Positions 1 to 57,149 of a stretch of DNA of 57,149 bases are shown in pieces (position 1 is the stretch's first letter; every line of letters begins with the position of its first letter). A model generated the notes under the pieces. It made no database searches, was not told the DNA's origin, and worked only from the letters and a program-made list of their open reading frames with translations. A program made the translations under genes and the position numbers. The DNA comes from Opitutaceae bacterium (GTDB taxonomy: Bacteria > Verrucomicrobiota > Verrucomicrobiia > Opitutales > Opitutaceae): the NCBI GenBank assembly GCA_027485815.1, contig JAIXQE010000014.1, positions 1-57,149 of the forward strand, written 5' to 3'.

Positions 1-23
1 GCAGCGTGAGCTTCGAGTTCTGA
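1..23 (+). CDS. C-terminal end of an upstream gene, probably an outer-membrane beta-barrel (TonB-dependent receptor)
   Basis: Only the last seven codons are in the window. The frame that fits reads S-V-S-F-E-F followed by TGA at 21-23. A C-terminal strand alternating with hydrophobic residues and ending in Phe is the usual assembly signature of outer-membrane beta-barrels. DUF3526 ABC genes, which follow 33 nt downstream, often sit next to TonB-dependent receptors. The frame is inferred because the rest of the gene is missing, so this stays a suggestion. Confidence 0.4.
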
Positions 24-56
24 TCACCCCCGGCCCTACCTTCGCCCTCGGCCCCC

Positions 57-1481
57 ATGTCCCGGGTCCTCACCACCGCCCGCGCCGAGTGGCGGCTGCA
101 TCGGCGGAGCCGCGGCTTTTGGCTGCTGCTCGGATTGTTCGCCGCGCTCGTGGTCGCCGCCGGGATGCTCAACCGCACCCGTCAGGTCCGCGATCGGGCG
201 CAGCAGCTCGCGTTTCAGCAACTCGTGCGCGCGCAGTGGGAGGGCCAGCCCGATCGCCATCCGCATCGCGTGTCGCACTACGGCACGTTCGCGTTCAAGC
301 CGCCCGGACCGCTGGCGGTCTTCGACCCGGGGGTGGACAGTTTCTCCGGCCGGGTGCAATACCTCGAAGCCCACCGCCAGAACGCCGCCAACTTCCCGGC
401 GGCGGCAGAACTCTCCTCCGCCTTCCGGCTCGGTGAACTCTCACTGGCGTTCCTGTTGCAGACCGTGCTTCCGCTCGTGGCGATCGTGCTCGGGTGCCGG
501 ACGTTCGCGGACGAATTTGAATCCGGGCGGTTCCGACTGCTCGCCGGCCAGGGTGTTTCCGTGCGCGCGCTGGCGCTGGGAAAATTAGCCGGGCTCGCGG
601 CCGCCCTCGCGCCGTTTCTCGCCCTCGGCCTGGGCGCGGCCGGCGTGGCGTCGCTCGCCGATCCCGCGTTTCGCGCCGACCCCGGCGCGTGGGCGCGACT
701 CGGCGTGATTGCGGTGGCGCTCGGCCTGTATGCTGTCGCGTGGCTCGGGCTCACGATTTGGGTGTCGGCGCGCGCTCGCACCACCGCGCGCGCCTGCGCC
801 ACCCTTGTCGCGCTCTGGCTCGCGGGCGTCGTGATCGTACCGCGCGCGGCGGCGGTCCTCGCCGACGCGCGGCATCCGCTGCCCGACAAAAGCAGTTTCA
901 CTGCCGCCGTCGCCGCGGAGACGAAGGCCCACGGCGACGCGCACGATCCCAGCGATCCGCACTTCGTGCGCTTCCGCGAGGAGACGCTGGCCCGCTACGG
1001 CGTGAAACGCGTCGAGGATCTGCCGATCAACTACGGCGGACTCCTGATGGCCAAGGGCGAGGAGTTGAGCGCGCAGACGTTTGCGCGGCACTTCGCCGCG
1101 CTCGGCGACAAGATGCAGGCGCAGGCCGCCGTGCTGGATCGCGCCGCCCTGGTCGCGCCGTTCCTCGCCATGCGCGCGCTGTCCGCCGCCGCGGCCGGCA
1201 CCGACCTGCGGGCCCAGTTGCGGTTTCAGCGCGAGGCGGAGGCCTACCGCTTCGACTTCGTGCAGCGCCTAAACGCGCTGCATCGCGACGCCGTGCGCTA
1301 TCAGAACGACCGGGACCAAAAGCTCGCCGCGGAAAACTGGAAGCAGTTCCCCGATTTCCGCGCCGGCCCGCTGCCGTTGCGTGAAGCGCTCGCCGGCACC
1401 GGCTTCGCCTGGTTCGCGCTGGCTCTGTGGGCGGCGCTGCCCCTCGCGGCGCTCGCGCGGCGGAAGGAGTGGGCCGCATGA
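57..1481 (+). CDS. ABC transporter permease, DUF3526 family (first of two)
   Basis: This 474-residue ABC-2-type membrane protein probably forms half of the transmembrane pore driven by the ATPase encoded at 2857-3564. It has an N-terminal membrane helix (about residues 20-38), a long extracytoplasmic loop, then helices around 130-150, 175-200, 215-240 and 250-275. A second soluble section follows, and a last helix lies just before the C-terminal RRKEWAA. The DEFESGRFRLLAGQG stretch after the second helix is the cytoplasmic coupling segment typical of ABC-2 permeases, where ExxSG recurs. The start is the ATG at 57; no clear Shine-Dalgarno is visible. The stop overlaps the next start (ATGA), so the two permeases should be translationally coupled and probably heterodimerise. 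The substrate cannot be read from the sequence. Confidence 0.85.
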   Translation: MSRVLTTARAEWRLHRRSRGFWLLLGLFAALVVAAGMLNRTRQVRDRAQQLAFQQLVRAQWEGQPDRHPHRVSHYGTFAFKPPGPLAVFDPGVDSFSGRVQYLEAHRQNAANFPAAAELSSAFRLGELSLAFLLQTVLPLVAIVLGCRTFADEFESGRFRLLAGQGVSVRALALGKLAGLAAALAPFLALGLGAAGVASLADPAFRADPGAWARLGVIAVALGLYAVAWLGLTIWVSARARTTARACATLVALWLAGVVIVPRAAAVLADARHPLPDKSSFTAAVAAETKAHGDAHDPSDPHFVRFREETLARYGVKRVEDLPINYGGLLMAKGEELSAQTFARHFAALGDKMQAQAAVLDRAALVAPFLAMRALSAAAAGTDLRAQLRFQREAEAYRFDFVQRLNALHRDAVRYQNDRDQKLAAENWKQFPDFRAGPLPLREALAGTGFAWFALALWAALPLAALARRKEWAA

Positions 1482-2848
1482 AGTCCTTCCTTCGACTCGG
1501 TCTTTGGGAAGCACGCCACCTGCGCCGCGACGGCCAGGCGTGGCTCGTCTGCGGCGCATTGTTCGCTGCCGCCGTGCTGGCCATCTGGGTCGGTGATCGC
1601 CGGCTCGCGCGCCATCGCGCGGAAATCGCGGGGCTGCCCGCCCACTACGCCGCGCAGATGGCCAGCATCGCCAAGGAATTCACGCCGCAGGGCGAGGCGG
1701 GCTATGTCGCCTATTACACGTTTTTCCCCACGCATCACCCGATGCCGCCGCTCGCCGGCCTCTCGGTGGGCGTGCGCGACATCGTGCCGAACGTCACCTG
1801 GGTGCGCCTGCTCGGTATTGAGGGCCAGCTCTACGAGGCCGATCTCGGCAACCCCGCGCTGCAGGCGCTCGGCCACTTCGACCTGGCGTTCGTATTTTGC
1901 GCGCTCGCGCCTCTCGCGCTGCTCGTGCTCGCGCACGATGCGTTCACGCGCGAACGCAACAGCGGACGCTTCCCGCTCGTCGCCGCCCAAGGCGGCGCGC
2001 TCGGCGCACTGCTGGCCGCGCGCGTCGGCGTGCGCGCGCTGGCCGTCGCGCTGACGTGCACGATCGCGTTTGGCCTCGCGTGCGCGTGGCTGCGCGTGCC
2101 GCTCGCCGCGGATGCGCTCGGCTGGCTCGCCGGTGTTTGGTCACAGCTGGCAGTCTGGGCCGGACTCGCGGCGCTCATCGCCGTCGTGGCACGCACGCCC
2201 GCGGCGAGCCTGGCGGTGTCTTTGTCGGTTTGGATCGTGCAAGGGGTGCTGTTGCCGGCCCTGCTCAACCTCGGCCTCGCGACCGCGCTGCCCGTGAGCG
2301 AGGGCCTCGAACTCACCGTTCGGCAACGGCAGGAAAGCCACTCCGCCTGGGACAAACCGCGCGCCGAGACGATGGGGAGGTTTTTCGTGCAAAACCCCGA
2401 CTGGAGCGGCACGCCGCCCGTCACGGGTCGCTTCGCGTGGAAATGGTACTACGCCATGCATCAGGTCGCCGACGAATCCGTCGCGGCCGAGTCCGCCGCC
2501 TACGTGCGCAACCTGCGGCGCCGGCAGGACGTGACCGCGCGGCTGGCATGGCTGGTGCCGCCGGCCTATGCGCAGCTGCTGTTGAACCAGCGGGCCGGCA
2601 CGGACCTCGACGCGCACCTCGCGTATCAGGATCGCGTGCGGGCGTTTCACGCGGAACTGCGCGCGTATTTTTATCCGCTGTGCTTTGCGGACGCGACCCT
2701 GACGCCCGCCGATTTCGCCGCATTTCCGCAATTTCGCGCCGTCTCGCCAACTCCCCCGTCCGGGCTCTCGCCGTGGCCGCTGCTCCTCCTCGGCGCCGGC
2801 GCTTCCGCTCTCTCCTGCGTATTCCTCCGCCGCCCATCTCTCGCCTAA
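1478..2848 (+). CDS. ABC transporter permease, DUF3526 family (second of two)
   Basis: This 456-residue paralogue of the preceding permease has the same layout: one N-terminal helix, a large extracytoplasmic domain, a group of central helices after the HDAFTRERNSGRF coupling segment, another soluble section, and a C-terminal helix. The ATG at 1478 lies inside the stop of the previous gene (ATGA) and is preceded by GGAAGGAG about 10 nt upstream, one of the better ribosome-binding sites in the window. An upstream in-frame ATG at 1427 would run deep into the previous gene, so 1478 is preferred. With the ATPase eight bases downstream it completes a two-permease, one-ATPase exporter-type module. 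Confidence 0.85.
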   Translation: MKSFLRLGLWEARHLRRDGQAWLVCGALFAAAVLAIWVGDRRLARHRAEIAGLPAHYAAQMASIAKEFTPQGEAGYVAYYTFFPTHHPMPPLAGLSVGVRDIVPNVTWVRLLGIEGQLYEADLGNPALQALGHFDLAFVFCALAPLALLVLAHDAFTRERNSGRFPLVAAQGGALGALLAARVGVRALAVALTCTIAFGLACAWLRVPLAADALGWLAGVWSQLAVWAGLAALIAVVARTPAASLAVSLSVWIVQGVLLPALLNLGLATALPVSEGLELTVRQRQESHSAWDKPRAETMGRFFVQNPDWSGTPPVTGRFAWKWYYAMHQVADESVAAESAAYVRNLRRRQDVTARLAWLVPPAYAQLLLNQRAGTDLDAHLAYQDRVRAFHAELRAYFYPLCFADATLTPADFAAFPQFRAVSPTPPSGLSPWPLLLLGAGASALSCVFLRRPSLA

Positions 2849-2856
2849 ACGAGCCC

Positions 2857-3564
2857 ATGCTCACCATCGAAGCCCTCACGAAACGTTTCCCCGGTGCGCC
2901 CGCGCCCGCGGTGGACAAGCTCAACCTCGCCGTCGCTCCCGGCGAACTCTTCGCGCTCCTCGGTCCGAATGGCGCGGGCAAGACGACCACGATCAATTGT
3001 CTGCTGGGTTTCCTCGTCCCCGATTCCGGGCGAGCGATGATCGACGGCCTGGACGTCGTCGCGCAGCCGCTCGAAACTAAACGTCGATTCGCTTACATCC
3101 CCGAGCAGGTAAACCTCTACGGCTACTTCAGCGGGGTGGAGAATCTCGCTTACTTCAGCGAGCTCGCCGGCCGCCGCTACGCCGACGCCGAGTTGCGCCG
3201 CTTCCTCACGGACGCCGGTCTGCAAACGGCGGCTCACGACCAGCGCGTGAGCGGCTACTCGAAAGGCATGCGCCAGAAAGTCGGCATCGCCATCGCACTC
3301 GCTAAACAGGCCAAGGCCCTTCTCCTCGACGAACCCACCAGCGGCCTCGACCCGAGTGCCAGCCATGAATTCAGCCAGCTCCTGCGCAAACTCCGCGAGC
3401 GCGGCGTCGCGATCCTGATGGCCACGCACGATCTCTTCCGCGCGAAGGAGGACGCCACCCGCGTCGGCATCATGCGCCACGGCAAGCTCGCCCACATCCT
3501 CACCGCCGCGGAACTCAGCCACACCGACCTCGAGAAACTCTACCTCGAAACCATGCGCGCCTGA
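2857..3564 (+). CDS. ABC transporter ATP-binding protein
   Basis: This 235-residue ABC ATPase should energise the two DUF3526 permeases just upstream. The Walker A motif GPNGAGKTT is at residues 36-44, the ABC signature appears as GYSKGMRQ at 133-140, Walker B LLLDEP at 155-160 and the switch histidine at 191. The signature has YSKGM instead of LSGGQ, which is common in ABC-2 exporters of the CcmA/NatA type. The start was set at the ATG at 2857 because the upstream open frame is only antisense or out-of-frame shadow over the permease. It is the third gene of the cassette, eight bases after the second permease. Confidence 0.9.
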   Translation: MLTIEALTKRFPGAPAPAVDKLNLAVAPGELFALLGPNGAGKTTTINCLLGFLVPDSGRAMIDGLDVVAQPLETKRRFAYIPEQVNLYGYFSGVENLAYFSELAGRRYADAELRRFLTDAGLQTAAHDQRVSGYSKGMRQKVGIAIALAKQAKALLLDEPTSGLDPSASHEFSQLLRKLRERGVAILMATHDLFRAKEDATRVGIMRHGKLAHILTAAELSHTDLEKLYLETMRA

Positions 3565-3591
3565 ACCTTCCTCCCACCCAAGCAATTCCAC

Positions 3592-4149
3592 ATGAAAACA
3601 AGCCTAGCCTTGTTGGCATTCCTCTCGCTGGCGCCGATTGCGGCGCAGGCCCAGACTGCCCCCCCGCGGCCAAATCCCGGGTCGCTTGCTCCGTCGGCTG
3701 CCGGCGCGCCCTCGATCCAGCTCGAGAATTTCGTGGTCACGGGAACTGCGATCCGTGCGATCGCCCCCGTCGCCGCGCCTCTCTTCACGTTCAGTCAAGA
3801 GGACATCGAGCAGAGTGGCGCCCCGAGCCTCTCGGAATTCCTGCGGCAGCTGCCGCAGAATACCTGCGGCGGAGCAGCCGCCGACGAGGGCCGCGTGCTG
3901 GGGGCTTTCTTCGGTGGGAGCGCGGTTTCTCTGCGAGGCTTTGGTCCCCAACGGACGTTGACCCTGCTGAACGGCCACCGCATCGCGCCTCAGGGCGACG
4001 GCAATTTCGTTGATATCAGTTTCATCCCGTCGGCGGCACTCGAAAAGGTCGAGATGGTGCCCGTGGGCGCTTCGTCGATCTACGGCGCCGACGCGGTCGG
4101 CGGCGTGGTGGCGGCGCATCGTCGCGAGCGTTTCGCGGTGCACGCCTAA
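3592..4149 (+). pseudogene. TonB-dependent receptor, plug domain only (truncated)
   Basis: The 185-residue product begins with a signal peptide (about residues 1-21, ending AAQAQ) and then matches the plug domain of TonB-dependent outer-membrane receptors, including LRGFGPQRTLTLLNGHRIA, a VDISFIPSAALEKVEMVP segment and SSIYGADAVGGVV. Family members then run on through NIITR-like residues into a barrel of roughly 500-700 residues. Here the similarity stops at GGVV, and twelve unrelated residues lead to a stop lying within a 19-bp tandem repeat. No barrel is present downstream, so it cannot work as a receptor. It is best read as a deletion remnant, possibly of a duplicate of the receptor whose end is at position 23. 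Confidence 0.8.
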
Positions 4150-4173
4150 GGGGTCGGTGCACGCCTAAGGGGT
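4136..4173. repeat. 19-bp tandem duplication at the truncated receptor end
   Basis: The unit cggtgcacgcctaaggggt occurs at 4136-4154 and again, identical, at 4155-4173, followed by the first bases of a third copy. The stop codon of the truncated receptor is inside the first unit. A short perfect tandem duplication exactly where a gene loses its homology suggests slippage or end-joining during the deletion. Confidence 0.85.
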
Positions 4174-4311
4174 CGGTCCGCTGATTGTTGCATCCCGGGC
4201 AGGAGAGCGGTCCTGTCGGCCTGAAATTCCGGTAGGGTAGGTGCTGGTGTGGGGGCCGAGTGCATCGCTTCTCTGACTGCATACGGCACGGGAGGGTCGT
4301 TGGGCCGTCCG

Positions 4312-4345
4312 ACTAGCGATTCACGGCCTGACCCTGTAGGGCCAA
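4312..4345. repeat. 34-bp direct repeat, left copy
   Basis: This copy matches 5304-5337 with one mismatch (g at the site that is t in the right copy). The two copies bracket the decayed AlkC-like gene. The right part of this copy also starts a dyad, gtagggc at 4336-4342 against gccctac at 4364-4370. It could be a dispersed REP-like element or the scar of an insertion; no transposase accompanies it. Confidence 0.8.
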
Positions 4346-4410
4346 GAGCCCCCTTGCGGCCTCGCCCTACCGCCCACGGGCCGGGCTTCCCTTCCGGCGG
4401 GTCACGACCT

Positions 4411-5291
4411 ATGCCCAGCTTCCACCGCCGTGTCCCAACCTGCCCCGCCGCCCCGCCGCCCCGCGTGCGATCGCCAAGGGCAGCTCACTCGCCACGCTCC
4501 TCGACGCCGAGGCCATCGACTGCCTCGCGCATAACCTGGCGCTCGCTTACCCGCGGTTCGATCGCGCCGCGTTCCGCGAGGCGGCCCTCACGGGGCTCGC
4601 CCCGCTCGCGATCCTCCAGCGTGGCCGCCACCTCGCCCGCGTGATGCGCGCCCAACTTCCGGCCCGCTACGAGGACGCCCTCGACGTGCTGCTCCGCTCG
4701 CTGACCCCGCCGCTCACGCGGACGGAGGGATTGGGCCTCGGGGTGTTCTTCTACCTGCCGCACGTGAGTTTCGTCGCTGCCTACGGCCTCGAACTGAGCG
4801 GCAACGGCGGCCGCGATCCGTTCGAGGCCTCGATGCTCGCTCAATACGAGCTCACGCGGCGGTTCACCGCCGAGTTTTCCCTCCGCGTTTTCCTGCAGCA
4901 GGAGCAATCGCGCACGCTCGCCCGCCTGCTGCAGTGGACGCGGGATCCCGATCCCCACGTGCGCCGCCTGTGCTCGGAAGGCTCGCGCCCGCGGCTCCCC
5001 TGGGCGCCGCGCATCCCCGCCTTCGTCCGCGATCCACGGCGCACCCTGCCGCTCCTGGAGGCCCTGAAGGACGATCCCGACCTTTACGTGCGCCGGAGTG
5101 TGGCGAATCACCTCGGTGACATCGCCAAGGACCATCCCGAACTGGCGTTCGAGATTTGCGCGCGGTGGGTCGCCGGGGCGTCCGAGGAACGCAAGTGGCT
5201 CATCCGCCACGCGGTCCGGCATCCGGCCAAGCACGGGGTGAAGGCGGCACTGCGCTTGCGGCGGCTGGCCGCGCCGGCCCGGATGGCGTAG
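4411..5291 (+). pseudogene. AlkC-like DNA alkylation repair protein, 5' end frameshifted
   Basis: The frame ending at 5291 encodes a HEAT-like repeat protein resembling AlkC-family alkylation repair glycosylases, with VRRLCSEGSRPRLPWAPR and LYVRRSVANHLGDIAKDHPE as hallmark stretches. Homology-like sequence (AIAKGSSLATLLDAEAIDCL) starts near 4464, yet that frame has no ATG, GTG or TTG between the stop at 4329-4331 and the GTG/ATG at 4641/4644. A good ATG at 4411 is in another frame; one base added in the C-rich run 4441-4463 would join it to the body. Either this is a real single-base deletion or a sequencing error in a homopolymer-rich stretch. Starting at 4644 would give about 215 residues lacking the first 60-75. 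The unit lies between 34-bp direct repeats. Confidence 0.65.
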
Positions 5292-5303
5292 ATCCGGCCG
5301 GTC

Positions 5304-5337
5304 ACTAGCGATTCACGGCCTGACCCTTTAGGGCCAA
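5304..5337. repeat. 34-bp direct repeat, right copy
   Basis: This is the second copy of the element at 4312-4345, with one substitution. It runs into a nine-base perfect dyad: ggccaacgg at 5332-5340 and ccgttggcc at 5358-5366, with a 17-nt loop. The dyad may act as a terminator-like hairpin after the AlkC-like gene, but there is no T tract. Confidence 0.8.
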
Positions 5338-5460
5338 CGGCTGTAGGCCCAACAATTCCGTTGGCCATTACTCCAACCCGCGACCCGGCAAGAGAGAGGG
5401 CCGGTCAAGGGAAGGTCGCCAATTAGTTGGAAAAGTCTAAAAATCAGGGCTTTAAGTAAA

Positions 5461-5487
5461 TGACTATCAAAGTGACCATTTGACTAT
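5461..5487 (+). promoter_or_regulatory. Possible operator or promoter of the Phd/VapC module
   Basis: The 90 nt ahead of the antitoxin are much more AT-rich than the surroundings. The heptamer tgactat occurs at 5461-5467 and 5481-5487, 20 bp apart, about two helical turns. TTGACT at 5480-5485 resembles a -35 box but has no convincing -10 at normal spacing. Type II antitoxins usually bind repeats like this to autoregulate; that is inference here. Confidence 0.3.
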
Positions 5488-5514
5488 TAACGCTTAAACT
5501 TCCAACGTCCGAGG

Positions 5515-5769
5515 ATGAGCACGACGCAGATTCCCGTTTCGGCCTTCAAGGCGCAGTGTACCGCCCTGCTCCGCGATCTCGACGCCCATCCGCAGCGCAT
5601 CGAAGTCACCAATCGGGGGCGCGTCATCGCCGTTGTCTCCCCTCCGTCCTCGGAACGTACCCTTAACCCCGCGGCCTGGCTCGGTTCCCTGCGTGGCTCC
5701 GTGCTGCGCTACGAGGCGCCTTTCTCCCCGGCCGCCGATCCCGCCGAATGGGGCGCCGCGCGTGACTGA
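5515..5769 (+). CDS. Antitoxin, Phd/YefM (prevent-host-death) family
   Basis: The 84-residue product begins with the fold typical of Phd/YefM antitoxins: IPVSAFKAQCTALLRDL followed by a VTNRGRVIAVVSPP strand turn. The N-terminal part should dimerise and bind DNA, and the less structured C-terminus (from about residue 50) should mask the toxin. The PIN-domain toxin starts nine bases after its stop, giving the standard antitoxin-toxin order. The GAGG directly before the ATG is too close to be a normal ribosome-binding site. Confidence 0.85.
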   Translation: MSTTQIPVSAFKAQCTALLRDLDAHPQRIEVTNRGRVIAVVSPPSSERTLNPAAWLGSLRGSVLRYEAPFSPAADPAEWGAARD

Positions 5770-5778
5770 GCCGCCCCG

Positions 5779-6177
5779 ATGCGCTACCTGCTGGACACCC
5801 ACACCCTGATCTGGGCGCTCGAAGCCCCCGAGCGGCTCCCGGCGCAGGTTCAGGCCATTCTGGGCGACCCGGCCAACCTGCCTTTCGGAGTCGCCTCCAT
5901 CAGCCCTTGGGAGATCGCCCTGCTCAGCACCCGCGGCCGCCTCCAACTCGGGCGCCCGGTCTCCGACTGGCTCGCCGCTGCCCTCCATCCTGACTTCGTC
6001 TCCCTCCTACCGCTGCCGCCTGCCATCGCGGTGGACAGCTGCACCCTGCCGGGCAGTTTCCACGCCGACCCCGCTGACCGGATGATCGTCGCCACGGCCC
6101 GCCACCACGGGCTGACCCTGCTCACCGCGGATGCCGCCATCCGGGCCTACCCGCACCTGCGGACCCTCTGGGATTAA
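5779..6177 (+). CDS. vapC: PIN-domain ribonuclease toxin, VapC type
   Basis: This 132-residue PIN-domain protein starts MRYLLDTHTLIWAL, carrying the first catalytic Asp (D6). It continues with the conserved SPWEIALL glutamate and the DPADRMIVATARHHGLTLLTAD block that supplies the remaining acidic metal ligands. Such toxins are Mg-dependent RNases, usually cutting tRNA or rRNA. The set looks complete, so it may be active. Its stop at 6175-6177 overlaps, on the opposite strand, the stop of the second toxin gene (6174-6176), so the two modules meet tail to tail. Confidence 0.85.
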   Translation: MRYLLDTHTLIWALEAPERLPAQVQAILGDPANLPFGVASISPWEIALLSTRGRLQLGRPVSDWLAAALHPDFVSLLPLPPAIAVDSCTLPGSFHADPADRMIVATARHHGLTLLTADAAIRAYPHLRTLWD

Positions 6178-6575
6178 GCCCGCCGGAGGCGCGTCGGGTC
6201 GCCCGTGTCAGGCCGGATCTCTTCAATGCGGCCTGCAGCAAGGTCCTCGCGCAGCAACTCCAGGCGCCTCGTCAGGGCTCGCTGAAAGGCTGGGTTTCGC
6301 GAACTCAGGTTTTCCCCGACCTCGTCCTGCTTGGTGCGGTGGAAGAGGACGAAAAGGTCTCCCTCGCGGACCAGCAGCAAGTAAAGGATTCGTCGCGGAC
6401 CCTGCGCCGTGGTGGCTTAGGCCTTGAGCAGGCGGGTGCCCGCGGGGAGTCCCCGACCAGCGATGGGCGTCGCCAGACAAATCTCCGCCGCACCGAGCAG
6501 CGTGCTCCGGTCGGCGGGGGAGATCTCCCGCCCGAATTCGCGCTGCCGGATGCGCTCGGCGATGAACAGCGCCAC
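6174..6575 (-). pseudogene. Toxin of a RelB-linked module, interrupted by an in-frame stop
   Basis: A GTG at 6575, three bases after the antitoxin stop, opens a frame of 133 codons ending at 6174. Codon 53 is TAA (positions 6419-6417). The upstream part reads ALFIAERIRQREFGREISP and ends LLKA-stop. The same frame then continues ATTAQGPRRILYLLLVREGD and KQDEVGENLSSRNPAFQRAL. Position, size and the LYLLLVREGDLFVLFHR strand pattern suggest a RelE/ParE-like addiction toxin, though family assignment is weak. A single nonsense change would explain the break. The downstream half could be re-initiated at the TTG at 6380, but that would lack the N-terminal helices. Confidence 0.6.
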
Positions 6576-6578
6576 GAA

Positions 6579-6833
6579 TCAGCCCTGCTCCGGCTTCCTT
6601 TGAGACCAAAGGGCACCGATCTCATCCATCTGCCGCTGGTGCGCGGCGTCCACGGCCACCTCCGTCACGCGGATTCCGGGGGCTTTCAGTTCGAAGGGGA
6701 TACTCCGGGTCCGCACCACCTGGCTGAGGAAAAGTCGCACCGCCGAAGGCACATCGAGCCCGATCTCCTGCAGGACGGTCTCGGCTTCCGCGCGAAGATC
6801 TTCATTTAACCGAATTTGTAGTGTTTTAGTCAT
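6579..6833 (-). CDS. Antitoxin, RelB/DinJ family
   Basis: The 84-residue product begins MTKTLQIRLNEDLRAEAETV and continues LGLDVPSAVRLFLSQVV-like sequence, the ribbon-helix-helix DNA-binding part of RelB/DinJ antitoxins. The C-terminal half, ending SQRKPEQG, would wrap the partner toxin. It lies upstream of, and nearly overlaps, the interrupted toxin gene. With its toxin broken it is probably a relic or serves as a repressor or anti-addiction antitoxin. The ATG sits in a palindrome described separately. Confidence 0.8.
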   Translation of the reverse strand: MTKTLQIRLNEDLRAEAETVLQEIGLDVPSAVRLFLSQVVRTRSIPFELKAPGIRVTEVAVDAAHQRQMDEIGALWSQRKPEQG

Positions 6834-6884
6834 AAAAACGCAGGGTTATGGCCAGTTTATGATTTTATTAGGATCGGTAGTCAA
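6830..6884 (-). promoter_or_regulatory. Possible promoter and operator of the RelB-type antitoxin
   Basis: A perfect 7-bp dyad (tcataaa at 6830-6836, tttatga at 6856-6862) covers the start codon. Reading on the minus strand, TTGACT at 6884-6879 resembles a -35 box, with TAAACT or ATAAAC 18-19 bp downstream. Ribbon-helix-helix antitoxins commonly bind such palindromes. The spacing is longer than ideal, so only the dyad is firm. Confidence 0.35.
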
Positions 6885-7006
6885 TGCAGGCGTCAACCCC
6901 GCTAGTCTCACTTGCTTGGGTCTAGTTCCGCGCCAGCTCCGGTCCAAGTTCCCGATCCTCTGCCAAGCTTTACCCTTCGGTACTCCTTGAGTAAGCCTTC
7001 GGTCAT

Positions 7007-7091
7007 CCTTCGGTTATCCTTCGGTCTCTTAGAGGAGGCTCATTGGCATTCCCTAGGTAAAACCGAACAATAACCGAAGGATAACCGAAGG
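7007..7091. repeat. Perfect 19-bp inverted repeat built from ccttcggt units
   Basis: The left arm 7007-7025 (ccttcggttatccttcggt) is the exact reverse complement of 7073-7091, with 47 bp between. Each arm contains two copies of an 8-bp unit 11 bp apart, close to one helical turn. Further single copies lie left of it. This arrangement could bind a protein on one face of the DNA, or mark the ends of a small non-autonomous element. Confidence 0.75.
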
Positions 7092-7288
7092 GTTCAGGTA
7101 GGATCCAGCTAGGATCAAGGCGGGATCAAGGGACGAGTAAAGCGACGAGCAGGAGCGCGTTAACCCAGCGTATCCAAGCGACTTAAGGGAATTTGACGCC
7201 GCGGAAAAGGCGAGCTCCGCGTGCCCTGCGGGCCAGTTTGGTCCGACAAGTAGCCCTGCTCTTCGGTCGTTGAGGCGGCTAGCTGTCC

Positions 7289-7309
7289 CTTAACCTTATT
7301 TAGGTTAAG
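7289..7309 (-). terminator. Weak hairpin after the two-component operon
   Basis: cttaacc (7289-7295) and ggttaag (7303-7309) pair perfectly around a 7-nt loop, 13 nt beyond the histidine-kinase stop on the minus strand. There is no T run, so termination is possible but unproven. Confidence 0.35.
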
Positions 7310-7321
7310 CGCTTGTGCGAC

Positions 7322-8737
7322 TCAGACCCTCGCGATAGGGGCCGCGGGCAAGTGCACGCGCAGGCACGCCCCGCCCTCGGGGGCGGCGGTGGCCCGGACG
7401 GTGCCCCCGTGGGCCTCGACGATCGCCCTCACCATGCTCAGGCCCAACCCGAGCCCTCGCTGGGAACGGCTGGCGTCGGAACGGTACAGGCGGCGGAACA
7501 CCGCTTCCCGCTCCGCGTCGGGGATGCCGGGACCATCGTCCCTGACCTCCAACTCTGTGCCCTCCGGCGCGGGCCGCACTGCCAGGACCACATTGCCGCC
7601 CTCGGGGGTGTACTTGAGGGCGTTATCGAGGAGATTGTTCACCGCCTGCCCCAGACGCACCGCATCCACCCGCGCCGGCACGGGTACGGCCTGCTCGATC
7701 CGCACGCGGATACGCCGTTCCTCGGCCACCTCCCGGTAAAGGTCGACGGCGCGATACACCAATTCGCCGAGGTCGATAGTTTCCCGGTGGAGCCGCAAAA
7801 CGCCGGCCTCGGCGGCGGAAACATCCAGCAGCACCTCGAGCAGGTGGAGCAACCGGTCGGTCTCCTCGATGCAACTGGCGAGCGCCGCGCGGGCCTCCGC
7901 GGGATCACCGCCATCCTGCAGGGCCAGTTCCGCCGCGCCGCGGAGCCGGGTCAGGGGCGTGCGGAGATCGTGGGCGAGGTTATCGAGCATCTCACTCAGC
8001 CCGCGGACGTGGACCGCGTTGCGCTCGAGGAGCGTGTTCAGTTGCCGCACCAGCTCGGCCAATTCGCCGCGGCCGGCGTCACCCGGCACGCGGGCGGCAA
8101 GGTCGCCGGTCGCGAGGATCCGGCCGGCGGTCTCCGCCACGGCGCGGAGCGGGCCCGTCGCCCGCCACGCCACAAGCATGCCCAGCAGGAACGACAGGAG
8201 CAGGGCGCCGCCGCCGGCGAGGGCGAAGGCGCGGCGCAGCGGGGCGAACAGCACCGTCTGGCTCTCGATCAGGATGCCCGCCTGCAGGAAGTTGCGGTCG
8301 GGTAGCGTCACGCCGGCGATGGCGTAGTCGCGCAGGGCGTCCTGCGGGATGCGCACGGTGTAAGTCGGGCGGGTGACGATCAGGCCCGGAAAGGGGAGCC
8401 GTTCCACCTGCGTTTCGACCCAGTCGGGCGGCACCGAGACCAGGACGAGGGAATTATCCGGGCGCAGGACTCGGACGAAGAAGGCGCGCCCGCCGCCAGC
8501 GGCGTCCCGGTCGAGGCGCGCGCGGAGCAGGGCGGGGCCACCGCGGGCGTAGAGCTCCGCGAGCTCGGTGGCGCGCCGCTCCACGGTGGCCTGCTCCCGG
8601 TCGTTCAGGGCCTCCGTGAGCGTCCAATAGAGAAACCCGAAGAGCAGGGCGGAGCCCACCGCGAACACGCCCGCGTAGAGCAGGGCCAAGCGCAGGGCCA
8701 GCGAACGGCGGAAACGGTGGAGCCGGTCGGTCGCCAC
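7322..8737 (-). CDS. Sensor histidine kinase (OmpR-partner type)
   Basis: This is a 471-residue inner-membrane kinase. A first membrane helix (about 13-40) and a second (about 169-191) enclose a periplasmic sensor domain of some 130 residues. A HAMP region follows (192-245), then the H-box LAHDLRTPLTRL with the phospho-accepting His256. The N-box AVNNLLDNALKYTPE is near 365-379, G1 DDGPGIP at 400-406 and G2 GLGLGLS at 428-434. All catalytic motifs are intact. It starts three bases after the response-regulator gene, so the two form one operon. The sensed signal is not evident. The DegP-type protease upstream on the same strand suggests, but does not prove, an envelope-stress role. Confidence 0.9.
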   Translation of the reverse strand: MATDRLHRFRRSLALRLALLYAGVFAVGSALLFGFLYWTLTEALNDREQATVERRATELAELYARGGPALLRARLDRDAAGGGRAFFVRVLRPDNSLVLVSVPPDWVETQVERLPFPGLIVTRPTYTVRIPQDALRDYAIAGVTLPDRNFLQAGILIESQTVLFAPLRRAFALAGGGALLLSFLLGMLVAWRATGPLRAVAETAGRILATGDLAARVPGDAGRGELAELVRQLNTLLERNAVHVRGLSEMLDNLAHDLRTPLTRLRGAAELALQDGGDPAEARAALASCIEETDRLLHLLEVLLDVSAAEAGVLRLHRETIDLGELVYRAVDLYREVAEERRIRVRIEQAVPVPARVDAVRLGQAVNNLLDNALKYTPEGGNVVLAVRPAPEGTELEVRDDGPGIPDAEREAVFRRLYRSDASRSQRGLGLGLSMVRAIVEAHGGTVRATAAPEGGACLRVHLPAAPIARV

Positions 8738-8740
8738 GGT

Positions 8741-9415
8741 TCAACCCCTGCCCGGGCGGAGCACGTACCCGACGCCGCGGACGGTCTCGATGCGCCGATG
8801 ATCCGGATCAATCTTCGCCCGCAGCCGCGACATCACGACGTCCACCACGTTCGTCTGGGGGTCGAAGCTGTAGTCCCAGACGTGCTCCAAAATCATCGTC
8901 TTGCTGACCGGGCGCCCCGCGTGGCGCAGCAGGAACGCGAGCAGCGCGAATTCCCGCGGCTGCAGGTCGACGGGCGCTCCCGCACAGGTCACCGCGCGCG
9001 TCACGAGGTCGAGACTCACGTCGCCCGCGGCGAGCCGGGTCGCCTCCGGGGCGGCGGTCGCGCGCCGGATCAGCGCCTGCACCCGCGCCAGCAATTCGGA
9101 AAACGCGAAGGGCTTCGTGAGGTAGTCGTCGCCCCCCGCCTGCAGTCCCCGCACGCGGTCCTCGACGGAACCCTTGGCACTGAGGAACAGCACCGGCAAC
9201 TCGCGCCGGGCGGCGCGGGCCCGGCGGACGAGGCTGATCCCGTCGAGCCGCGGGAGCATCACATCGACGATCGCGGCGTCGTAAGCGGTCGAATCCAGCA
9301 GCGCGAGCGCGGTGTCGCCGTCCGGGGCGTGGTCCACCGCGTAGCCCGCCTGCTTCAGGCCCCGGGTCACAAAGGACGCGATCTTGGCATCATCCTCGAC
9401 GACGAGCACGCGCAT
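8741..9415 (-). CDS. Response regulator, OmpR/PhoB family
   Basis: The 224-residue product has a receiver domain with the acidic pocket E7-D8-D9, phosphorylation site D51 (IVDVMLPRLDG), S79 and K101 (LTKPF). A C-terminal winged-helix domain follows, with LQPREFALLAFLLRHAGRPVS and the DPQTNVVDVVMSRLRAKID recognition region typical of OmpR/PhoB. It should bind DNA as a phosphorylated dimer and take its phosphate from the kinase encoded immediately downstream. Confidence 0.92.
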   Translation of the reverse strand: MRVLVVEDDAKIASFVTRGLKQAGYAVDHAPDGDTALALLDSTAYDAAIVDVMLPRLDGISLVRRARAARRELPVLFLSAKGSVEDRVRGLQAGGDDYLTKPFAFSELLARVQALIRRATAAPEATRLAAGDVSLDLVTRAVTCAGAPVDLQPREFALLAFLLRHAGRPVSKTMILEHVWDYSFDPQTNVVDVVMSRLRAKIDPDHRRIETVRGVGYVLRPGRG

Positions 9416-9470
9416 CAGGACAGGCTTCGCGGGAGGGACGGGGGAGGCAAGTGCGGGTGCGGGAACGAAA

Positions 9471-9500
9471 GACGCCCCGGCCGAACAGGGCCGGGGCGTC
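9471..9500 (-). terminator. Intrinsic terminator after the DegP-type protease
   Basis: A perfect 12-bp stem (gacgccccggcc against ggccggggcgtc) with a 6-nt loop is followed on the minus strand by TTTCGTT. It lies 37 nt past the protease stop and ahead of the response-regulator gene. Confidence 0.75.
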
Positions 9501-9537
9501 GTGTCGCATCACCCCAAGATTCGCGGGCCGGGCGGAC

Positions 9538-11052
9538 TCACTGGGCGGCTTCCCGCTCGTCCACCACCACGTAGCGGCTGGCCCCGCGGGAATAGAGCCG
9601 GATCAGGGTCCGGGCGTCGGCTCCGGCGACAATCACCGCCGCGGCGTCTTCCGCGGAGCGGACGGGTTGGCGGTTGATCTCGAGGACGAGATCGCCCGGA
9701 CGGACGCCGGCTTTGGCGGCGGCGGAGTCAGGGGCGACGCCGGTCACGAGGGCGCCCTCGACGCGGGCGGGGACGTTGAGCCGGCGGCGTTGTTCCGGGG
9801 ACAGGTCGCCGAAGGTGACGCCCGCCAGGGCGCCCGTGTCGGTGCTCGCCTCGGGCGCACCGTCGGGGCCGGCGGCCGCGAGGAGAGCGGGACGCTCGGC
9901 GGCGGTGGCCTTGAGGGTACGCGGCTCGCCGTCCCGCAGGATGCCGAGCTCAAGCTTGGTGCCCGGCGCAATGGCTCCGACGCGGAAGGTCAGGCGGTGG
10001 GCACCCTCGACGGGTTCCCCATTGACCGAGACGATCACGTCCCCGGTGCGGAGCCCGGCCTTCGCGGCGGGACTCTGCGGGCGGACCTCGGCGACCAGGG
10101 CGCCGCGGCGGTCTTCCAGCTTCAGCGTTTCGGCGAGGGCGGGAGTCAGGTCCTGGGCGCTGACGCCGAGGTACCCGCGCACCACCTTGCCGTAGGCGAC
10201 GAGGCCGTTGACGACCTGGCCGACGAGGTTGGCGGGAACGGCGAGGCCGACGCCCTGGAACCCGCCGGTGCGGCTGAGGATCGCGGTGTTGATGCCGATC
10301 AGGCGGCCCTCGATGTCGACCAGGGCGCCGCCGGAGTTGCCCGGGTTGATCGCGGCGTCGGTCTGCACGAAGTCCTCGTACTCGAGCCCGAGGCCGGCGC
10401 GGCGGCCCATCGCGCTGACGATGCCGGTGGTGACCGTCTCGCCGATGCCGAACGGGTTGCCGATCGCCAGTACGCGATCGCCCACTTCGACCCGGTCGCT
10501 GTCGGCGAGGGTGGCGGCGGGCAGGTCCTTCGCCTCCACCTTGAGCACGGCGATGTCGGTCTGCGGGTCGCGGCCGACGACGCGGGCTTTGAAGTCGCGG
10601 CCGTCGTCCATCTGCACCGAGACCTCGTCGGCGCCCTGGATCACGTGGTTATTGGTCACGATGTAGCCGTCCGAGGAGAGGATTACGCCGGAGCCGAGGC
10701 CGGCCTGGGGGGGCATTTCGAGGCGGGGGGCGCCGGGGCCGAAGAAGGGGCGCATCGCCGGATGATCGAAGCCGGGCGGGAGTCCCGCCGACGCGGTCTG
10801 GCGGCGGGCTTTGGTCGCGGTCGTGACCTTGACCACGCTGGGGGCGACGCGCTTGACCACCGGGGAGAAGCTGGCGGCTTCCGGGCCGGTGCGCTTGACG
10901 GGGCGTTCGTCGCGCCGGAGCTCGACGCGGTCCTGCGGGGCGGCGGCGAGGAGGGATTGCGCGCCGGCGGCCGCCGCGCCCGCGAGGGCGAGGAGGCACG
11001 CGGTCCGGAGGACCGGCCGGCGGTTAAAGGCGAGGGAGTGGTGAGGATTCAT
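9538..11052 (-). CDS. Periplasmic serine protease, DegP/HtrA (Do) family
   Basis: The 504-residue product has an N-terminal hydrophobic export segment (about 14-38) and a trypsin-like domain with the full triad: His136 (YIVTNNHVIQG), Asp166 (DPQTDIAVLKV) and Ser240 (INPGNSGGALV). Two PDZ domains follow, one at roughly 290-390 and one at 410-500. It should degrade or refold misfolded envelope proteins. The ATG at 11052 was chosen because it directly precedes the signal sequence; the frame stays open upstream to 11187 but that part looks non-coding and overlaps the korB terminator. The preceding gene, korB, ends in a strong terminator, so this gene is probably transcribed alone. Confidence 0.92.
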   Translation of the reverse strand: MNPHHSLAFNRRPVLRTACLLALAGAAAAGAQSLLAAAPQDRVELRRDERPVKRTGPEAASFSPVVKRVAPSVVKVTTATKARRQTASAGLPPGFDHPAMRPFFGPGAPRLEMPPQAGLGSGVILSSDGYIVTNNHVIQGADEVSVQMDDGRDFKARVVGRDPQTDIAVLKVEAKDLPAATLADSDRVEVGDRVLAIGNPFGIGETVTTGIVSAMGRRAGLGLEYEDFVQTDAAINPGNSGGALVDIEGRLIGINTAILSRTGGFQGVGLAVPANLVGQVVNGLVAYGKVVRGYLGVSAQDLTPALAETLKLEDRRGALVAEVRPQSPAAKAGLRTGDVIVSVNGEPVEGAHRLTFRVGAIAPGTKLELGILRDGEPRTLKATAAERPALLAAAGPDGAPEASTDTGALAGVTFGDLSPEQRRRLNVPARVEGALVTGVAPDSAAAKAGVRPGDLVLEINRQPVRSAEDAAAVIVAGADARTLIRLYSRGASRYVVVDEREAAQ

Positions 11053-11185
11053 CGTGGTGAACAGTGCGGCCACGATGCCACAGGTCCCTTGCGGGCCCCT
11101 TGCGGGAACCTTACAAAATTGAAGGCTTGGCGCGTCCGCGGAGGGGCGGCGGGGATGGATGCGTGCTGCCGCGGGCCGCGCGGCC

Positions 11186-11216
11186 AAAAAAAGACCGCGG
11201 CCCGGGAGCCGCGGTC
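11186..11216 (-). terminator. Intrinsic terminator after korB
   Basis: A 9-bp perfect stem (gaccgcggc at 11193-11201, gccgcggtc at 11208-11216, 6-nt loop) is followed on the minus strand by seven T residues. It starts 24 nt after the korB stop. This is a textbook rho-independent terminator. Confidence 0.9.
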
Positions 11217-11239
11217 GAAGGGGAGCGAAGCAGGGCGAA

Positions 11240-12181
11240 TCAGCGGAGCTTGGCGAAGGTCGCCTGGAGCAGCGCGAGGTCGGTGGCGCCCTTGGTCTTT
11301 TCGCGGGTCTTGGCGATGAGTTCGGCCTCGATGGCGTTCTTGGTGCGCCGGGTCTTGTTCTCGTAGAACACGCCGAACTTCCCGGGCCAGCCGAGGCCGG
11401 CCAGCTGGAACGCGGCCACCTCGTCGGTCACATCGTGGCGGGCGGCGTCCTCGGCCGAGCCGTCATTTTTCTTCTCATCGATCAGCACCCAATTGCCGCC
11501 CTTGCGGGGCACGGCGGCGTCGAAGGCGCCCTCGAAGAACTCCACGCATTCCGAGAGGATCTCGACCACCGAGAAGCCGTCGTGGCGCGCGGCGCGCAGC
11601 ATCATCTCGGTCATGTGGTTGACCTGGGTGGCGTGGCTGCGGGCGACGAAGGTGGCGCCGCTGTTGAGGAGCGTGCGCATCGGGTTGATCGGCTGGTCGA
11701 GGGCGCCCCAGGGGTCGGTCTTGGACTTGAAGCCGATCGGGGACGTCGGGGAGGTCTGCTTCTTGGTCAGGCCGTAGACCGAGTTGTCCATGATCACGTA
11801 GGTGATCCGGACGTTCTTGCGGGCGGTGTGGGTGAGGTGGTTGCCGCCGATGGAGAACCCGTCGCCGTCGCCCCCGAAGACAAAGACGTGGAGGTCATCG
11901 CCGCCCAGGCTGATGCCGGCGGCGAACGGCAGCGCGCGGCCGTGGATGAAGTGGCCGCCGTGGGTGTTGACGAAGTAGGGGAAACGGGACGAGCAGCCGA
12001 TGCCGGCGAAGGTCACGATCTTCTCGTGCGGGTACTGGAGCTTCTCCAGGACCCGGTAGAAGGACGCGAGGACGGCGAAGTCGCCGCAGCCGGGGCACCA
12101 CGTGGGGTGGTCCGCGGTGAGGATCTTCTTGGTGAGCGGCGCTCCGGCCGGGGGCGGGGGAGTGGCGACGGCGGTGGACAT
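11240..12181 (-). CDS. korB: 2-oxoacid:ferredoxin oxidoreductase, beta subunit
   Basis: The 313-residue subunit binds thiamine diphosphate and an iron-sulphur cluster. It shows WCPGCGDF near the N-terminus (C29 and C32), GIGCSSRFPYF, and the TPP-binding GGDGDGFSIGGNH with the downstream MDNSVYGLTKKQTSPTS block. With the alpha subunit it should oxidise a 2-oxoacid, most likely 2-oxoglutarate, to its acyl-CoA with reduction of ferredoxin, or run the reverse. It follows korA after 27 nt in the usual alpha-beta order. No separate ferredoxin-like delta subunit is nearby, which fits the two-subunit type. Confidence 0.9.
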   Translation of the reverse strand: MSTAVATPPPPAGAPLTKKILTADHPTWCPGCGDFAVLASFYRVLEKLQYPHEKIVTFAGIGCSSRFPYFVNTHGGHFIHGRALPFAAGISLGGDDLHVFVFGGDGDGFSIGGNHLTHTARKNVRITYVIMDNSVYGLTKKQTSPTSPIGFKSKTDPWGALDQPINPMRTLLNSGATFVARSHATQVNHMTEMMLRAARHDGFSVVEILSECVEFFEGAFDAAVPRKGGNWVLIDEKKNDGSAEDAARHDVTDEVAAFQLAGLGWPGKFGVFYENKTRRTKNAIEAELIAKTREKTKGATDLALLQATFAKLR

Positions 12182-12208
12182 GGGTCGGGAAAGGTAAGGT
12201 GGACGGGT

Positions 12209-14083
12209 TTAGCGGGCGGCCAAGGGACTGGGCCGGGCCTGGCTGACCAGGCTCTCGAGGGTGGCGTTGCCGAGGTGGCGGGCGACGCCGGCGACGAGTT
12301 CGCTCACCTTGAAGGTGAGGCCGTCGGTCTTGCAGATGCTGACGATCGACGGCAGGGCGTAGCGGGCGCGGAGCAGCGTGGTGAACTGGCCGAAGCCGTA
12401 GACGCCCTCGTCGTTCAGTTCGGCCACGATGACCTTGCGGTAACGGCCGAGGATCTCCTCCAGGCCCGGGGGCAGCGGGTGGACGTGGCGGATGTGGAGG
12501 TGGCCGGCGGCGACCCCGGCGGCGCGGATGCGCTCGAGGGCCTCGCGGGCGGGGCCGTAGTTGGAGCCCCACGTCACGATGAGGGCTTCGCCGGAGGCGT
12601 CGCCGCCGAGCTCCGGCGGGGGCAGGGTGGCGGCGAGGGCCTTGATCTTCTCGCGCCGCTTGGCGTTCATCTGCGAATGGAGCTTGGGGCTGCCCGTGGG
12701 ATGCCCGAACTCGTCGTGCTCGAGGCCGGTGACCACCGGGTACTTGCCCGAGGCGATGCGGGTGCCGGCCGGCGCGTGGCGGGTCTGACGGTCGAGCGGG
12801 TACGGCTTGAAGTCGGCGGGCCGCTCGGTGCGGTCCGGCCCCGGGGCCACCATCAGCGCCTTCAGGTCGGGTTCGTCGAAGGCCTCGATGCGGGAGGAGA
12901 GCGCCTGGTCGGTGAGCAGCAGCACGGGGGTCGAGTAGGCCCGGGCAATGCGCACGGCCTCGATGGCGAGGTAGAAGCAATCCTCGACGTTCTTGGGGGC
13001 GAGGACGACGCGCGGGGTGTCGCCGTGGCTGCCGTAGATCGCCTGCATCAGGTCGGATTGCTCGACGTTGGTCGGCATGCCGGTGGAGGGGCCGCCGCGC
13101 TGCACGTTGACGACCACGATGGGCATCTCGGCCATGGTGGCCCAGCTGAGGGCTTCCATCTTCAGCGAGAGGCCCGGGCCGGCGCTGCCGGTGATGGCCA
13201 CGTTGCCGGTGTAGGAGAACCCGAGCGCGGTGGAGATGGAGGCGATCTCGTCCTCGCACTGCACGAAGACGCCGCCGTACTTGGGCAGCTCGGTGCGGAG
13301 GATCTCCATGATGCTCGACCAAGGGGTGATCGGGTACCCGGCGCCGTGGCGGACGCCGGCCGCGAGAAATCCGTAGGCGATGGCCGAATTGCCATCGAGG
13401 GTGACCTGGGTCTTGCCCGAGACGGCCGTCGCGCGGTCGATCGCCTCGAAGCGGTAGAACAGGTCGCGGAGGTTGTTCTGCGGCCACGCGTAGCCCGCGT
13501 CGAAGGCGAGCAGCGCGTTGCGGACGATGTCCTCGTTCTTGCCGCCGAAGCGCTCGCGGATGAGCTGGGTCAGCTTCGGCACCTCGAGGTCGAAGATGCG
13601 CGCGATCAGGCCGAGGACGTAGATGTTCTTGCCCTTGTCCTTGGCGGTGCCGCCGACCGCCTCGATGGTGCCGGTGGTGATCGGGCAGGCGACGTTGGTG
13701 AACCGGTGATCGCCCTCCGCGGGCTTCACGTGGTCCGCATCGTAGAGCAGCACGCCGCCGGGCCGCAGCGAGCCGATATGCGCGTCGTAGCTGTGTTGGT
13801 AGAACGCCACCAGCAGGTCGGCCCGGTCGCCGGCCGAGAGGATGTCGCCGGTGCCCATCCGCACCTGGAAGATCGAGGGGCCCCCGGAGATGGTCGAGGG
13901 GATGGTCATGTACGTCATCACGTCCTGGTCGCTGCGCCCGGCGAGGCGGGCGAGGAAGCCGCCGATCGCCTGGATCCCGTCCTGGGAATTGCCGGCGAGG
14001 CGGATGACGACGTCCTTGATGGAGCGGGGGGCAGCGGACGCGCTGGCTCCACCCGGGGATTCAGGAGTATTCGGACTGACCAT
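12209..14083 (-). CDS. korA: 2-oxoacid:ferredoxin oxidoreductase, fused gamma-alpha subunit
   Basis: At 624 residues this is the fused form in which the gamma domain (about 20-200, starting DVVIRLAGNSQDGIQAIGG) precedes the alpha domain. The alpha part contains GYPITPWSS and the ITGSAGPGLSLKMEALSWA and VNVQRGGPSTGMPT blocks that are diagnostic. Gamma binds CoA and alpha helps form the TPP site with the beta subunit encoded just downstream. The start at 14083 gives a short disordered Ala/Ser/Pro leader before the gamma domain. The pair acts in the cytoplasm in central carbon metabolism. Confidence 0.92.
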   Translation of the reverse strand: MVSPNTPESPGGASASAAPRSIKDVVIRLAGNSQDGIQAIGGFLARLAGRSDQDVMTYMTIPSTISGGPSIFQVRMGTGDILSAGDRADLLVAFYQHSYDAHIGSLRPGGVLLYDADHVKPAEGDHRFTNVACPITTGTIEAVGGTAKDKGKNIYVLGLIARIFDLEVPKLTQLIRERFGGKNEDIVRNALLAFDAGYAWPQNNLRDLFYRFEAIDRATAVSGKTQVTLDGNSAIAYGFLAAGVRHGAGYPITPWSSIMEILRTELPKYGGVFVQCEDEIASISTALGFSYTGNVAITGSAGPGLSLKMEALSWATMAEMPIVVVNVQRGGPSTGMPTNVEQSDLMQAIYGSHGDTPRVVLAPKNVEDCFYLAIEAVRIARAYSTPVLLLTDQALSSRIEAFDEPDLKALMVAPGPDRTERPADFKPYPLDRQTRHAPAGTRIASGKYPVVTGLEHDEFGHPTGSPKLHSQMNAKRREKIKALAATLPPPELGGDASGEALIVTWGSNYGPAREALERIRAAGVAAGHLHIRHVHPLPPGLEEILGRYRKVIVAELNDEGVYGFGQFTTLLRARYALPSIVSICKTDGLTFKVSELVAGVARHLGNATLESLVSQARPSPLAAR

Positions 14084-14162
14084 AAACCGCGAAGCTGTCG
14101 GCGTAAAAATCCCGAGTCAACGGGACGCCAAGCCGCGACCGGGGGATAAGGGATTTTGTGCG

Positions 14163-14186
14163 CCCGCTACTTGGGTCAGTAGCGGG
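14163..14186 (-). terminator. Hairpin after the lactonase-fold gene
   Basis: cccgctac (14163-14170) and gtagcggg (14179-14186) form an 8-bp perfect stem with an 8-nt loop, two bases beyond the stop of the lactonase-like gene. It lacks a clear T run on the minus strand, so it is a weak terminator candidate. Confidence 0.45.
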
Positions 14187-14188
14187 AT

Positions 14189-15259
14189 TTATAGGAGGGG
14201 CGCCGGAACAAAGAGGACGCAGACGCAGCAGGGAACCGTCGCGGAGTGGCCGGTCGGGGTGAGGGTGCCTTGCTCCGGATCGACCGCGAAGACGGTGAGC
14301 TCCGTCGAGTCCTGATGGCCGCAGACGAGCCAGCGACCGTCCGGGGAGAGGTCGAAATTGCGGGGGGTGCGGCCGCCGCTGGGCAGATTCTGGACCCAGG
14401 ACAAGTTGCCGTTGGCCGGATCGGCGCGGAACACCGTGAGGCTGTCGTGGCCGCGGTTGGACGCGTAGACGAAGGGCGCGTGCGGGTGGACCCGAATCTC
14501 GGCTGCGGTGCTGGGGACGGTGGGGCCGGGGGGGAGCGTGGCGACCGTCCCGAGGGGGCTCAGGCGCCCGTGGTCCGCTGCGTAGGCGTAGGTGGAGAGC
14601 GTGTTGTCCAGCTCGTTCAGAACGTGCAGGAAACGGCCGTCGCGGCTGAACCGGGTGTGCCGGGGTCCGGCGCCGGGATGCGTCGTCGCGAGGGCGACGG
14701 GCTCGGGCCGGAGCGCGTCGCCGGCGGGCGTGAGGGCGTAGGTGAGGATCTGGTCGAGGCCGAGGTCCGCGACGAGGGCGTGGCGGCCGTCCGGGGAAAA
14801 GAGCACCGAGTGGGGATGCGGCCGGTCTTGCCGGGTGGGATGCACGCTCCGGCCGGCGTGGGGCACGCGGCTTTCCGGGCCGAGGGTGCCGTCCGCGTGC
14901 AGCGGAAAGGCCGCGAGGTGGCCGCCGTGATAATGCGCCGCCAGCGCGAGGCGGCCGGAGGGGGCGATCGCGAGGTGACTGGGGCCGGCGGTCGGGGCCG
15001 CGGCGGGGGGAATGCCGAGGGGGTGCAGTACGCCGGGGGCCGGACCGTGTTGGAATCCCCGTACTTGGGCCGGGGAGGGGTGGGTGGCGAGCAGGCGGGT
15101 CGCATCCGGGGTCCACGCCAGCCAACCGGGGTCCGGCGTGGCGGCCGCCAGCTCCGCGGGCCCGAGGGCGCCGGTCGCGGCGTCGAGGCGCGCGCGATAG
15201 ATGCCTTGGCTGGCGCCGGAGCGGGTGTAGGTGCCGAGGAGGAGGAGCCAGTGCTTCAC
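14189..15259 (-). CDS. Lactonase family protein (6-phosphogluconolactonase-like beta-propeller)
   Basis: The 356-residue protein is a seven-bladed propeller of the YbhE/3-carboxymuconate cyclase-like lactonase family. It starts LLLGTYTRSGASQGIYRARL and carries the family blocks PSHLAIAPSGRLALAAHYHG, VLFSPDGRHALVADLGLDQI, GPRHTRFSRDGRFLHVLNEL and SNRGHDSLTVF. It may hydrolyse 6-phosphogluconolactone, but many members lack proven activity, so the substrate is open. The GTG at 15259 overlaps the tdk stop (GTGA), so the two genes are coupled although their functions look unrelated. No signal peptide is seen. Confidence 0.8.
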   Translation of the reverse strand: MKHWLLLLGTYTRSGASQGIYRARLDAATGALGPAELAAATPDPGWLAWTPDATRLLATHPSPAQVRGFQHGPAPGVLHPLGIPPAAAPTAGPSHLAIAPSGRLALAAHYHGGHLAAFPLHADGTLGPESRVPHAGRSVHPTRQDRPHPHSVLFSPDGRHALVADLGLDQILTYALTPAGDALRPEPVALATTHPGAGPRHTRFSRDGRFLHVLNELDNTLSTYAYAADHGRLSPLGTVATLPPGPTVPSTAAEIRVHPHAPFVYASNRGHDSLTVFRADPANGNLSWVQNLPSGGRTPRNFDLSPDGRWLVCGHQDSTELTVFAVDPEQGTLTPTGHSATVPCCVCVLFVPAPLL

Positions 15260-15870
15260 GGAGGGGGCGCCGGCCGGGCGGCGGCGGGACGGTCGGGGGC
15301 GAGGGCCTCCTTGAAGTGGCGGCGGCAGAGGGCCACGTAGCGGTCGTTGCCGCCGATCTCCACCTGGGCGCCCTCGCGAACGGCGCGGCCGGTGGGATCG
15401 ACGCGAAGGTTCATCGTCGCCTTGCGGCCGCAATGGCAGATCGCCTTGAGCTCGGTGAGGTCGTCGGCGACCCCGAGCAGCGCCGCGCTGCCCGGGAAAA
15501 GCCGCCCCTGGAAGTCGGTGCGCAGGCCATAGCAGAGCACCGGCACGCCAAGTTGATCCGCCACGTCGGTGAGCTGCCAGACCTGGGCGGGGGCGAGGAA
15601 CTGGGCCTCGTCGACCAGGACGCATGCGACCGGGGCGGCCGCGTGTTCCGCCCCGATGACCGCCAGCAGGTCGTCGCCGGGCTGGATGGGCCGGGCGTCC
15701 GCGGCGAGCCCGATCCGGGAGTGGATGCGCCCGGCGCCGGCGCGGTCGTCGATCGCCGGCACCAGCAGCAGCGGCCGCAGGCCCCTTTCGCGGTAATTGT
15801 GCCCCGCCTGCAGCAGCACGGTGCTCTTCCCGGCGTTCATCGCCGCGTAATAGAAGTAGACCTTCGCCAT
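15256..15870 (-). CDS. tdk: Thymidine kinase
   Basis: The 204-residue type II thymidine kinase phosphorylates thymidine in the salvage pathway. It has the P-loop MNAGKST (residues 11-17), the VDEAQFL motif with the catalytic Glu, YGLRTDFQGRLFPGS lid region, and zinc-binding cysteines in ICHCGRKA and a later CRRHF. The C-terminus has a short Pro/Ala tail of no evident function. It is the first gene of a two-gene unit with the lactonase-like protein. Confidence 0.95.
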   Translation of the reverse strand: MAKVYFYYAAMNAGKSTVLLQAGHNYRERGLRPLLLVPAIDDRAGAGRIHSRIGLAADARPIQPGDDLLAVIGAEHAAAPVACVLVDEAQFLAPAQVWQLTDVADQLGVPVLCYGLRTDFQGRLFPGSAALLGVADDLTELKAICHCGRKATMNLRVDPTGRAVREGAQVEIGGNDRYVALCRRHFKEALAPDRPAAARPAPPP

Positions 15871-15917
15871 GGGGCGTCAGGGTGGCGCCGTCACGGCGGT
15901 TCGGCGGGCGGCGTGGG

Positions 15918-18671
15918 TCACAGGGTCTTCAGGTAGGCGACGATGTCGGCCACGTCCTGCGCGGAGAGGCCGAGCTGGTCGGCGCTGAGCATCAGGGAAC
16001 GGCCGAGCGGCTTGCGCGGGGAACCCTTGATGCGGGCGGCGGGCACGAGCTGGGTCAGCCCGCCCATCGATTGGATCACGACGGGATCTCCCGTGGTGAG
16101 CAGCCGACCGTGGATCTGGGTGCCGTCCGTGAGGTCGACCGCGACCCCGTCGTAGCCGTGGGCGATTTCGGCCGAGGGGTCGAGGATCGCCTGGATGACG
16201 ACCTCGGTCGACTGCCCGCGGGCGAAGCCGTCGAGGCCCGGGCCGTACTCGTGGCCCTGGCCGCCGACGCGGTGGCACAGCAGGCAGGACTGGGCCGCGC
16301 GGGCGCCGCGGGTGGCGTCGCCGGCGAGCCGCGCGACCTCCGCCGCGGGCGGCAGGGCGCTGGGGCCGGCCGCGGGCACGACGCTCGGGGAGATCGAGAC
16401 CTGATCGGGGTCGTAGAGTCCGCGGGCCTTGAGGGCGGCGTTCACCCCGGCCGTGGGCCAGCGCGAGTCCTTGTAATTGAGGAGCCACCACAGGGCGTGG
16501 TCGCGGACCATGCCGCTCGTGCGGGCGGCGACGTCGACGAGAGCCAGGGCGGCCTCGGCGGCCGGATTGAAGCCGAGCGCGGTGACCGCGGCGAGGCGGT
16601 CGGTCTGGGGCAGGGTCTCCGCGACGGCGCGGGCGGTGAAGGCCTGCTCGGCGCCCGGGGGACCGAGGCGCCAGAGGAGGTTGGCGTACTTGGCCGGCCA
16701 GCGGGCGGGATCGCGATCCGGTGCGAGGGGCGCCAGGGCCGCGGCGACCGCGGCCTCCTTGCCGGTGCACCCGGTGCCCCACGCCTCAAGGTAGGCGCGG
16801 TCCTTGCCGTCGTAACCGCGGGCGAGGGTGAGCAGCAGGTCCCGGGCCTCGGCGACGGGCACGTCGCGCAGCGCGATGGCCACCTCGCGGCGTACCGCCG
16901 GCGAGGGATCCTCGGCGAGGCTCCGCGCGTGGACGAGCACGCGGTGGTTGACCCGGCGCAGGGCGCGGAACGCGGCGATCCGCTGCATCGGATCGGCATG
17001 CCGCAGGTGCGCCTCGACGCGCGCGAGGCCCGGCTCGCCGAGGTTGGCGAGGAGGAACACCGCGCGGCCCTGGATGTAGGGGTTCGGATCCTCGAGCAGC
17101 TTGGCCACGGGGCCCACGGCCGACGGGCCGGCGGCACGGAGGCGCTGGAAGCCCAGCGCGCGGACGTGCACCGCGGGGTTGCGCAGGGCCGCGATCTGGC
17201 CGGCAGTCGTCGCGAGGTCGAGGCGCGGGACGGTCAGGCGTCGGCCCTTCGGGGCGATGCGGTAGATCGCGCCGGCGAAGCTGGCGTCGAGGGCGGCGTG
17301 GCCGCCGGTGCGGGGATCGAACCAATCGGCAACGTAGACCGCGCCGTCGGGACCGACGGCGACGTCGGCGGGGCGGAACCAGGTCTTGAGGTCGTCGGCG
17401 CGCAGGCGGCCGCGCTGGCCGTCGATGCCGGCGAGTTCCCCGGTGGGGTTGGAAGTGAGGAAGGCGAAGCGGTCGAGGCGGTAGCCGGCGCCATCGGCGG
17501 CGGGATGGTAGCCGAAGACCACGTTGCGCGAGGTCTCGCAGCTCAGCAGGGTGCCGCGCCAGCGGGCGCCGAGCTCATCGCCCTCGTAAAACACGATGCC
17601 GGTGGGCGCGCCGTTGCCGTAGACATCGCCGGCCGGGACGACGCCGGGGTCATCCTGCCGCCACTCGGCGACCGCGGTGGACTGGCCGGGGCGGCGGTCG
17701 GCGCCCCAGGCGCGCTTGCCGTCGCGGGAGGCGAAGCCGAAGTTGCCGTACTCCTGGAGGAAGGAGGTGCGCGCCGCCGGCGGGTCGTCGTTGTCGTTGT
17801 GGAAGACGTCCCCGAGGGAGGTGACGGCCTGCTCGTAGGAGTTGCGGTAGTTGAACCCGATCGGCTCCACCTGGGTGCCGTCGGGATTCATCCGGAAGGT
17901 GGCCCCGCCGATGTACACGTGGCCGTCGTCGCTCTTCTCGCCCGCGAATTCCGGCGGGCGGCGGGTGGTGATCGGCGTGCCGCCGCCGCTGCGGCCGCCG
18001 TCGTAGGGGCTGCCGATGCGGAAGGTGCGGCCGGAGCGGTCCGTGAAGTACGAGCCGCAATTGCCGTGGTTGAAGTACCATTTGCCGTCCGGGCCCATCG
18101 TGACCGAGTGCAGCGAGTGGTCGTGATTGCGGCCGTCGAAGCCGGTCAGCAGCACCTCGCGCTTGTCGACCGCCGGGTCGAACTTCGCGTCCCGGTTGAC
18201 GTCGGTGTAGACGATCAGGTCGGGCGTGCAGGAGACGATGATCTGATTGTCGATCACCGCGATGCCCATCGGGGCGAGGAGCTCAGGTTCCTGGACGAAC
18301 ACGCTCGTCTTGTCCGCCACGCCGTCGCCGTCGGAGTCCTCGAGGACCACGATGCGGTCGCCGGCCGGATCCTTGCCCGCGTGGCGGCGGTAGTTGTAGG
18401 CCTCGGCGACCCAGATGCGGCCCTGCGCGTCGATGTCCATGTTCGCCGGGTTGCGCAGCTGCGGGGTGCGGGCCCAGAGGGTGACCTCGAGGCCATCAGG
18501 CGCGGCGAGCATCGCCGGCGGGATGAAGGGGGCGGGCGGCTCGATGGGGGCCGTGGGCGCCTTGGGCCGGGGCTCGCCGGACTTGGGCTGGGCGGCGGGG
18601 AGCAGGGGCAGGAGCAGGAGGCCGGCGGCGGCGAGCGCCGCGCGCGCAGGGGCGAAGGGGGCGGAGGGCAT
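15918..18671 (-). CDS. PVC-type membrane-bound dehydrogenase with HEAT repeats and cytochrome c domain
   Basis: This 917-residue exported protein has a signal peptide (about 1-26), then a PQQ/glucose-dehydrogenase-like propeller (about 50-500; DIDAQGRIWVAEAYNYR, VTMGPDGKWYFNHGN, DVAVGPDGAVYVADWFDP). HEAT-like repeats follow (about 510-750), and the C-terminal cytochrome c has the heme motif C796-L-L-C799-H800 and a likely axial Met894. This architecture is characteristic of Planctomycetes and Verrucomicrobia, often many copies per genome, and is thought to oxidise carbohydrates or polyols in the periplasm. The start was set to the ATG at 18671, immediately before the signal sequence; the open frame above it is not convincing. 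Substrate and electron acceptor are unknown. Confidence 0.88.
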   Translation of the reverse strand: MPSAPFAPARAALAAAGLLLLPLLPAAQPKSGEPRPKAPTAPIEPPAPFIPPAMLAAPDGLEVTLWARTPQLRNPANMDIDAQGRIWVAEAYNYRRHAGKDPAGDRIVVLEDSDGDGVADKTSVFVQEPELLAPMGIAVIDNQIIVSCTPDLIVYTDVNRDAKFDPAVDKREVLLTGFDGRNHDHSLHSVTMGPDGKWYFNHGNCGSYFTDRSGRTFRIGSPYDGGRSGGGTPITTRRPPEFAGEKSDDGHVYIGGATFRMNPDGTQVEPIGFNYRNSYEQAVTSLGDVFHNDNDDPPAARTSFLQEYGNFGFASRDGKRAWGADRRPGQSTAVAEWRQDDPGVVPAGDVYGNGAPTGIVFYEGDELGARWRGTLLSCETSRNVVFGYHPAADGAGYRLDRFAFLTSNPTGELAGIDGQRGRLRADDLKTWFRPADVAVGPDGAVYVADWFDPRTGGHAALDASFAGAIYRIAPKGRRLTVPRLDLATTAGQIAALRNPAVHVRALGFQRLRAAGPSAVGPVAKLLEDPNPYIQGRAVFLLANLGEPGLARVEAHLRHADPMQRIAAFRALRRVNHRVLVHARSLAEDPSPAVRREVAIALRDVPVAEARDLLLTLARGYDGKDRAYLEAWGTGCTGKEAAVAAALAPLAPDRDPARWPAKYANLLWRLGPPGAEQAFTARAVAETLPQTDRLAAVTALGFNPAAEAALALVDVAARTSGMVRDHALWWLLNYKDSRWPTAGVNAALKARGLYDPDQVSISPSVVPAAGPSALPPAAEVARLAGDATRGARAAQSCLLCHRVGGQGHEYGPGLDGFARGQSTEVVIQAILDPSAEIAHGYDGVAVDLTDGTQIHGRLLTTGDPVVIQSMGGLTQLVPAARIKGSPRKPLGRSLMLSADQLGLSAQDVADIVAYLKTL

Positions 18672-18759
18672 CGCGGCGGAGGAAAGGGCTCCGTCCGCGG
18701 CTTGGCAATCCGGGAGGGGCGCGGCGCGCGCGGAGACAGCCGGCGCGCCGCGGCGGGGG

Positions 18760-21700
18760 TCAGGGCAGGACCGCGGGGTCGAGGCCGATCGTGCCGGCCA
18801 AGGCGGCGGCGTAACCAGGTTCGCGGGCCGCGGTGGCGGCCGCGCGGGCCGCGTCCCGCCGTGCGCGGATGTCCAGCTGCGCCGCAACGTCGGCGTAGTT
18901 CGGCCGGGAGAGGAAGCGCTCCAGGTAGGTGGCGGCCTGTTCCCAGTAGGCGAGGTCGCGCCGGCGCTGCGCCTCGAGGCGGGCGGCGTACCAGTCGCTC
19001 GCCAGCAGATGCTCCCGGGTGAAGAGGGCGCGGAACGCGGGGGCGTCCGCGCCGTGGCCCTCCCAGTGGCCGTCGCGCATCAGGTGCAGCAGGGCCCGAA
19101 GGGGGGGCACGGCCTGCGCGACCGACCCGTCGGCGAAGTAGCTCTCCGCGGCGGCGCGCATCGCCGCCACGATGTTATCCATCCCATCGGCGAAGACCGC
19201 CGGGTCCTGCCGCTCGGGCCGGAGCAGGTCGTCGTCGAAGAGGGTGCTGGGATTGCCGAGGACGCGCCCGCAGAAGTTCTGGACGAAGCGCGGGGTGATG
19301 CGCCAGCCGAGCCGGCTCGCGAGCACCGGCCGGCCGGCGTGCGTCCAGTCCGCGCAGCGCTCGAGGAAGCCGCCCTCGATGAGGAAGCGGGGGGAGCGTT
19401 CCTCGGGGCTCATCCGCGCCCAGATCTCAGGGACCAGCAGGCTGATGTCGTGGTCGACGCGGAAGTGCGGCCCGATCCAGCCGGCGGCGGACGAGAAGAC
19501 CGCGAGGTCGGTGAGGATGTAGCCGACGAGCGCGGCGTTGAGGTCGTGGATCGGCGGGAGGGCGTTGAACGGGCCCTTGGTGAGCGCGCCCTCGGAGCCC
19601 GCGCCGGTGGTGGACGGGGATTTGCCGGTGAGGCTGGCGATGAAGTCCATGAAGGCCTCGGGCAATTCCTGGTAATGGAGCGGGCCGAAGACGCACATCG
19701 GGCGGACGCCGGGTTCGGGCGGGTTGAGGCGGCGGCCGGCGAGCACGGCGCCGACCGGGAACAGCGCGGGCGTGGCGGGCGGCAGGCGGCGGTAGAGCTG
19801 CGCGCCGATTTGGGCGAGGTAGGAGGCGCGGGGGTCCTCCAGGTCCGGGCGGCGCTGGAGGTACCGGGGATTCTTGGTGCGTTTGCCGTCGACGATCCGG
19901 GGATGGGCCGGCGACGCGAGGTAGGCCGGGCGCGCCGCGGCGGCGAAGTTGGCGAGGAGTACGCGGATCGGCTCGGTGAAGGCGTCGAAGCCGATCGCGT
20001 CCTCCACCAGGTGGCGGACCGCGGCCCGGTCGAGGGGCTCGTAGTTGGAGAGGAAGTTGCCCGGGCGGGAGAAGTCGCGCTCGGTCGTGCGGTCGTAGCC
20101 GCGGTGGATGGCGTCGTCGGGCCGCTGGAAGAGGGCGGACTCGCAGTTCGCGACGAACTTCACGGGTCGGCCCGCACGGGCGGCGGCCGCCGGCAGGCCG
20201 GCGAGCTGGTCCGCGGGCAGGATGATCGCGGCCGAGATGTCGTCCTCGGCCTGAATCTTGAGCGCGGGATGGAAGTCCTTGCGCAGGCTGAACGTTCGCC
20301 AGCCGCCCTCGGGGGTGAAGCCGACCCGCAGGAAGTGCGTCATCGCCTTCTCGCCCTCGAACTTCAGCTCGTTGCCCGGCCGCCCGTTGATCGTGTCGAC
20401 CGTGAAGTGGCGGCGCCAGTCGTCGCCCCACTCCGGCCGGTGGACCCGCTTGATCAGCAGCACGAGGTCCAGGATGTGCCGGGGAATGGACTCGAGCCAG
20501 GCGTTGTAGGCGTCGGTGTAGTCCGGGCTGCGGCTGAGGAGCTTGACCACCGAGCCGAGCGAGCGCTCGGCGCTGAGCAGCGGCCGGCCGCGGGGCCGGT
20601 TGCGGGCCGGGTCGCGGAACCGTTCGCCGTACTCCCGGCGCAAAATGGCGTCGATCGCGTCGAAGTCCCGCGCGAGGTCCCCGACGAAGTTCGGGGCGGT
20701 GAAGATGGCGTCGGCGATTGACTTGGAGATCTCCGACTTGCCGCCGCCGGAGACGGTGCACGGCTTGTGGCAGAGCAGGCCCTCGGCGGTGGTGCCGCGC
20801 AGGCGCCAGCGGCGGCCGTCCTCGGGTTTGACCATCTCGACCTTGTAGCCCGAGGGCAGGACGTAGGTTTGCCGCGGCAGCAGCTTGAGGGTGGAGGTCC
20901 CGCCGGCCGCGTTCCGCCAGGTGATCGCCTGGGTGCGGAGGTCGAAGGCGGCGTCCTCGGGCACGTAGTGGATGTCCGGGTAAAGGCGGTCGCGGGCCCA
21001 GCCGCCGGGCTGGAGTTCCGCGCGGTCGCCGAGGGTGCGCAGGGCGCCGGCGAAGGTGTGGTCGACGACCGCGAGGTGGCGGCTGAGCTGGAAGTCGGCG
21101 CCGAGGTCGTAGCTGGGGAAGGCGAGGGCGCCGCCCGCGTGCTCCTCCTCGCCGCGGCCGAGGAGGTTGGCGGCGAAGCTGATCTGGGCCTTCACCTCCT
21201 TCTTGCAGTAACCGAAGTAGTTGTCGGCGATCAGGGTCAGCATCACGCCCCGGCGGTCGCGGGCCGTGAGCTTGAACGCGACGCCGTCGTTGTACTTCTC
21301 GTCCGGGTCCCGCCAGCACATCCCGTCGCGGCGCTGCCGGGCGGTCGCATCCGCGAACGCGGGCAGGCCCAGTTCGCGCTTGGTTAGGCGGGTGAGGTGG
21401 GTGGCGAGGATGACGCCGCCCGTGTGGCCGGTCCAGTGCGCCGGATCCAGCGCGGCGTCGTTGGCCGGCAGGTGGGGGTCGCCCGCGTTGCCGAAGATGC
21501 GCTCGATGAAGTCGAGGTTGGCCACCAGCGCCCCGGGGACGAAGAAGCGGGTCTCCATCGCGCGGGCGGGGGTGGCGCCGGGCACCGCCGGGCAGACCAG
21601 CGGGCGGAGCAGCAGGGTGACGAAGCACTCGGCCGCGGTGGGGGCGGCGGCGGTGAACGGCAGCCGCAGCAGTTCGGGCGGCGGTTGCAGGGCGTGGCGC

Positions 21701-22224
21701 AGGAGACGACCCAAGACGGCGGGCGGGACGGCCTTCTTGTCGTCGGGCACCGGAAACCCGAAATCCGCCACGTGGAAGATGCCCTGCGTGGTCCGGCGGT
21801 CGCTGCGGGGGTTGTGCAGCACGCCCTGGCTGACCCGGTAGGACGACAGGATGTCGCTGCGGTACTCGTCGGCCCCCGGGGGGAGGGAAAGCACGCGGGC
21901 GAGGCCGGCGCGGTCGAGGACGAGCGTGGTGTGGGGCAGGCGGGGGACGTCGCCGGCGAGCTCGGGCCCGGCCTCCAGATGGTCGTAGAGGAAGTTCTGC
22001 AGCCGTTGGTCGATCGGGCAGAGGTGGCGGGTCAGCGCCCGGTCCTTCTCGCGGCTGACCGCGAGGAAGTGGTCCACCAGCGGCGCGAGGCCATCGGCGC
22101 CCTCGGCGAGGGGCACCCCGGGTTGCCCGATCTCGCGCAGCTTGAGGTTGAGGTAAGTGACGAGCCCGGCGTCCGCGCCGGGGGCGGCGGCGGCCGGGAG
22201 GGAGGCGAGGGCGGTGTGCGGCAT
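18760..22224 (-). CDS. Large protein, candidate PPi-type phosphoenolpyruvate carboxykinase
   Basis: The 1154-residue cytoplasmic protein has no signal or membrane segments. Two stretches recall the PPi-dependent PEP carboxykinases (about 1100-1200 residues, known from Entamoeba and Propionibacterium): NYFGYCKKEVKAQISFAANL at 335-354 with EEEHAGGA at 359-366, and a P-loop-like SGGGKSEIS at 492-500. Such enzymes interconvert oxaloacetate plus PPi and PEP plus Pi plus CO2. The size match and the motifs are from memory, not an alignment, so another function is possible. The ATG at 22224 sits in a hairpin; an in-frame start at 22266 is the alternative. The gene stands alone between the cytochrome-dehydrogenase and an amino-acid binding protein. 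Confidence 0.55.
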   Translation of the reverse strand: MPHTALASLPAAAAPGADAGLVTYLNLKLREIGQPGVPLAEGADGLAPLVDHFLAVSREKDRALTRHLCPIDQRLQNFLYDHLEAGPELAGDVPRLPHTTLVLDRAGLARVLSLPPGADEYRSDILSSYRVSQGVLHNPRSDRRTTQGIFHVADFGFPVPDDKKAVPPAVLGRLLRHALQPPPELLRLPFTAAAPTAAECFVTLLLRPLVCPAVPGATPARAMETRFFVPGALVANLDFIERIFGNAGDPHLPANDAALDPAHWTGHTGGVILATHLTRLTKRELGLPAFADATARQRRDGMCWRDPDEKYNDGVAFKLTARDRRGVMLTLIADNYFGYCKKEVKAQISFAANLLGRGEEEHAGGALAFPSYDLGADFQLSRHLAVVDHTFAGALRTLGDRAELQPGGWARDRLYPDIHYVPEDAAFDLRTQAITWRNAAGGTSTLKLLPRQTYVLPSGYKVEMVKPEDGRRWRLRGTTAEGLLCHKPCTVSGGGKSEISKSIADAIFTAPNFVGDLARDFDAIDAILRREYGERFRDPARNRPRGRPLLSAERSLGSVVKLLSRSPDYTDAYNAWLESIPRHILDLVLLIKRVHRPEWGDDWRRHFTVDTINGRPGNELKFEGEKAMTHFLRVGFTPEGGWRTFSLRKDFHPALKIQAEDDISAAIILPADQLAGLPAAAARAGRPVKFVANCESALFQRPDDAIHRGYDRTTERDFSRPGNFLSNYEPLDRAAVRHLVEDAIGFDAFTEPIRVLLANFAAAARPAYLASPAHPRIVDGKRTKNPRYLQRRPDLEDPRASYLAQIGAQLYRRLPPATPALFPVGAVLAGRRLNPPEPGVRPMCVFGPLHYQELPEAFMDFIASLTGKSPSTTGAGSEGALTKGPFNALPPIHDLNAALVGYILTDLAVFSSAAGWIGPHFRVDHDISLLVPEIWARMSPEERSPRFLIEGGFLERCADWTHAGRPVLASRLGWRITPRFVQNFCGRVLGNPSTLFDDDLLRPERQDPAVFADGMDNIVAAMRAAAESYFADGSVAQAVPPLRALLHLMRDGHWEGHGADAPAFRALFTREHLLASDWYAARLEAQRRRDLAYWEQAATYLERFLSRPNYADVAAQLDIRARRDAARAAATAAREPGYAAALAGTIGLDPAVLP

Positions 22225-22252
22225 ACGGCGGAGGTTCCGCCGTCCGGTATGC
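22221..22252 (-). promoter_or_regulatory. Hairpin covering the start of the PEPCK-like gene
   Basis: acggcgga (22225-22232) and tccgccgt (22236-22243) pair perfectly around three bases, and gcat (22221-22224) can pair with atgc (22249-22252) after a bulge. The inner stem ends one base from the ATG at 22224, so in the mRNA it could hide the start, or in DNA it could be an operator. Confidence 0.35.
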
Positions 22253-22300
22253 AGGAATCGCACCAACCCCGCGGCGGGAGCCGGGGCCGGCGGACGGGCC

Positions 22301-23443
22301 TTAGGGCGCGACGGATTCGACGAAGGCGAAGCGGCCCTGCTTCACCGTGATGACGACGGCGGCCTTGGTGGCGTTGCGCTGGGCGTCGAGCGTCGTCTTG
22401 CCGGTCGCGCCGGAGACGTCGCGGGTGGCGGCGAGTGCCTCCCGCAGCTTCGGTCCCTCGGTCCCGCCGGCGCGGCGGAGGCCGTCGGCCAGCACCAGCA
22501 CGGCGTCGTGGCCGAGCGCGGCCATCGCGTCGGGCGCTTCCCCGTTCCAGCGGCGCTTGAAGCGTTCGACGAAGCCCTGGACCGCGGGGGAGCGATCCTC
22601 CGAAGAGTAGTGGGTCGAGTAGTAGGTGCCTTCGACCGCGTCGCCCCCGATCTCCAGCAACTGGGGGGCCTCCCAGCCGTCGCCACCGAACAGGGGCAGC
22701 TTAAGGCCGAGCTCGCGGGCCTGTTTGCAGATCAAGGCCGCCTCCGTGTAGTAGCCCGGCACGAAGATTCCCTCGACCCCGGCCGCCTTGATCGCGGTGA
22801 GCTGTGCCTTGAAGTCCTTGTCGCCCTCCGAGTACTTCTGCTCGAGCGCGACGGTCCCGCCGGCGGCGGTGAAGTGTTCGCGGAAGTACTTGGCGAGCCC
22901 GACGCTGTAGGCGGACGAGACGGAGGTGAGCAGCGCGACCCGTTGGAGCTTGAGGCTCTGGCGCGCGAACTTCGCCATCACCACGCCCTGGAACGGGTCG
23001 ATGAAGCACACGCGGAAGACGTAGTTGCCGATCTCGGTGACCTTGGGGTTCGTCGAGGAGGGGGAGATCATCGGCACGCGGCTCTGCTGCGCGATGGGGG
23101 CCGCCTCAAGGGAGCGGCTCGAGGCGACCTCGCCGATCAGGGCGACGACCTTGTCGCGGGCGATCAGCTTCTTGGCGATGGTGGCCGACTCGCCGGCCTT
23201 GGATTGATTGTCCTCAATCACCAGTTCGAGGCGGCGGCCGAGAACCCCTCCGGAGGCGTTGACCTCCTCGACCGCGAGCTCGACGCCCTTGCGGGTGGCC
23301 TGGCCGAAGGCGGCCTCCTTGCCGGTGAGCGAGGCGAACAGCCCGACCTTGATCGGGGCGGGTTCCCCCGCCGCGGCGGGGGCGGCGGGCAGGACCAGCG
23401 CGAGGGCGGCGAGCAGGGGCAGCGGGAGGCGGGAAAGGTGCAT
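22301..23443 (-). CDS. Branched-chain amino-acid-type ABC transporter substrate-binding protein
   Basis: The 380-residue periplasmic protein has a signal peptide ending near AAAGEP (about residue 26) and the type I periplasmic binding fold of LivJ/LivK: IKVGLFASLTGKEAAFG, NASGGVLGRRLELVIEDNQS, VVALIGEVASSRSLEAAPI and VPMISPSSTNPKVTEIG. It should bind amino acids or similar small solutes. No LivHMGF permease or ATPase genes are near, so it is an orphan here. Such orphans either use a transporter encoded elsewhere or serve as sensors. It shares an intergenic region of 113 nt with the divergent LptF/G gene. Confidence 0.85.
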   Translation of the reverse strand: MHLSRLPLPLLAALALVLPAAPAAAGEPAPIKVGLFASLTGKEAAFGQATRKGVELAVEEVNASGGVLGRRLELVIEDNQSKAGESATIAKKLIARDKVVALIGEVASSRSLEAAPIAQQSRVPMISPSSTNPKVTEIGNYVFRVCFIDPFQGVVMAKFARQSLKLQRVALLTSVSSAYSVGLAKYFREHFTAAGGTVALEQKYSEGDKDFKAQLTAIKAAGVEGIFVPGYYTEAALICKQARELGLKLPLFGGDGWEAPQLLEIGGDAVEGTYYSTHYSSEDRSPAVQGFVERFKRRWNGEAPDAMAALGHDAVLVLADGLRRAGGTEGPKLREALAATRDVSGATGKTTLDAQRNATKAAVVITVKQGRFAFVESVAP

Positions 23444-23556
23444 CGGGGAAGGTGGTGCGGAGGTAACTTCGGGTCGGGGCGCATTTCAACCCCGCAGTCG
23501 CCGGTCGTCCCGGCTTTAGGCTTCCCGCGGGGGAGCCCGCGCCTTCAACTCGGCCC

Positions 23557-24672
23557 GTGAACACGTTCGACCGCCACCTGCTGCGCGAGTGGCTCCAGAT
23601 CCTCGGTCTGGTGCTGCTGGCCACCGGCGGGCTCCTGGTGGTGCAGGTGCTGTTCAACGACCTCCGCGACATGAACCAGGTGGGGGCGCGCCCGGGGGAA
23701 TTGGCACGGTACGTCGCCGTGCGGCTCCCGAGCTTCTTCTCGGTGGTGCTGCCGCTCTCCCTGCTGGTGTCCCTGCTCTTCGTCCTCGGGAAGCTGCACC
23801 GCGCCAACGAGCTCACCGCGCTGCGGGCGGCCGGGGTGGGCTTCGCCCGCATCACGGCGCCGATCTGGGTGGTCGGTCTGGCCTGCTGTGGGCTCTCGTG
23901 GAGCCTCAATACCACGGTCGTGCCCTGGTCCGTCGAGGAGTCGCGTGCGCTCCGGGAGGAGCTGGAGTTCCGGCACCAGACGGCGCGGGCGCTGCCGGCG
24001 GACCGGGTAGGCGCGGTGTTCAGCGTCGCCTTCGACCACCCGGAGGCCCGCCGCGTGTGGTTCCTCAACCGCTACAGCAAGGCGCAGCAGCGCGGCTATG
24101 GCGTCTCGGTCTCGGAACTCGATCCTGACCGCCGCGAGCGGCGCCGGCTCGTCGCGGCCGAGGCGTGGCGCGATCCGGCCTCCGGCGGCTGGGTGTTCCG
24201 CGACGGCCGGGAACTGGTCTTCGCGCCCGACACCGGGGAATTGATGGCGGCCACGCCCTTCCGCGAGCGCCGGGAACCGGGCTACGACGAGGATCCCGAG
24301 CTGATGTTGCTGATCGACCGGAGGGCCTCGCGCCTGTCGTTCCACGAGCTCGGTCAGCTCGTCGACCACCTCGCGCGGGAGGGCAGCCCGAAGCTCCCCG
24401 CCTACGCGGTCCGCTACTACGGGCTGCTGGCGGACGTCGTGGGCCCGCTGATCGTCATCGCGATCGCCATCCCCTTCGCGGTCTCCGGGGTGCGGGTGAA
24501 TCCCGCCGTGGGCGTTTCCAAGTCCATCGGCCTCTTTTTCCTCTACTATGTGCTGACCACGGTGGCCACGACGCTGGCCACTCGGGGCGTCCTCGCGCCG
24601 CCGGTCGCCGCTTGGCTGCCCAACGCGGGGATGACGGCCATTGCCGGCTGGCTCTTCCTGCGCCTGCGCTGA
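23557..24672 (+). CDS. LptF/LptG family permease
   Basis: The 371-residue inner-membrane protein starts with the GTG at 23557 and MNTFDRHLLREWLQIL, the usual LptF/LptG (YjgP/YjgQ) N-terminus. It has three N-terminal helices, a periplasmic beta-jellyroll domain (about 110-270) and three C-terminal helices, with GPLIVIAIAIPFAVSGVR close to the fifth. With LptB it extracts lipopolysaccharide from the inner membrane towards LptC/A/D. Only one permease is here; the partner must be elsewhere, as is common outside Enterobacteria. Confidence 0.88.
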   Translation: MNTFDRHLLREWLQILGLVLLATGGLLVVQVLFNDLRDMNQVGARPGELARYVAVRLPSFFSVVLPLSLLVSLLFVLGKLHRANELTALRAAGVGFARITAPIWVVGLACCGLSWSLNTTVVPWSVEESRALREELEFRHQTARALPADRVGAVFSVAFDHPEARRVWFLNRYSKAQQRGYGVSVSELDPDRRERRRLVAAEAWRDPASGGWVFRDGRELVFAPDTGELMAATPFRERREPGYDEDPELMLLIDRRASRLSFHELGQLVDHLAREGSPKLPAYAVRYYGLLADVVGPLIVIAIAIPFAVSGVRVNPAVGVSKSIGLFFLYYVLTTVATTLATRGVLAPPVAAWLPNAGMTAIAGWLFLRLR

Positions 24673-24733
24673 TCTCCGCCGCGCCGCGGGGACGCGGAGC
24701 GGGATGCCGCGAGGGCGCGGCCGCGGGGCGCGC

Positions 24734-25597
24734 TTATTCCCGCATGGGGGGACGCTCCGCGATCACCCCCGCGAGGGTGCCTGCCGCCCGCAGGGAACCG
24801 TCCGCCGCAAGCCACGCCGCCCCGATGCCGGGATGCGCGGCGCAGACCTCGCGGATGCGCGTCTCCTCGAGGACAAAGAAGGCGGTCGACAACGCGTCGG
24901 CCTGCGCGGCGGAGGGGGCGAGCGCCCAGGCGCGGGGCCGGATCGCCGCGGGCTGGCCGCTCCGGGGATCCATCAGGTGCTCCCCCTGCTCCTCCGTGCC
25001 GGAACCGCTCAGCGAGGCATCGCGCAGGGGTATCGGCATCCGGTGGCCGGCGCCGTCGAGCAACCCCGCGGACCATCCGCCGCCCGCCTCCGCCTCGTCG
25101 CCGAAGGCGAGCACGCTGCTGCCGCCGGCATTGAGGTGCGCGGCCGGGAAACCCCATTCGCGCAGCAGGTCGGCGAGGCAGTCGAGCGCGTAGCCTTTGC
25201 CCACCGCGCCCAGGTCGAGCCCGAGGCGCTCGGCGCGCGAGGTGAGGCGGTGGGTGTCCGGGTCGAGGAAGTAGGGCGGCACGTCCTCCGGCAGGTCCGG
25301 GGGGCGGACCGAGCGGAAGGCCGGGTCAAACGCGCGGCCGGTGGCGACGCTGACCTCGGCGGCGAGCAGGAGGCAGGCCAGGGGGTCGGGGGGCAGGATA
25401 AGGGAGCCCCCCGGCGGCAGCCGGTTGGCGCGGGAGATCACGCTGTGCTCGATGAAGCGGCTCAGCTCGCCTTCCAGCCGGTCGAGTTCCCGGAAGGCGG
25501 CCTGCGCGGCCTGGCGGGCGTAGGCCGGATCCGTTCCGGGCAGGGTCAGCTCCCAGAACGTGGCCATCGCCTCGTGCTGGAATCGGGGCGCGCTCAT
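24734..25597 (-). CDS. apbE: FAD:protein FMN transferase (ApbE)
   Basis: The 287-residue protein has the ApbE hallmarks LDLGAVGKGYALDCLAD, the NAGGSSVLAFG strand, EHLMDPRSGQP and ADALSTAFFVL. ApbE proteins attach FMN covalently to Thr of target flavoproteins such as NqrB/C, RnfD/G or FMN-binding-domain reductases. No signal peptide or lipobox is seen with the ATG at 25597, so it may act in the cytoplasm, unlike many periplasmic members. The start overlaps the stop of the upstream glycosyltransferase (ATGA), which couples an enzyme of flavin attachment to genes of glycan assembly. No target flavoprotein is in the window. Confidence 0.88.
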   Translation of the reverse strand: MSAPRFQHEAMATFWELTLPGTDPAYARQAAQAAFRELDRLEGELSRFIEHSVISRANRLPPGGSLILPPDPLACLLLAAEVSVATGRAFDPAFRSVRPPDLPEDVPPYFLDPDTHRLTSRAERLGLDLGAVGKGYALDCLADLLREWGFPAAHLNAGGSSVLAFGDEAEAGGGWSAGLLDGAGHRMPIPLRDASLSGSGTEEQGEHLMDPRSGQPAAIRPRAWALAPSAAQADALSTAFFVLEETRIREVCAAHPGIGAAWLAADGSLRAAGTLAGVIAERPPMRE

Positions 25598-26295
25598 CGG
25601 CGGGGGGCGCGGCGCTGGCGCCACCAGAGTGCGAGCATCGCAAGCGCCGGGCGCCACCAGAGCCGGCCGAGGCCGTACTTCGATTCGCCACGGGTCCGCG
25701 CGTGGTGGCGCACGGGGCGTTCGCCGACCCGGAATCCGGCGCCCGCCGCGAGCGCCGGCACGAAACTCTGCATCAGCTCCATCGGCCGCAGCGCCGCCAG
25801 CACCTCGCGGCGCATCACCCGCAGCTGGCAGCCCGAGTCGTGCACTCCGTCGCGCAGCAGGCGCCCGCGCACGGCGTTGGCCACGCGCGACATCAGCCGG
25901 CGTAGGCGGGTGTCGTGCCGGTCGGTGCGCCAGCCGCAGGCGAGGTCAACCTCACCGCCCTCGACCAGCGCCAGCAGCGCGGGCAGGTCGCGCGGGTCGT
26001 TCTGGCCATCGCCATCCATCATCGCGAGGAAGTCTCCCCGCGCGGCCCGCAGGCCGGCGAGGAGCGCCTCGGCCTGCCCGCGGTTGGGATGGAGCGGCAG
26101 GGCGCGCACGGCCGGCCAGCGCGCCGCGGCGGCCGCGATCTCGGCGGCCGTGGCGTCGGTGCTGCCGTCGTCGACCAAGATGATCTCGTACGGCCGACCC
26201 AGCGCCCCCAGCACCGCGGCGGCGCTCTCCGTCAGCGGCAGGATGTTGCCCGCCTCGTTGTAGAGGGGAATGACGAGGGAAAGGGCGGGTTTCAC
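25594..26295 (-). CDS. Glycosyltransferase family 2
   Basis: The 233-residue protein is a GT-A fold transferase resembling dolichyl-phosphate mannosyltransferase/ArnC-like enzymes: SLVIPLYNEAGNILPL, IILVDDGSTDATA, DFLAMMDGDGQNDPRDLPAL with the metal-binding DGD, and SGCQLRVMRREVL. It should transfer a sugar from a nucleotide sugar to polyprenyl phosphate on the cytoplasmic face. The GTG at 26295 overlaps the stop of the upstream Agl23-type gene (GTGA). Such a lipid-linked sugar would be a plausible donor for the membrane glycosyltransferase encoded next to it. Confidence 0.85.
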   Translation of the reverse strand: MKPALSLVIPLYNEAGNILPLTESAAAVLGALGRPYEIILVDDGSTDATAAEIAAAAARWPAVRALPLHPNRGQAEALLAGLRAARGDFLAMMDGDGQNDPRDLPALLALVEGGEVDLACGWRTDRHDTRLRRLMSRVANAVRGRLLRDGVHDSGCQLRVMRREVLAALRPMELMQSFVPALAAGAGFRVGERPVRHHARTRGESKYGLGRLWWRPALAMLALWWRQRRAPRR

Positions 26296-27773
26296 GGCTC
26301 GGGTTGAAACACCACGCAAAGGAATCCCGGACGCAAACCGACGAAGGACTCGCGCGCCGGCCCGCCGAGGCGCGCGCGGACCGTCTCCGCGTGGGCGACG
26401 GAGGCGATGACGAGCGCGCCGGAACAGTCCGCCGGGGCTTCGCTCCAATACCCGACGTCCGGCAACCCCCGGAGATACCAGGGCAGCGGCCAATATTCCT
26501 CGCTGATGACGCGGATGGGAGCGCCGGGCCGTGCCGCGCGCGCCGCCTCGGCCAGCGGCCGGAACTTCAGGACGTCGCGGGAGGAGTGCACGTAGGCCCA
26601 GGGGTTCCGGCCGTCGGCGGGGCGGAGGAACGACGTGAGCCGCGTCTGCTGACCAAGGCTGAACGCGACCAGCAGGGCGACGGCGGCCGCGAGGACCGGG
26701 CCGGCGCGGCGGCGGCCGAGGGCATCCAACGCGAGTCCGGCGAGCAGCGCCGCGGGGGCGGTGAAGTGGATGGCGTGCCAGGGGGTCTTGTACGGGAAGG
26801 CCGAGAAGGCGGCGAGGATCAACACGCCGTAAACGGCCACGCTGCGCAGGAGCGGATCGCGCCGGCGAGCGGCAATCGCCAGCCCGGCGAGCGCGAGCGC
26901 CGAGAGGGCTAGCTGATGCCAGAGCAGGCCCCCGGCGCGGCTCCAGCCGAGAAGCTGGAGGTAGTAGGGCCAGGGTTTCTCGTGTCCGGTCGGCGGCGCC
27001 TCGGCCCCGAAGCGGAGCAGCGCGTGCAGGTAGACGGAGAGGGCGTCGCGCAACCCCGCCCAGTGGGAGCCGAACGAGGAGTACAGCAGTGCGGCGGTGG
27101 CTAGGGCGGCCCCGAGGCCGGCCAGCAGGTCGCGCCCTGGCCGGGCGCTGGCGGCGCGGGCGGCGCCCCGGCTGAGCACCCAGGCGATGCCCGCCGCGGC
27201 AACGAAGAGCGGGGTGCTGGCCTTCGTCGCCTGCATCAGCCCCAGCCCGGCGCCGGCTGCGATCGCCCACCGCGCGCGCCCCGTGTGTCCCCAGCGCCGC
27301 AGGGCGACGGCAACGGCCAGCGTCCCCGTCGCGAGCAGGGTTTCCTGGATGTAGTACCGGCTGTAGTAGACGGCGGGCGGAGCGAGGGCGAGGAAGGCTC
27401 CCGCCGCAAGGGCGGCCGGCTCGCTCAGCCCGGGTCCTCCGGGCGTACGCCGGCGGGCGAGGATCACGAGCAGGGGCACGGCGAGCGCCCCGGCGAGCGC
27501 GGGGACGAGGCGCAGCGTGGTTTCGTCGAGCGCGGCCAGGCTTGTCTGTCCGCGGATGCCGGCCACGGCGGCGCCGAGGTAATACAGGGTTGGCCCGTGG
27601 TGGTCGCGCGGGTCGAAGGCGTAGCGGCCCGCCTCCACCAGCTCGCCCGTTTTGACCCCTTGGTTGGCCTCGTCCGCGTGCATCGGCCGGAGGGCGAGGT
27701 CGTGCGTGCGCAGCCACAGGGCCGCGGCGGCCAGGAGGGCCAACGGGAGGCAGCGCAGGAGGGCGGGGGGCAC
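26292..27773 (-). CDS. Polytopic membrane glycosyltransferase, Agl23/TIGR03663-like
   Basis: The 493-residue protein has about 10-12 predicted membrane helices and the layout of GT-C enzymes. The first periplasmic loop holds LRPMHADEANQGVKTGELVEAG, the acidic motif expected to bind the lipid-phosphate sugar, with later YYSRYYIQETLLATGTL and AFSAFPYKTPWHAIHF. TIGR03663 members are flippase-associated Agl23-like proteins. The GTG at 27773 is preferred over the GTG at 27833, because that one lies in the T run of the upstream gene's terminator. It is the first gene of an operon with GT2 and apbE. Confidence 0.72.
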   Translation of the reverse strand: MPPALLRCLPLALLAAAALWLRTHDLALRPMHADEANQGVKTGELVEAGRYAFDPRDHHGPTLYYLGAAVAGIRGQTSLAALDETTLRLVPALAGALAVPLLVILARRRTPGGPGLSEPAALAAGAFLALAPPAVYYSRYYIQETLLATGTLAVAVALRRWGHTGRARWAIAAGAGLGLMQATKASTPLFVAAAGIAWVLSRGAARAASARPGRDLLAGLGAALATAALLYSSFGSHWAGLRDALSVYLHALLRFGAEAPPTGHEKPWPYYLQLLGWSRAGGLLWHQLALSALALAGLAIAARRRDPLLRSVAVYGVLILAAFSAFPYKTPWHAIHFTAPAALLAGLALDALGRRRAGPVLAAAVALLVAFSLGQQTRLTSFLRPADGRNPWAYVHSSRDVLKFRPLAEAARAARPGAPIRVISEEYWPLPWYLRGLPDVGYWSEAPADCSGALVIASVAHAETVRARLGGPARESFVGLRPGFLCVVFQPEP

Positions 27774-27833
27774 GCTCCATCGGTGGGTGAGGGCGCGGGG
27801 GTTGTCAGCACCAACCCGCTGCCCGGCGGGCAC

Positions 27834-27864
27834 AAAAAAGGCCGGCCGCGCGGGGCGGCCGGCC
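27834..27864 (-). terminator. Intrinsic terminator after the discoidin-like gene
   Basis: A 10-bp perfect stem (ggccggccgc at 27840-27849, gcggccggcc at 27855-27864, 5-nt loop) is followed on the minus strand by six T residues. It lies 18 nt beyond the stop at 27882. Confidence 0.9.
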
Positions 27865-27881
27865 GGAAGGGGGAACCGGGC

Positions 27882-28541
27882 TTACTTGGCGACGCCGAAC
27901 ACCTCGATCTCGCAGTAGTGGTTCAGCTCGTCGGAGGTGTTGCCGTTGCTGTAGAGGCGGACGTAGCGGCCGGAGGCGCCGTCGGCCGGCAGCACGCGGC
28001 CGTGGTTGGTCTCGACGTAGGACTTGTCGCCGCCCTTGCCGAGCTTGGACGAGTTGTCGTCGTCGTTGTTGAAGATGGTCTTCACGCCCTTCTTGAACTC
28101 CGGATCATCGGAGATCTGGACCACGACGTCGTGGTAGACGCGGGCCTGGGAGTGGAAGTGCCAGACGGCGACGGCGTCGATCTTCGCGGAGGCGCCGAGG
28201 TCGACCTGGACCCATTGCGTGTTGGGCCCGAGCTCCACGTACGCGCCGTCGATGCCGGTCTTGTCGCCGTCGGTGATGAACGAGAGCTCGCCGATGACGG
28301 GGAGGGAGTCGCTGCTGGTCACCTTCTTGCCGCGGGAGAGCAGCTTGGAATCAGCGGAGACCAGGATGTCGGGCCGCTTGGCGCCGGCGGGCTCGAGGTT
28401 GGAGAGCGAGATCGGGCGGGGCGTGCCGGCGAAGAGCGGCTTCGGGTACTCGACGGCGAGGGGCACCTTGCCGGGGGCGCCGGCAAAGGCGGTCGCGCCG
28501 AGGAGGGGGGAGAGGAGGAGGGGGAGTTGGCGGGAGTGCAT
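27882..28541 (-). CDS. Exported discoidin (F5/8 type C)-like domain protein
   Basis: The 219-residue protein has a signal peptide (about 1-21, ending AFAG) followed by one beta-sandwich resembling galactose-binding/discoidin domains: TQWVQVDLGASAKIDAVAVW, HDVVVQISDDPEF and GRYVRLYSNGNTSDELNHY leading to IEVFGV. An acidic NNDDDN run sits in the middle. It probably binds sugars at the cell surface or in the periplasm. It has no catalytic domain. It is between two intrinsic terminators and downstream of the Gfo/Idh/MocA gene on the same strand. Confidence 0.72.
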   Translation of the reverse strand: MHSRQLPLLLSPLLGATAFAGAPGKVPLAVEYPKPLFAGTPRPISLSNLEPAGAKRPDILVSADSKLLSRGKKVTSSDSLPVIGELSFITDGDKTGIDGAYVELGPNTQWVQVDLGASAKIDAVAVWHFHSQARVYHDVVVQISDDPEFKKGVKTIFNNDDDNSSKLGKGGDKSYVETNHGRVLPADGASGRYVRLYSNGNTSDELNHYCEIEVFGVAK

Positions 28542-28584
28542 GGACGGTGGAGGAAAGACGCGTTGCGGGGGGCTTGGCTACGGG

Positions 28585-28619
28585 AAAAAACACCCCCGGG
28601 TCGCGGGACCGCGGGGGTG
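28585..28619 (-). terminator. Intrinsic terminator after the Gfo/Idh/MocA gene
   Basis: A cacccccg/cgggggtg stem closes an 18-nt GC-rich interior that can pair further, followed on the minus strand by six T residues (aaaaaa at 28585-28590 on the plus strand). It starts 15 nt beyond the stop at 28634. Confidence 0.85.
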
Positions 28620-28633
28620 GAGGAGGGAGGGCC

Positions 28634-30025
28634 TCAGGCGATGAAGTCCTGCGGCTTGAACGTGAGTTCCTTCTTGGCGGCGATGGCCTCGTTGACCTTC
28701 AGGACGGTGACCGCGGAGGCGAAGGCCTCGTCGGGCGGGCAGTTCAGCGGCGTGCCCTTGCGGATCGCGTCGAAGAAGTTCTCGAGGTGAGGCTGGTGGA
28801 TCGCCTTGTCGAGGGTGACGGGGATGTCCCAGGCGGAGAGCTGGGCGGTCTCGCGGACGTCGACGGTGGCGCCGCGGGGGGCGGGGCCGGCGAGCTTCTT
28901 CACGCCGGGCTTCTCCCAGGGCTTGACCGGGGCGGCGGCGCCCTCGCCGGTCTCGGGCTTCAGGATGTAGCCCTTGGCGACGAACGGCTCCCACTCGGGC
29001 GCGCGGGCCTCGCGGTACAGCTTGGTGAAGCGCGGGTTCTCGGACATCTTGAGCGCGCCCTCATCCCCCATGAAGTACTCGTGGTAGCCGCCGCCGGCGC
29101 TCGTGGTGGTGAGCACCTGGTACTGGGCGCGGACGAGGCCGTCCTTGGTCGGGTACTCGAAGATGATGTACGCGTTGTCGTACCACTCGTGGTTCTTGTA
29201 GTAATCGACGCCGCCGGAGGCGATGCAGGAGCGCGGGTTGGCGCCGAGCATCCAGTTGTAGATGTCGATCTGGTGGGCGCCGAGGTCGGAGACCGGGCCG
29301 CCCGCGTACTTGCGGAACCAGCGCCAGTTGCGGAACTCGTGCATGTTGGCGTAGCCGTACTGCTGGAGTTTTGCCTCGGGGATGGCCTGGCCGTTCGGGT
29401 AGCCGTAGTCATCGGCGACGGCGCGGTGCCACTGGCCGCTGATGTTGGTGATGCGGCCGAGCAGGCGGCCCTCGCGGACGATCTTCTGGCGGGCGTGCTG
29501 GTAGCGGGGGTTGCTGCGGCGCTGGTGGCCGATTTGCATCAGCTTCTTCGTCTCGCGGGCGGCGAGGACCATCGAGCGGGCGCCCTCGACGGTATTGGAC
29601 ATCAGCTTCTCGCAGTAGACGTGCTTGCCGGCCTTGAGGGCGGCGATCGTCTGCTCGGCGTGCACGAAGTCCGGCGTCGCGATGAGCACCGCATCGAGGT
29701 CCTTCACGTTGGCGAGGAGCTCCTTGTAATCCTCGAACGGTTCCGCTGGGTGATTGAACTTCTTCAGCAGGTTCGAGGTGCGCTTCAGGTTGTACGGCCA
29801 GATGTCGCACACCGCGGCGAAGCGGATGCCGGGGATGTTGAGGGCGGCGTTACCGAGGATGCGGCCCTCCTCGCCGCAGCCGATGATGGCCACGTTGAGG
29901 GTGTCGGCGCCCTTGGCGCCCACCTCGGCGGCCCGGGAGATGTACGGGGCGGCCGCAGCCACCGCACCCAGCTTGGCGCCGGTGCTCAGGAAGCTGCGGC
30001 GGGTGAAGGGGATCAGGTCGGGCAT
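28634..30025 (-). CDS. Tat-exported Gfo/Idh/MocA-family oxidoreductase
   Basis: The 463-residue protein starts with a twin-arginine signal (FTRRSFLSTGAKLG) and an AAAAP cleavage region. An NAD(P)-binding Rossmann domain follows (LNVAIIGCGEEGR), then the YCEKLMSNTVEGA lysine motif and the C-terminal GGPVSDLGAHQIDIYNW substrate domain. Exported members of this family in Verrucomicrobia and Planctomycetes are linked to sugar or glycan modification. The nucleotide cofactor would have to be carried through Tat with the folded protein. It starts 18 nt after the DoxX-like gene, so the two are likely one operon. Confidence 0.88.
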   Translation of the reverse strand: MPDLIPFTRRSFLSTGAKLGAVAAAAPYISRAAEVGAKGADTLNVAIIGCGEEGRILGNAALNIPGIRFAAVCDIWPYNLKRTSNLLKKFNHPAEPFEDYKELLANVKDLDAVLIATPDFVHAEQTIAALKAGKHVYCEKLMSNTVEGARSMVLAARETKKLMQIGHQRRSNPRYQHARQKIVREGRLLGRITNISGQWHRAVADDYGYPNGQAIPEAKLQQYGYANMHEFRNWRWFRKYAGGPVSDLGAHQIDIYNWMLGANPRSCIASGGVDYYKNHEWYDNAYIIFEYPTKDGLVRAQYQVLTTTSAGGGYHEYFMGDEGALKMSENPRFTKLYREARAPEWEPFVAKGYILKPETGEGAAAPVKPWEKPGVKKLAGPAPRGATVDVRETAQLSAWDIPVTLDKAIHQPHLENFFDAIRKGTPLNCPPDEAFASAVTVLKVNEAIAAKKELTFKPQDFIA

Positions 30026-30043
30026 GGGATCAGGTTTTGGCGG

Positions 30044-30505
30044 TCAGTTACCCTGCTCGGAGGAAAGCGCAAACCGGTTGTGCCGGACGAGCACCAGGGC
30101 GAACGCCACGAGTGCCACGTGCACGCCCAGCCAAGCCACGCCCTCGGCCTCCTGCACGGCCATCAGGCCGAAGGAGAGGCCGGTGTAGAGGAGGCCGGTG
30201 AAGAAGAGGGTGCAGCGCGTCTTGAAACCGACCAGCAGGCTCAGGCCGAACGCGACCAGCAGGTACCCGAGGAAGAAGGCGAAGGTCTTGGTGGCCCAGA
30301 GCGGCAGGAGCGAGGCGCCCGAGATGCCGCCAGCCATCCGGGCCATGTTCTTGTAGTAGTTCTCGAAGGAGAACGAGCCCCCGCTCTCGAATTTCTCGAG
30401 GCCCGCGGCCAGGGTCCGCAGGCCCAGCCAGAGGCGGAGGACCAAGAAGGCCGCGGTGTATTCGGGACGGTTGGTTTCGGACGAGGGGGCGTGATGGGCG
30501 CTCAT
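30044..30505 (-). CDS. DoxX-like small membrane protein
   Basis: The 153-residue protein has four predicted membrane helices (about 18-35, 70-90, 96-117 and 122-143) and short loops. LRLWLGLRTLAAGLEKFESG near the first helix is the kind of sequence seen in DoxX/DoxD-like proteins, where a conserved G-x-x-K/R segment follows the first helix. The biochemical role of such proteins is not settled. The ATG at 30505 starts the coding region; the open frame above it runs across the divergent gcvT upstream region. Confidence 0.65.
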   Translation of the reverse strand: MSAHHAPSSETNRPEYTAAFLVLRLWLGLRTLAAGLEKFESGGSFSFENYYKNMARMAGGISGASLLPLWATKTFAFFLGYLLVAFGLSLLVGFKTRCTLFFTGLLYTGLSFGLMAVQEAEGVAWLGVHVALVAFALVLVRHNRFALSSEQGN

Positions 30506-30685
30506 GGGTAAAGGGTGGTGGGGAGGGGAGGGGCCGCCGGGTGGCGACGTCGGGTCACGGTTTTGCACGACCCGCCGGCGCAAAGGCAAGCCGGACCCTT
30601 CTCCGGCGCGTGGTTTTTCGCGACTCTCCCGGCCGCCGACTTAGGCCTTGCCGCCCGCGGGCGCGCGCCGGCAACGTCTGCCTCG

Positions 30686-31786
30686 ATGACCCAGCTGCAA
30701 CGCACCCCCCTGCGCGACTTTCACGCCGCGCGCGGGGCCCGCCTCGTCGACTTCGCCGGCTGGGAGATGCCCGTGCAGTACCGGAGCATCCTCGAGGAAC
30801 ACCGCGCCGTCCGCCGCGCCGCCGGACTCTTCGACGTCAGCCACATGGGCGAGTTCGACGTGCGGGGCCCCGGGGCCGCCGCCTTCCTCAACCGGCTCGT
30901 CACCAACGACGTCGCCCGCCTCTTTCCCGGCCGCGTCCTGTATAGCCCGATGTGCTATCCCGACGGCGGGGTGGTCGACGACCTGCTTGTCTACCAGCGC
31001 GCCGCGGATGATTTCTTCCTCTGCGTCAACGCAGGCAATCTCGCGCGTGACCTGGAGTGGATCCGCAGCCAGGCCGCCGGCCACGACGTGACGGTCACGG
31101 ACCGCTCGGCCGAGACGGCGCTGCTCGCCCTGCAGGGCCCGCGTGCGGTGGCGATCCTGCAGGGACTCACGGCGACGAAGCTGTCCGAGATCGGCTATTA
31201 CCACTTCGCGGCCGGAGAGGTCGCCGGCGTGCCCTGCGTGCTGAGCCGGACCGGCTACACGGGCGAGGACGGCTTTGAGCTCTACCACGCCGCCGGGCAC
31301 GCGGTCCGCCTCGCGGAGGCCCTGCTCGCCGCCGGCGCGCCCCATGGGCTGGAGCTCGCGGGGCTCGGCGCGCGGGACAGCCTCCGCCTGGAGGCCGGGT
31401 ATCCGCTCTACGGGCACGAGTTGAGCCCGGAGTTCTCGCCGCTGGCGGCGGGGCTGGGCTGGACCGTGAAGTTGGACAAGGGGTGCGACTTCATCGGCCG
31501 CGATGCCTTGCTTTCCGAGAAGCGCGCCGGTTCCCCCCGCCGGGTGGTCTACTTCCGCACCGGCGACCGCCGGATCCTCCGCCCCGATGCCCCGGTGCTG
31601 GATGCCGCGGGCGCCGCCGTGGGCCGCGTGCTGTCCGGCACCCTCTCCCCGATTCTGCAGGAGGCGATCGGCTCCGCCCTGGTCGCGACGGCGGCCGCCA
31701 CCGCGCCGCTGGCCGTCGACGTGCGCGGGGTGGCGGTCCCCCTTCAACTGGTTCGGCCCCCCTTCGTCCCGCTGGGTCGCACCTGA
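30686..31786 (+). CDS. gcvT: Glycine cleavage system aminomethyltransferase (T protein)
   Basis: The 366-residue T protein transfers the methylene carbon from the lipoyl arm of H protein to tetrahydrofolate and releases ammonia. The family blocks FAGWEMPVQY, AGLFDVSHMGEFDVRG and SRTGYTGEDGFELYH with its folate-contacting acidic residue are all present, as is the C-terminal YFRTGDRRI barrel region. The ATG at 30686 starts right at MTQLQRTPLRDFH, as usual for the family. gcvH follows 12 nt downstream. The P protein gene expected next is not in this window. Confidence 0.95.
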   Translation: MTQLQRTPLRDFHAARGARLVDFAGWEMPVQYRSILEEHRAVRRAAGLFDVSHMGEFDVRGPGAAAFLNRLVTNDVARLFPGRVLYSPMCYPDGGVVDDLLVYQRAADDFFLCVNAGNLARDLEWIRSQAAGHDVTVTDRSAETALLALQGPRAVAILQGLTATKLSEIGYYHFAAGEVAGVPCVLSRTGYTGEDGFELYHAAGHAVRLAEALLAAGAPHGLELAGLGARDSLRLEAGYPLYGHELSPEFSPLAAGLGWTVKLDKGCDFIGRDALLSEKRAGSPRRVVYFRTGDRRILRPDAPVLDAAGAAVGRVLSGTLSPILQEAIGSALVATAAATAPLAVDVRGVAVPLQLVRPPFVPLGRT

Positions 31787-31798
31787 TCCCCCTCCCTT

Positions 31799-32182
31799 AT
31801 GAGCTCCCTGCCCGCTGATCTCCGCTACGCCAAGTCCCACGAGTGGGTCCGCCCCGAGGCCGACGGCACCGTCACCGTCGGCATCACGGACTACGCGCAG
31901 AACTCGCTTGGTGACATCACCTACGTCCAGGCCCCCAAGGTGGGCGCGGTGCTCGCCGCGGGCGCGGTCTTCGGCGTGGTGGAGTCGGTGAAGGCGGCCA
32001 GCGACCTTTACGCCCCCGTCGCCGGCACCGTGGTCGCGGTCAACCCGGCCCTCGACGGGGCGCCCGAGACGGTGAACCGCGAGCCTTACGGCGCGGGCTG
32101 GATGATGCGGCTCCGGCCGGCGGATCCCGCGGCCCCCGGCGCGTTGCTGGATGCGGCCGCCTACGCCGCGCTGCTGGGTTGA
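31799..32182 (+). CDS. gcvH: Glycine cleavage system H protein
   Basis: The 127-residue lipoyl carrier shuttles the aminomethyl group among the P, T and L proteins. It starts DLRYAKSHEWVRPEADGTV, and GVVESVKAASDLYAP holds the lipoylated Lys65. Length and all conserved glycine turns are typical. It follows gcvT in an operon and is the last gene on this strand before a convergent pair. Confidence 0.95.
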   Translation: MSSLPADLRYAKSHEWVRPEADGTVTVGITDYAQNSLGDITYVQAPKVGAVLAAGAVFGVVESVKAASDLYAPVAGTVVAVNPALDGAPETVNREPYGAGWMMRLRPADPAAPGALLDAAAYAALLG

Positions 32183-32200
32183 GCCGTCGGCCGGCGGCGC

Positions 32201-32572
32201 TCAGCCGCCCTTGGTCGCCGCGGGCAGGAGCGCGCGGAATTCCGGGTCGTCGTGCAGGGAGGCGAGGTCCGGATCCTTCCGCATCCACCGGAAGTCATCG
32301 TAGCCGAGCGCGAGGGCCCGCCGGAGTTCGCGCAGCGCCTCGGCGCGCCGGCGCGTGAGGGCGAGACTGCAGGCGAGGTTGTAGCGCGCGGTGGAGTTGT
32401 CCGGCTCGAGGCGCACCATCCGCCGGTCCATCCGCAGCCCGTCCGGAATTCTCCCGAGCCGGGTGTAGAGCGAGCCGAGGATCTCGACAACCCGCGCGTA
32501 GCCGGGTTCGCGGCGGAGGACGGACTCGAAGAAGCGGACCTCGAACTCGGCGTCGGCGGGCGGGCGTTTCAT
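32201..32572 (-). CDS. Small TPR-type protein
   Basis: The 123-residue protein has two to three tetratricopeptide-like repeats (about 14-85; YARVVEILGSLYTRLGRIPDGL, STARYNLACSLALTRRRAEAL) and a C-terminal DPDLASLHDDPEFRALLP, a phrase common after TPR arrays. It has no signal peptide, so it is probably cytoplasmic and used in protein contacts. Six bases separate it from the Fur-family gene upstream, which suggests cotranscription. Confidence 0.75.
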   Translation of the reverse strand: MKRPPADAEFEVRFFESVLRREPGYARVVEILGSLYTRLGRIPDGLRMDRRMVRLEPDNSTARYNLACSLALTRRRAEALRELRRALALGYDDFRWMRKDPDLASLHDDPEFRALLPAATKGG

Positions 32573-32578
32573 CCGGTT

Positions 32579-33049
32579 TCAGGGGCGGCCGCGCCGGGCG
32601 CATTGGCCGGTGTCGCGCAGGGCGTCGCAGCGCGCGCTCACCTGCAGGCGCTGGTTCACCGGGGTGAGGCCGAGCTTCGAGGACACGGTGTTGCCGTACC
32701 ACGACATGAACGGGGCGCTGATCTCGAAGATCCGGTCGCAGTCGACGCACACCACCTGCGCCACCTGGGTGTCATCCCCCTCGCGGTGGGTGCGGTAAAA
32801 TTTCTCGCCGCTGCCGATGTCCACCTCGCGGAGCAGCCCGCATTCGGTGAGGATCGGCAGGGTGCGGTAGACGGTCGCGCGCGAGACCGAGTCGTCGATG
32901 TCGCGGGCGTAATCGAGCAGCTGCTCGGCGGTGACGTGCTCGCGCTGGGCGAGGGCGGCGTCGAGGATGGCCAGCCGCTGGTTGGTCGCGCGCAGGCCCC
33001 GCTTGGCGAGGAAGGCCCGGAATTGTTCGCGCGGGGAGGTGCGGCTCAC
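32579..33049 (-). CDS. Fur-family transcriptional regulator with altered metal-site region
   Basis: The 156-residue protein has the Fur winged helix (about 10-85; [34 protein letters not shown]) and the structural zinc pair C101-V-D-C104. Where Fur and PerR carry HHxH before this CxxC, this protein reads [10 protein letters not shown], so the regulatory-site histidines are missing. The C-terminus has two more cysteines (C141, C150) spaced by eight, not the usual CxxC. It may bind other metals, sense without metal, or be constitutive. It probably controls the unit it heads and possibly the divergent gluzincin operon 166 nt away. Confidence 0.85.
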
Positions 33050-33215
33050 GCGTCGGACTGTCGGGCGCGGGCGCGCGCGGTGTCAAGGGATGGCTGGCGG
33101 GGCGGGCGGGGTGGAGAAAGTTGCGCCGCGGGGCTTGAGAAATCCACCCGCGGCCCCATCACTCTCGCCTGCGGCGTGCGTCTTGCCCCGGGACCCGCCG
33201 CCCCCTTCTTCCTCC

Positions 33216-35792
33216 GTGAATCGCCTCCTTCCCGCCCCCTCCGCTCCGGCCCGGCCGGCTTTCCTCCGGTGGGCGGGGCTGGTGCTCGGGTGGTCCGTGC
33301 TCCTCGTCGGGGTCCGCGGCGCCGAACTGGCTTCCGCGCGGGACCGGTTGCTCGGCGGGGGGTACGCCGAGGTCATCCGCGAGGCCCAGGCCGAGCTCCG
33401 CTCGGGCGCGGGCAACACCGAGTGGTCGCTGCTCCTCATCCGCGCGCTGCTGCTCACCGGCCGGGTGGCGGAGGCCGACGCCGCGCTGCAGGAGGCGATG
33501 GGGCGCGACGCCCGCAGCCTGCGGCTTCGCTGGCTCGGGCGCGACGTCGCCTTTGCCAACGGGCGGCCGGAGGAGGCCCAGGCCCGCCTCGAGGAGGTCC
33601 GCCAGGCCGTGCGCAACAGCCCCTGGATGTACCGTTCGCCGCCGGACCTCGTTGTCTTCGGCCGTGCCGCCCTCCTGCTGGGCGCCGATCCCAAGGAGGT
33701 CCTCGAGAAGGTCTACGCCACCGCCCAGAAGGCCGACCCGCGCCTCCGCGACGTCTACCTCGCCCGCGGCGAGCTCGCCCTCGAGAAGCACGACTACGCC
33801 CTGGCCGCCCGGGCGTTCGAGGAGGGGCTCAAGCAGCTGCCCGACGATGCCGACCTCCACGCCGGCCGCGCCCGCGCCTACTCCGAGAGTGACCGCAAGG
33901 TCGCGCAGGCCGCCCTCGCCGCCGCCCTCGAGCGCAACCCGCGGCACGTCCCCGCGCTCCTGCAGACCGTGGATAATCACCTTTCCGCCGAGGCCTACGC
34001 CGAGGCCGAGCAGGGCATCGCCGCGGTGCTCGACATCCACCCCGGGCAGCCGGAGGCGTGGGCGTATCGCGCGGTCCTCGCCCACCTCCGGAACGACCCC
34101 GTGGCCGAGCAGTTCGCCCGCGCCAAGGCGCTCACCGCGTGGCCGGGCAATCCCCGCGTCGACTCGCTCATCGGCGAGGAGTTGTCCGCCAAGTACCGCT
34201 TCGCCGAGGGCGCGGCCTACCAGCGCAAGGCCCTCGCCGCCGACCCCGAGCACCTGCCGGCCAAGGCGCGCCTCGCCAGCGACCTCCTCCGCTTGGGCGA
34301 GCACGCCGAGGGCTGGGCCCTCGCGCAGGCCGTCCACGAGCGGGACCAGTACGACGTCGAGGCCTTCAACCTGGTGACCCTCCGCGAGACGATGGACAAG
34401 TACGCCACCCTCGCGAACGACGATTTCGTGGTCCGGATGGCCGCCCCGGAGGTCGCCGTCTATGGCCCGCGGGTGGTCGCGCTGCTGCGGCGGGCGCACG
34501 ACACCCTCGCGGCCAAGTACGGCGCGGAACTGCAGCGGCCCACGCACATCGAGATCTTCGCGGATCCGCGGGACTTCGCGGTCCGCACCTTCGGCCTGCC
34601 CGACGTCGCGGGTTTCCTGGGCGTCTGCTTCGGCCGGGTGGTCACCGCCAACAGCCCCGCCAGCAGCACCTCGCCCACGAACTGGGAGGCCGTCCTCTGG
34701 CACGAGTTCTGCCACGTCGTCACCCTGCAGCTCACCCGCAACCGGATGCCGCGCTGGCTGAGCGAGGGCATCTCGGTCTACGAGGAGCGTCAGGCGAACC
34801 CCGCGTGGGGGCAGCGGATCAACCCCGCCTACCGCGAGATGATCTTGGGCGACGACCTGGTCCCCGTGGGCCGGCTGAGCGCCGCCTTCCTCGCGCCGAA
34901 ATCCTCCCGGCACCTGCAGTTTGCCTACCTGCAGTCGTCGCTGGTGGTGGAGTACCTGGTCGCGCGCCACGGCCTCGACGCGCTGCGCGCGATCCTGCAG
35001 GACCTGCGCGACGGCGTGGAGATCAACGCCGCGCTCGCGCGCCGCACGGTGCCGTTGGAGCAGCTCGAACCGGCCTTCGCCGCCTACGCGCGGGAGCAGG
35101 CGGAGCGGCTCGCGCCGGGCCTGGGGTGGGAACGCCCGGAGGCCGCCGTCTTCCTCGAGGAGGGCGCCACCGAGTTCGCGGCGTGGGAGCGCCGGCAGCC
35201 GGACAATTACTGGGTGCTGCGGGCCAAGGCCCAGCGCCTCGCGGCCGCGCAGGACTGGGCCGGGGCCGTGGTGCCGCTGCGGCGGCTGGTGGAGTTGTAC
35301 CCCCACCAGAAGGGGGAGGAAGCGGCGCACCGGCCGCTCGCCGCGGCGTTGCGGGCCCTCGGCGACACCGCGGGCGAACGGGAAGCCCTCCGCCGCTGGG
35401 CCGCGACGGACGACGAGGCGGTCGAGGCCTACCAGCGGCTGATGGAACTGGCCGCCGCCGACGGGGCGTGGCCCGAGGTGCGGGAGAACGCCGAGCGCAG
35501 CCTTGCGGTGAATCCCTTGGTGCCCGGCCCGTACCGGCAACTGGCGCGCGCGGCGGCGGCGCTGGGCGACGACTCGGCGGCGGTGGTCGCTTGGCGCACG
35601 CTGTTGCAGCTCGACGTCCCCGAGCGGGCCGAATTGCACCACGAGCTCGCCCGGGTGCTCCTGCGCCGCGGCGAGCGTGCCGCGGCGCGGCGCCACGTCC
35701 TGCTCGCGCTCGAGGAGACCCCGCGGTTCCGCGCCGCCCTCAGCCTGCTGCGCGAACTGGGCCCCGCGCCCGCCGGAGGGCTCGCGCCATGA
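33216..35792 (+). CDS. TPR protein with gluzincin-type (MA clan) peptidase domain
   Basis: This 858-residue exported protein starts at the GTG at 33216, immediately before a signal-like segment (about 17-36). An N-terminal array of TPRs (about 45-400) leads to a zinc-peptidase domain with HEFCH at 496-500 and the third ligand Glu517 (SEGISVYEE), followed by more TPRs (about 650-855). The HEXXH plus downstream glutamate is the MA-clan gluzincin arrangement. It is expected in the periplasm and to cleave peptides or proteins presented by the TPRs. It heads the block of ten end-to-end genes; its stop overlaps the next start (ATGA). Confidence 0.85.
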   Translation: MNRLLPAPSAPARPAFLRWAGLVLGWSVLLVGVRGAELASARDRLLGGGYAEVIREAQAELRSGAGNTEWSLLLIRALLLTGRVAEADAALQEAMGRDARSLRLRWLGRDVAFANGRPEEAQARLEEVRQAVRNSPWMYRSPPDLVVFGRAALLLGADPKEVLEKVYATAQKADPRLRDVYLARGELALEKHDYALAARAFEEGLKQLPDDADLHAGRARAYSESDRKVAQAALAAALERNPRHVPALLQTVDNHLSAEAYAEAEQGIAAVLDIHPGQPEAWAYRAVLAHLRNDPVAEQFARAKALTAWPGNPRVDSLIGEELSAKYRFAEGAAYQRKALAADPEHLPAKARLASDLLRLGEHAEGWALAQAVHERDQYDVEAFNLVTLRETMDKYATLANDDFVVRMAAPEVAVYGPRVVALLRRAHDTLAAKYGAELQRPTHIEIFADPRDFAVRTFGLPDVAGFLGVCFGRVVTANSPASSTSPTNWEAVLWHEFCHVVTLQLTRNRMPRWLSEGISVYEERQANPAWGQRINPAYREMILGDDLVPVGRLSAAFLAPKSSRHLQFAYLQSSLVVEYLVARHGLDALRAILQDLRDGVEINAALARRTVPLEQLEPAFAAYAREQAERLAPGLGWERPEAAVFLEEGATEFAAWERRQPDNYWVLRAKAQRLAAAQDWAGAVVPLRRLVELYPHQKGEEAAHRPLAAALRALGDTAGEREALRRWAATDDEAVEAYQRLMELAAADGAWPEVRENAERSLAVNPLVPGPYRQLARAAAALGDDSAAVVAWRTLLQLDVPERAELHHELARVLLRRGERAAARRHVLLALEETPRFRAALSLLRELGPAPAGGLAP

Positions 35793-36670
35793 CCCGGGCG
35801 CGCCGCTGGCTCCTCGGTTGCGCCGGCCTCGGCCTCGCCGGGCTGCTGCTCGCCCAGCGCTTCCCCGGCCGCGGCGGCTTCTGGAGCGAGGGCGGCGCGC
35901 GGGCCGACGTCCGCACCGCCCGCGAGGTCCCCTCGCATAGCACCGGGACGCCCGTTTGGGAGAATCCCCGCGGCTTTGAGACGGACGTATTCACCTTCAC
36001 CCGCGTCCGCTACGGGAGCAGCCGTTCCGGCTACGGGCGCCGCGGCGGCGGTTGGGCGACGGACCTGCCCGACAGCGACCTCAACCTGTCGTACCGGCTG
36101 CAGCAGATGACGTCGCTCAAGTGCAGCCCCGACGGCCGCATCCTCGAGCTCACCGACCCCGACCTCGCGTCCCACCCGTGGATCTACGTCGTCGAGCCGG
36201 GCGCGCTCCGCTTCACCGACGAGGAGGTCGTGATCCTGCGGAAGTTTCTCCTTAACGGCGGATTCCTGATGTTCGATGACTTCTGGGGCCAGTCCGCGTG
36301 GGACAACGTCGAGCGCGAGATGCGCCGCGTCTTCCCGGAGCGGGCCTTCGCCGAGCTGCCGCTCGACCACCCGATCTACAGCTGCGTCTTCCAGATCAAG
36401 GCCAAGGGTCAGGTCCCGAACGTCCGCACCGGGGAGGAGAGCCAGTACACCGGCATCACCTGGGAGCAGCACGATGGTGATTCGCGCACCGTGCACCACC
36501 GGGCGATCCACGACGACAAGGGCCGGATGATGGTGTTCGCGGCGCACAACACCGACAACGGCGACGGCTGGGAGCGCGAGGGTGAGTACGAATATTACTT
36601 CAAGAACTTCTCCGAGCGCGTCGCGTACCCCCTCGGCATCAACGTCGTGTTCTACGCGATGACCCACTGA
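35789..36670 (+). CDS. DUF4159 protein, first of a tandem pair
   Basis: The 293-residue protein has an N-terminal signal or anchor (about 8-22) and the DUF4159 core: DSDLNLSYRLQQMTSLKCSP, RFTDEEVVILRKFLLNGGFL and VYPLGIN-type C-terminal end. DUF4159 has a flavodoxin- or GATase-like fold, often beside MoxR operons; no catalytic role is established. A shared TAREV-SHSTGTP motif at about 40-52 occurs in both tandem copies. The ATG at 35789 overlaps the gluzincin stop, so coupling is expected. It is probably periplasmic. Confidence 0.85.
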   Translation: MTRARRWLLGCAGLGLAGLLLAQRFPGRGGFWSEGGARADVRTAREVPSHSTGTPVWENPRGFETDVFTFTRVRYGSSRSGYGRRGGGWATDLPDSDLNLSYRLQQMTSLKCSPDGRILELTDPDLASHPWIYVVEPGALRFTDEEVVILRKFLLNGGFLMFDDFWGQSAWDNVEREMRRVFPERAFAELPLDHPIYSCVFQIKAKGQVPNVRTGEESQYTGITWEQHDGDSRTVHHRAIHDDKGRMMVFAAHNTDNGDGWEREGEYEYYFKNFSERVAYPLGINVVFYAMTH

Positions 36671-36674
36671 GCCG

Positions 36675-37778
36675 ATGGCCGCCTCCGTCACCACGCTTCC
36701 CCCGGTCCGCCGCGCCCTGGCCGCCCTCGCCCTGCTGGGAGGCGGGCTGGCGCTTACCGGGGCGGGCCGCGGCCCCGCGTCCGGTGCCTGCGCACCCGGC
36801 GGGATCAGCGCGGTCGCCGCGCCGGCCGCGCCGGTTCCGGACCGGAATGCCGCGTTGCTGGCCCAGCCCGCGCCCGGCGGCCGCGGTCCCGTCCGTGCGC
36901 CGCGCTGGGGCAACGAGTCCGACGCCGGCTCCTCGTGGGTCCGCACCGAGGGGAGCGGGATGATCGACGAGAACTCGGTGCGCACCGCCCGCGAGGTGGA
37001 TTCGCACAGCACCGGCACCCCGGAGTGGAGCAACCCGGCGGGTTTCGAGAAGGACGTGTTCACCTTCGCCCGTGGCGTCTTCAAGGCCGGCCCGACCACC
37101 GCGCCCTCCCCGGTCTTCCACCGCGGCCGCAGCATCGGGTGGTGGGTGGATTTCCCGGACGCCGACCTCAACCTCTCCTACCGGCTCCAGCAGCTCACCT
37201 CGCTGCGCGCCGACCCGGACGGACGCGTCCTGCGCCTCACCGAGCCCGAACTGCACGACTACCCGTTCCTGTACCTCACGCATCCCGGCTACTCGATCCT
37301 CAACGACGCGGAGGTGGCCAGCCTGCGCAAGTACCTGCTCGCGGGCGGCGTGATCGCGATCGTCGACTTCTGGAACTCCATCGAGTGGAACGGCCTCGCC
37401 GCGCAGATGCGGCGCATCCTCCCGGAGCGCAACTGGACGGACCTGAGCATCGAGCATCCGCTGTTCCACTGCGTCTACGACCTGAAGGGTCCGCTGCAGG
37501 CGCTGCAGGTGCCGACGATGCAGTTCTGGAACCGCGCGCGGAACCCCGACGACCCCTCCGCGCCGCTGCAGATCGACCGCGGGCCCGACTCGGAGAAGCT
37601 CTCCGTGCGCGCCCTCCTCGACGACCGCGGCCGCATCATGGTGATCGCTTTCCACAACAGCGACCTCAGCGACGGCTGGGAACGCGAGGGGGAGAACGCC
37701 GACTACTTCGCGACCTTCTCGGAAAAGATCTCCTATCCCCTCGGCATCAACCTCATCTTCTACCTGATGACGCACTGA
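36675..37778 (+). CDS. DUF4159 protein, second of a tandem pair
   Basis: The 367-residue protein resembles its neighbour over the whole core: DADLNLSYRLQQLTSLRADP, EVASLRKYLLAGGVIAIVDF and YPLGINLIFYLMTH. A longer, Ala/Pro/Gly-rich leader (about 20-100) precedes the TAREVDSHSTGTPEW motif. A signal or anchor sequence is at about 12-30. It starts four nt after the first copy, which suggests gene duplication in place. The shared motif and closeness point to a heterodimer or paired function. Confidence 0.85.
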   Translation: MAASVTTLPPVRRALAALALLGGGLALTGAGRGPASGACAPGGISAVAAPAAPVPDRNAALLAQPAPGGRGPVRAPRWGNESDAGSSWVRTEGSGMIDENSVRTAREVDSHSTGTPEWSNPAGFEKDVFTFARGVFKAGPTTAPSPVFHRGRSIGWWVDFPDADLNLSYRLQQLTSLRADPDGRVLRLTEPELHDYPFLYLTHPGYSILNDAEVASLRKYLLAGGVIAIVDFWNSIEWNGLAAQMRRILPERNWTDLSIEHPLFHCVYDLKGPLQALQVPTMQFWNRARNPDDPSAPLQIDRGPDSEKLSVRALLDDRGRIMVIAFHNSDLSDGWEREGENADYFATFSEKISYPLGINLIFYLMTH

Positions 37779-37796
37779 GCGCGTCCCCCTCCCTTC

Positions 37797-38846
37797 ATGA
37801 GCATCCCCGCTGACCCCGCCCCGTCCGCTCCTCCTCCCGTCGCGGCTCCCGCCTCCGAGCGGGACGTCGCCGAGCGCCTGCTCGCCGGGCGGGGCCGCAT
37901 CGAGGCCGAGCTCGCCAAGGCAATCGTCGGCCAGCGGGAGGTGATCGAGCAGATCCTCCTCGCGCTCGTCGCCGGCGGGCACTGCCTCATCACCGGCGCC
38001 CCCGGCCTCGCCAAGACCCTCCTCGTCAAGTCCATCGCCCAGGTCTTTCACCTGCGCTTCTCCCGCATCCAGTTCACCCCGGACCTGATGCCGGCCGACA
38101 TCACCGGCACCGAGATCCTGCAGGACGACGGCGCGGGCGGCCGCCGGCTCACCTTCGTGCGGGGGCCGATCTTCGCCCACCTGGTGCTCGCCGACGAGAT
38201 CAACCGGACGCCCCCGAAGACGCAGGCCGCCCTGCTCGAGGCGATGCAGGAGCACCAGGTCACCGCCGCCGGGGTCCGCTATCCGCTGGAGGAACCGTTC
38301 TTCGTCCTCGCCACCCAGAATCCGATCGAGATGGAGGGCACGTACCCGCTGCCGGAGGCCCAGCTCGACCGCTTCATGTTCAACGTGGTGATGGACTACC
38401 TGCCCGCCGCCGACGAGGTGGAGGTGGTGCGGCGGACGACCGCCGGCCGACCGCCCGCGATTGAGCCGCTGTTCACCGGAGAAGACGTGCTGCGCTTCCA
38501 CGAGCTGGTGCGCCAAGTCCCCGTGGCGACCGAGATGGTGGAATTCGCGGTACGCCTCGCGGCGCTCTCCCGGCCGCGCCAGCCCGGCACCCCGGACTTC
38601 GTCAACGACTGGGTCGGCTGGGGCGCGGGCACGCGGGCGGCGCAGTTCCTCGTCCTCGGCGGCAAGGCCCGGGCGCTCCTCGCCGGCCGCGCGCACGTCA
38701 CACTCGATGACCTCGCCAGCCTCGCGCAGCCGGTCCTGCGGCACCGCATTTTGCTCAACTACCGCGCCGAGGCGGAGGGCATCCGCGTCGACGAGGTGAT
38801 CCGCCGGCTGGTCGAGCTGGCGCGGGGGGGCGCGGGCCGGACCTGA
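37797..38846 (+). CDS. MoxR-family AAA+ ATPase
   Basis: The 349-residue protein has Walker A GAPGLAKT (67-74), Walker B LVLADEINR (129-137), a sensor-1 LATQNPIEMEGTYPLPEAQ segment and the arginine-finger PEAQLDRF, all as in MoxR. MoxR proteins are chaperone-like ATPases that act with VWA proteins to mature or remodel complexes. It has a proline/alanine-rich leader of about 20 residues. It is cytoplasmic and sits between the DUF4159 pair and the DUF58 gene, the usual place. Confidence 0.95.
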   Translation: MSIPADPAPSAPPPVAAPASERDVAERLLAGRGRIEAELAKAIVGQREVIEQILLALVAGGHCLITGAPGLAKTLLVKSIAQVFHLRFSRIQFTPDLMPADITGTEILQDDGAGGRRLTFVRGPIFAHLVLADEINRTPPKTQAALLEAMQEHQVTAAGVRYPLEEPFFVLATQNPIEMEGTYPLPEAQLDRFMFNVVMDYLPAADEVEVVRRTTAGRPPAIEPLFTGEDVLRFHELVRQVPVATEMVEFAVRLAALSRPRQPGTPDFVNDWVGWGAGTRAAQFLVLGGKARALLAGRAHVTLDDLASLAQPVLRHRILLNYRAEAEGIRVDEVIRRLVELARGGAGRT

Positions 38847-38850
38847 TCCG

Positions 38851-39792
38851 ATGGCCACCCTCGCCGCCGCCCCGGGCGCGCTGATCGATCCGCGCGCGCT
38901 GATGACCATCCGCAGCCTCGAGCTGCGGGCGCGGGCGGTCGTCGAGGGTTTCTGGAGCGGGCTCCACCGCAGCCCGTACCACGGGTTCTCGGTGGAGTTC
39001 ACCGAGTACCGCCAGTACACCCCCGGGGACGACCCCCGCCACGTCGACTGGCGGGTCTTCGCGCGGTCGGACCGCTTCTACCTCCGCAAGTACGAGGACG
39101 AGACGAACCTGCGGGTGCACGTCCTCGCGGATCGCAGCCGCTCGATGGAGTACGGCTCCGCCGGGATCACCAAGGCGGCCTATGCGGCGACGCTCGCGGC
39201 CACGCTGGCCTACTTCCTCCATCAGCAGGGGGACGCGGTCGGGCTGACGACCTTCGACGAGCAGGTGCGCGACCACCTGCCGCCGCGCCACCGGGCGGGT
39301 CACCTGCGCCAGCTCCTGCACACGCTGGAACGGCCCGCGGCCGGGCGCGCCACGGACCTGTCGGCGCCCTTCCAGCATTTCTCCCGGCTCACCGCCAAGC
39401 GCGGCCTGGTGCTGGTGCTGTCGGATTTTCTCGCGCCGCTCGAACGGCTCGGGCGCGACCTGCTCACCCTCACCGCGGCGGGCCACGAGGTCGCGGCGTT
39501 CCGGGTGCTCGATCCCGCCGAGCCGGCGCTCGGGCTCGGCGGCCCGGCGCTGGTGGAAGATGTCGAGTCCGGGCGCACGGTGTACATCGATCCGGCGCAG
39601 GCGCGGGAGGGTTACGGGCGCCGGTTTGCCCAGCACCGGGAGGAACTCCGGGGCATCACGGCGCGCCTCGGAGTGATGTTGCACGAGGTGCGGACCGATG
39701 AACCGCTGGAGCTCGCCCTGTTCTCGTTCCTGCAGGCCCGTGCCCGCCGGGGCAGGCTGGTTCGGCGCGCGACCGGGGGAGGGAGCGGATGA
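38851..39792 (+). CDS. DUF58 domain protein
   Basis: The 313-residue protein has the DUF58 signature EYRQYTPGDDPRHVDWRVFA with the downstream RKYEDETNLRVHVLADRSRS, including a DRSRS MIDAS-like site as in VWA domains. DUF58 proteins are expected to bind the MoxR ATPase. There is no signal or strong membrane helix, so it is probably cytoplasmic. It lies four bases after moxR; its stop overlaps the next start (ATGA). Confidence 0.92.
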   Translation: MATLAAAPGALIDPRALMTIRSLELRARAVVEGFWSGLHRSPYHGFSVEFTEYRQYTPGDDPRHVDWRVFARSDRFYLRKYEDETNLRVHVLADRSRSMEYGSAGITKAAYAATLAATLAYFLHQQGDAVGLTTFDEQVRDHLPPRHRAGHLRQLLHTLERPAAGRATDLSAPFQHFSRLTAKRGLVLVLSDFLAPLERLGRDLLTLTAAGHEVAAFRVLDPAEPALGLGGPALVEDVESGRTVYIDPAQAREGYGRRFAQHREELRGITARLGVMLHEVRTDEPLELALFSFLQARARRGRLVRRATGGGSG

Positions 39793-41885
39793 ACTTCCTC
39801 ACGCCGCTTTTCCTCCTCGGTGCCCTCGCGGTGGCGGGGCCGATCCTGTACCACCTCGTGCGGCGCGCCACGCGCGAGCGCGTGCGCTTCAGCTCGCTGC
39901 TCTTCCTTGAGCCCAGTCCGCCTCGCGTGTCCCAGCGCCACCGCGTCGAGCACTGGCTGCTCCTGCTGCTGCGGTGCCTCGCCCTGCTCGTGCTCGCCCT
40001 CGGGTTCGCGCGTCCGTTCCTGCCGCAGTCCCCGGCCGTCGATCCCACCGCGAATCCGCCCCGCCGCATCGTGGTGCTGCTCGACCGCAGCGCCAGCATG
40101 CGCCGGGAGGGCCTCTGGGAGGACGCCCGCGCCCGCGTCCGCACCCTGCTCGCGCAGGCCGCGCCTGAGGATCAGGTCGCGCTGGTGGCCTTCGACCGCT
40201 CCGTCGAGACGCTGCTCGATTTCCGGGCGTGGAACCAGGCGGCCCCCGGCGAACGACGCGCGCTGGCCGAGGGTCGCGTCGCGGGCCTCGAGCCGGGTTG
40301 GGCGGGCACCCAGCTGGGACGGGCGCTCGCCTTTGCCGCGGAATTGCTGGCCGAGGACGAGCCGGGCCGCGCGCCCGGTCCCCGCCAGATCGTTCTGGTC
40401 AGCGATCTGCAGGAAGGCAGCCGCCTCGAGTCCCTGCAGGCCTTCGAGTGGCCGCGGGGCGTGGAGCTGCGGCTCGAGCCCGTGGCACCGCGGACCACCA
40501 CCAATGCCGGGCTGCAACTGCTGACCGAGTCCGCCGACGCCGCCCGGGCCCCGGAGGCCAAGGTGCGGGTCCGGGTTTCGAATGCGGCGGGCTCCCGGCA
40601 GGAGCGGTTTGCCCTCACGTGGCGGCGGCCGGGCGCCACGCCGGGCGCGGAGGGCGCCGCGGTGGGTGAGGCGGTGGAGGCGTACGTGCCCCCGGGGCAG
40701 ACCCGCACCCTGGCGCTCACGCGTCCGGCCGGGGCCACCGGGGACGAGCGCTTGGTCCTCTCCGGGGATGAGGACCCCTTCGACAACACGATCTACTGGA
40801 TCGCGCCGGTGCCGGAGCGGCCGCGGGTGCTCTGGGTGGGCGCCGAGCCGGCCACGGACCCGGCGCAGCCGCTCTTCTTCCTGCGGCGCGCGTTCGCCGA
40901 GACCCCGCGGGTGGCGGTGCAGGTCGAGACGCGCCCGCCCGCGGTGCCGCTGGCGGCCGCCGACCTCGCCGCCGCCCGCCTCACCTTTGTCTCCACCCTC
41001 GCCGGCAACGAGGAGGCCCTGCGCGGGACGATCGCGGACGGCGGCACCGTGGTGGTGCTGCTGCGCGGCGACGGGGCCGCGGAGGGCGAAGCGCTGGGCC
41101 GGCTGGCCGGAACCCCCGCGGTGCCGCTCCGCGAATCCCGCGCCGACCGTCCCGCGCACTGGGCCGAGGTGGACTTCGGCCACCCGTTGCTGGCGCCGTT
41201 CGCGGACGCCCGCTTCAGCGACTTCAGCCGCATCCGCGTCTGGCGCCACCGCGAGCTTGATCCGGCAGCGCTGCCGGGCGCCCGCGTGCTGGTCCGTCTC
41301 GATTCGGGGCATCCGCTGCTCCTCGAGCTCCCGCGCGGCCGCGGCCGCCTGCTGGTGTGGACCAGCGGCTGGCATCCGGCGGACAGCCAGCTCGCCCTCT
41401 CCTCGAAGTTTGTCCCCCTCCTGTGGTCCCTGCTCGAGGCGGCCGGGGGAACCGGCGCCTTCAACGCCCAGGTGCTGGTCGGGGATCCGGTCGCGTTGCC
41501 CGCCGCCCAAGCCGCGGGGCCGGTGCGCGATCCCGGCGGGGAGACCGTCGCGGTGACGCCGGGTCAGCCGTTCCGCGGGGCGGTCGCGCCCGGCATCTAC
41601 GCTGTCGGCTCCGGCCCTGGAGCGCTGCGCCTCGCCGTTAACCTCGATCCCGCGGAGAGCCGCACGACGCCGCTCGGCGCGGATGAACTCGAGCGCCTCG
41701 GCGTTCCCGTCACCCGCGCCAGCGTCGCATCCCCCGCACCGGTCTCCCCCGCGACGCTCCTCGGCGCCGAGGCGGAGGGCCGGCAGCAGCTCTGGCGGTG
41801 GCTCGTCGCCGCCGCGCTGCTAGTCCTGCTGGCCGAAACCTTCCTCGCCGGCCGGGCGATCCGCCCGGCGGCCTCTTCCCCATGA
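39789..41885 (+). CDS. BatA-like VWA domain membrane protein
   Basis: The 698-residue protein begins NFLTPLFLLGALAVAGPILYHL, the BatA-type N-terminal helix with LVRRATRERVRFSSLLFLEP after it. A second helix is at about 55-75, then a VWA domain with the MIDAS start VVLLDRSASM and QIVLVSDLQEG. Further beta-rich parts follow, and a C-terminal helix ends LLAETFLAGRA. It should hold its VWA domain in the envelope for contact with the MoxR/DUF58 proteins. It is overlapped by the genes on both sides (ATGA at both ends). Confidence 0.88.
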   Translation: MNFLTPLFLLGALAVAGPILYHLVRRATRERVRFSSLLFLEPSPPRVSQRHRVEHWLLLLLRCLALLVLALGFARPFLPQSPAVDPTANPPRRIVVLLDRSASMRREGLWEDARARVRTLLAQAAPEDQVALVAFDRSVETLLDFRAWNQAAPGERRALAEGRVAGLEPGWAGTQLGRALAFAAELLAEDEPGRAPGPRQIVLVSDLQEGSRLESLQAFEWPRGVELRLEPVAPRTTTNAGLQLLTESADAARAPEAKVRVRVSNAAGSRQERFALTWRRPGATPGAEGAAVGEAVEAYVPPGQTRTLALTRPAGATGDERLVLSGDEDPFDNTIYWIAPVPERPRVLWVGAEPATDPAQPLFFLRRAFAETPRVAVQVETRPPAVPLAAADLAAARLTFVSTLAGNEEALRGTIADGGTVVVLLRGDGAAEGEALGRLAGTPAVPLRESRADRPAHWAEVDFGHPLLAPFADARFSDFSRIRVWRHRELDPAALPGARVLVRLDSGHPLLLELPRGRGRLLVWTSGWHPADSQLALSSKFVPLLWSLLEAAGGTGAFNAQVLVGDPVALPAAQAAGPVRDPGGETVAVTPGQPFRGAVAPGIYAVGSGPGALRLAVNLDPAESRTTPLGADELERLGVPVTRASVASPAPVSPATLLGAEAEGRQQLWRWLVAAALLVLLAETFLAGRAIRPAASSP

Positions 41886-44800
41886 AAGATCCTGTCCTGC
41901 GCGAAAGGCTCCGGCGGGTCGCCGCGCGGATCCGTTGGTTCCGTTTCTGGCGCGCCCTCGCCGCCGGCTGGGCCGCTTCCGCCCTCCTCGCCCTCGGCCT
42001 CGCGTGGCTCCAGGGCCCCCTCGGCTGGACTTCCCCCCTCGTGCTGCCCGCGGTCGCCGGTTTCGGCGCCGCCCTCGCGTTCGGCCTCGCCCTCCACCAG
42101 CTCACCCGGCCCATCGATAACCGCTGGCTCGCCCGTCGCATCGAGGCCGCGCACCCGGAGCTGGACGGCCTGCTGCTCACCGCGGTCCAGCAGTCGGGGG
42201 ACGCCGCCGCTCCCGGGGCCTATTTCCGGGAACGGCTCCTGCAGGAGGCGGCCGCCCAGGCGACGCGTTCGGACTGGCGCGACGTTCTGCCGTGGCCGCG
42301 GATCGTGGTCGGCCAGGCGCTGCATTGGGGAGCCTGCGGCCTCTTCGTCGCCTCGCTGTCTTACCTGCGGGTAACCCCCGTGCTGGGCGAGAAACCCTCC
42401 TGGAAGGGGGGCGACGGCGTCACGGTCACCCCGGGCGACACCAAGCTGGAGAAAGGCGAGAGCCTCGTGGTGCTGGCGCGTTTTGGCGGCGAGGTCCCCG
42501 CGGGCGTCACGCTGGTGGTGCGCGAGTCCGGGGCCGCGTCCCGCACGGTCCCGCTGGTGAAGAGCCTGGCTGATCCGGTCTTCGGCGGGAGCGTGCCGGA
42601 GGTGCAGCGGGATCTGACCTACCAGGTCGAGTACCCCGGCGGCCGCACGCCGGAATTCCGCGTCTCCGTCTTCGAACATCCCCGCCTGCTCCGCGCCGAC
42701 TTCGCGCTCACGTTTCCCGATTACACCGGCCTCCCGCCCCGCCGCATCGAGGACACGCGGCGGGTCAGCGCCGTCGAGGGCACGCGGCTCGACCTGACCC
42801 TCGCGTTGAACAAGCCCGTGCGTTCCGCGCGCCTGGTCGGCCGCGGCGCCACCCAAGGCACGCTGGAGCTGCAGGTCACCCCGGGCCGGCCCGAGGCGCT
42901 GCTCGCCGGGCACGTGCCCGCCGCAAGCGGAACCTACGAGCTGCAGCTGACGGACGATGAGGGCCGCGGCGCCAAGACGCCCGTCCCCTTCACGATCGAC
43001 GTTCAACCCAACCGCCCGCCGGAGATCCGCCTCGCGCTGCCCCGCGGCGATGTGCGCCCCTCCGCGTTGGAGGAGGTCGGCTTCGAGGGCACGGTGTGGG
43101 ACGACTTCGGGGTGCTGCGCCACGGCCTGGCGTACTCGCTCGCGGAGGGCGCGACGGTCGAGGTGGAGCTGGGCCGGGAGGCGCCGGCGCGCGAAAAGCG
43201 GCCCTTCACGCACCTCCTGCGGCTGGAGGAACTCGGGGCGAAGCCCGACGACCTCGTCACCTGGCACGCGTGGGCCGAGGACATCGGGCCGGACGGCCGG
43301 CCGCGCCGCACGCAGGGGGACCTGTTCTTCGCGGAGGTGCGACCCTTCGACGAGATCTTCCGCGAGCAGCGGCAGGATTCCGGTGAGGGCGAGGGCGGCC
43401 AGCAGGGCCAGCAGGCGCAGCGTCTCACCGAGCTGCAGAAGCAGATCATCAGCGCCACGTGGCGCCTGCGCCGCGACGGCGCCAAGGCGGGTTACGCGGC
43501 GGACGCCAAGGTGGTCCTGGAGTCGCAGCAGCAGGCGCTGACGCAGGCGGGCGAGGCCGCCGCGGAGGCGCGGGGGCCGCGGCAGGAGGCCCTCTGGCAG
43601 CCGGTCCTCCAGGGGATGGAGCGCGCCGTGGAACGGTTGCGCGAGGCCGCGACGAACCCCGAGCCGCTCGCGCAGGCCCTCGTCCACGAGCAGGCCGCCT
43701 TCCAGGCCCTGCTGCGGCTGCAGAGCCGGGAAACCTCGGTCGCCCGTCGGAACCGCAAGCAGGGCGGGGGGGGCGGCGGCGGCGGCAACCAACGCCAGCT
43801 CGACCAGCTGGAACTCGAGCAGTCCGAGAACCGCTACGAGACGCAGCGCGTCGCCCGCTCCCCGCAGAACCAGGAACGCCGCGAGCAGCTCGCGGTGATG
43901 AACCGCCTGCAGGAGCTCGCCCGCCGCCAGCAGGACCTCAACGAGCGCCTGCGCGAGGTCCAGGCCTCCTTGCAGGAGGCGAAGACCGAGGCCGAGCGCG
44001 AGGAGGCCGCCCGCCGGCTCCGCCGCCTCGAGGAGGAACAGCGCCAGATGCTGGCCGACGCGGACGAGATCCGCCAGCGGATGGACCGCGCCGAGAACCA
44101 GGCCGCCCTCGCCAACCAGCGTCAGCAGCTCGAGGAGACCCGCGACCAGCTCCGCCAGGCCGCCGATGCCGCCGCCGGCGGTTCCGTCGCCCAAGCCCTC
44201 GCCTCCGGCTCCCGCGCCCAACGCCAGCTGCAGGAGATGCGCGACGAGCTCCGCCGCCAGAGCGCGGGCGAGTTCGCCGAGGAACTGCGGACGATGCGCG
44301 GCGAGGCCCGCAGCCTTGCCCAGCAGCAGGAGGAGGCCGCCCGTCAGCTGGAACGCCTCGCCCAGGGCGGCGCCGCCGGCACGCGCAAGACGCTCTCCGG
44401 CGCCGGCGACCGCCAGGAACTCCTCGACCAGCTTGAGGGCCAGAAGGAACAGCTCAACCGCCTCGTCGAACGCGCCAGCCGCCTCTCCGAGCAGGCCGAG
44501 AATTCCGAGCCGCTGCTGTCCCGCCAACTGTACGACAGCCTCCGCAAGGTCAGCCAGGACGACGCGAAGGCCGTCCGCGACGCGCGCGAGGGCCTCCTCG
44601 CCGGCGGCGCCCTTTCCCGCGACCTCAACGACCGCCTCCAGCGGACCCAGGAACGCGAGGAGGGCGGCCGCGCGGTCGACGTGACGCGCGAGCTCCTCCG
44701 CGACGGCCTGCTGTCCGAGGCGCGACAGGCCGGCGAGCGCTCCCGCGGGCTGGTGGACGAGGTGCGCCGCGGGGTGGAACGCGCCGCGGAGCGCGTGCTG

Positions 44801-45658
44801 GGCGACGATGCCGAGCAACTGAAGCTGGCCCGTTCCGAGTTGGATGCGCTGGCCGACCAGTTGCAGCGCGAACTCGCCGCCGCGGGCGCCCCGGGCGCCG
44901 GCCAACCCGGCGAGGAACGGCAGGCCTCCGCCGGTGCTCCCGGCGGGGAACGACCCGCCGGCGCCGAAGGTCCCGGCTCCGCGCCGGAGGGTGAGCCCGG
45001 CCGTCCGAGTTCCACTCCTGGTCGCACTCCGGGCGAAGCGGTCGCCGCGGGGACTCCGGGGCAACCGGGCTCAACCGGCGCCGGGGAGGCTCCGGGCGAA
45101 GGCCGCGGCAGCGCGGGCGCCCCTGGCGAGAACGAGGCTCGCGGGCGCTCCGAGGCCCGCCCGGCCGGTGAGCGCATGGCCGCCGACGGACCGCGCCCCG
45201 TGCGCCGCGGCGGCGGGGGTGGCGGCGGCCGGGAATCCCTCGGCCTCGATGCCCTCTTCGACACCGGCGGAGAACGCGCCGGGATCGGCGGCGGTGACTT
45301 CGGCGGCACCGTCACCCGCGGCCCGCTCACCGGCGAGGAATTCAACCGCTGGAGCGAGCGCTTGCGCGACGTCGAGGACCTCGTCGAGTCCCCCGAGTTG
45401 CGCAACGCCCTCGCCTCCGCCCGCGAACGAGCCCGGCTGGTGCGCCGGGATTTCCGCCAGGATCGGCGCAAGCCGGACTGGGCCTCCGTGCAGCTGCAGA
45501 TCCTGCGCCCGCTGCTCGAGGTGCGCAGCCGCGTCGCGGAGGACCTCGCGCGCCGCGAATCCAAGGATCCGCTCGTCCCGTTGGACCGCGATCCGGTGCC
45601 CGCCCGCTTCGCCGAGGCGGTCCGGCGCTATTACGAGGAACTGGGCAAGGACCGCTGA
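41882..45658 (+). CDS. DUF4175-like large coiled-coil membrane protein
   Basis: The 1258-residue protein has two N-terminal membrane helices (about 25-50 and 55-75), a third hydrophobic stretch near 145, and beta-sandwich domains (about 170-460). Long Gln/Glu/Arg-rich coiled coils follow (about 500-1000; QQQLEETRDQLRQ and RRLRRLEEEQRQML). A low-complexity Gly/Ala/Pro/Glu linker (about 1005-1110) leads to a conserved C-terminal region (about 1120-1258). The DUF4175 assignment rests on layout. It is probably a scaffold projecting into the periplasm that joins other members of the operon. The ATG at 41882 overlaps the BatA-like stop. Confidence 0.75.
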   Translation: MKDPVLRERLRRVAARIRWFRFWRALAAGWAASALLALGLAWLQGPLGWTSPLVLPAVAGFGAALAFGLALHQLTRPIDNRWLARRIEAAHPELDGLLLTAVQQSGDAAAPGAYFRERLLQEAAAQATRSDWRDVLPWPRIVVGQALHWGACGLFVASLSYLRVTPVLGEKPSWKGGDGVTVTPGDTKLEKGESLVVLARFGGEVPAGVTLVVRESGAASRTVPLVKSLADPVFGGSVPEVQRDLTYQVEYPGGRTPEFRVSVFEHPRLLRADFALTFPDYTGLPPRRIEDTRRVSAVEGTRLDLTLALNKPVRSARLVGRGATQGTLELQVTPGRPEALLAGHVPAASGTYELQLTDDEGRGAKTPVPFTIDVQPNRPPEIRLALPRGDVRPSALEEVGFEGTVWDDFGVLRHGLAYSLAEGATVEVELGREAPAREKRPFTHLLRLEELGAKPDDLVTWHAWAEDIGPDGRPRRTQGDLFFAEVRPFDEIFREQRQDSGEGEGGQQGQQAQRLTELQKQIISATWRLRRDGAKAGYAADAKVVLESQQQALTQAGEAAAEARGPRQEALWQPVLQGMERAVERLREAATNPEPLAQALVHEQAAFQALLRLQSRETSVARRNRKQGGGGGGGGNQRQLDQLELEQSENRYETQRVARSPQNQERREQLAVMNRLQELARRQQDLNERLREVQASLQEAKTEAEREEAARRLRRLEEEQRQMLADADEIRQRMDRAENQAALANQRQQLEETRDQLRQAADAAAGGSVAQALASGSRAQRQLQEMRDELRRQSAGEFAEELRTMRGEARSLAQQQEEAARQLERLAQGGAAGTRKTLSGAGDRQELLDQLEGQKEQLNRLVERASRLSEQAENSEPLLSRQLYDSLRKVSQDDAKAVRDAREGLLAGGALSRDLNDRLQRTQEREEGGRAVDVTRELLRDGLLSEARQAGERSRGLVDEVRRGVERAAERVLGDDAEQLKLARSELDALADQLQRELAAAGAPGAGQPGEERQASAGAPGGERPAGAEGPGSAPEGEPGRPSSTPGRTPGEAVAAGTPGQPGSTGAGEAPGEGRGSAGAPGENEARGRSEARPAGERMAADGPRPVRRGGGGGGGRESLGLDALFDTGGERAGIGGGDFGGTVTRGPLTGEEFNRWSERLRDVEDLVESPELRNALASARERARLVRRDFRQDRRKPDWASVQLQILRPLLEVRSRVAEDLARRESKDPLVPLDRDPVPARFAEAVRRYYEELGKDR

Positions 45659-45661
45659 ACG

Positions 45662-48019
45662 ATGGGGTCCACGCTCACCTTCTCCGCCGGGGCCTGGCTC
45701 TGGCCTGCGCTGGCCGCCGGCGCCGTCGCCCTGGTCGCGCTGGCCTGGGGTTACCGCCGCGCCGCCGGCCACCCGTGGCGGTGGGGCCTCGCGGCGCTCA
45801 AGGCCCTCGGCTGCGCCGCCCTCGTGCTCTGCCTCCTCGAGCCCACCTGGGTCCGCCAGCGGGCCCGGCCCGGCGCCAACCTCTTCGCGGTGGTGGCCGA
45901 CAACAGCCAGAGCCTGCAGGTCCGCGATCCCGGCGCGCCGCGCTCCCGCGGCGAGGAACTCCGCGCCCTGCTCGACCCCGCTGGCGCCGCGTGGCCCGGG
46001 GCGCTCGCGGCCACCTTCGACGTCCGCCGTTACGTGCTCGACGCCCGCCTGCAGGCCTCGCCCGACTTCCGCGACCTCACCTTCGAGGGCCGCGCCACCG
46101 CCCTCGGCCACGGGCTCCGCGCGGTCACCGAGCGCCTCACCGGCCGGCCCGTCGCCGGCATCCTGCTCTTCACCGACGGCATCGCCACGGACCTTCGCGG
46201 CGGCCTCCCCGCCGACCTCGCCGGCCTCCCCCCGGTCTACCCGGTCGTGCTCGGCCGCCCGGGCGCCGTGCGGGACCTCTCGCTCGCCCAGGTCGCGGTC
46301 ACCCAGTCCGCGTTCGAGGACGCCCCGGTCGATGTGCAGGCCGAGGTCGTCGCGGGTGGCTTCACCGGCCGGCCCGTGACGGCGCGCCTGCTCGACCGCA
46401 CCGGCAAGGTGCTGCAGGAGCAGACCCGCGAGGTCCGCCGCGAGGGCGAGACGCTCGGCTTCCGCTTCCGGTTCAAGCCCGCCGAGCCGGGCCTCTCCTT
46501 CCACGAGGTGAGGGTGTCCCCGCCGCCGGGCGAGGAGGCTTCCGAGGCCACCCGGGTGAACAACCAGCGCGTCATCACCGTCGACCGCGGCCGCGGCCCG
46601 CTCCGCGTCCTCTACGTCTCCGGCCGGCCGAACTGGGAGTACAAGTTCCTCAACCGCGCGATCGAGGGCGATGAGCAGCTGCAGCTGGTCGGCCTGATCC
46701 GCGTGGCGAAGCGGGAGCCGAAGTTCGATTTCCGGGGCCGGGCCGGCGAGACCAGCAACCCCCTCTTCCGCGGCTTCGGCAACCAGGCGCCGGAGGACGT
46801 CCAACGCTACGACCAGCCGGTCCTCGTCCGCCTCAACACCCGCGATGAACTGGAACTGAGGGCGGGTTTCCCGCGCACGCCTGAGGAGCTCTTCGGTTAC
46901 CACGCGGTGATCGTCGACGACCTCGAGGCCGAGTTCTTCTCCGCCGACCAGGCGGCGCTCCTGCAGCGCTTCGTGTCCGAGCGCGGCGGCGGTTTCCTGA
47001 TGCTCGGGGGCATGGAGTCCTTCCAGGAAGGCCGCTACCACCGCACGCCCGTCGGCGAGATGCTCCCCGTGTACCTCGACCGCTCCGCGGAGGAGACGGC
47101 CGGGCCGGCCAAGGTCCAGTTCCAGCTCTCGCGCGAAGGCTGGCTCCAACCGTGGGCCCGCCTGCGCGAGACCGAGGGCGAGGAACGCGCGCGGCTCGAG
47201 GCGATGCCCCCCTTCGCCGTGCTCAACCGCGTGCGGGCCCTCAAGCCCGGCGCCAGCGTGATCGCCAGCGTGCGCGACGAGAAGGGGACGGAGCTGCCCG
47301 CGCTGGCCGTGCAGCGGTTCGGCCGCGGGCGCACCGCCGCCCTGATGGTCGGGGACCTTTGGCGCTGGGGGATGCGCGACGCCGCGGCGCAGGAGGACAT
47401 GGCCCGCTCCTGGCGCCAGCTGGTGCGCTGGCTCGTCGCGGACGTTCCGGGCCGGATCCAGGTCACGGCGGAACCGGTCGCGGGCGACCCCAACGGCGCC
47501 CAGCGCCTGCAGGTCCGCGTGCGCGACGAGAAGTTCCAGCCGGTCGACGACGCGGTGGTCAGCCTCGAGGTGGAACCGGTCCTCCTCGCCGGCGCCACCG
47601 CGCCGCCGGGGCCGCCGCTGCGGCTCGCCGCCGAACCCTCCGCCGCCGAACCCGGCCTGCACGAGGCCACCTACGTGCCCCGGCAGACGGGCGGCTTCCG
47701 GGCGGTCGCCACCGTCCGCGGCGCCGACGGCGCGGACCTCGGCCGGGCCGAGACCGGCTGGAGCAGCGACCTCGCCGCCGAGGAGTTCCGCTCGCTCCAG
47801 CCCAACGTCGCCCTCCTCGAGGAACTCGCCCGCCGCACCGGCGGCCGCGTCGTCGCCGCGGACGAGCTCGATGGCTTCGTCCGCCGCCTGCCCGAGCTGC
47901 GCGCCCCCGTGATGGAAACCTGGTCCCAGCCCGCCTGGCACTCGCCCCTCTTCTTCGCCTTCGCCCTGGCGTGCCTGCTCGCCGAATGGGGGCTCCGCCG
48001 CTGGAAAGGTCTCCCGTGA
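45662..48019 (+). CDS. VWA-like/GATase-like membrane protein
   Basis: The 785-residue protein has two N-terminal helices (about 10-32 and 40-58), then a VWA-like domain starting FAVVADNSQSLQVRD, with ADNSQS standing for the MIDAS DxSxS. A central part reads VLYVSGRPNWEYKFLNRAI and GYHAVIVDDLEAEFF, GGGFLMLGGMESF, reminiscent of a class I glutamine amidotransferase fold without a visible catalytic Cys-His-Glu set. A C-terminal helix (FFAFALACLLAEWG) closes it. Such proteins are regular partners in MoxR operons. The stop overlaps the next start (GTGA). Confidence 0.78.
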   Translation: MGSTLTFSAGAWLWPALAAGAVALVALAWGYRRAAGHPWRWGLAALKALGCAALVLCLLEPTWVRQRARPGANLFAVVADNSQSLQVRDPGAPRSRGEELRALLDPAGAAWPGALAATFDVRRYVLDARLQASPDFRDLTFEGRATALGHGLRAVTERLTGRPVAGILLFTDGIATDLRGGLPADLAGLPPVYPVVLGRPGAVRDLSLAQVAVTQSAFEDAPVDVQAEVVAGGFTGRPVTARLLDRTGKVLQEQTREVRREGETLGFRFRFKPAEPGLSFHEVRVSPPPGEEASEATRVNNQRVITVDRGRGPLRVLYVSGRPNWEYKFLNRAIEGDEQLQLVGLIRVAKREPKFDFRGRAGETSNPLFRGFGNQAPEDVQRYDQPVLVRLNTRDELELRAGFPRTPEELFGYHAVIVDDLEAEFFSADQAALLQRFVSERGGGFLMLGGMESFQEGRYHRTPVGEMLPVYLDRSAEETAGPAKVQFQLSREGWLQPWARLRETEGEERARLEAMPPFAVLNRVRALKPGASVIASVRDEKGTELPALAVQRFGRGRTAALMVGDLWRWGMRDAAAQEDMARSWRQLVRWLVADVPGRIQVTAEPVAGDPNGAQRLQVRVRDEKFQPVDDAVVSLEVEPVLLAGATAPPGPPLRLAAEPSAAEPGLHEATYVPRQTGGFRAVATVRGADGADLGRAETGWSSDLAAEEFRSLQPNVALLEELARRTGGRVVAADELDGFVRRLPELRAPVMETWSQPAWHSPLFFAFALACLLAEWGLRRWKGLP

Positions 48020-48972
48020 TCCGCCGCCTCCTGCTCCTCCTCGCCCTCGGCGCCGTCGCCCTCCGCGCCGCCGGCCCGCCCACCGTCCTCCTGGTCTGCG
48101 GCCCGGCGGGCGAGGCCGAGTTCGCGCCGGACTTCACCGCGCAGGTCAAGGCGTGGACCGACGCCTGCGCCCGCGCCGGGGCCCGGCTGCGGATCATCGG
48201 CGAAGGCGCGGCCCCCGCGGAAGGTGCCGAGGCCGAACGCGACCAGCTCCGGCGGATCCTGACAGAGGAGGCGAACGCCGGCGAGGCCGAGCTGTGGCTG
48301 GTTCTGGTCGGGCACGGCACGTTCGACGGCCGCGAGGCGCGCTTCAACCTCCGCGGACCAGACTTCACCTCGGCGGAACTCGCCGCTTGGCTCCAGCCCG
48401 TCCGGCGGCCGCTCGCGTTCGTCCACACCGGCTCCGCCAGCGCCCCGTTCCTGCCCCGCCTTGCCGGTCCGGGCCGCATCGTCGTGACCGCCACCCGCAG
48501 CGGCAACGAGCAGAATTACACGCGCTTCGGCCGCCATTTCGCCGAGGCGGTGGCCGAACCCGCCAGCGACCTCGACCGCGACGGCCAGGTCTCCCTCCTC
48601 GAGGCCTACCTCGCCGCCGCGAACCGCACCCGCGAATTCTACAAGGCCGCCGGTCGCCTCGCCACCGAGCATCCGCTGCTCGATGACAACGGCGACGGCC
48701 TCGGCACGCCGCCCGACTGGTTCCGCGGCGTCCTCGCGACTCGCCGCGCCCGGGACGGGGCCGCGCTCGACGGCCTGCGGGCCCACCAGTTCCACCTCGT
48801 CCCCAGCGCCGAGGAACGCCGCCTCTCGCCCGAGGCCCGCGCCCGCCGCGACACGCTGGAGGGTCGGCTCGCCGATATCCGCGCCCGCAAGGCCCAGCTC
48901 GCGGAGGACGCCTACCTGAACGAATTGGAGGGCGTGTTGCGGGGACTGGCCGAGGTCTACGCCGCCCCCTGA
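48016..48972 (+). CDS. Caspase-fold protein lacking the catalytic cysteine
   Basis: The 318-residue protein has a signal peptide (about 1-19) and a caspase/legumain-like core: a strand leading to LVLVGHGTFDGRE with His100-Gly101, then FVHTGSASAPFLPRLAG where a C-x-S/G motif is expected, and VVTATRSGNEQNYTRFGRHF with LDRDGQVSLLEAYL. Only two cysteines exist (C28, C51), neither near the catalytic strand. Ser140 or Ser142 sits in the nucleophile's place. It is therefore probably a pseudo-protease that binds rather than cuts. It ends the tightly spaced MoxR block, nine bases before the amidohydrolase. Confidence 0.7.
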   Translation: MIRRLLLLLALGAVALRAAGPPTVLLVCGPAGEAEFAPDFTAQVKAWTDACARAGARLRIIGEGAAPAEGAEAERDQLRRILTEEANAGEAELWLVLVGHGTFDGREARFNLRGPDFTSAELAAWLQPVRRPLAFVHTGSASAPFLPRLAGPGRIVVTATRSGNEQNYTRFGRHFAEAVAEPASDLDRDGQVSLLEAYLAAANRTREFYKAAGRLATEHPLLDDNGDGLGTPPDWFRGVLATRRARDGAALDGLRAHQFHLVPSAEERRLSPEARARRDTLEGRLADIRARKAQLAEDAYLNELEGVLRGLAEVYAAP

Positions 48973-48981
48973 GCGGTCGCC

Positions 48982-49899
48982 GTGCGGATCCTCGACGCCC
49001 ACGTCCACCTCTACCCCCCGGAGATCAACCGCGACCCGGCGGGTTGGGCCGCGACGCATGGCGAGCCGCACTGGGCCCTGCTCTGCACGCGCCGGCGCCG
49101 CGACGGCCGCCCGGTCCAGGGCTTCCCGTCCGCGGAGGAGCTGATCCGGGAGCTCGACGCCGCCGGGATCGAGCGCGCGCTCCTCCTGGGCTGGTACTGG
49201 GAGCAGCCCGCCTCCTGCGCGCTCCAGAACCGTTTCTTTGCGGCCTGCCTCCGCGCCCACCCGGATCGGCTCCTCGCCTTCGCCACGGTGCCGCCCGCCG
49301 CCGGACCTGCGGTCTGCCTCGCGGAACTGGAGCGCGCCCGCGACGAGGGTCTCCGCGGGGTGGGGGAGTTGTCCCCGCACGCCCAGCACGCCGACCTCTC
49401 GGCGCCCGGCCTGGAGGCGGTCCTCGCGTGGGCGGGCGCCGCCGGCTGGCCGGTCAACCTGCACGTCACCGACCCCGCGGCCGGCCCGTACCCGGGACGC
49501 ATCGCGACGCCGCTGGCGGACTTCCGCGCGCTGGCACTGCGCTTTCCCGGCACCCGCTTCATCCTCGCGCATTGGGGCGGGCTGCTGCCCTTGGCGGGCG
49601 AGGGACCGGCGCCGGCGAACGTCTGGTACGACACCGCCGCGTCTCCGCTCGTGCACGGGCCCGGCATCTGGGAAACCTTCCTCCGCGCCGTCGGGCCGGA
49701 GCGCGTGCTCTTCGGCTCGGACCACCCGCTCCACCTTTACCCGCGGGAGCCGGGTGCCGGCCTCGCCCGCTTCGTCGCCGAGGCCCGGGCGGGGGGAGCC
49801 GGGGCCGCGGTATTCGGCGGAAACCTGCTCAGCCTGCTCGATCCGGCCGGAACGTCCGCAACGCCCAGCGGAGCACCGGGCTCCGGACCTCCGGGATAA
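48982..49899 (+). CDS. Amidohydrolase-family (TIM-barrel metal-dependent hydrolase)
   Basis: The 305-residue protein starts at the GTG at 48982 with RILDAHVHLYPPE, carrying the HxH metal pair. It continues with VNLHVTDP, FILAHWGG and ERVLFGSDHPLH, a distribution of His/Asp ligands seen in the amidohydrolase-2 family (ACMSD-like hydrolases and decarboxylases). The substrate is unknown. It lies nine bases after the caspase-fold gene and could be the last gene of that operon, but its function looks metabolic. Its last 71 bases overlap the amidase gene on the other strand. Confidence 0.8.
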   Translation: MRILDAHVHLYPPEINRDPAGWAATHGEPHWALLCTRRRRDGRPVQGFPSAEELIRELDAAGIERALLLGWYWEQPASCALQNRFFAACLRAHPDRLLAFATVPPAAGPAVCLAELERARDEGLRGVGELSPHAQHADLSAPGLEAVLAWAGAAGWPVNLHVTDPAAGPYPGRIATPLADFRALALRFPGTRFILAHWGGLLPLAGEGPAPANVWYDTAASPLVHGPGIWETFLRAVGPERVLFGSDHPLHLYPREPGAGLARFVAEARAGGAGAAVFGGNLLSLLDPAGTSATPSGAPGSGPPG

Positions 49900-51091
49900 T
49901 CACCTGCAGCCCGGTCGTGAGGCCGCCCGGCAGCGCGACGGGCAGCGACAACACCGGCTGACCGCCCAGGCTCGCGGGCGCGGTGAGCGTAATGATCCGG
50001 TTGCGCAGCTCCGGCGTGCACTCGGCCTTGGTCGGAGCCGGCGTTGGCGCCGCGGGCAGCACGAGGAAATCGTGCGTGCGGAAGTACTCTCGCCAGACCG
50101 ACCTAACGCCTTCCGTCGCCGCGCGGGCGGCCGCCAGCTGCTCCGGGGTGATGCGCGCCGCATTCTCCAGCCGCTGGCGCACGTTGGGATCGTACTCCGC
50201 CGCCCGGTGCGCGAACCAGCCGCGGTGCCACGCCCAGGCCTCCGCCGCGACGACGGTGTGGTAGGTCGCCAGCGCCGGGGCGAACCCGGCCGCGAGTTCC
50301 GCCTGCAGCGTCGCCTCCGCGGGCTCCGCCAGTTGCCCGGCCGCCCCGGCGAACGCCGCCGCCACCGCCGGATCCAGCCCCGCCGGCGCCCAACTGCGGC
50401 CGCGCAGCGTGCGTTCCGCGGCCCGTTCCGCCGGCAACAGCGCCTCGATGACGGCCGCGAGATCCTGCGCCCCGGCGGTGAACCAGCCCGCCGTGTCGCA
50501 GGTCGGCGCCAAGGGCACCGCATCGGCGATCCAAGGCTCGCCCGGACTCAGCCGCAGGCCGAAGAGGCCGCAGAAGGCGGCCGGCACGCGCACCGACCCG
50601 CCGGTGTCCGTGCCGAGCGCCAGCGGGACGATCCCCGCCGCCACCGCCGCGGCGGAACCGCTGCTCGAGCCACCCGTGGTCCGCCCGGGGAAACCGGGCC
50701 GGTGGCAATCGCCGTGATGCGGATTCTCCCCGGTGATGCCGTAGGCGAACTCGTGCAGCTGCGTCTTCCCCGCGAGGACGGCCCCGGCCCGGGCACACGC
50801 CGCCGCCAGCGCGCCATCCCGCGTGCCGGAGGGCCGCTCCCGGGGCAGGAAGGTGGACCCCGCGGCCGTCGGCGCGCCGGCGGTATCGAACAGGTCCTTC
50901 GCAAAATACGGCACGCGGCCGAGCGGCCGGCCCGGATCCGCCGCCGCGAGGGCCGCCGCGAGCTCCGCCTCGGGCCGCAGCCACGCGAGCACGGCCCGCT
51001 GCTGCGCGGGCTCCAAACGCGTCCGCACCCGCCGGTGCACTTCCGCCGCCGCCGCCGCCGGGGCCATCCCGCTCCACTCCGCGAAGGTCAT
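49829..51091 (-). CDS. Amidase (amidase signature family)
   Basis: The 420-residue enzyme has the Ser-cisSer-Lys triad of the amidase signature: Lys65 (YFAKDLFDT), Ser142 in [15 protein letters not shown] and Ser166 in [16 protein letters not shown]. It should hydrolyse a carboxylic amide or related bond in the cytoplasm. No gatB/gatC genes accompany it and the C-terminal part is short, so it is not a GatA. It overlaps the amidohydrolase gene by 71 bases at the 3' ends. On the other side an 86-nt gap separates it from the divergent NMT1-like binding protein, which hints at a shared promoter region and a common substrate class. Confidence 0.88.
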
Positions 51092-51177
51092 CCCATCACC
51101 GTCACCGGCCCCGCCCCGCGTGGCAATCCGGGCGTTTCGGGCTGGCGCGGGTCCCTCCCGGGGCGGTTGGATGGGGG

Positions 51178-52170
51178 ATGCGTTCCCGCCTGTTGCGTTC
51201 CTGGGGCCTGGCCCTCGCCGTCCTGGCGCTGGGTGCCTGCGCGCGCGGCCCGGAACAGCCCGCCGCCGCTCCGGCCCCCGCGGCGTCGCGCCCGCGGGTG
51301 GTCCTGCAGACGGACTGGTTCCCGCAGGGCGAGCACGGCGGTTTTTATCAGGCGCTCGCCGCCGGGCATTACGCGGCCGCGGGCCTCGAGGTGGAAATCT
51401 GGCCCGGAGGGCCGGGCTCCGGCATCCGGCTCAAGGTCGCCCGCGGCGACGCGGATTTCGGGATGCTGCGCGCCGACGACGTCCTGCTCGCCGCCAGCCG
51501 CGGACTCCCGCTGGTGATGGTGATGGCGACGCTCCAGCACGAACCGCTCGCCCTGATGGTGCACGCGGACAGCCCGGTCCGCGCTTTTCCGGACCTCGCC
51601 GGCCGCACCGTGATCGGCAACGTCGGGATGGCGTGGCTGCCGTACCTCGAGCGCCGCTTCGGGATCACCTTCGAGAAACGCCAGAACACCTACGGCCTGG
51701 GCGAGTTCCTCGGCCGCCCGGACCTCATCCAGCAGGTGATGGTCACGAACGAGCCCTACTTCGCCCGCCAACAGGGCCGCGAGGTGCGCTGGCTCAGCCT
51801 CGCGGCCGCGGGTTACGATCCGTACCACGTCGTCGTCGCGCGCCGCTCGCTGGTGCGGGATCGCCCCGAGGTGGTCCGGGCGTTCGTGGCGGCCTCGATC
51901 CGCGGCTGGCACGAGTACCTGACCGCCGATCCCGCCGCGGCCGACGCGCTCATCCGGCAGCGCAACCCCCAGATGTCGGCCGGCCTCCTGGAGCATTCGC
52001 GGCGCGAACTGATCGCCGGGGGGTACGTGACGGGTGACCCCGCCCGCGGCGAGCGCATCGGCCGGCTGGACCCGGCGCGGGTGGCGGCCTTGGCGGGACA
52101 ACTCCGCGAACTCGGCATCCTCGAGGCGCCCTTGGATCTCTCCACGGTGGTGCTCCCGCCCGCGCCCTGA
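51178..52170 (+). CDS. NMT1/THI5-like substrate-binding lipoprotein
   Basis: The 330-residue protein starts with a lipoprotein signal ending LALGAC (Cys21). An Ala/Pro-rich linker then leads to the NMT1/SsuA-like fold: VVLQTDWFPQGEHGGFYQAL, LKVARGDADFGMLRADDVLL, LAGRTVIGNVGMAW and QVMVTNEPYF. Such proteins bind pyrimidine (thiamine precursor), sulphonate or nitrate-type ligands for an ABC importer. No permease or ATPase gene is next to it. The neighbouring amidase and RidA genes suggest use of an amide- or amine-bearing nutrient. The ATG at 51178 was chosen over the ATG at 51171 because only it is in frame. Confidence 0.85.
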   Translation: MRSRLLRSWGLALAVLALGACARGPEQPAAAPAPAASRPRVVLQTDWFPQGEHGGFYQALAAGHYAAAGLEVEIWPGGPGSGIRLKVARGDADFGMLRADDVLLAASRGLPLVMVMATLQHEPLALMVHADSPVRAFPDLAGRTVIGNVGMAWLPYLERRFGITFEKRQNTYGLGEFLGRPDLIQQVMVTNEPYFARQQGREVRWLSLAAAGYDPYHVVVARRSLVRDRPEVVRAFVAASIRGWHEYLTADPAAADALIRQRNPQMSAGLLEHSRRELIAGGYVTGDPARGERIGRLDPARVAALAGQLRELGILEAPLDLSTVVLPPAP

Positions 52171-52225
52171 CCGCGGGGCAGGAAGGGATTGCATCGGGAC
52201 CGTCGCCGCGGTGGGGTGGGGGACG

Positions 52226-52690
52226 ATGTCCCCCGAAGCCCGCCTCGCCGCCCTTGGCCTCACCCTCCCGGATCCGCCGGTCGCCGCCGGCAGCTACGTC
52301 CCCGTCGTCCGCACCGGCAACCTGCTGTACTGCGCCGGCACCATCGCGATGCGCAACGGCGTCCTGACCCACGTGGGCCAGGTCGGCCGCGAGCAGACGG
52401 TCGAGAGCGCCCGTGAGGCCGCCGCGGTCTGCGTGCTCAACACCCTCGCCAACCTGCGGGCATCCCTCGGTTCCCTCGACCGGGTCGCGCGGATCGTCTT
52501 CGTCAACGGCTACGTCAATGCGGTGGATGGCTTCACCGAGAGTCCGGCGGTGCTCAATGGTGCGAGCGACCTGCTGGTGTCCATCTTCGGCGAGGCCGGC
52601 CGGCACGCGCGGGCCGCGGTGGCGGTCAACGGGCTCCCCCGTGGCACCACGGTCGAGGTGCAGGTCGTCGCGGAAGCGGTGGCCGGCTGA
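52226..52690 (+). CDS. RidA/YjgF-family protein
   Basis: The 154-residue protein begins SPEARLAALGLTLPDPPVAAGSYVPVVRTGN, with the GNLLYCAGTIAMRNG and VGREQTVESAREAAAVCVLN blocks of the longer RidA subfamily, and ends RAAVAVNGLPRGTTVEVQVVAEA. RidA proteins deaminate reactive enamine/imine intermediates; this subfamily (NGLPRG instead of a canonical RVEVEA-type end) lacks the catalytic arginine position of true RidA as far as can be seen, so activity is uncertain. The ATG at 52226 follows 55 nt after the binding lipoprotein. It is convergent with the argA-type gene. Confidence 0.85.
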   Translation: MSPEARLAALGLTLPDPPVAAGSYVPVVRTGNLLYCAGTIAMRNGVLTHVGQVGREQTVESAREAAAVCVLNTLANLRASLGSLDRVARIVFVNGYVNAVDGFTESPAVLNGASDLLVSIFGEAGRHARAAVAVNGLPRGTTVEVQVVAEAVAG

Positions 52691-52702
52691 GCCGTCCCGC
52701 GC

Positions 52703-54034
52703 TCAGAGCGCCCGCCGCAGCACCTTGGCGTTGCGCCCGCTCTCCTCGTAGGTGCGCAACCGCGCTTCGGGCAGGACCTCCTTGGAGGCCTCCTCGAAGC
52801 CGCACACGTTGGTGAAGAAGCCGAAATTCTGCGTCGACAGCGCCAGCAGGGTGTCGGCGCCGCGCTCCTTGGCCACCACCCCGGCGTATTCCACCATCTT
52901 CCGGCCGATGCCCCGGTTGTGGTAAAACGGCATCACGTAAAGCGAGCCCACCTCGGCCACCCGCGGCGCGTCCGGATAGAAGTACAGGGTCACGCAGGCG
53001 ATGATGTTCTCGTCGACCTCGAAGACGTAGAACTGCTCGATGTTCTTCTCGATCGCCTGCTGGGTGCGGTGGATCAGCTCCTCGCGGCGGACCGCGTTGC
53101 GCGTCAGGTTGTAGATCAGGCGCACGTCCCCCTTCCGCGCGCGCCGGATCTGCTGGTAATCGTTCCCGTAGACCAGCGAGCCTACCCCGTCGTTGGAGAA
53201 GATCTCGTTCAGGAGCCCGTCGAAGATCCGTCCGTCCAGGATGTGCACCCGCGGCGTCCCGGTCTCGATCGCCTTGATCGCGTGCAGGGCCTTGCTCTGG
53301 GCCGACGGATCGATGCGCGCGGGCGTCTCGCGGGCGATGTGCTGCAACGCCTCCAGCGAAATCTCCCGGCGGAACTCGCCGTCGATGTGGAGGCCGGCGA
53401 TCGGCCCGAGGAACAGGATCTTTGTCGCCTGCAACGCCTCGGCCACCTCCGCCGCCAGGAGGTCCGAGTTCAGCCGCAGCGACTTCCCGTCCGGCCCGAA
53501 GCCGATCGGCGGCAGCACCGGGATGATCTGCCGGTCGATGAGCTCCCCGAGGAAATCCTTGTCGATCCGGTCCACCTTCCCGGTGAACTGCTGGTCCACG
53601 CCGCGGATGATGCCCACCGGCAGGGCCCGCACGGCATTGGTGATCGCGCACTTGAGCAGGTTCTGGGTCAGCCCCTCCACGAACGCATGGGACGCCCGCG
53701 CCGCCGCCCGCACCGCGAGGTCCAGCGTCGCGGCGTCGGTCACTCCCGATCCGTCTGCGTTCGAGATCGGGATGCCCCGCAGCGCCGACAACTCGCGCAA
53801 CTGGTGGCTGATGCCGTGCACCAGCACCACCTTGATCCCCAGGGAACGGAGGACCGCGATGTCGACCAGGAGATTGCTGAAATTGTCATCCGCGATGATC
53901 GAACCGTCGACGGCGATGACGAAGATCTGCCCCTGGAAACGCGGCACGTACTTCAGGATCCCGCGCAGGTCCGTCGGCTTGATCGTGGTGCTGATCGCCG
54001 AGGTGGGGGCGGGCGTGCCGGAACTGGAGTTCAT
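52703..54034 (-). CDS. argA: Amino-acid N-acetyltransferase (N-acetylglutamate synthase)
   Basis: The 443-residue enzyme should make N-acetylglutamate, the first step of arginine synthesis. An N-terminal amino-acid kinase domain (about 20-290; VVLVHGISHQLREL, LPPIGFGPDGKSLRLNSD) acts in arginine feedback, and a C-terminal GNAT domain (about 300-440) carries the acetyl-CoA loop PFYHNRGIGRKMVEYA. The length matches classical ArgA. The gene stands alone; the start at 54034 leaves a short Ser/Thr/Pro leader of about 17 residues. Confidence 0.9.
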   Translation of the reverse strand: MNSSSGTPAPTSAISTTIKPTDLRGILKYVPRFQGQIFVIAVDGSIIADDNFSNLLVDIAVLRSLGIKVVLVHGISHQLRELSALRGIPISNADGSGVTDAATLDLAVRAAARASHAFVEGLTQNLLKCAITNAVRALPVGIIRGVDQQFTGKVDRIDKDFLGELIDRQIIPVLPPIGFGPDGKSLRLNSDLLAAEVAEALQATKILFLGPIAGLHIDGEFRREISLEALQHIARETPARIDPSAQSKALHAIKAIETGTPRVHILDGRIFDGLLNEIFSNDGVGSLVYGNDYQQIRRARKGDVRLIYNLTRNAVRREELIHRTQQAIEKNIEQFYVFEVDENIIACVTLYFYPDAPRVAEVGSLYVMPFYHNRGIGRKMVEYAGVVAKERGADTLLALSTQNFGFFTNVCGFEEASKEVLPEARLRTYEESGRNAKVLRRAL

Positions 54035-54090
54035 CGGTGGGGCGGCGAGTTGTCGGGGATGCGACCGGGCAGGTCAATAGCCGCCGCGGC

Positions 54091-54705
54091 TCACTTGACC
54101 TCGAGCCGCCACGTGCGGGAGCCGCGTCCGCCCGGCAGCAGCACCTCGTACGCGCCCGGCGCCAGCGTGCCGCCGGGCAGGGTCAGCAGCGCGATGGTCT
54201 GCCGCGAACGGGTCTGCAGGCCGCCGCTGACCCGCTCAAACCGCGGCGCGAGCACCAGTTGGTTGCCCCGCACATACAGGTCTGCCCCGCCCAGTTGCTC
54301 CTGATCGGAGGCCAGCCGGCACGTGAGTTCAATGGTGTAGGGCAACCGCTGGGCCACGGTCGGCGCCGCCCGCACGGTCAGGATCTCTTCCGCCAAGGGC
54401 AGGGGTTCGACCAACGTCTCCACCAGATCCGCCGGCAGCCCCCCCGCCACGCTCCGCGCCTCCGCCCCGCCGGGGACCGCCGGCCGGTCGGCCGGCCGCT
54501 GCGCCGTGAGCGGGATGCGCTGGTAGCCCGCCGCGAGCAGCCGCTTCACGTTCGCCTGGCGGCGCAGGTCCTCGTAGGGCTGGAACGCCGGCCCGGGCTT
54601 GCGATAGTACAGCGTCAGCCACGTGTACGGCACGACCACCGCGAGGATCGCGACGACGATCCACTTCAGCGGCCAAGGTCGGCGGTTGGACAACGGTGCG
54701 GGCAT
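54091..54705 (-). CDS. Hypothetical membrane-anchored protein
   Basis: The 204-residue product has one N-terminal membrane helix (about 14-32, WPLKWIVVAILAVVVPYTW) and an otherwise soluble part expected in the periplasm. I do not recognise a family. Its end reads beta-rich (LVLAPRFERVSG, GAYEVLLPGGRGSRTWRLEVK), suggesting a small beta-sandwich. The ATG at 54705 was chosen because it precedes the helix directly; the frame above it is antisense to the acidic tail of the neighbouring gene. It lies 55 nt after that gene and 56 nt before argA on the same strand. Confidence 0.65.
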   Translation of the reverse strand: MPAPLSNRRPWPLKWIVVAILAVVVPYTWLTLYYRKPGPAFQPYEDLRRQANVKRLLAAGYQRIPLTAQRPADRPAVPGGAEARSVAGGLPADLVETLVEPLPLAEEILTVRAAPTVAQRLPYTIELTCRLASDQEQLGGADLYVRGNQLVLAPRFERVSGGLQTRSRQTIALLTLPGGTLAPGAYEVLLPGGRGSRTWRLEVK

Positions 54706-54760
54706 CGCGGCGGAGCAAACCGGCGCGCCCGCCCGGTGCAAGCGCGGGCGGCGCGGCCGG

Positions 54761-55552
54761 TCACCGCTTCCGCGAACGGGTCTTCGGCTTCTCCTCCTCG
54801 TCGTCGGAGTCGCCGCCGTCCTTATCCTCATCCTCCTCGTCGTCGTCCTCGTCGCCTTCCTTCTTCTCCTCGTCGTCGCCGTCTCCCTCCTCGTCCTCAT
54901 CCCACTTCAGGGAGTCGTCGTTCTTGAGCTTCTCCTCCTCCTCCGCGTCGAGCTCCGGCAGGTCCTCGTCGTCCGCCTCATCGCCCTCGCCCTTGGCCGG
55001 CCCCTCCTCGTCCGGATCGTACCCGGCCGGCATGTAGTCAAGAATGCCGCCGAGCTCCTCGAAGACGTGCACCGCCTTGCCCTGGATGAAGCTGCTGTTC
55101 TGGTCCTCGCGGATCTCGTCCTCGACCTCGTCGACCGACAGCTTGGTCTCAAACTTGAACAGGTCGTTGAGCATCTTCACCCGGCACCGGGTGAGGTGAT
55201 CCAGCAGGTCGGCGTAGGGACCGTTCTCCTCGTCAAGGATGTCCGGCAGCGCGAAGAGCTTCTCCTCCGACTCGAACAGCGACTCCTTCATCCGGCGCAG
55301 GCGCACCTTTCCGGTGCCCAAGTCCTTGTCGATGCGGAACGGGATGAAGGCCGCCTCGAAGATGTCCTGGTCAAACCCGTAATCCCGCAGCGGCTCCACC
55401 AGCTCGACCAGGTGCTGCACCTGCCGCGGATCGACGATGCTCAGGCCGTCGACGTCCCAGCGCACGGGGTCGCTGGTCTCGGCGACCCACCAGTTGTGAT
55501 CCTCGCCGAGGCGGACGACGCACCATTCGAGCGGTTTGATTGCTTTGGCCAT
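54761..55552 (-). CDS. Hypothetical protein with long acidic C-terminal tail
   Basis: The 263-residue protein has a folded N-terminal part (about 1-170; KPLEWCVVRLGEDHNWWVAE, FIPFRIDKDLGTGKVRLRR). A tail of about 90 residues follows that is almost all Asp/Glu with some Lys (from about 172), and the last residues are basic (KPKTRSRKR). I do not recognise the family; highly acidic tails can mimic DNA or hold basic partners such as ribosomal proteins or histone-like proteins. The start MAKAIKPLEW is clear. It has no signal peptide, so it is expected in the cytoplasm. Confidence 0.75.
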   Translation of the reverse strand: MAKAIKPLEWCVVRLGEDHNWWVAETSDPVRWDVDGLSIVDPRQVQHLVELVEPLRDYGFDQDIFEAAFIPFRIDKDLGTGKVRLRRMKESLFESEEKLFALPDILDEENGPYADLLDHLTRCRVKMLNDLFKFETKLSVDEVEDEIREDQNSSFIQGKAVHVFEELGGILDYMPAGYDPDEEGPAKGEGDEADDEDLPELDAEEEEKLKNDDSLKWDEDEEGDGDDEEKKEGDEDDDEEDEDKDGGDSDDEEEKPKTRSRKR

Positions 55553-55737
55553 GGAAGAAAAAAGTCGGGTGAAATTTTCGCGCAGCGTGTTTCCTGAGAT
55601 TCAAAAAACAAGCAAAATTGAGCGCTGTTTCTTGCGGTCCCTTCGCGACGCGGCCGGCTCTGGAACCACTTCAAAAAAAAGGGGTTCTGCCACTCGGCGC
55701 CTTGCCAACGCGGCCGCTTTGGGCCCAGGTTGGGCGA

Positions 55738-56799
55738 ATGGGCAGCCTCTATGAAAAGCTGGTGCGGCCGGCGCTCTTCCGCCGCGATTCGGAGCACGCG
55801 CACGAGCTCGGCGTCAACGCGATGGCCGCCCTCGGCCGCCTCGGCCCCCTCTGCCGCCTCCTTGCCGCCCGGCACCAGCGCCTCGCCCGCGTGCAACGCC
55901 CCGTGCAGGCCTTCGGCCTCACGTTCCCCAACGCCGTCGGCCTCGCGGCCGGCTTCGACAAGGACGCCCGGGCCTGGCCCGCCGCCGCCGCCCTCGGCTT
56001 CGGCCACGTCGAGGTGGGCACGGTCACCGCCCACGCCCAGCCGGGCAACCCGCGGCCCCGGATGTTCCGCTATCCCGCCGAGGAGGCCGTGATCAACCGG
56101 ATGGGCTTCAACAACGGCGGTGCCACCGCGATGGCCGCCCGCCTCGCGCAGCAACCCGGCCCCGGCCACCGGGCCATCCCCCTCGGCATCAACCTCGGCA
56201 AATCCAAGGTGACGCCCCTGGAGGAGGCCACCGCCGACTACCTCGCGAGCTTCCGCTTGCTCGCGGATTGGGCCGACTACGTCGTGCTCAACGTCTCCAG
56301 CCCCAACACGCCCAACCTCCGCCAGTTGCAGGACGAGGCCCGGCTCCGGGAACTGCTGCAGACGATCACCGCCGCCAACCGCGAACGCCCCGCCGCGGGT
56401 CGCCGCGCGGTCCCGGTCCTGCTCAAGATTTCCCCCGACCTCTCCTGGCCCCAGATCGACGCCGTCCTCGCGGTGGTCGCCGAATTCCGCCTCGATGGCC
56501 TCATCGCCACCAACACGACGATCGCGCGGCCCGGCCCGTTCGCCGCGGTGGGCGAGGCCGGCGGGCTCAGCGGCGCCCCCCTCCGCCGCCGCTCCACCGA
56601 GATCATCGGCTACGTCGCCCGCGCCACGCAGGGGCGGTTGCCCCTCATCGGGGTCGGCGGGATCACCGATGTCGCCGGCGCCGCGGAGAAACTCGATGCC
56701 GGCGCCACGCTGGTGCAGGTCTACACGGGAATGATCTACCGCGGCCCGTTCTTCGCCGCGGCGCTCGCCCGGGGCCTCGCCGCCCGCCAGCGCTTCTGA
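55738..56799 (+). CDS. pyrD: Dihydroorotate dehydrogenase, class 2 (quinone)
   Basis: The 353-residue enzyme oxidises dihydroorotate to orotate in pyrimidine synthesis, passing electrons to quinone. The N-terminal SLYEKLVRPALFRRDSEHAH is the membrane-contacting helix pair of class 2. FMN-site blocks follow: GLAAGFDKDARAWP, NRMGFNNGGA and LNVSSPNTPNLRQLQ with the catalytic serine; LIGVGGI and QVYTGMIYRGP end it. The ATG at 55738 fits the family start; the frame above is open but AT-richer and not conserved-looking. It divides from the acidic-tail gene by 185 nt. Confidence 0.95.
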   Translation: MGSLYEKLVRPALFRRDSEHAHELGVNAMAALGRLGPLCRLLAARHQRLARVQRPVQAFGLTFPNAVGLAAGFDKDARAWPAAAALGFGHVEVGTVTAHAQPGNPRPRMFRYPAEEAVINRMGFNNGGATAMAARLAQQPGPGHRAIPLGINLGKSKVTPLEEATADYLASFRLLADWADYVVLNVSSPNTPNLRQLQDEARLRELLQTITAANRERPAAGRRAVPVLLKISPDLSWPQIDAVLAVVAEFRLDGLIATNTTIARPGPFAAVGEAGGLSGAPLRRRSTEIIGYVARATQGRLPLIGVGGITDVAGAAEKLDAGATLVQVYTGMIYRGPFFAAALARGLAARQRF

Positions 56800-56890
56800 G
56801 GGGCCGCGGCGCGTTTCCGCGGCCGGCGGCCATTTCGGTGCTGGACAAGGCCATCCGCATCCCTCTTAGTCCGCCCTCCTTCGATTTTCT

Positions 56891-56975
56891 GCTCAGGTGG
56901 TGGAATTGGTAGACACACACGTTTGAGGGGCGTGTGCCGTAAGGCGTAAGGGTTCGAGTCCCTTCCTGAGCACCA
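56891..56975 (+). tRNA. tRNA-Leu (GAG anticodon)
   Basis: The 85-nt gene starts gctcagg and ends cctgagcacca: a 7-bp acceptor stem, discriminator A and encoded CCA. The D arm reads tggtggaattggtagac as in class II tRNAs. The anticodon stem CACGT/GCGTG (one GU pair) encloses TTGAGGG, giving GAG. A long variable arm follows, and the T arm has ggttcgagtcc. GAG reads CUC/CUU leucine codons, frequent here. Confidence 0.95.
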
Positions 56976-57149
56976 TTTTCGAAGGGAGTCGGAGGCAAGA
57001 GGGGTCCATGGAAATGTCGCTGGATCTCAGGTTGAGTTGACTGGTCCTCACCCGCATTCTACTCCGACCCGAGGAACGGGCGGTCCGTTCGTCCGCCCGG
57101 TTCAGGCTCCGCCGACTGCGTCCCAAACGACCCGCCGGAATCGAGGCCA
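56976..57149. other. Window end after tRNA-Leu, no gene recognised
   Basis: These 174 bases hold no convincing coding frame. A small dyad, gggcgg/ccgccc, lies at about 57079-57099. The opposite strand is open but antisense to the tRNA and has no visible family resemblance. Confidence 0.4.

Follow-up and report, generated by a model that had tools for sequence, protein, structure and literature searches.

Opposed rows of 11-bp units in an Opitutaceae genome belong to a dispersed intergenic repeat family, a candidate docking site for a DNA-binding protein

The 57,149 nucleotides of Opitutaceae DNA analyzed here, referred to as the window, contain an interval in which short repeats face each other in opposite orientations, raising the question of what such an arrangement is for. 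An earlier note on this DNA offered three candidate readings: a protein-binding array, an old plasmid origin, or a small non-autonomous element. We find that the repeat belongs to a dispersed, non-coding, intergenic family in which 11-base units oppose one another across about 35 bases.

The left arm of the window array (6974-7025, + strand) consists of five head-to-tail units of 8+3 bp that repeat at an 11-bp step, with unit starts at 6974 (CCTTCGGT), 6985 (CCTTGAGT), and 6996, 7007, 7018 (CCTTCGGT). It is followed by a core of 36 bp (7026-7061), to which no strand is assigned and whose two half-boxes, CTCTTAGAGG at 7026-7035 and CCTAGGTAAA at 7052-7061, are unlike each other. The right arm (7062-7091, - strand) comprises three inverted units, likewise at an 11-bp step, which start at 7062 (ACCGAACA) and at 7073 and 7084 (ACCGAAGG). 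Degenerate outer units on the - strand keep the 11-bp phase of the right arm across 7095-7135 (CAGGTAGG, CAGCTAGG, AAGGCGGG and AAGGGACG), and their counterparts are present, with one difference, in the orthologous arrays of two relatives, G019 and G009. With five left units against three right units and fading units to about 7135, the array is larger than previously stated. A repeat scan of the window detected a period of 11 at 6974-7025, 7061-7091 and 7095-7116, confirming the earlier description of ccttcggt units that run direct on the left and inverted on the right, 11 bp apart. The perfect 19-bp arms around 47 bp were also recovered, as complementarity between 7007-7025 and 7073-7091, and the outer units of the two arms do not match. 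Likewise, the interval was said to be free of genes and less GC-rich than its surroundings, and it is: positions 6834-7321 hold no predicted gene, the sole listed open reading frame there being short (6912-7073), and the GC content is 53.7% compared with 71.8% for the whole window. When up to 3 mismatches are allowed, the double unit CCTTCGGTNNNCCTTCGGT has 7 matches in the window, 6 of them inside the array, whereas 100 shuffled windows had 0.88 matches on average and never more than 5. Elsewhere in the window, at 4136-4177, there is a perfect 19-bp tandem repeat of 2.2 copies (CGGTGCACGCCTAAGGGGT).

A genome-wide search for further copies of the arm located about 13 loci in the source genome (4.08 Mb in 232 contigs). 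At up to 2 mismatches, the double unit has 29 and 31 matches on the two strands compared with 1 and 2 for a reversed control, and grouping the matches by place, by eye, yields about 13 arrays. These lie on contigs C8, C11, C33 (with one exact unit in each arm), C42, C87, C134, C139/C145 (apparently a single locus across two overlapping contig ends), C183, C196, C197, C198, C224 and C231, and a few degenerate relatives are found on C31, C119, C172, C183 and C223. The distribution of the family among relatives is patchy. An exact double unit occurs in 10 of 142 genomes (the source genome and its relatives), namely in 9 of the 27 genomes of the genus including the source, which is 8 of 26 congeners, and in one genome of the same order outside the genus, where there is one match; of the nine within the genus, G004, G007 and G012 have a single match each. 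Among 387 genomes of the phylum, just two of which belong to this genus, the two-armed pattern was found in the source genome only. A congener with a 10.3-Mb genome (G025) carries separate dispersed 11-bp arrays (L227-L236) whose units all contain ATCCT (ATCCTGTACNN, ATCCTTCTCNG, ATCCTTSTTTG), all in a single orientation, and some of these sit within repeats of ~80-460 bp.

A scan of named genomes returned at least 80 loci in at least 111 stretches, from Opitutae bins and many Bacteroidota. Among the matches listed, the Bacteroidota are chiefly Chitinophaga (at least 18 loci), Paludibacteraceae, other Bacteroidales and Capnocytophaga, and some of the single matches from other phyla appear to be chance hits. 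Of the 80 listed loci, 21 have the exact double unit on each strand, 8 of them from Chitinophaga and 13 from Opitutae/Verrucomicrobia among the matches listed. Five Chitinophaga genomes have 34-82 double units apiece at up to 2 mismatches, compared with 0 for the reversed control, and those of C. barathri group by eye into about 18 places. Variation in the unit itself is seen within this genus: in C. deserti (G145) the unit is mostly CCTTCAGT among the matches listed, C. sedimenti has an extra array of TTCGCT units beside the array of L162 (L162 about 2699-2782), and strain E66 has an array with a different unit word, CCTCCGTC, at L319. Both of these other-word arrays (L319 and L162) adjoin a TTCAGT or TTCGGT array. 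At L319, positions 1665-1694 and 1730-1759 form a perfect 30-bp inverted repeat, variant unit included, with a gap of 35 bp.

We measured core length as the distance between the innermost units. This count started from 50 loci in Opitutae and 28 in Chitinophaga, reduced to 40 and 23 by dropping arrays that did not have an exact double unit and both arms, along with repeats of the same core, while orthologues having different cores were kept. The core is 35-37 bp long in 36 of the 40 Opitutae arrays and exactly 35 bp long in 20 of the 23 Chitinophaga arrays. Seven cores are off-length, and four of these (47, 24, 25 and 46 bp) differ from 35 or 36 by one 11-bp step, whereas the other three (44, 44 and 45 bp) do not. 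The Chitinophaga cores have TAAACACCCTCAAA-like text in common. The Opitutae cores are built from two of about four half-boxes, for example CAGAGGTAAA, TTTACCTAGGTAAA, TATTTCAACnnnTTACGT and TCTGACTGTAGAAATC, and the members of a pair are mostly unlike each other, as judged by eye. A nearly fixed core distance combined with unlike core sequences favors the idea that it is the spatial geometry that matters.

We then compared 13 orthologous pairs of arrays from 10 locus groups, all within the genus, aligned together with 150-bp flanks. Mismatches amount to 35/673 positions in the units (5%), 26/174 in the spacers (15%), 110/460 in the cores (24%) and 916/3433 in the flanks (27%), so that the units evolve about five times more slowly than the flanks, on a sample in which the pairs are few, their members are partly shared, and units were marked in one member of each pair by similarity to the consensus. 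Since the spacers are less conserved than the units, homogenization between copies is disfavored as the cause of unit conservation. In G019 and G009, orthologues of the window array occupy the corresponding position with 94-95% identity, and the differences fall mostly in spacers, core and flanks. Another orthologous pair, L271 and L278, differs by one whole 11-bp unit. Several sites have been inherited vertically, and conservation in the Opitutae arrays is best at the inner units and fades outward. The possibility that the repeat is unique and unconserved is excluded by the multi-copy family and the conservation of its units. The related suspicion of a common dispersed repeat that lacks a function proved right with respect to dispersal, but the lack of function is made less credible by unit conservation.

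The earlier note also placed the array next to toxin-antitoxin genes, and Pfam matches to PIN and RelB nearby agree with this. A nearby toxin-antitoxin pair (5515-6177, + strand) is composed of a Phd/YefM-like antitoxin gene (5515-5769, + strand), assigned through a weak PhdYeFM match of 21.6 bits that is below the Pfam cut-off of 29.8, and a PIN toxin gene (5779-6177, + strand), which is the gene nearest to the orthologous array in G019. The PIN gene is separated from the array by a segment without strand assignment (6193-6923), a neighbor outside the array, that carries relB (6579-6833, - strand). In the G019 and G009 orthologues this segment is replaced by ~78 bp, and among the three genomes with an array at the window locus the segment is found in the source genome only. 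Two short open reading frames downstream of relB (6174-6575, - strand) have no Pfam match and are possibly the remains of relB's toxin gene. On the other side, a two-component system consisting of an OmpR-type regulator and a kinase occupies 7322-9415. Array and PIN gene occur together at this locus in G000, G019 and G009. No array was seen beside the kinase at the other 22 kinase-matched loci, including that of G010 (kinase 94% identical), although at least two of these stop too short to be judged and, with identities of 59-73% for most of the matches, orthology is uncertain.

Among 29 Opitutae arrays flanked on each side by a predicted gene, a count made with a crude gene finder and including orthologues, the flanking genes are convergent at 13, tandem at 13 and divergent at 3; for 15 Chitinophaga arrays the numbers are 5, 7 and 3. 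Convergent gaps outnumber divergent gaps in both groups (18 versus 6 together, p 0.02, orthologues included). Opitutae arrays often adjoin toxin-antitoxin-type genes. In the source genome, the next gene among the neighbors scanned with Pfam has such a domain at 5 of 13 arrays: PIN on C8 and on C231, RelB on C197 (with PIN beyond), BrnT on C224, and a nucleotidyltransferase on C11 that was counted by reading rather than by Pfam alone. Two of the 17 PIN genes in this genome adjoin an array and three lie within two genes of one, compared with expectations of 0.12-0.15 (P 0.006-0.009) and 0.24-0.29 (P 0.002-0.003), respectively, if 3000-3700 genes are assumed. In a sample of Opitutae neighbors, 7 of 10 are of toxin-antitoxin type, a biased count for which mostly small genes were picked and which includes two AbiEii matches just below Pfam's cut-off and two nucleotidyltransferases assigned by reading. 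For Chitinophaga, where small genes were also picked, the count is 0 of 10 proteins scanned, and we rejected a toxin-antitoxin association in that genus. At L258 on C231, a ~1.27-kb segment (1949-3221) comprising a PIN toxin-antitoxin pair and an array lies between convergent genes, and in G019, G009 and G007 the same two genes are separated by 34-49 bp with neither array nor pair. The Opitutae association may point to intergenic hot spots for the gain and loss of such genes. Other repeats were seen in these surroundings. Hairpin-like GTGTAGC-CGGGGC repeats, resembling GTAG-tagged REPs, occur near arrays at the right flank of L258 and at L056, L135, L277, L279 and L282. A one-armed 11-bp repeat of TTCGAT units (L279 1618-1666) lies ~1.3 kb from a two-armed array, with a fasciclin-domain gene (2070-2543) between them, and this is the one gene with repeats on both sides, the layout expected of a composite transposon, in a periodicity scan of 59 loci, a coarse scan that missed many known arrays.

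Given the conservation of the units, the 11-bp step and the nearly fixed core length, the protein-binding array of the earlier note is the reading that fits best, with binding itself inferred. We assign a probability of roughly 0.55 to a dispersed chromosomal repeat whose units would dock a putative DNA-binding protein in two opposed rows. In this reading, each 8-mer would be contacted by one DNA-binding domain, and the 11-bp step would keep successive domains facing roughly the same side of the helix. A cooperating protein could then fill both rows and meet or loop across the core, much as ParR does on parC. Our guess is that such a complex, lying between genes, might organize the chromosome, serve in its segregation or mark a transcription boundary. 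New copies would arise rarely and would then descend vertically with gain or loss of 11-bp units.

An alternative is that the array is a REP-like hairpin that works at the level of RNA or of single-stranded DNA, either in mRNA end protection or as a terminator. The strong predicted RNA fold of the window array (-59.2 kcal/mol, z -7.55), the scarcity of arrays in divergent gaps and the perfect inverted repeat of E66 all speak for it, but folding is inevitable for a single unit repeated in opposed rows, which accounts for the first of these. We exchanged arms between arrays, leaving out 17 orthologous Opitutae arrays so that 23 Opitutae and 23 Chitinophaga arrays remained, with four variants of the test each; the test draws its power solely from differences in spacers and variant units. 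The arms paired no better within than between arrays: 28.13 own versus 27.98 swapped paired bases of 33 in Opitutae (p 0.08-0.29; borderline at zero offset, p 0.075), and 26.04 versus 26.54 of 33 in Chitinophaga (p 0.93-0.996). Spacer complementarity gave p 0.11 and p 0.90, respectively, so neither spacers nor arm swapping lent support to an RNA or cruciform hairpin. This lack of preference for the partner in the same array speaks against selection for a hairpin, as do the mismatched outer units of the window array's two arms and a region, 6800-7400, that is devoid of terminator-like sites. At the gathering score, Rfam matched tRNAs only in the window and 8 loci, and no array; an RNA family was rejected on that basis, and we regard the hairpin as unlikely. 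Operators for a regulator of the OmpR/PhoB, MerR/CarH or antitoxin type, for example that of the two-component system at 7322-9415, are very improbable. Regulators of these kinds are able to recognize tandem repeats spaced at 11 bp, according to the portions available of the reports on CarH and PhoP, and the array has antitoxin genes and the gene of an OmpR-type regulator nearby. However, arrays are rare in divergent gaps (3/29 in Opitutae and 3/15 in Chitinophaga), the neighbors scanned are unrelated to each other, and different toxin-antitoxin families adjoin the same array units. The neighboring response regulator in particular was rejected given the different distributions of kinase and array: the kinase gene is matched at the DNA level in 25 of the 27 genomes of the genus, compared with 9 of 27 for the double unit. 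Neutral minisatellite slippage devoid of function would explain why unit number shifts by a whole 11-bp step and would be in keeping with the ATCCT arrays of G025, but it does not sit well with units that evolve about five times more slowly than flanks or with opposed arms and a nearly fixed core length in two phyla. It is already disfavored, and we consider it highly improbable.

The array might instead be a selfish copy of a non-autonomous, MITE- or REPIN-like mobile element whose arms are transposase sites, which is possible but rather unlikely. The copies are dispersed, one family spans two phyla, C. sedimenti copies at different sites have about 170-183 bp in common at 77-91% identity, and the left end CTACTGACAT is common to 10 of 17 oriented Chitinophaga copies. 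Likewise, two non-orthologous loci of one genome bin (L279 2725-3147 and L282 2744-3134) have ~425 bp around the array in common at 81% identity, a likeness hinting that a larger stretch between genes was copied, or that the bin is mixed. Array and toxin-antitoxin genes are also missing together, from the L258 site in three relatives and from the window locus in G010. Against this, the inner units of the Opitutae arrays are the best kept and the outer ones fade, which is the opposite of a terminal repeat; MITE-type terminal inverted repeats at conserved ends were not found there, the outer units being degenerate. Orthologous sites hold copies with conserved units, and the source genome has 4 tyrosine-recombinase (PF00589) genes, on C232, C14, C220 and C131, and none on array contigs. 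A tyrosine-recombinase attachment site, which the mixed half-cores had suggested, was rejected because no integrase is encoded on array contigs. Thus, of the small non-autonomous element proposed earlier, the dispersed multi-copy family stands, while no common end was seen by eye in Opitutae and no clean target duplication at the one empty site compared (L258, ~1.27 kb versus 34-49 bp). The old plasmid origin was rejected: there are about 13 genomic copies, no Rep domain was found among the neighbors scanned, such as the rep gene that lies beside plasmid iterons, and neither the window array nor the L164 array has a plasmid match. Viral contigs have no exact match to CCTTCGGTNATCCTTCGGT, and the L164 array has one weak 32-bp match among phages (E 0.1).

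Returning to the docking of a protein in opposed rows, we compared the family with known systems. The parC repeats of R1 reportedly flank a promoter. As far as the available text of the report goes, parC of R1 consists of 11-bp direct repeats and that of pJIR4165 of 8-bp repeats 3 bp apart, both bound by ParR (PMC9426499). The window family resembles them in its tandem direct repeats of ~11 bp but differs in that its rows are opposed, chromosomal and present about 13 times per genome, with no parM or parR among the neighbors scanned with Pfam and no plasmid match for the two arrays searched. CarH binds tandem 11-bp direct repeats, but in the portion available its operators are at carotenoid-gene promoters and have the consensus nnnnTnnACAn (PMC9304148), and PhoP is described in the part seen as recognizing 7-bp repeats with a 4-bp spacer (PMC4832192). 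ParR on parC and CarH on 11-bp repeats are the nearest working analogues, and we do not claim membership in the parC family. The arrays are short, extragenic and multi-copy, as are REPs, BIMEs and REPINs, and O. terrae is noted, in the text available, to be highly enriched in GTAG repeats (PMC3733652). However, the array unit ACCGAAGGATN is an 11-bp tandem repeat with no GTAG- or CGTC-tagged stem-loop, and its arms have no specific mutual complementarity. In copy number and location the family resembles REP/BIME or MITE elements, whose defining marks are absent where testable. BrickBuilt MITEs of Porphyromonas gingivalis are also intergenic tandem-repeat elements, with 19 copies in one genome, but have a 23-nt repeat between leader and tail subunits, and the portion of the report seen does not mention opposed arms (PMC4596501). 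The TAACTGA heptamers of Beggiatoaceae, Cyanobacteria and Bacteroidetes are mostly intergenic direct repeats with a patchy distribution over phyla, but, going by the available part of the report, they have a 7-nt unit that, in the genome chiefly examined, mostly sits immediately before start codons (PMC4679880). Among the papers listed, mostly from outside subscription journals, titles and the beginnings of abstracts gave no description of the array family.

Several observations count against docking. The strong RNA fold and the perfect E66 inverted repeat are what a hairpin would predict, three cores (44, 44 and 45 bp) are off the 11-bp step, core divergence is near the flank level (24% versus 27%), and half-boxes are mixed. 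A more far-reaching proposal, which we regard as speculative and improbable, is a centromere- or macrodomain-like multi-site system in which two opposed filaments of one protein, seeded on the 11-bp arrays, would bridge the ~35-bp gap at about 13-20 intergenic sites and organize the chromosome, protein and sites having passed horizontally between Chitinophaga and the Verrucomicrobiota clade. If the units do dock a protein, then they would represent a new DNA-binding system with a rigid architecture that is common to distant phyla. The family would then be either a dispersed chromosomal counterpart of arrays like parC or a REP/BIME-like element constructed in a new way.
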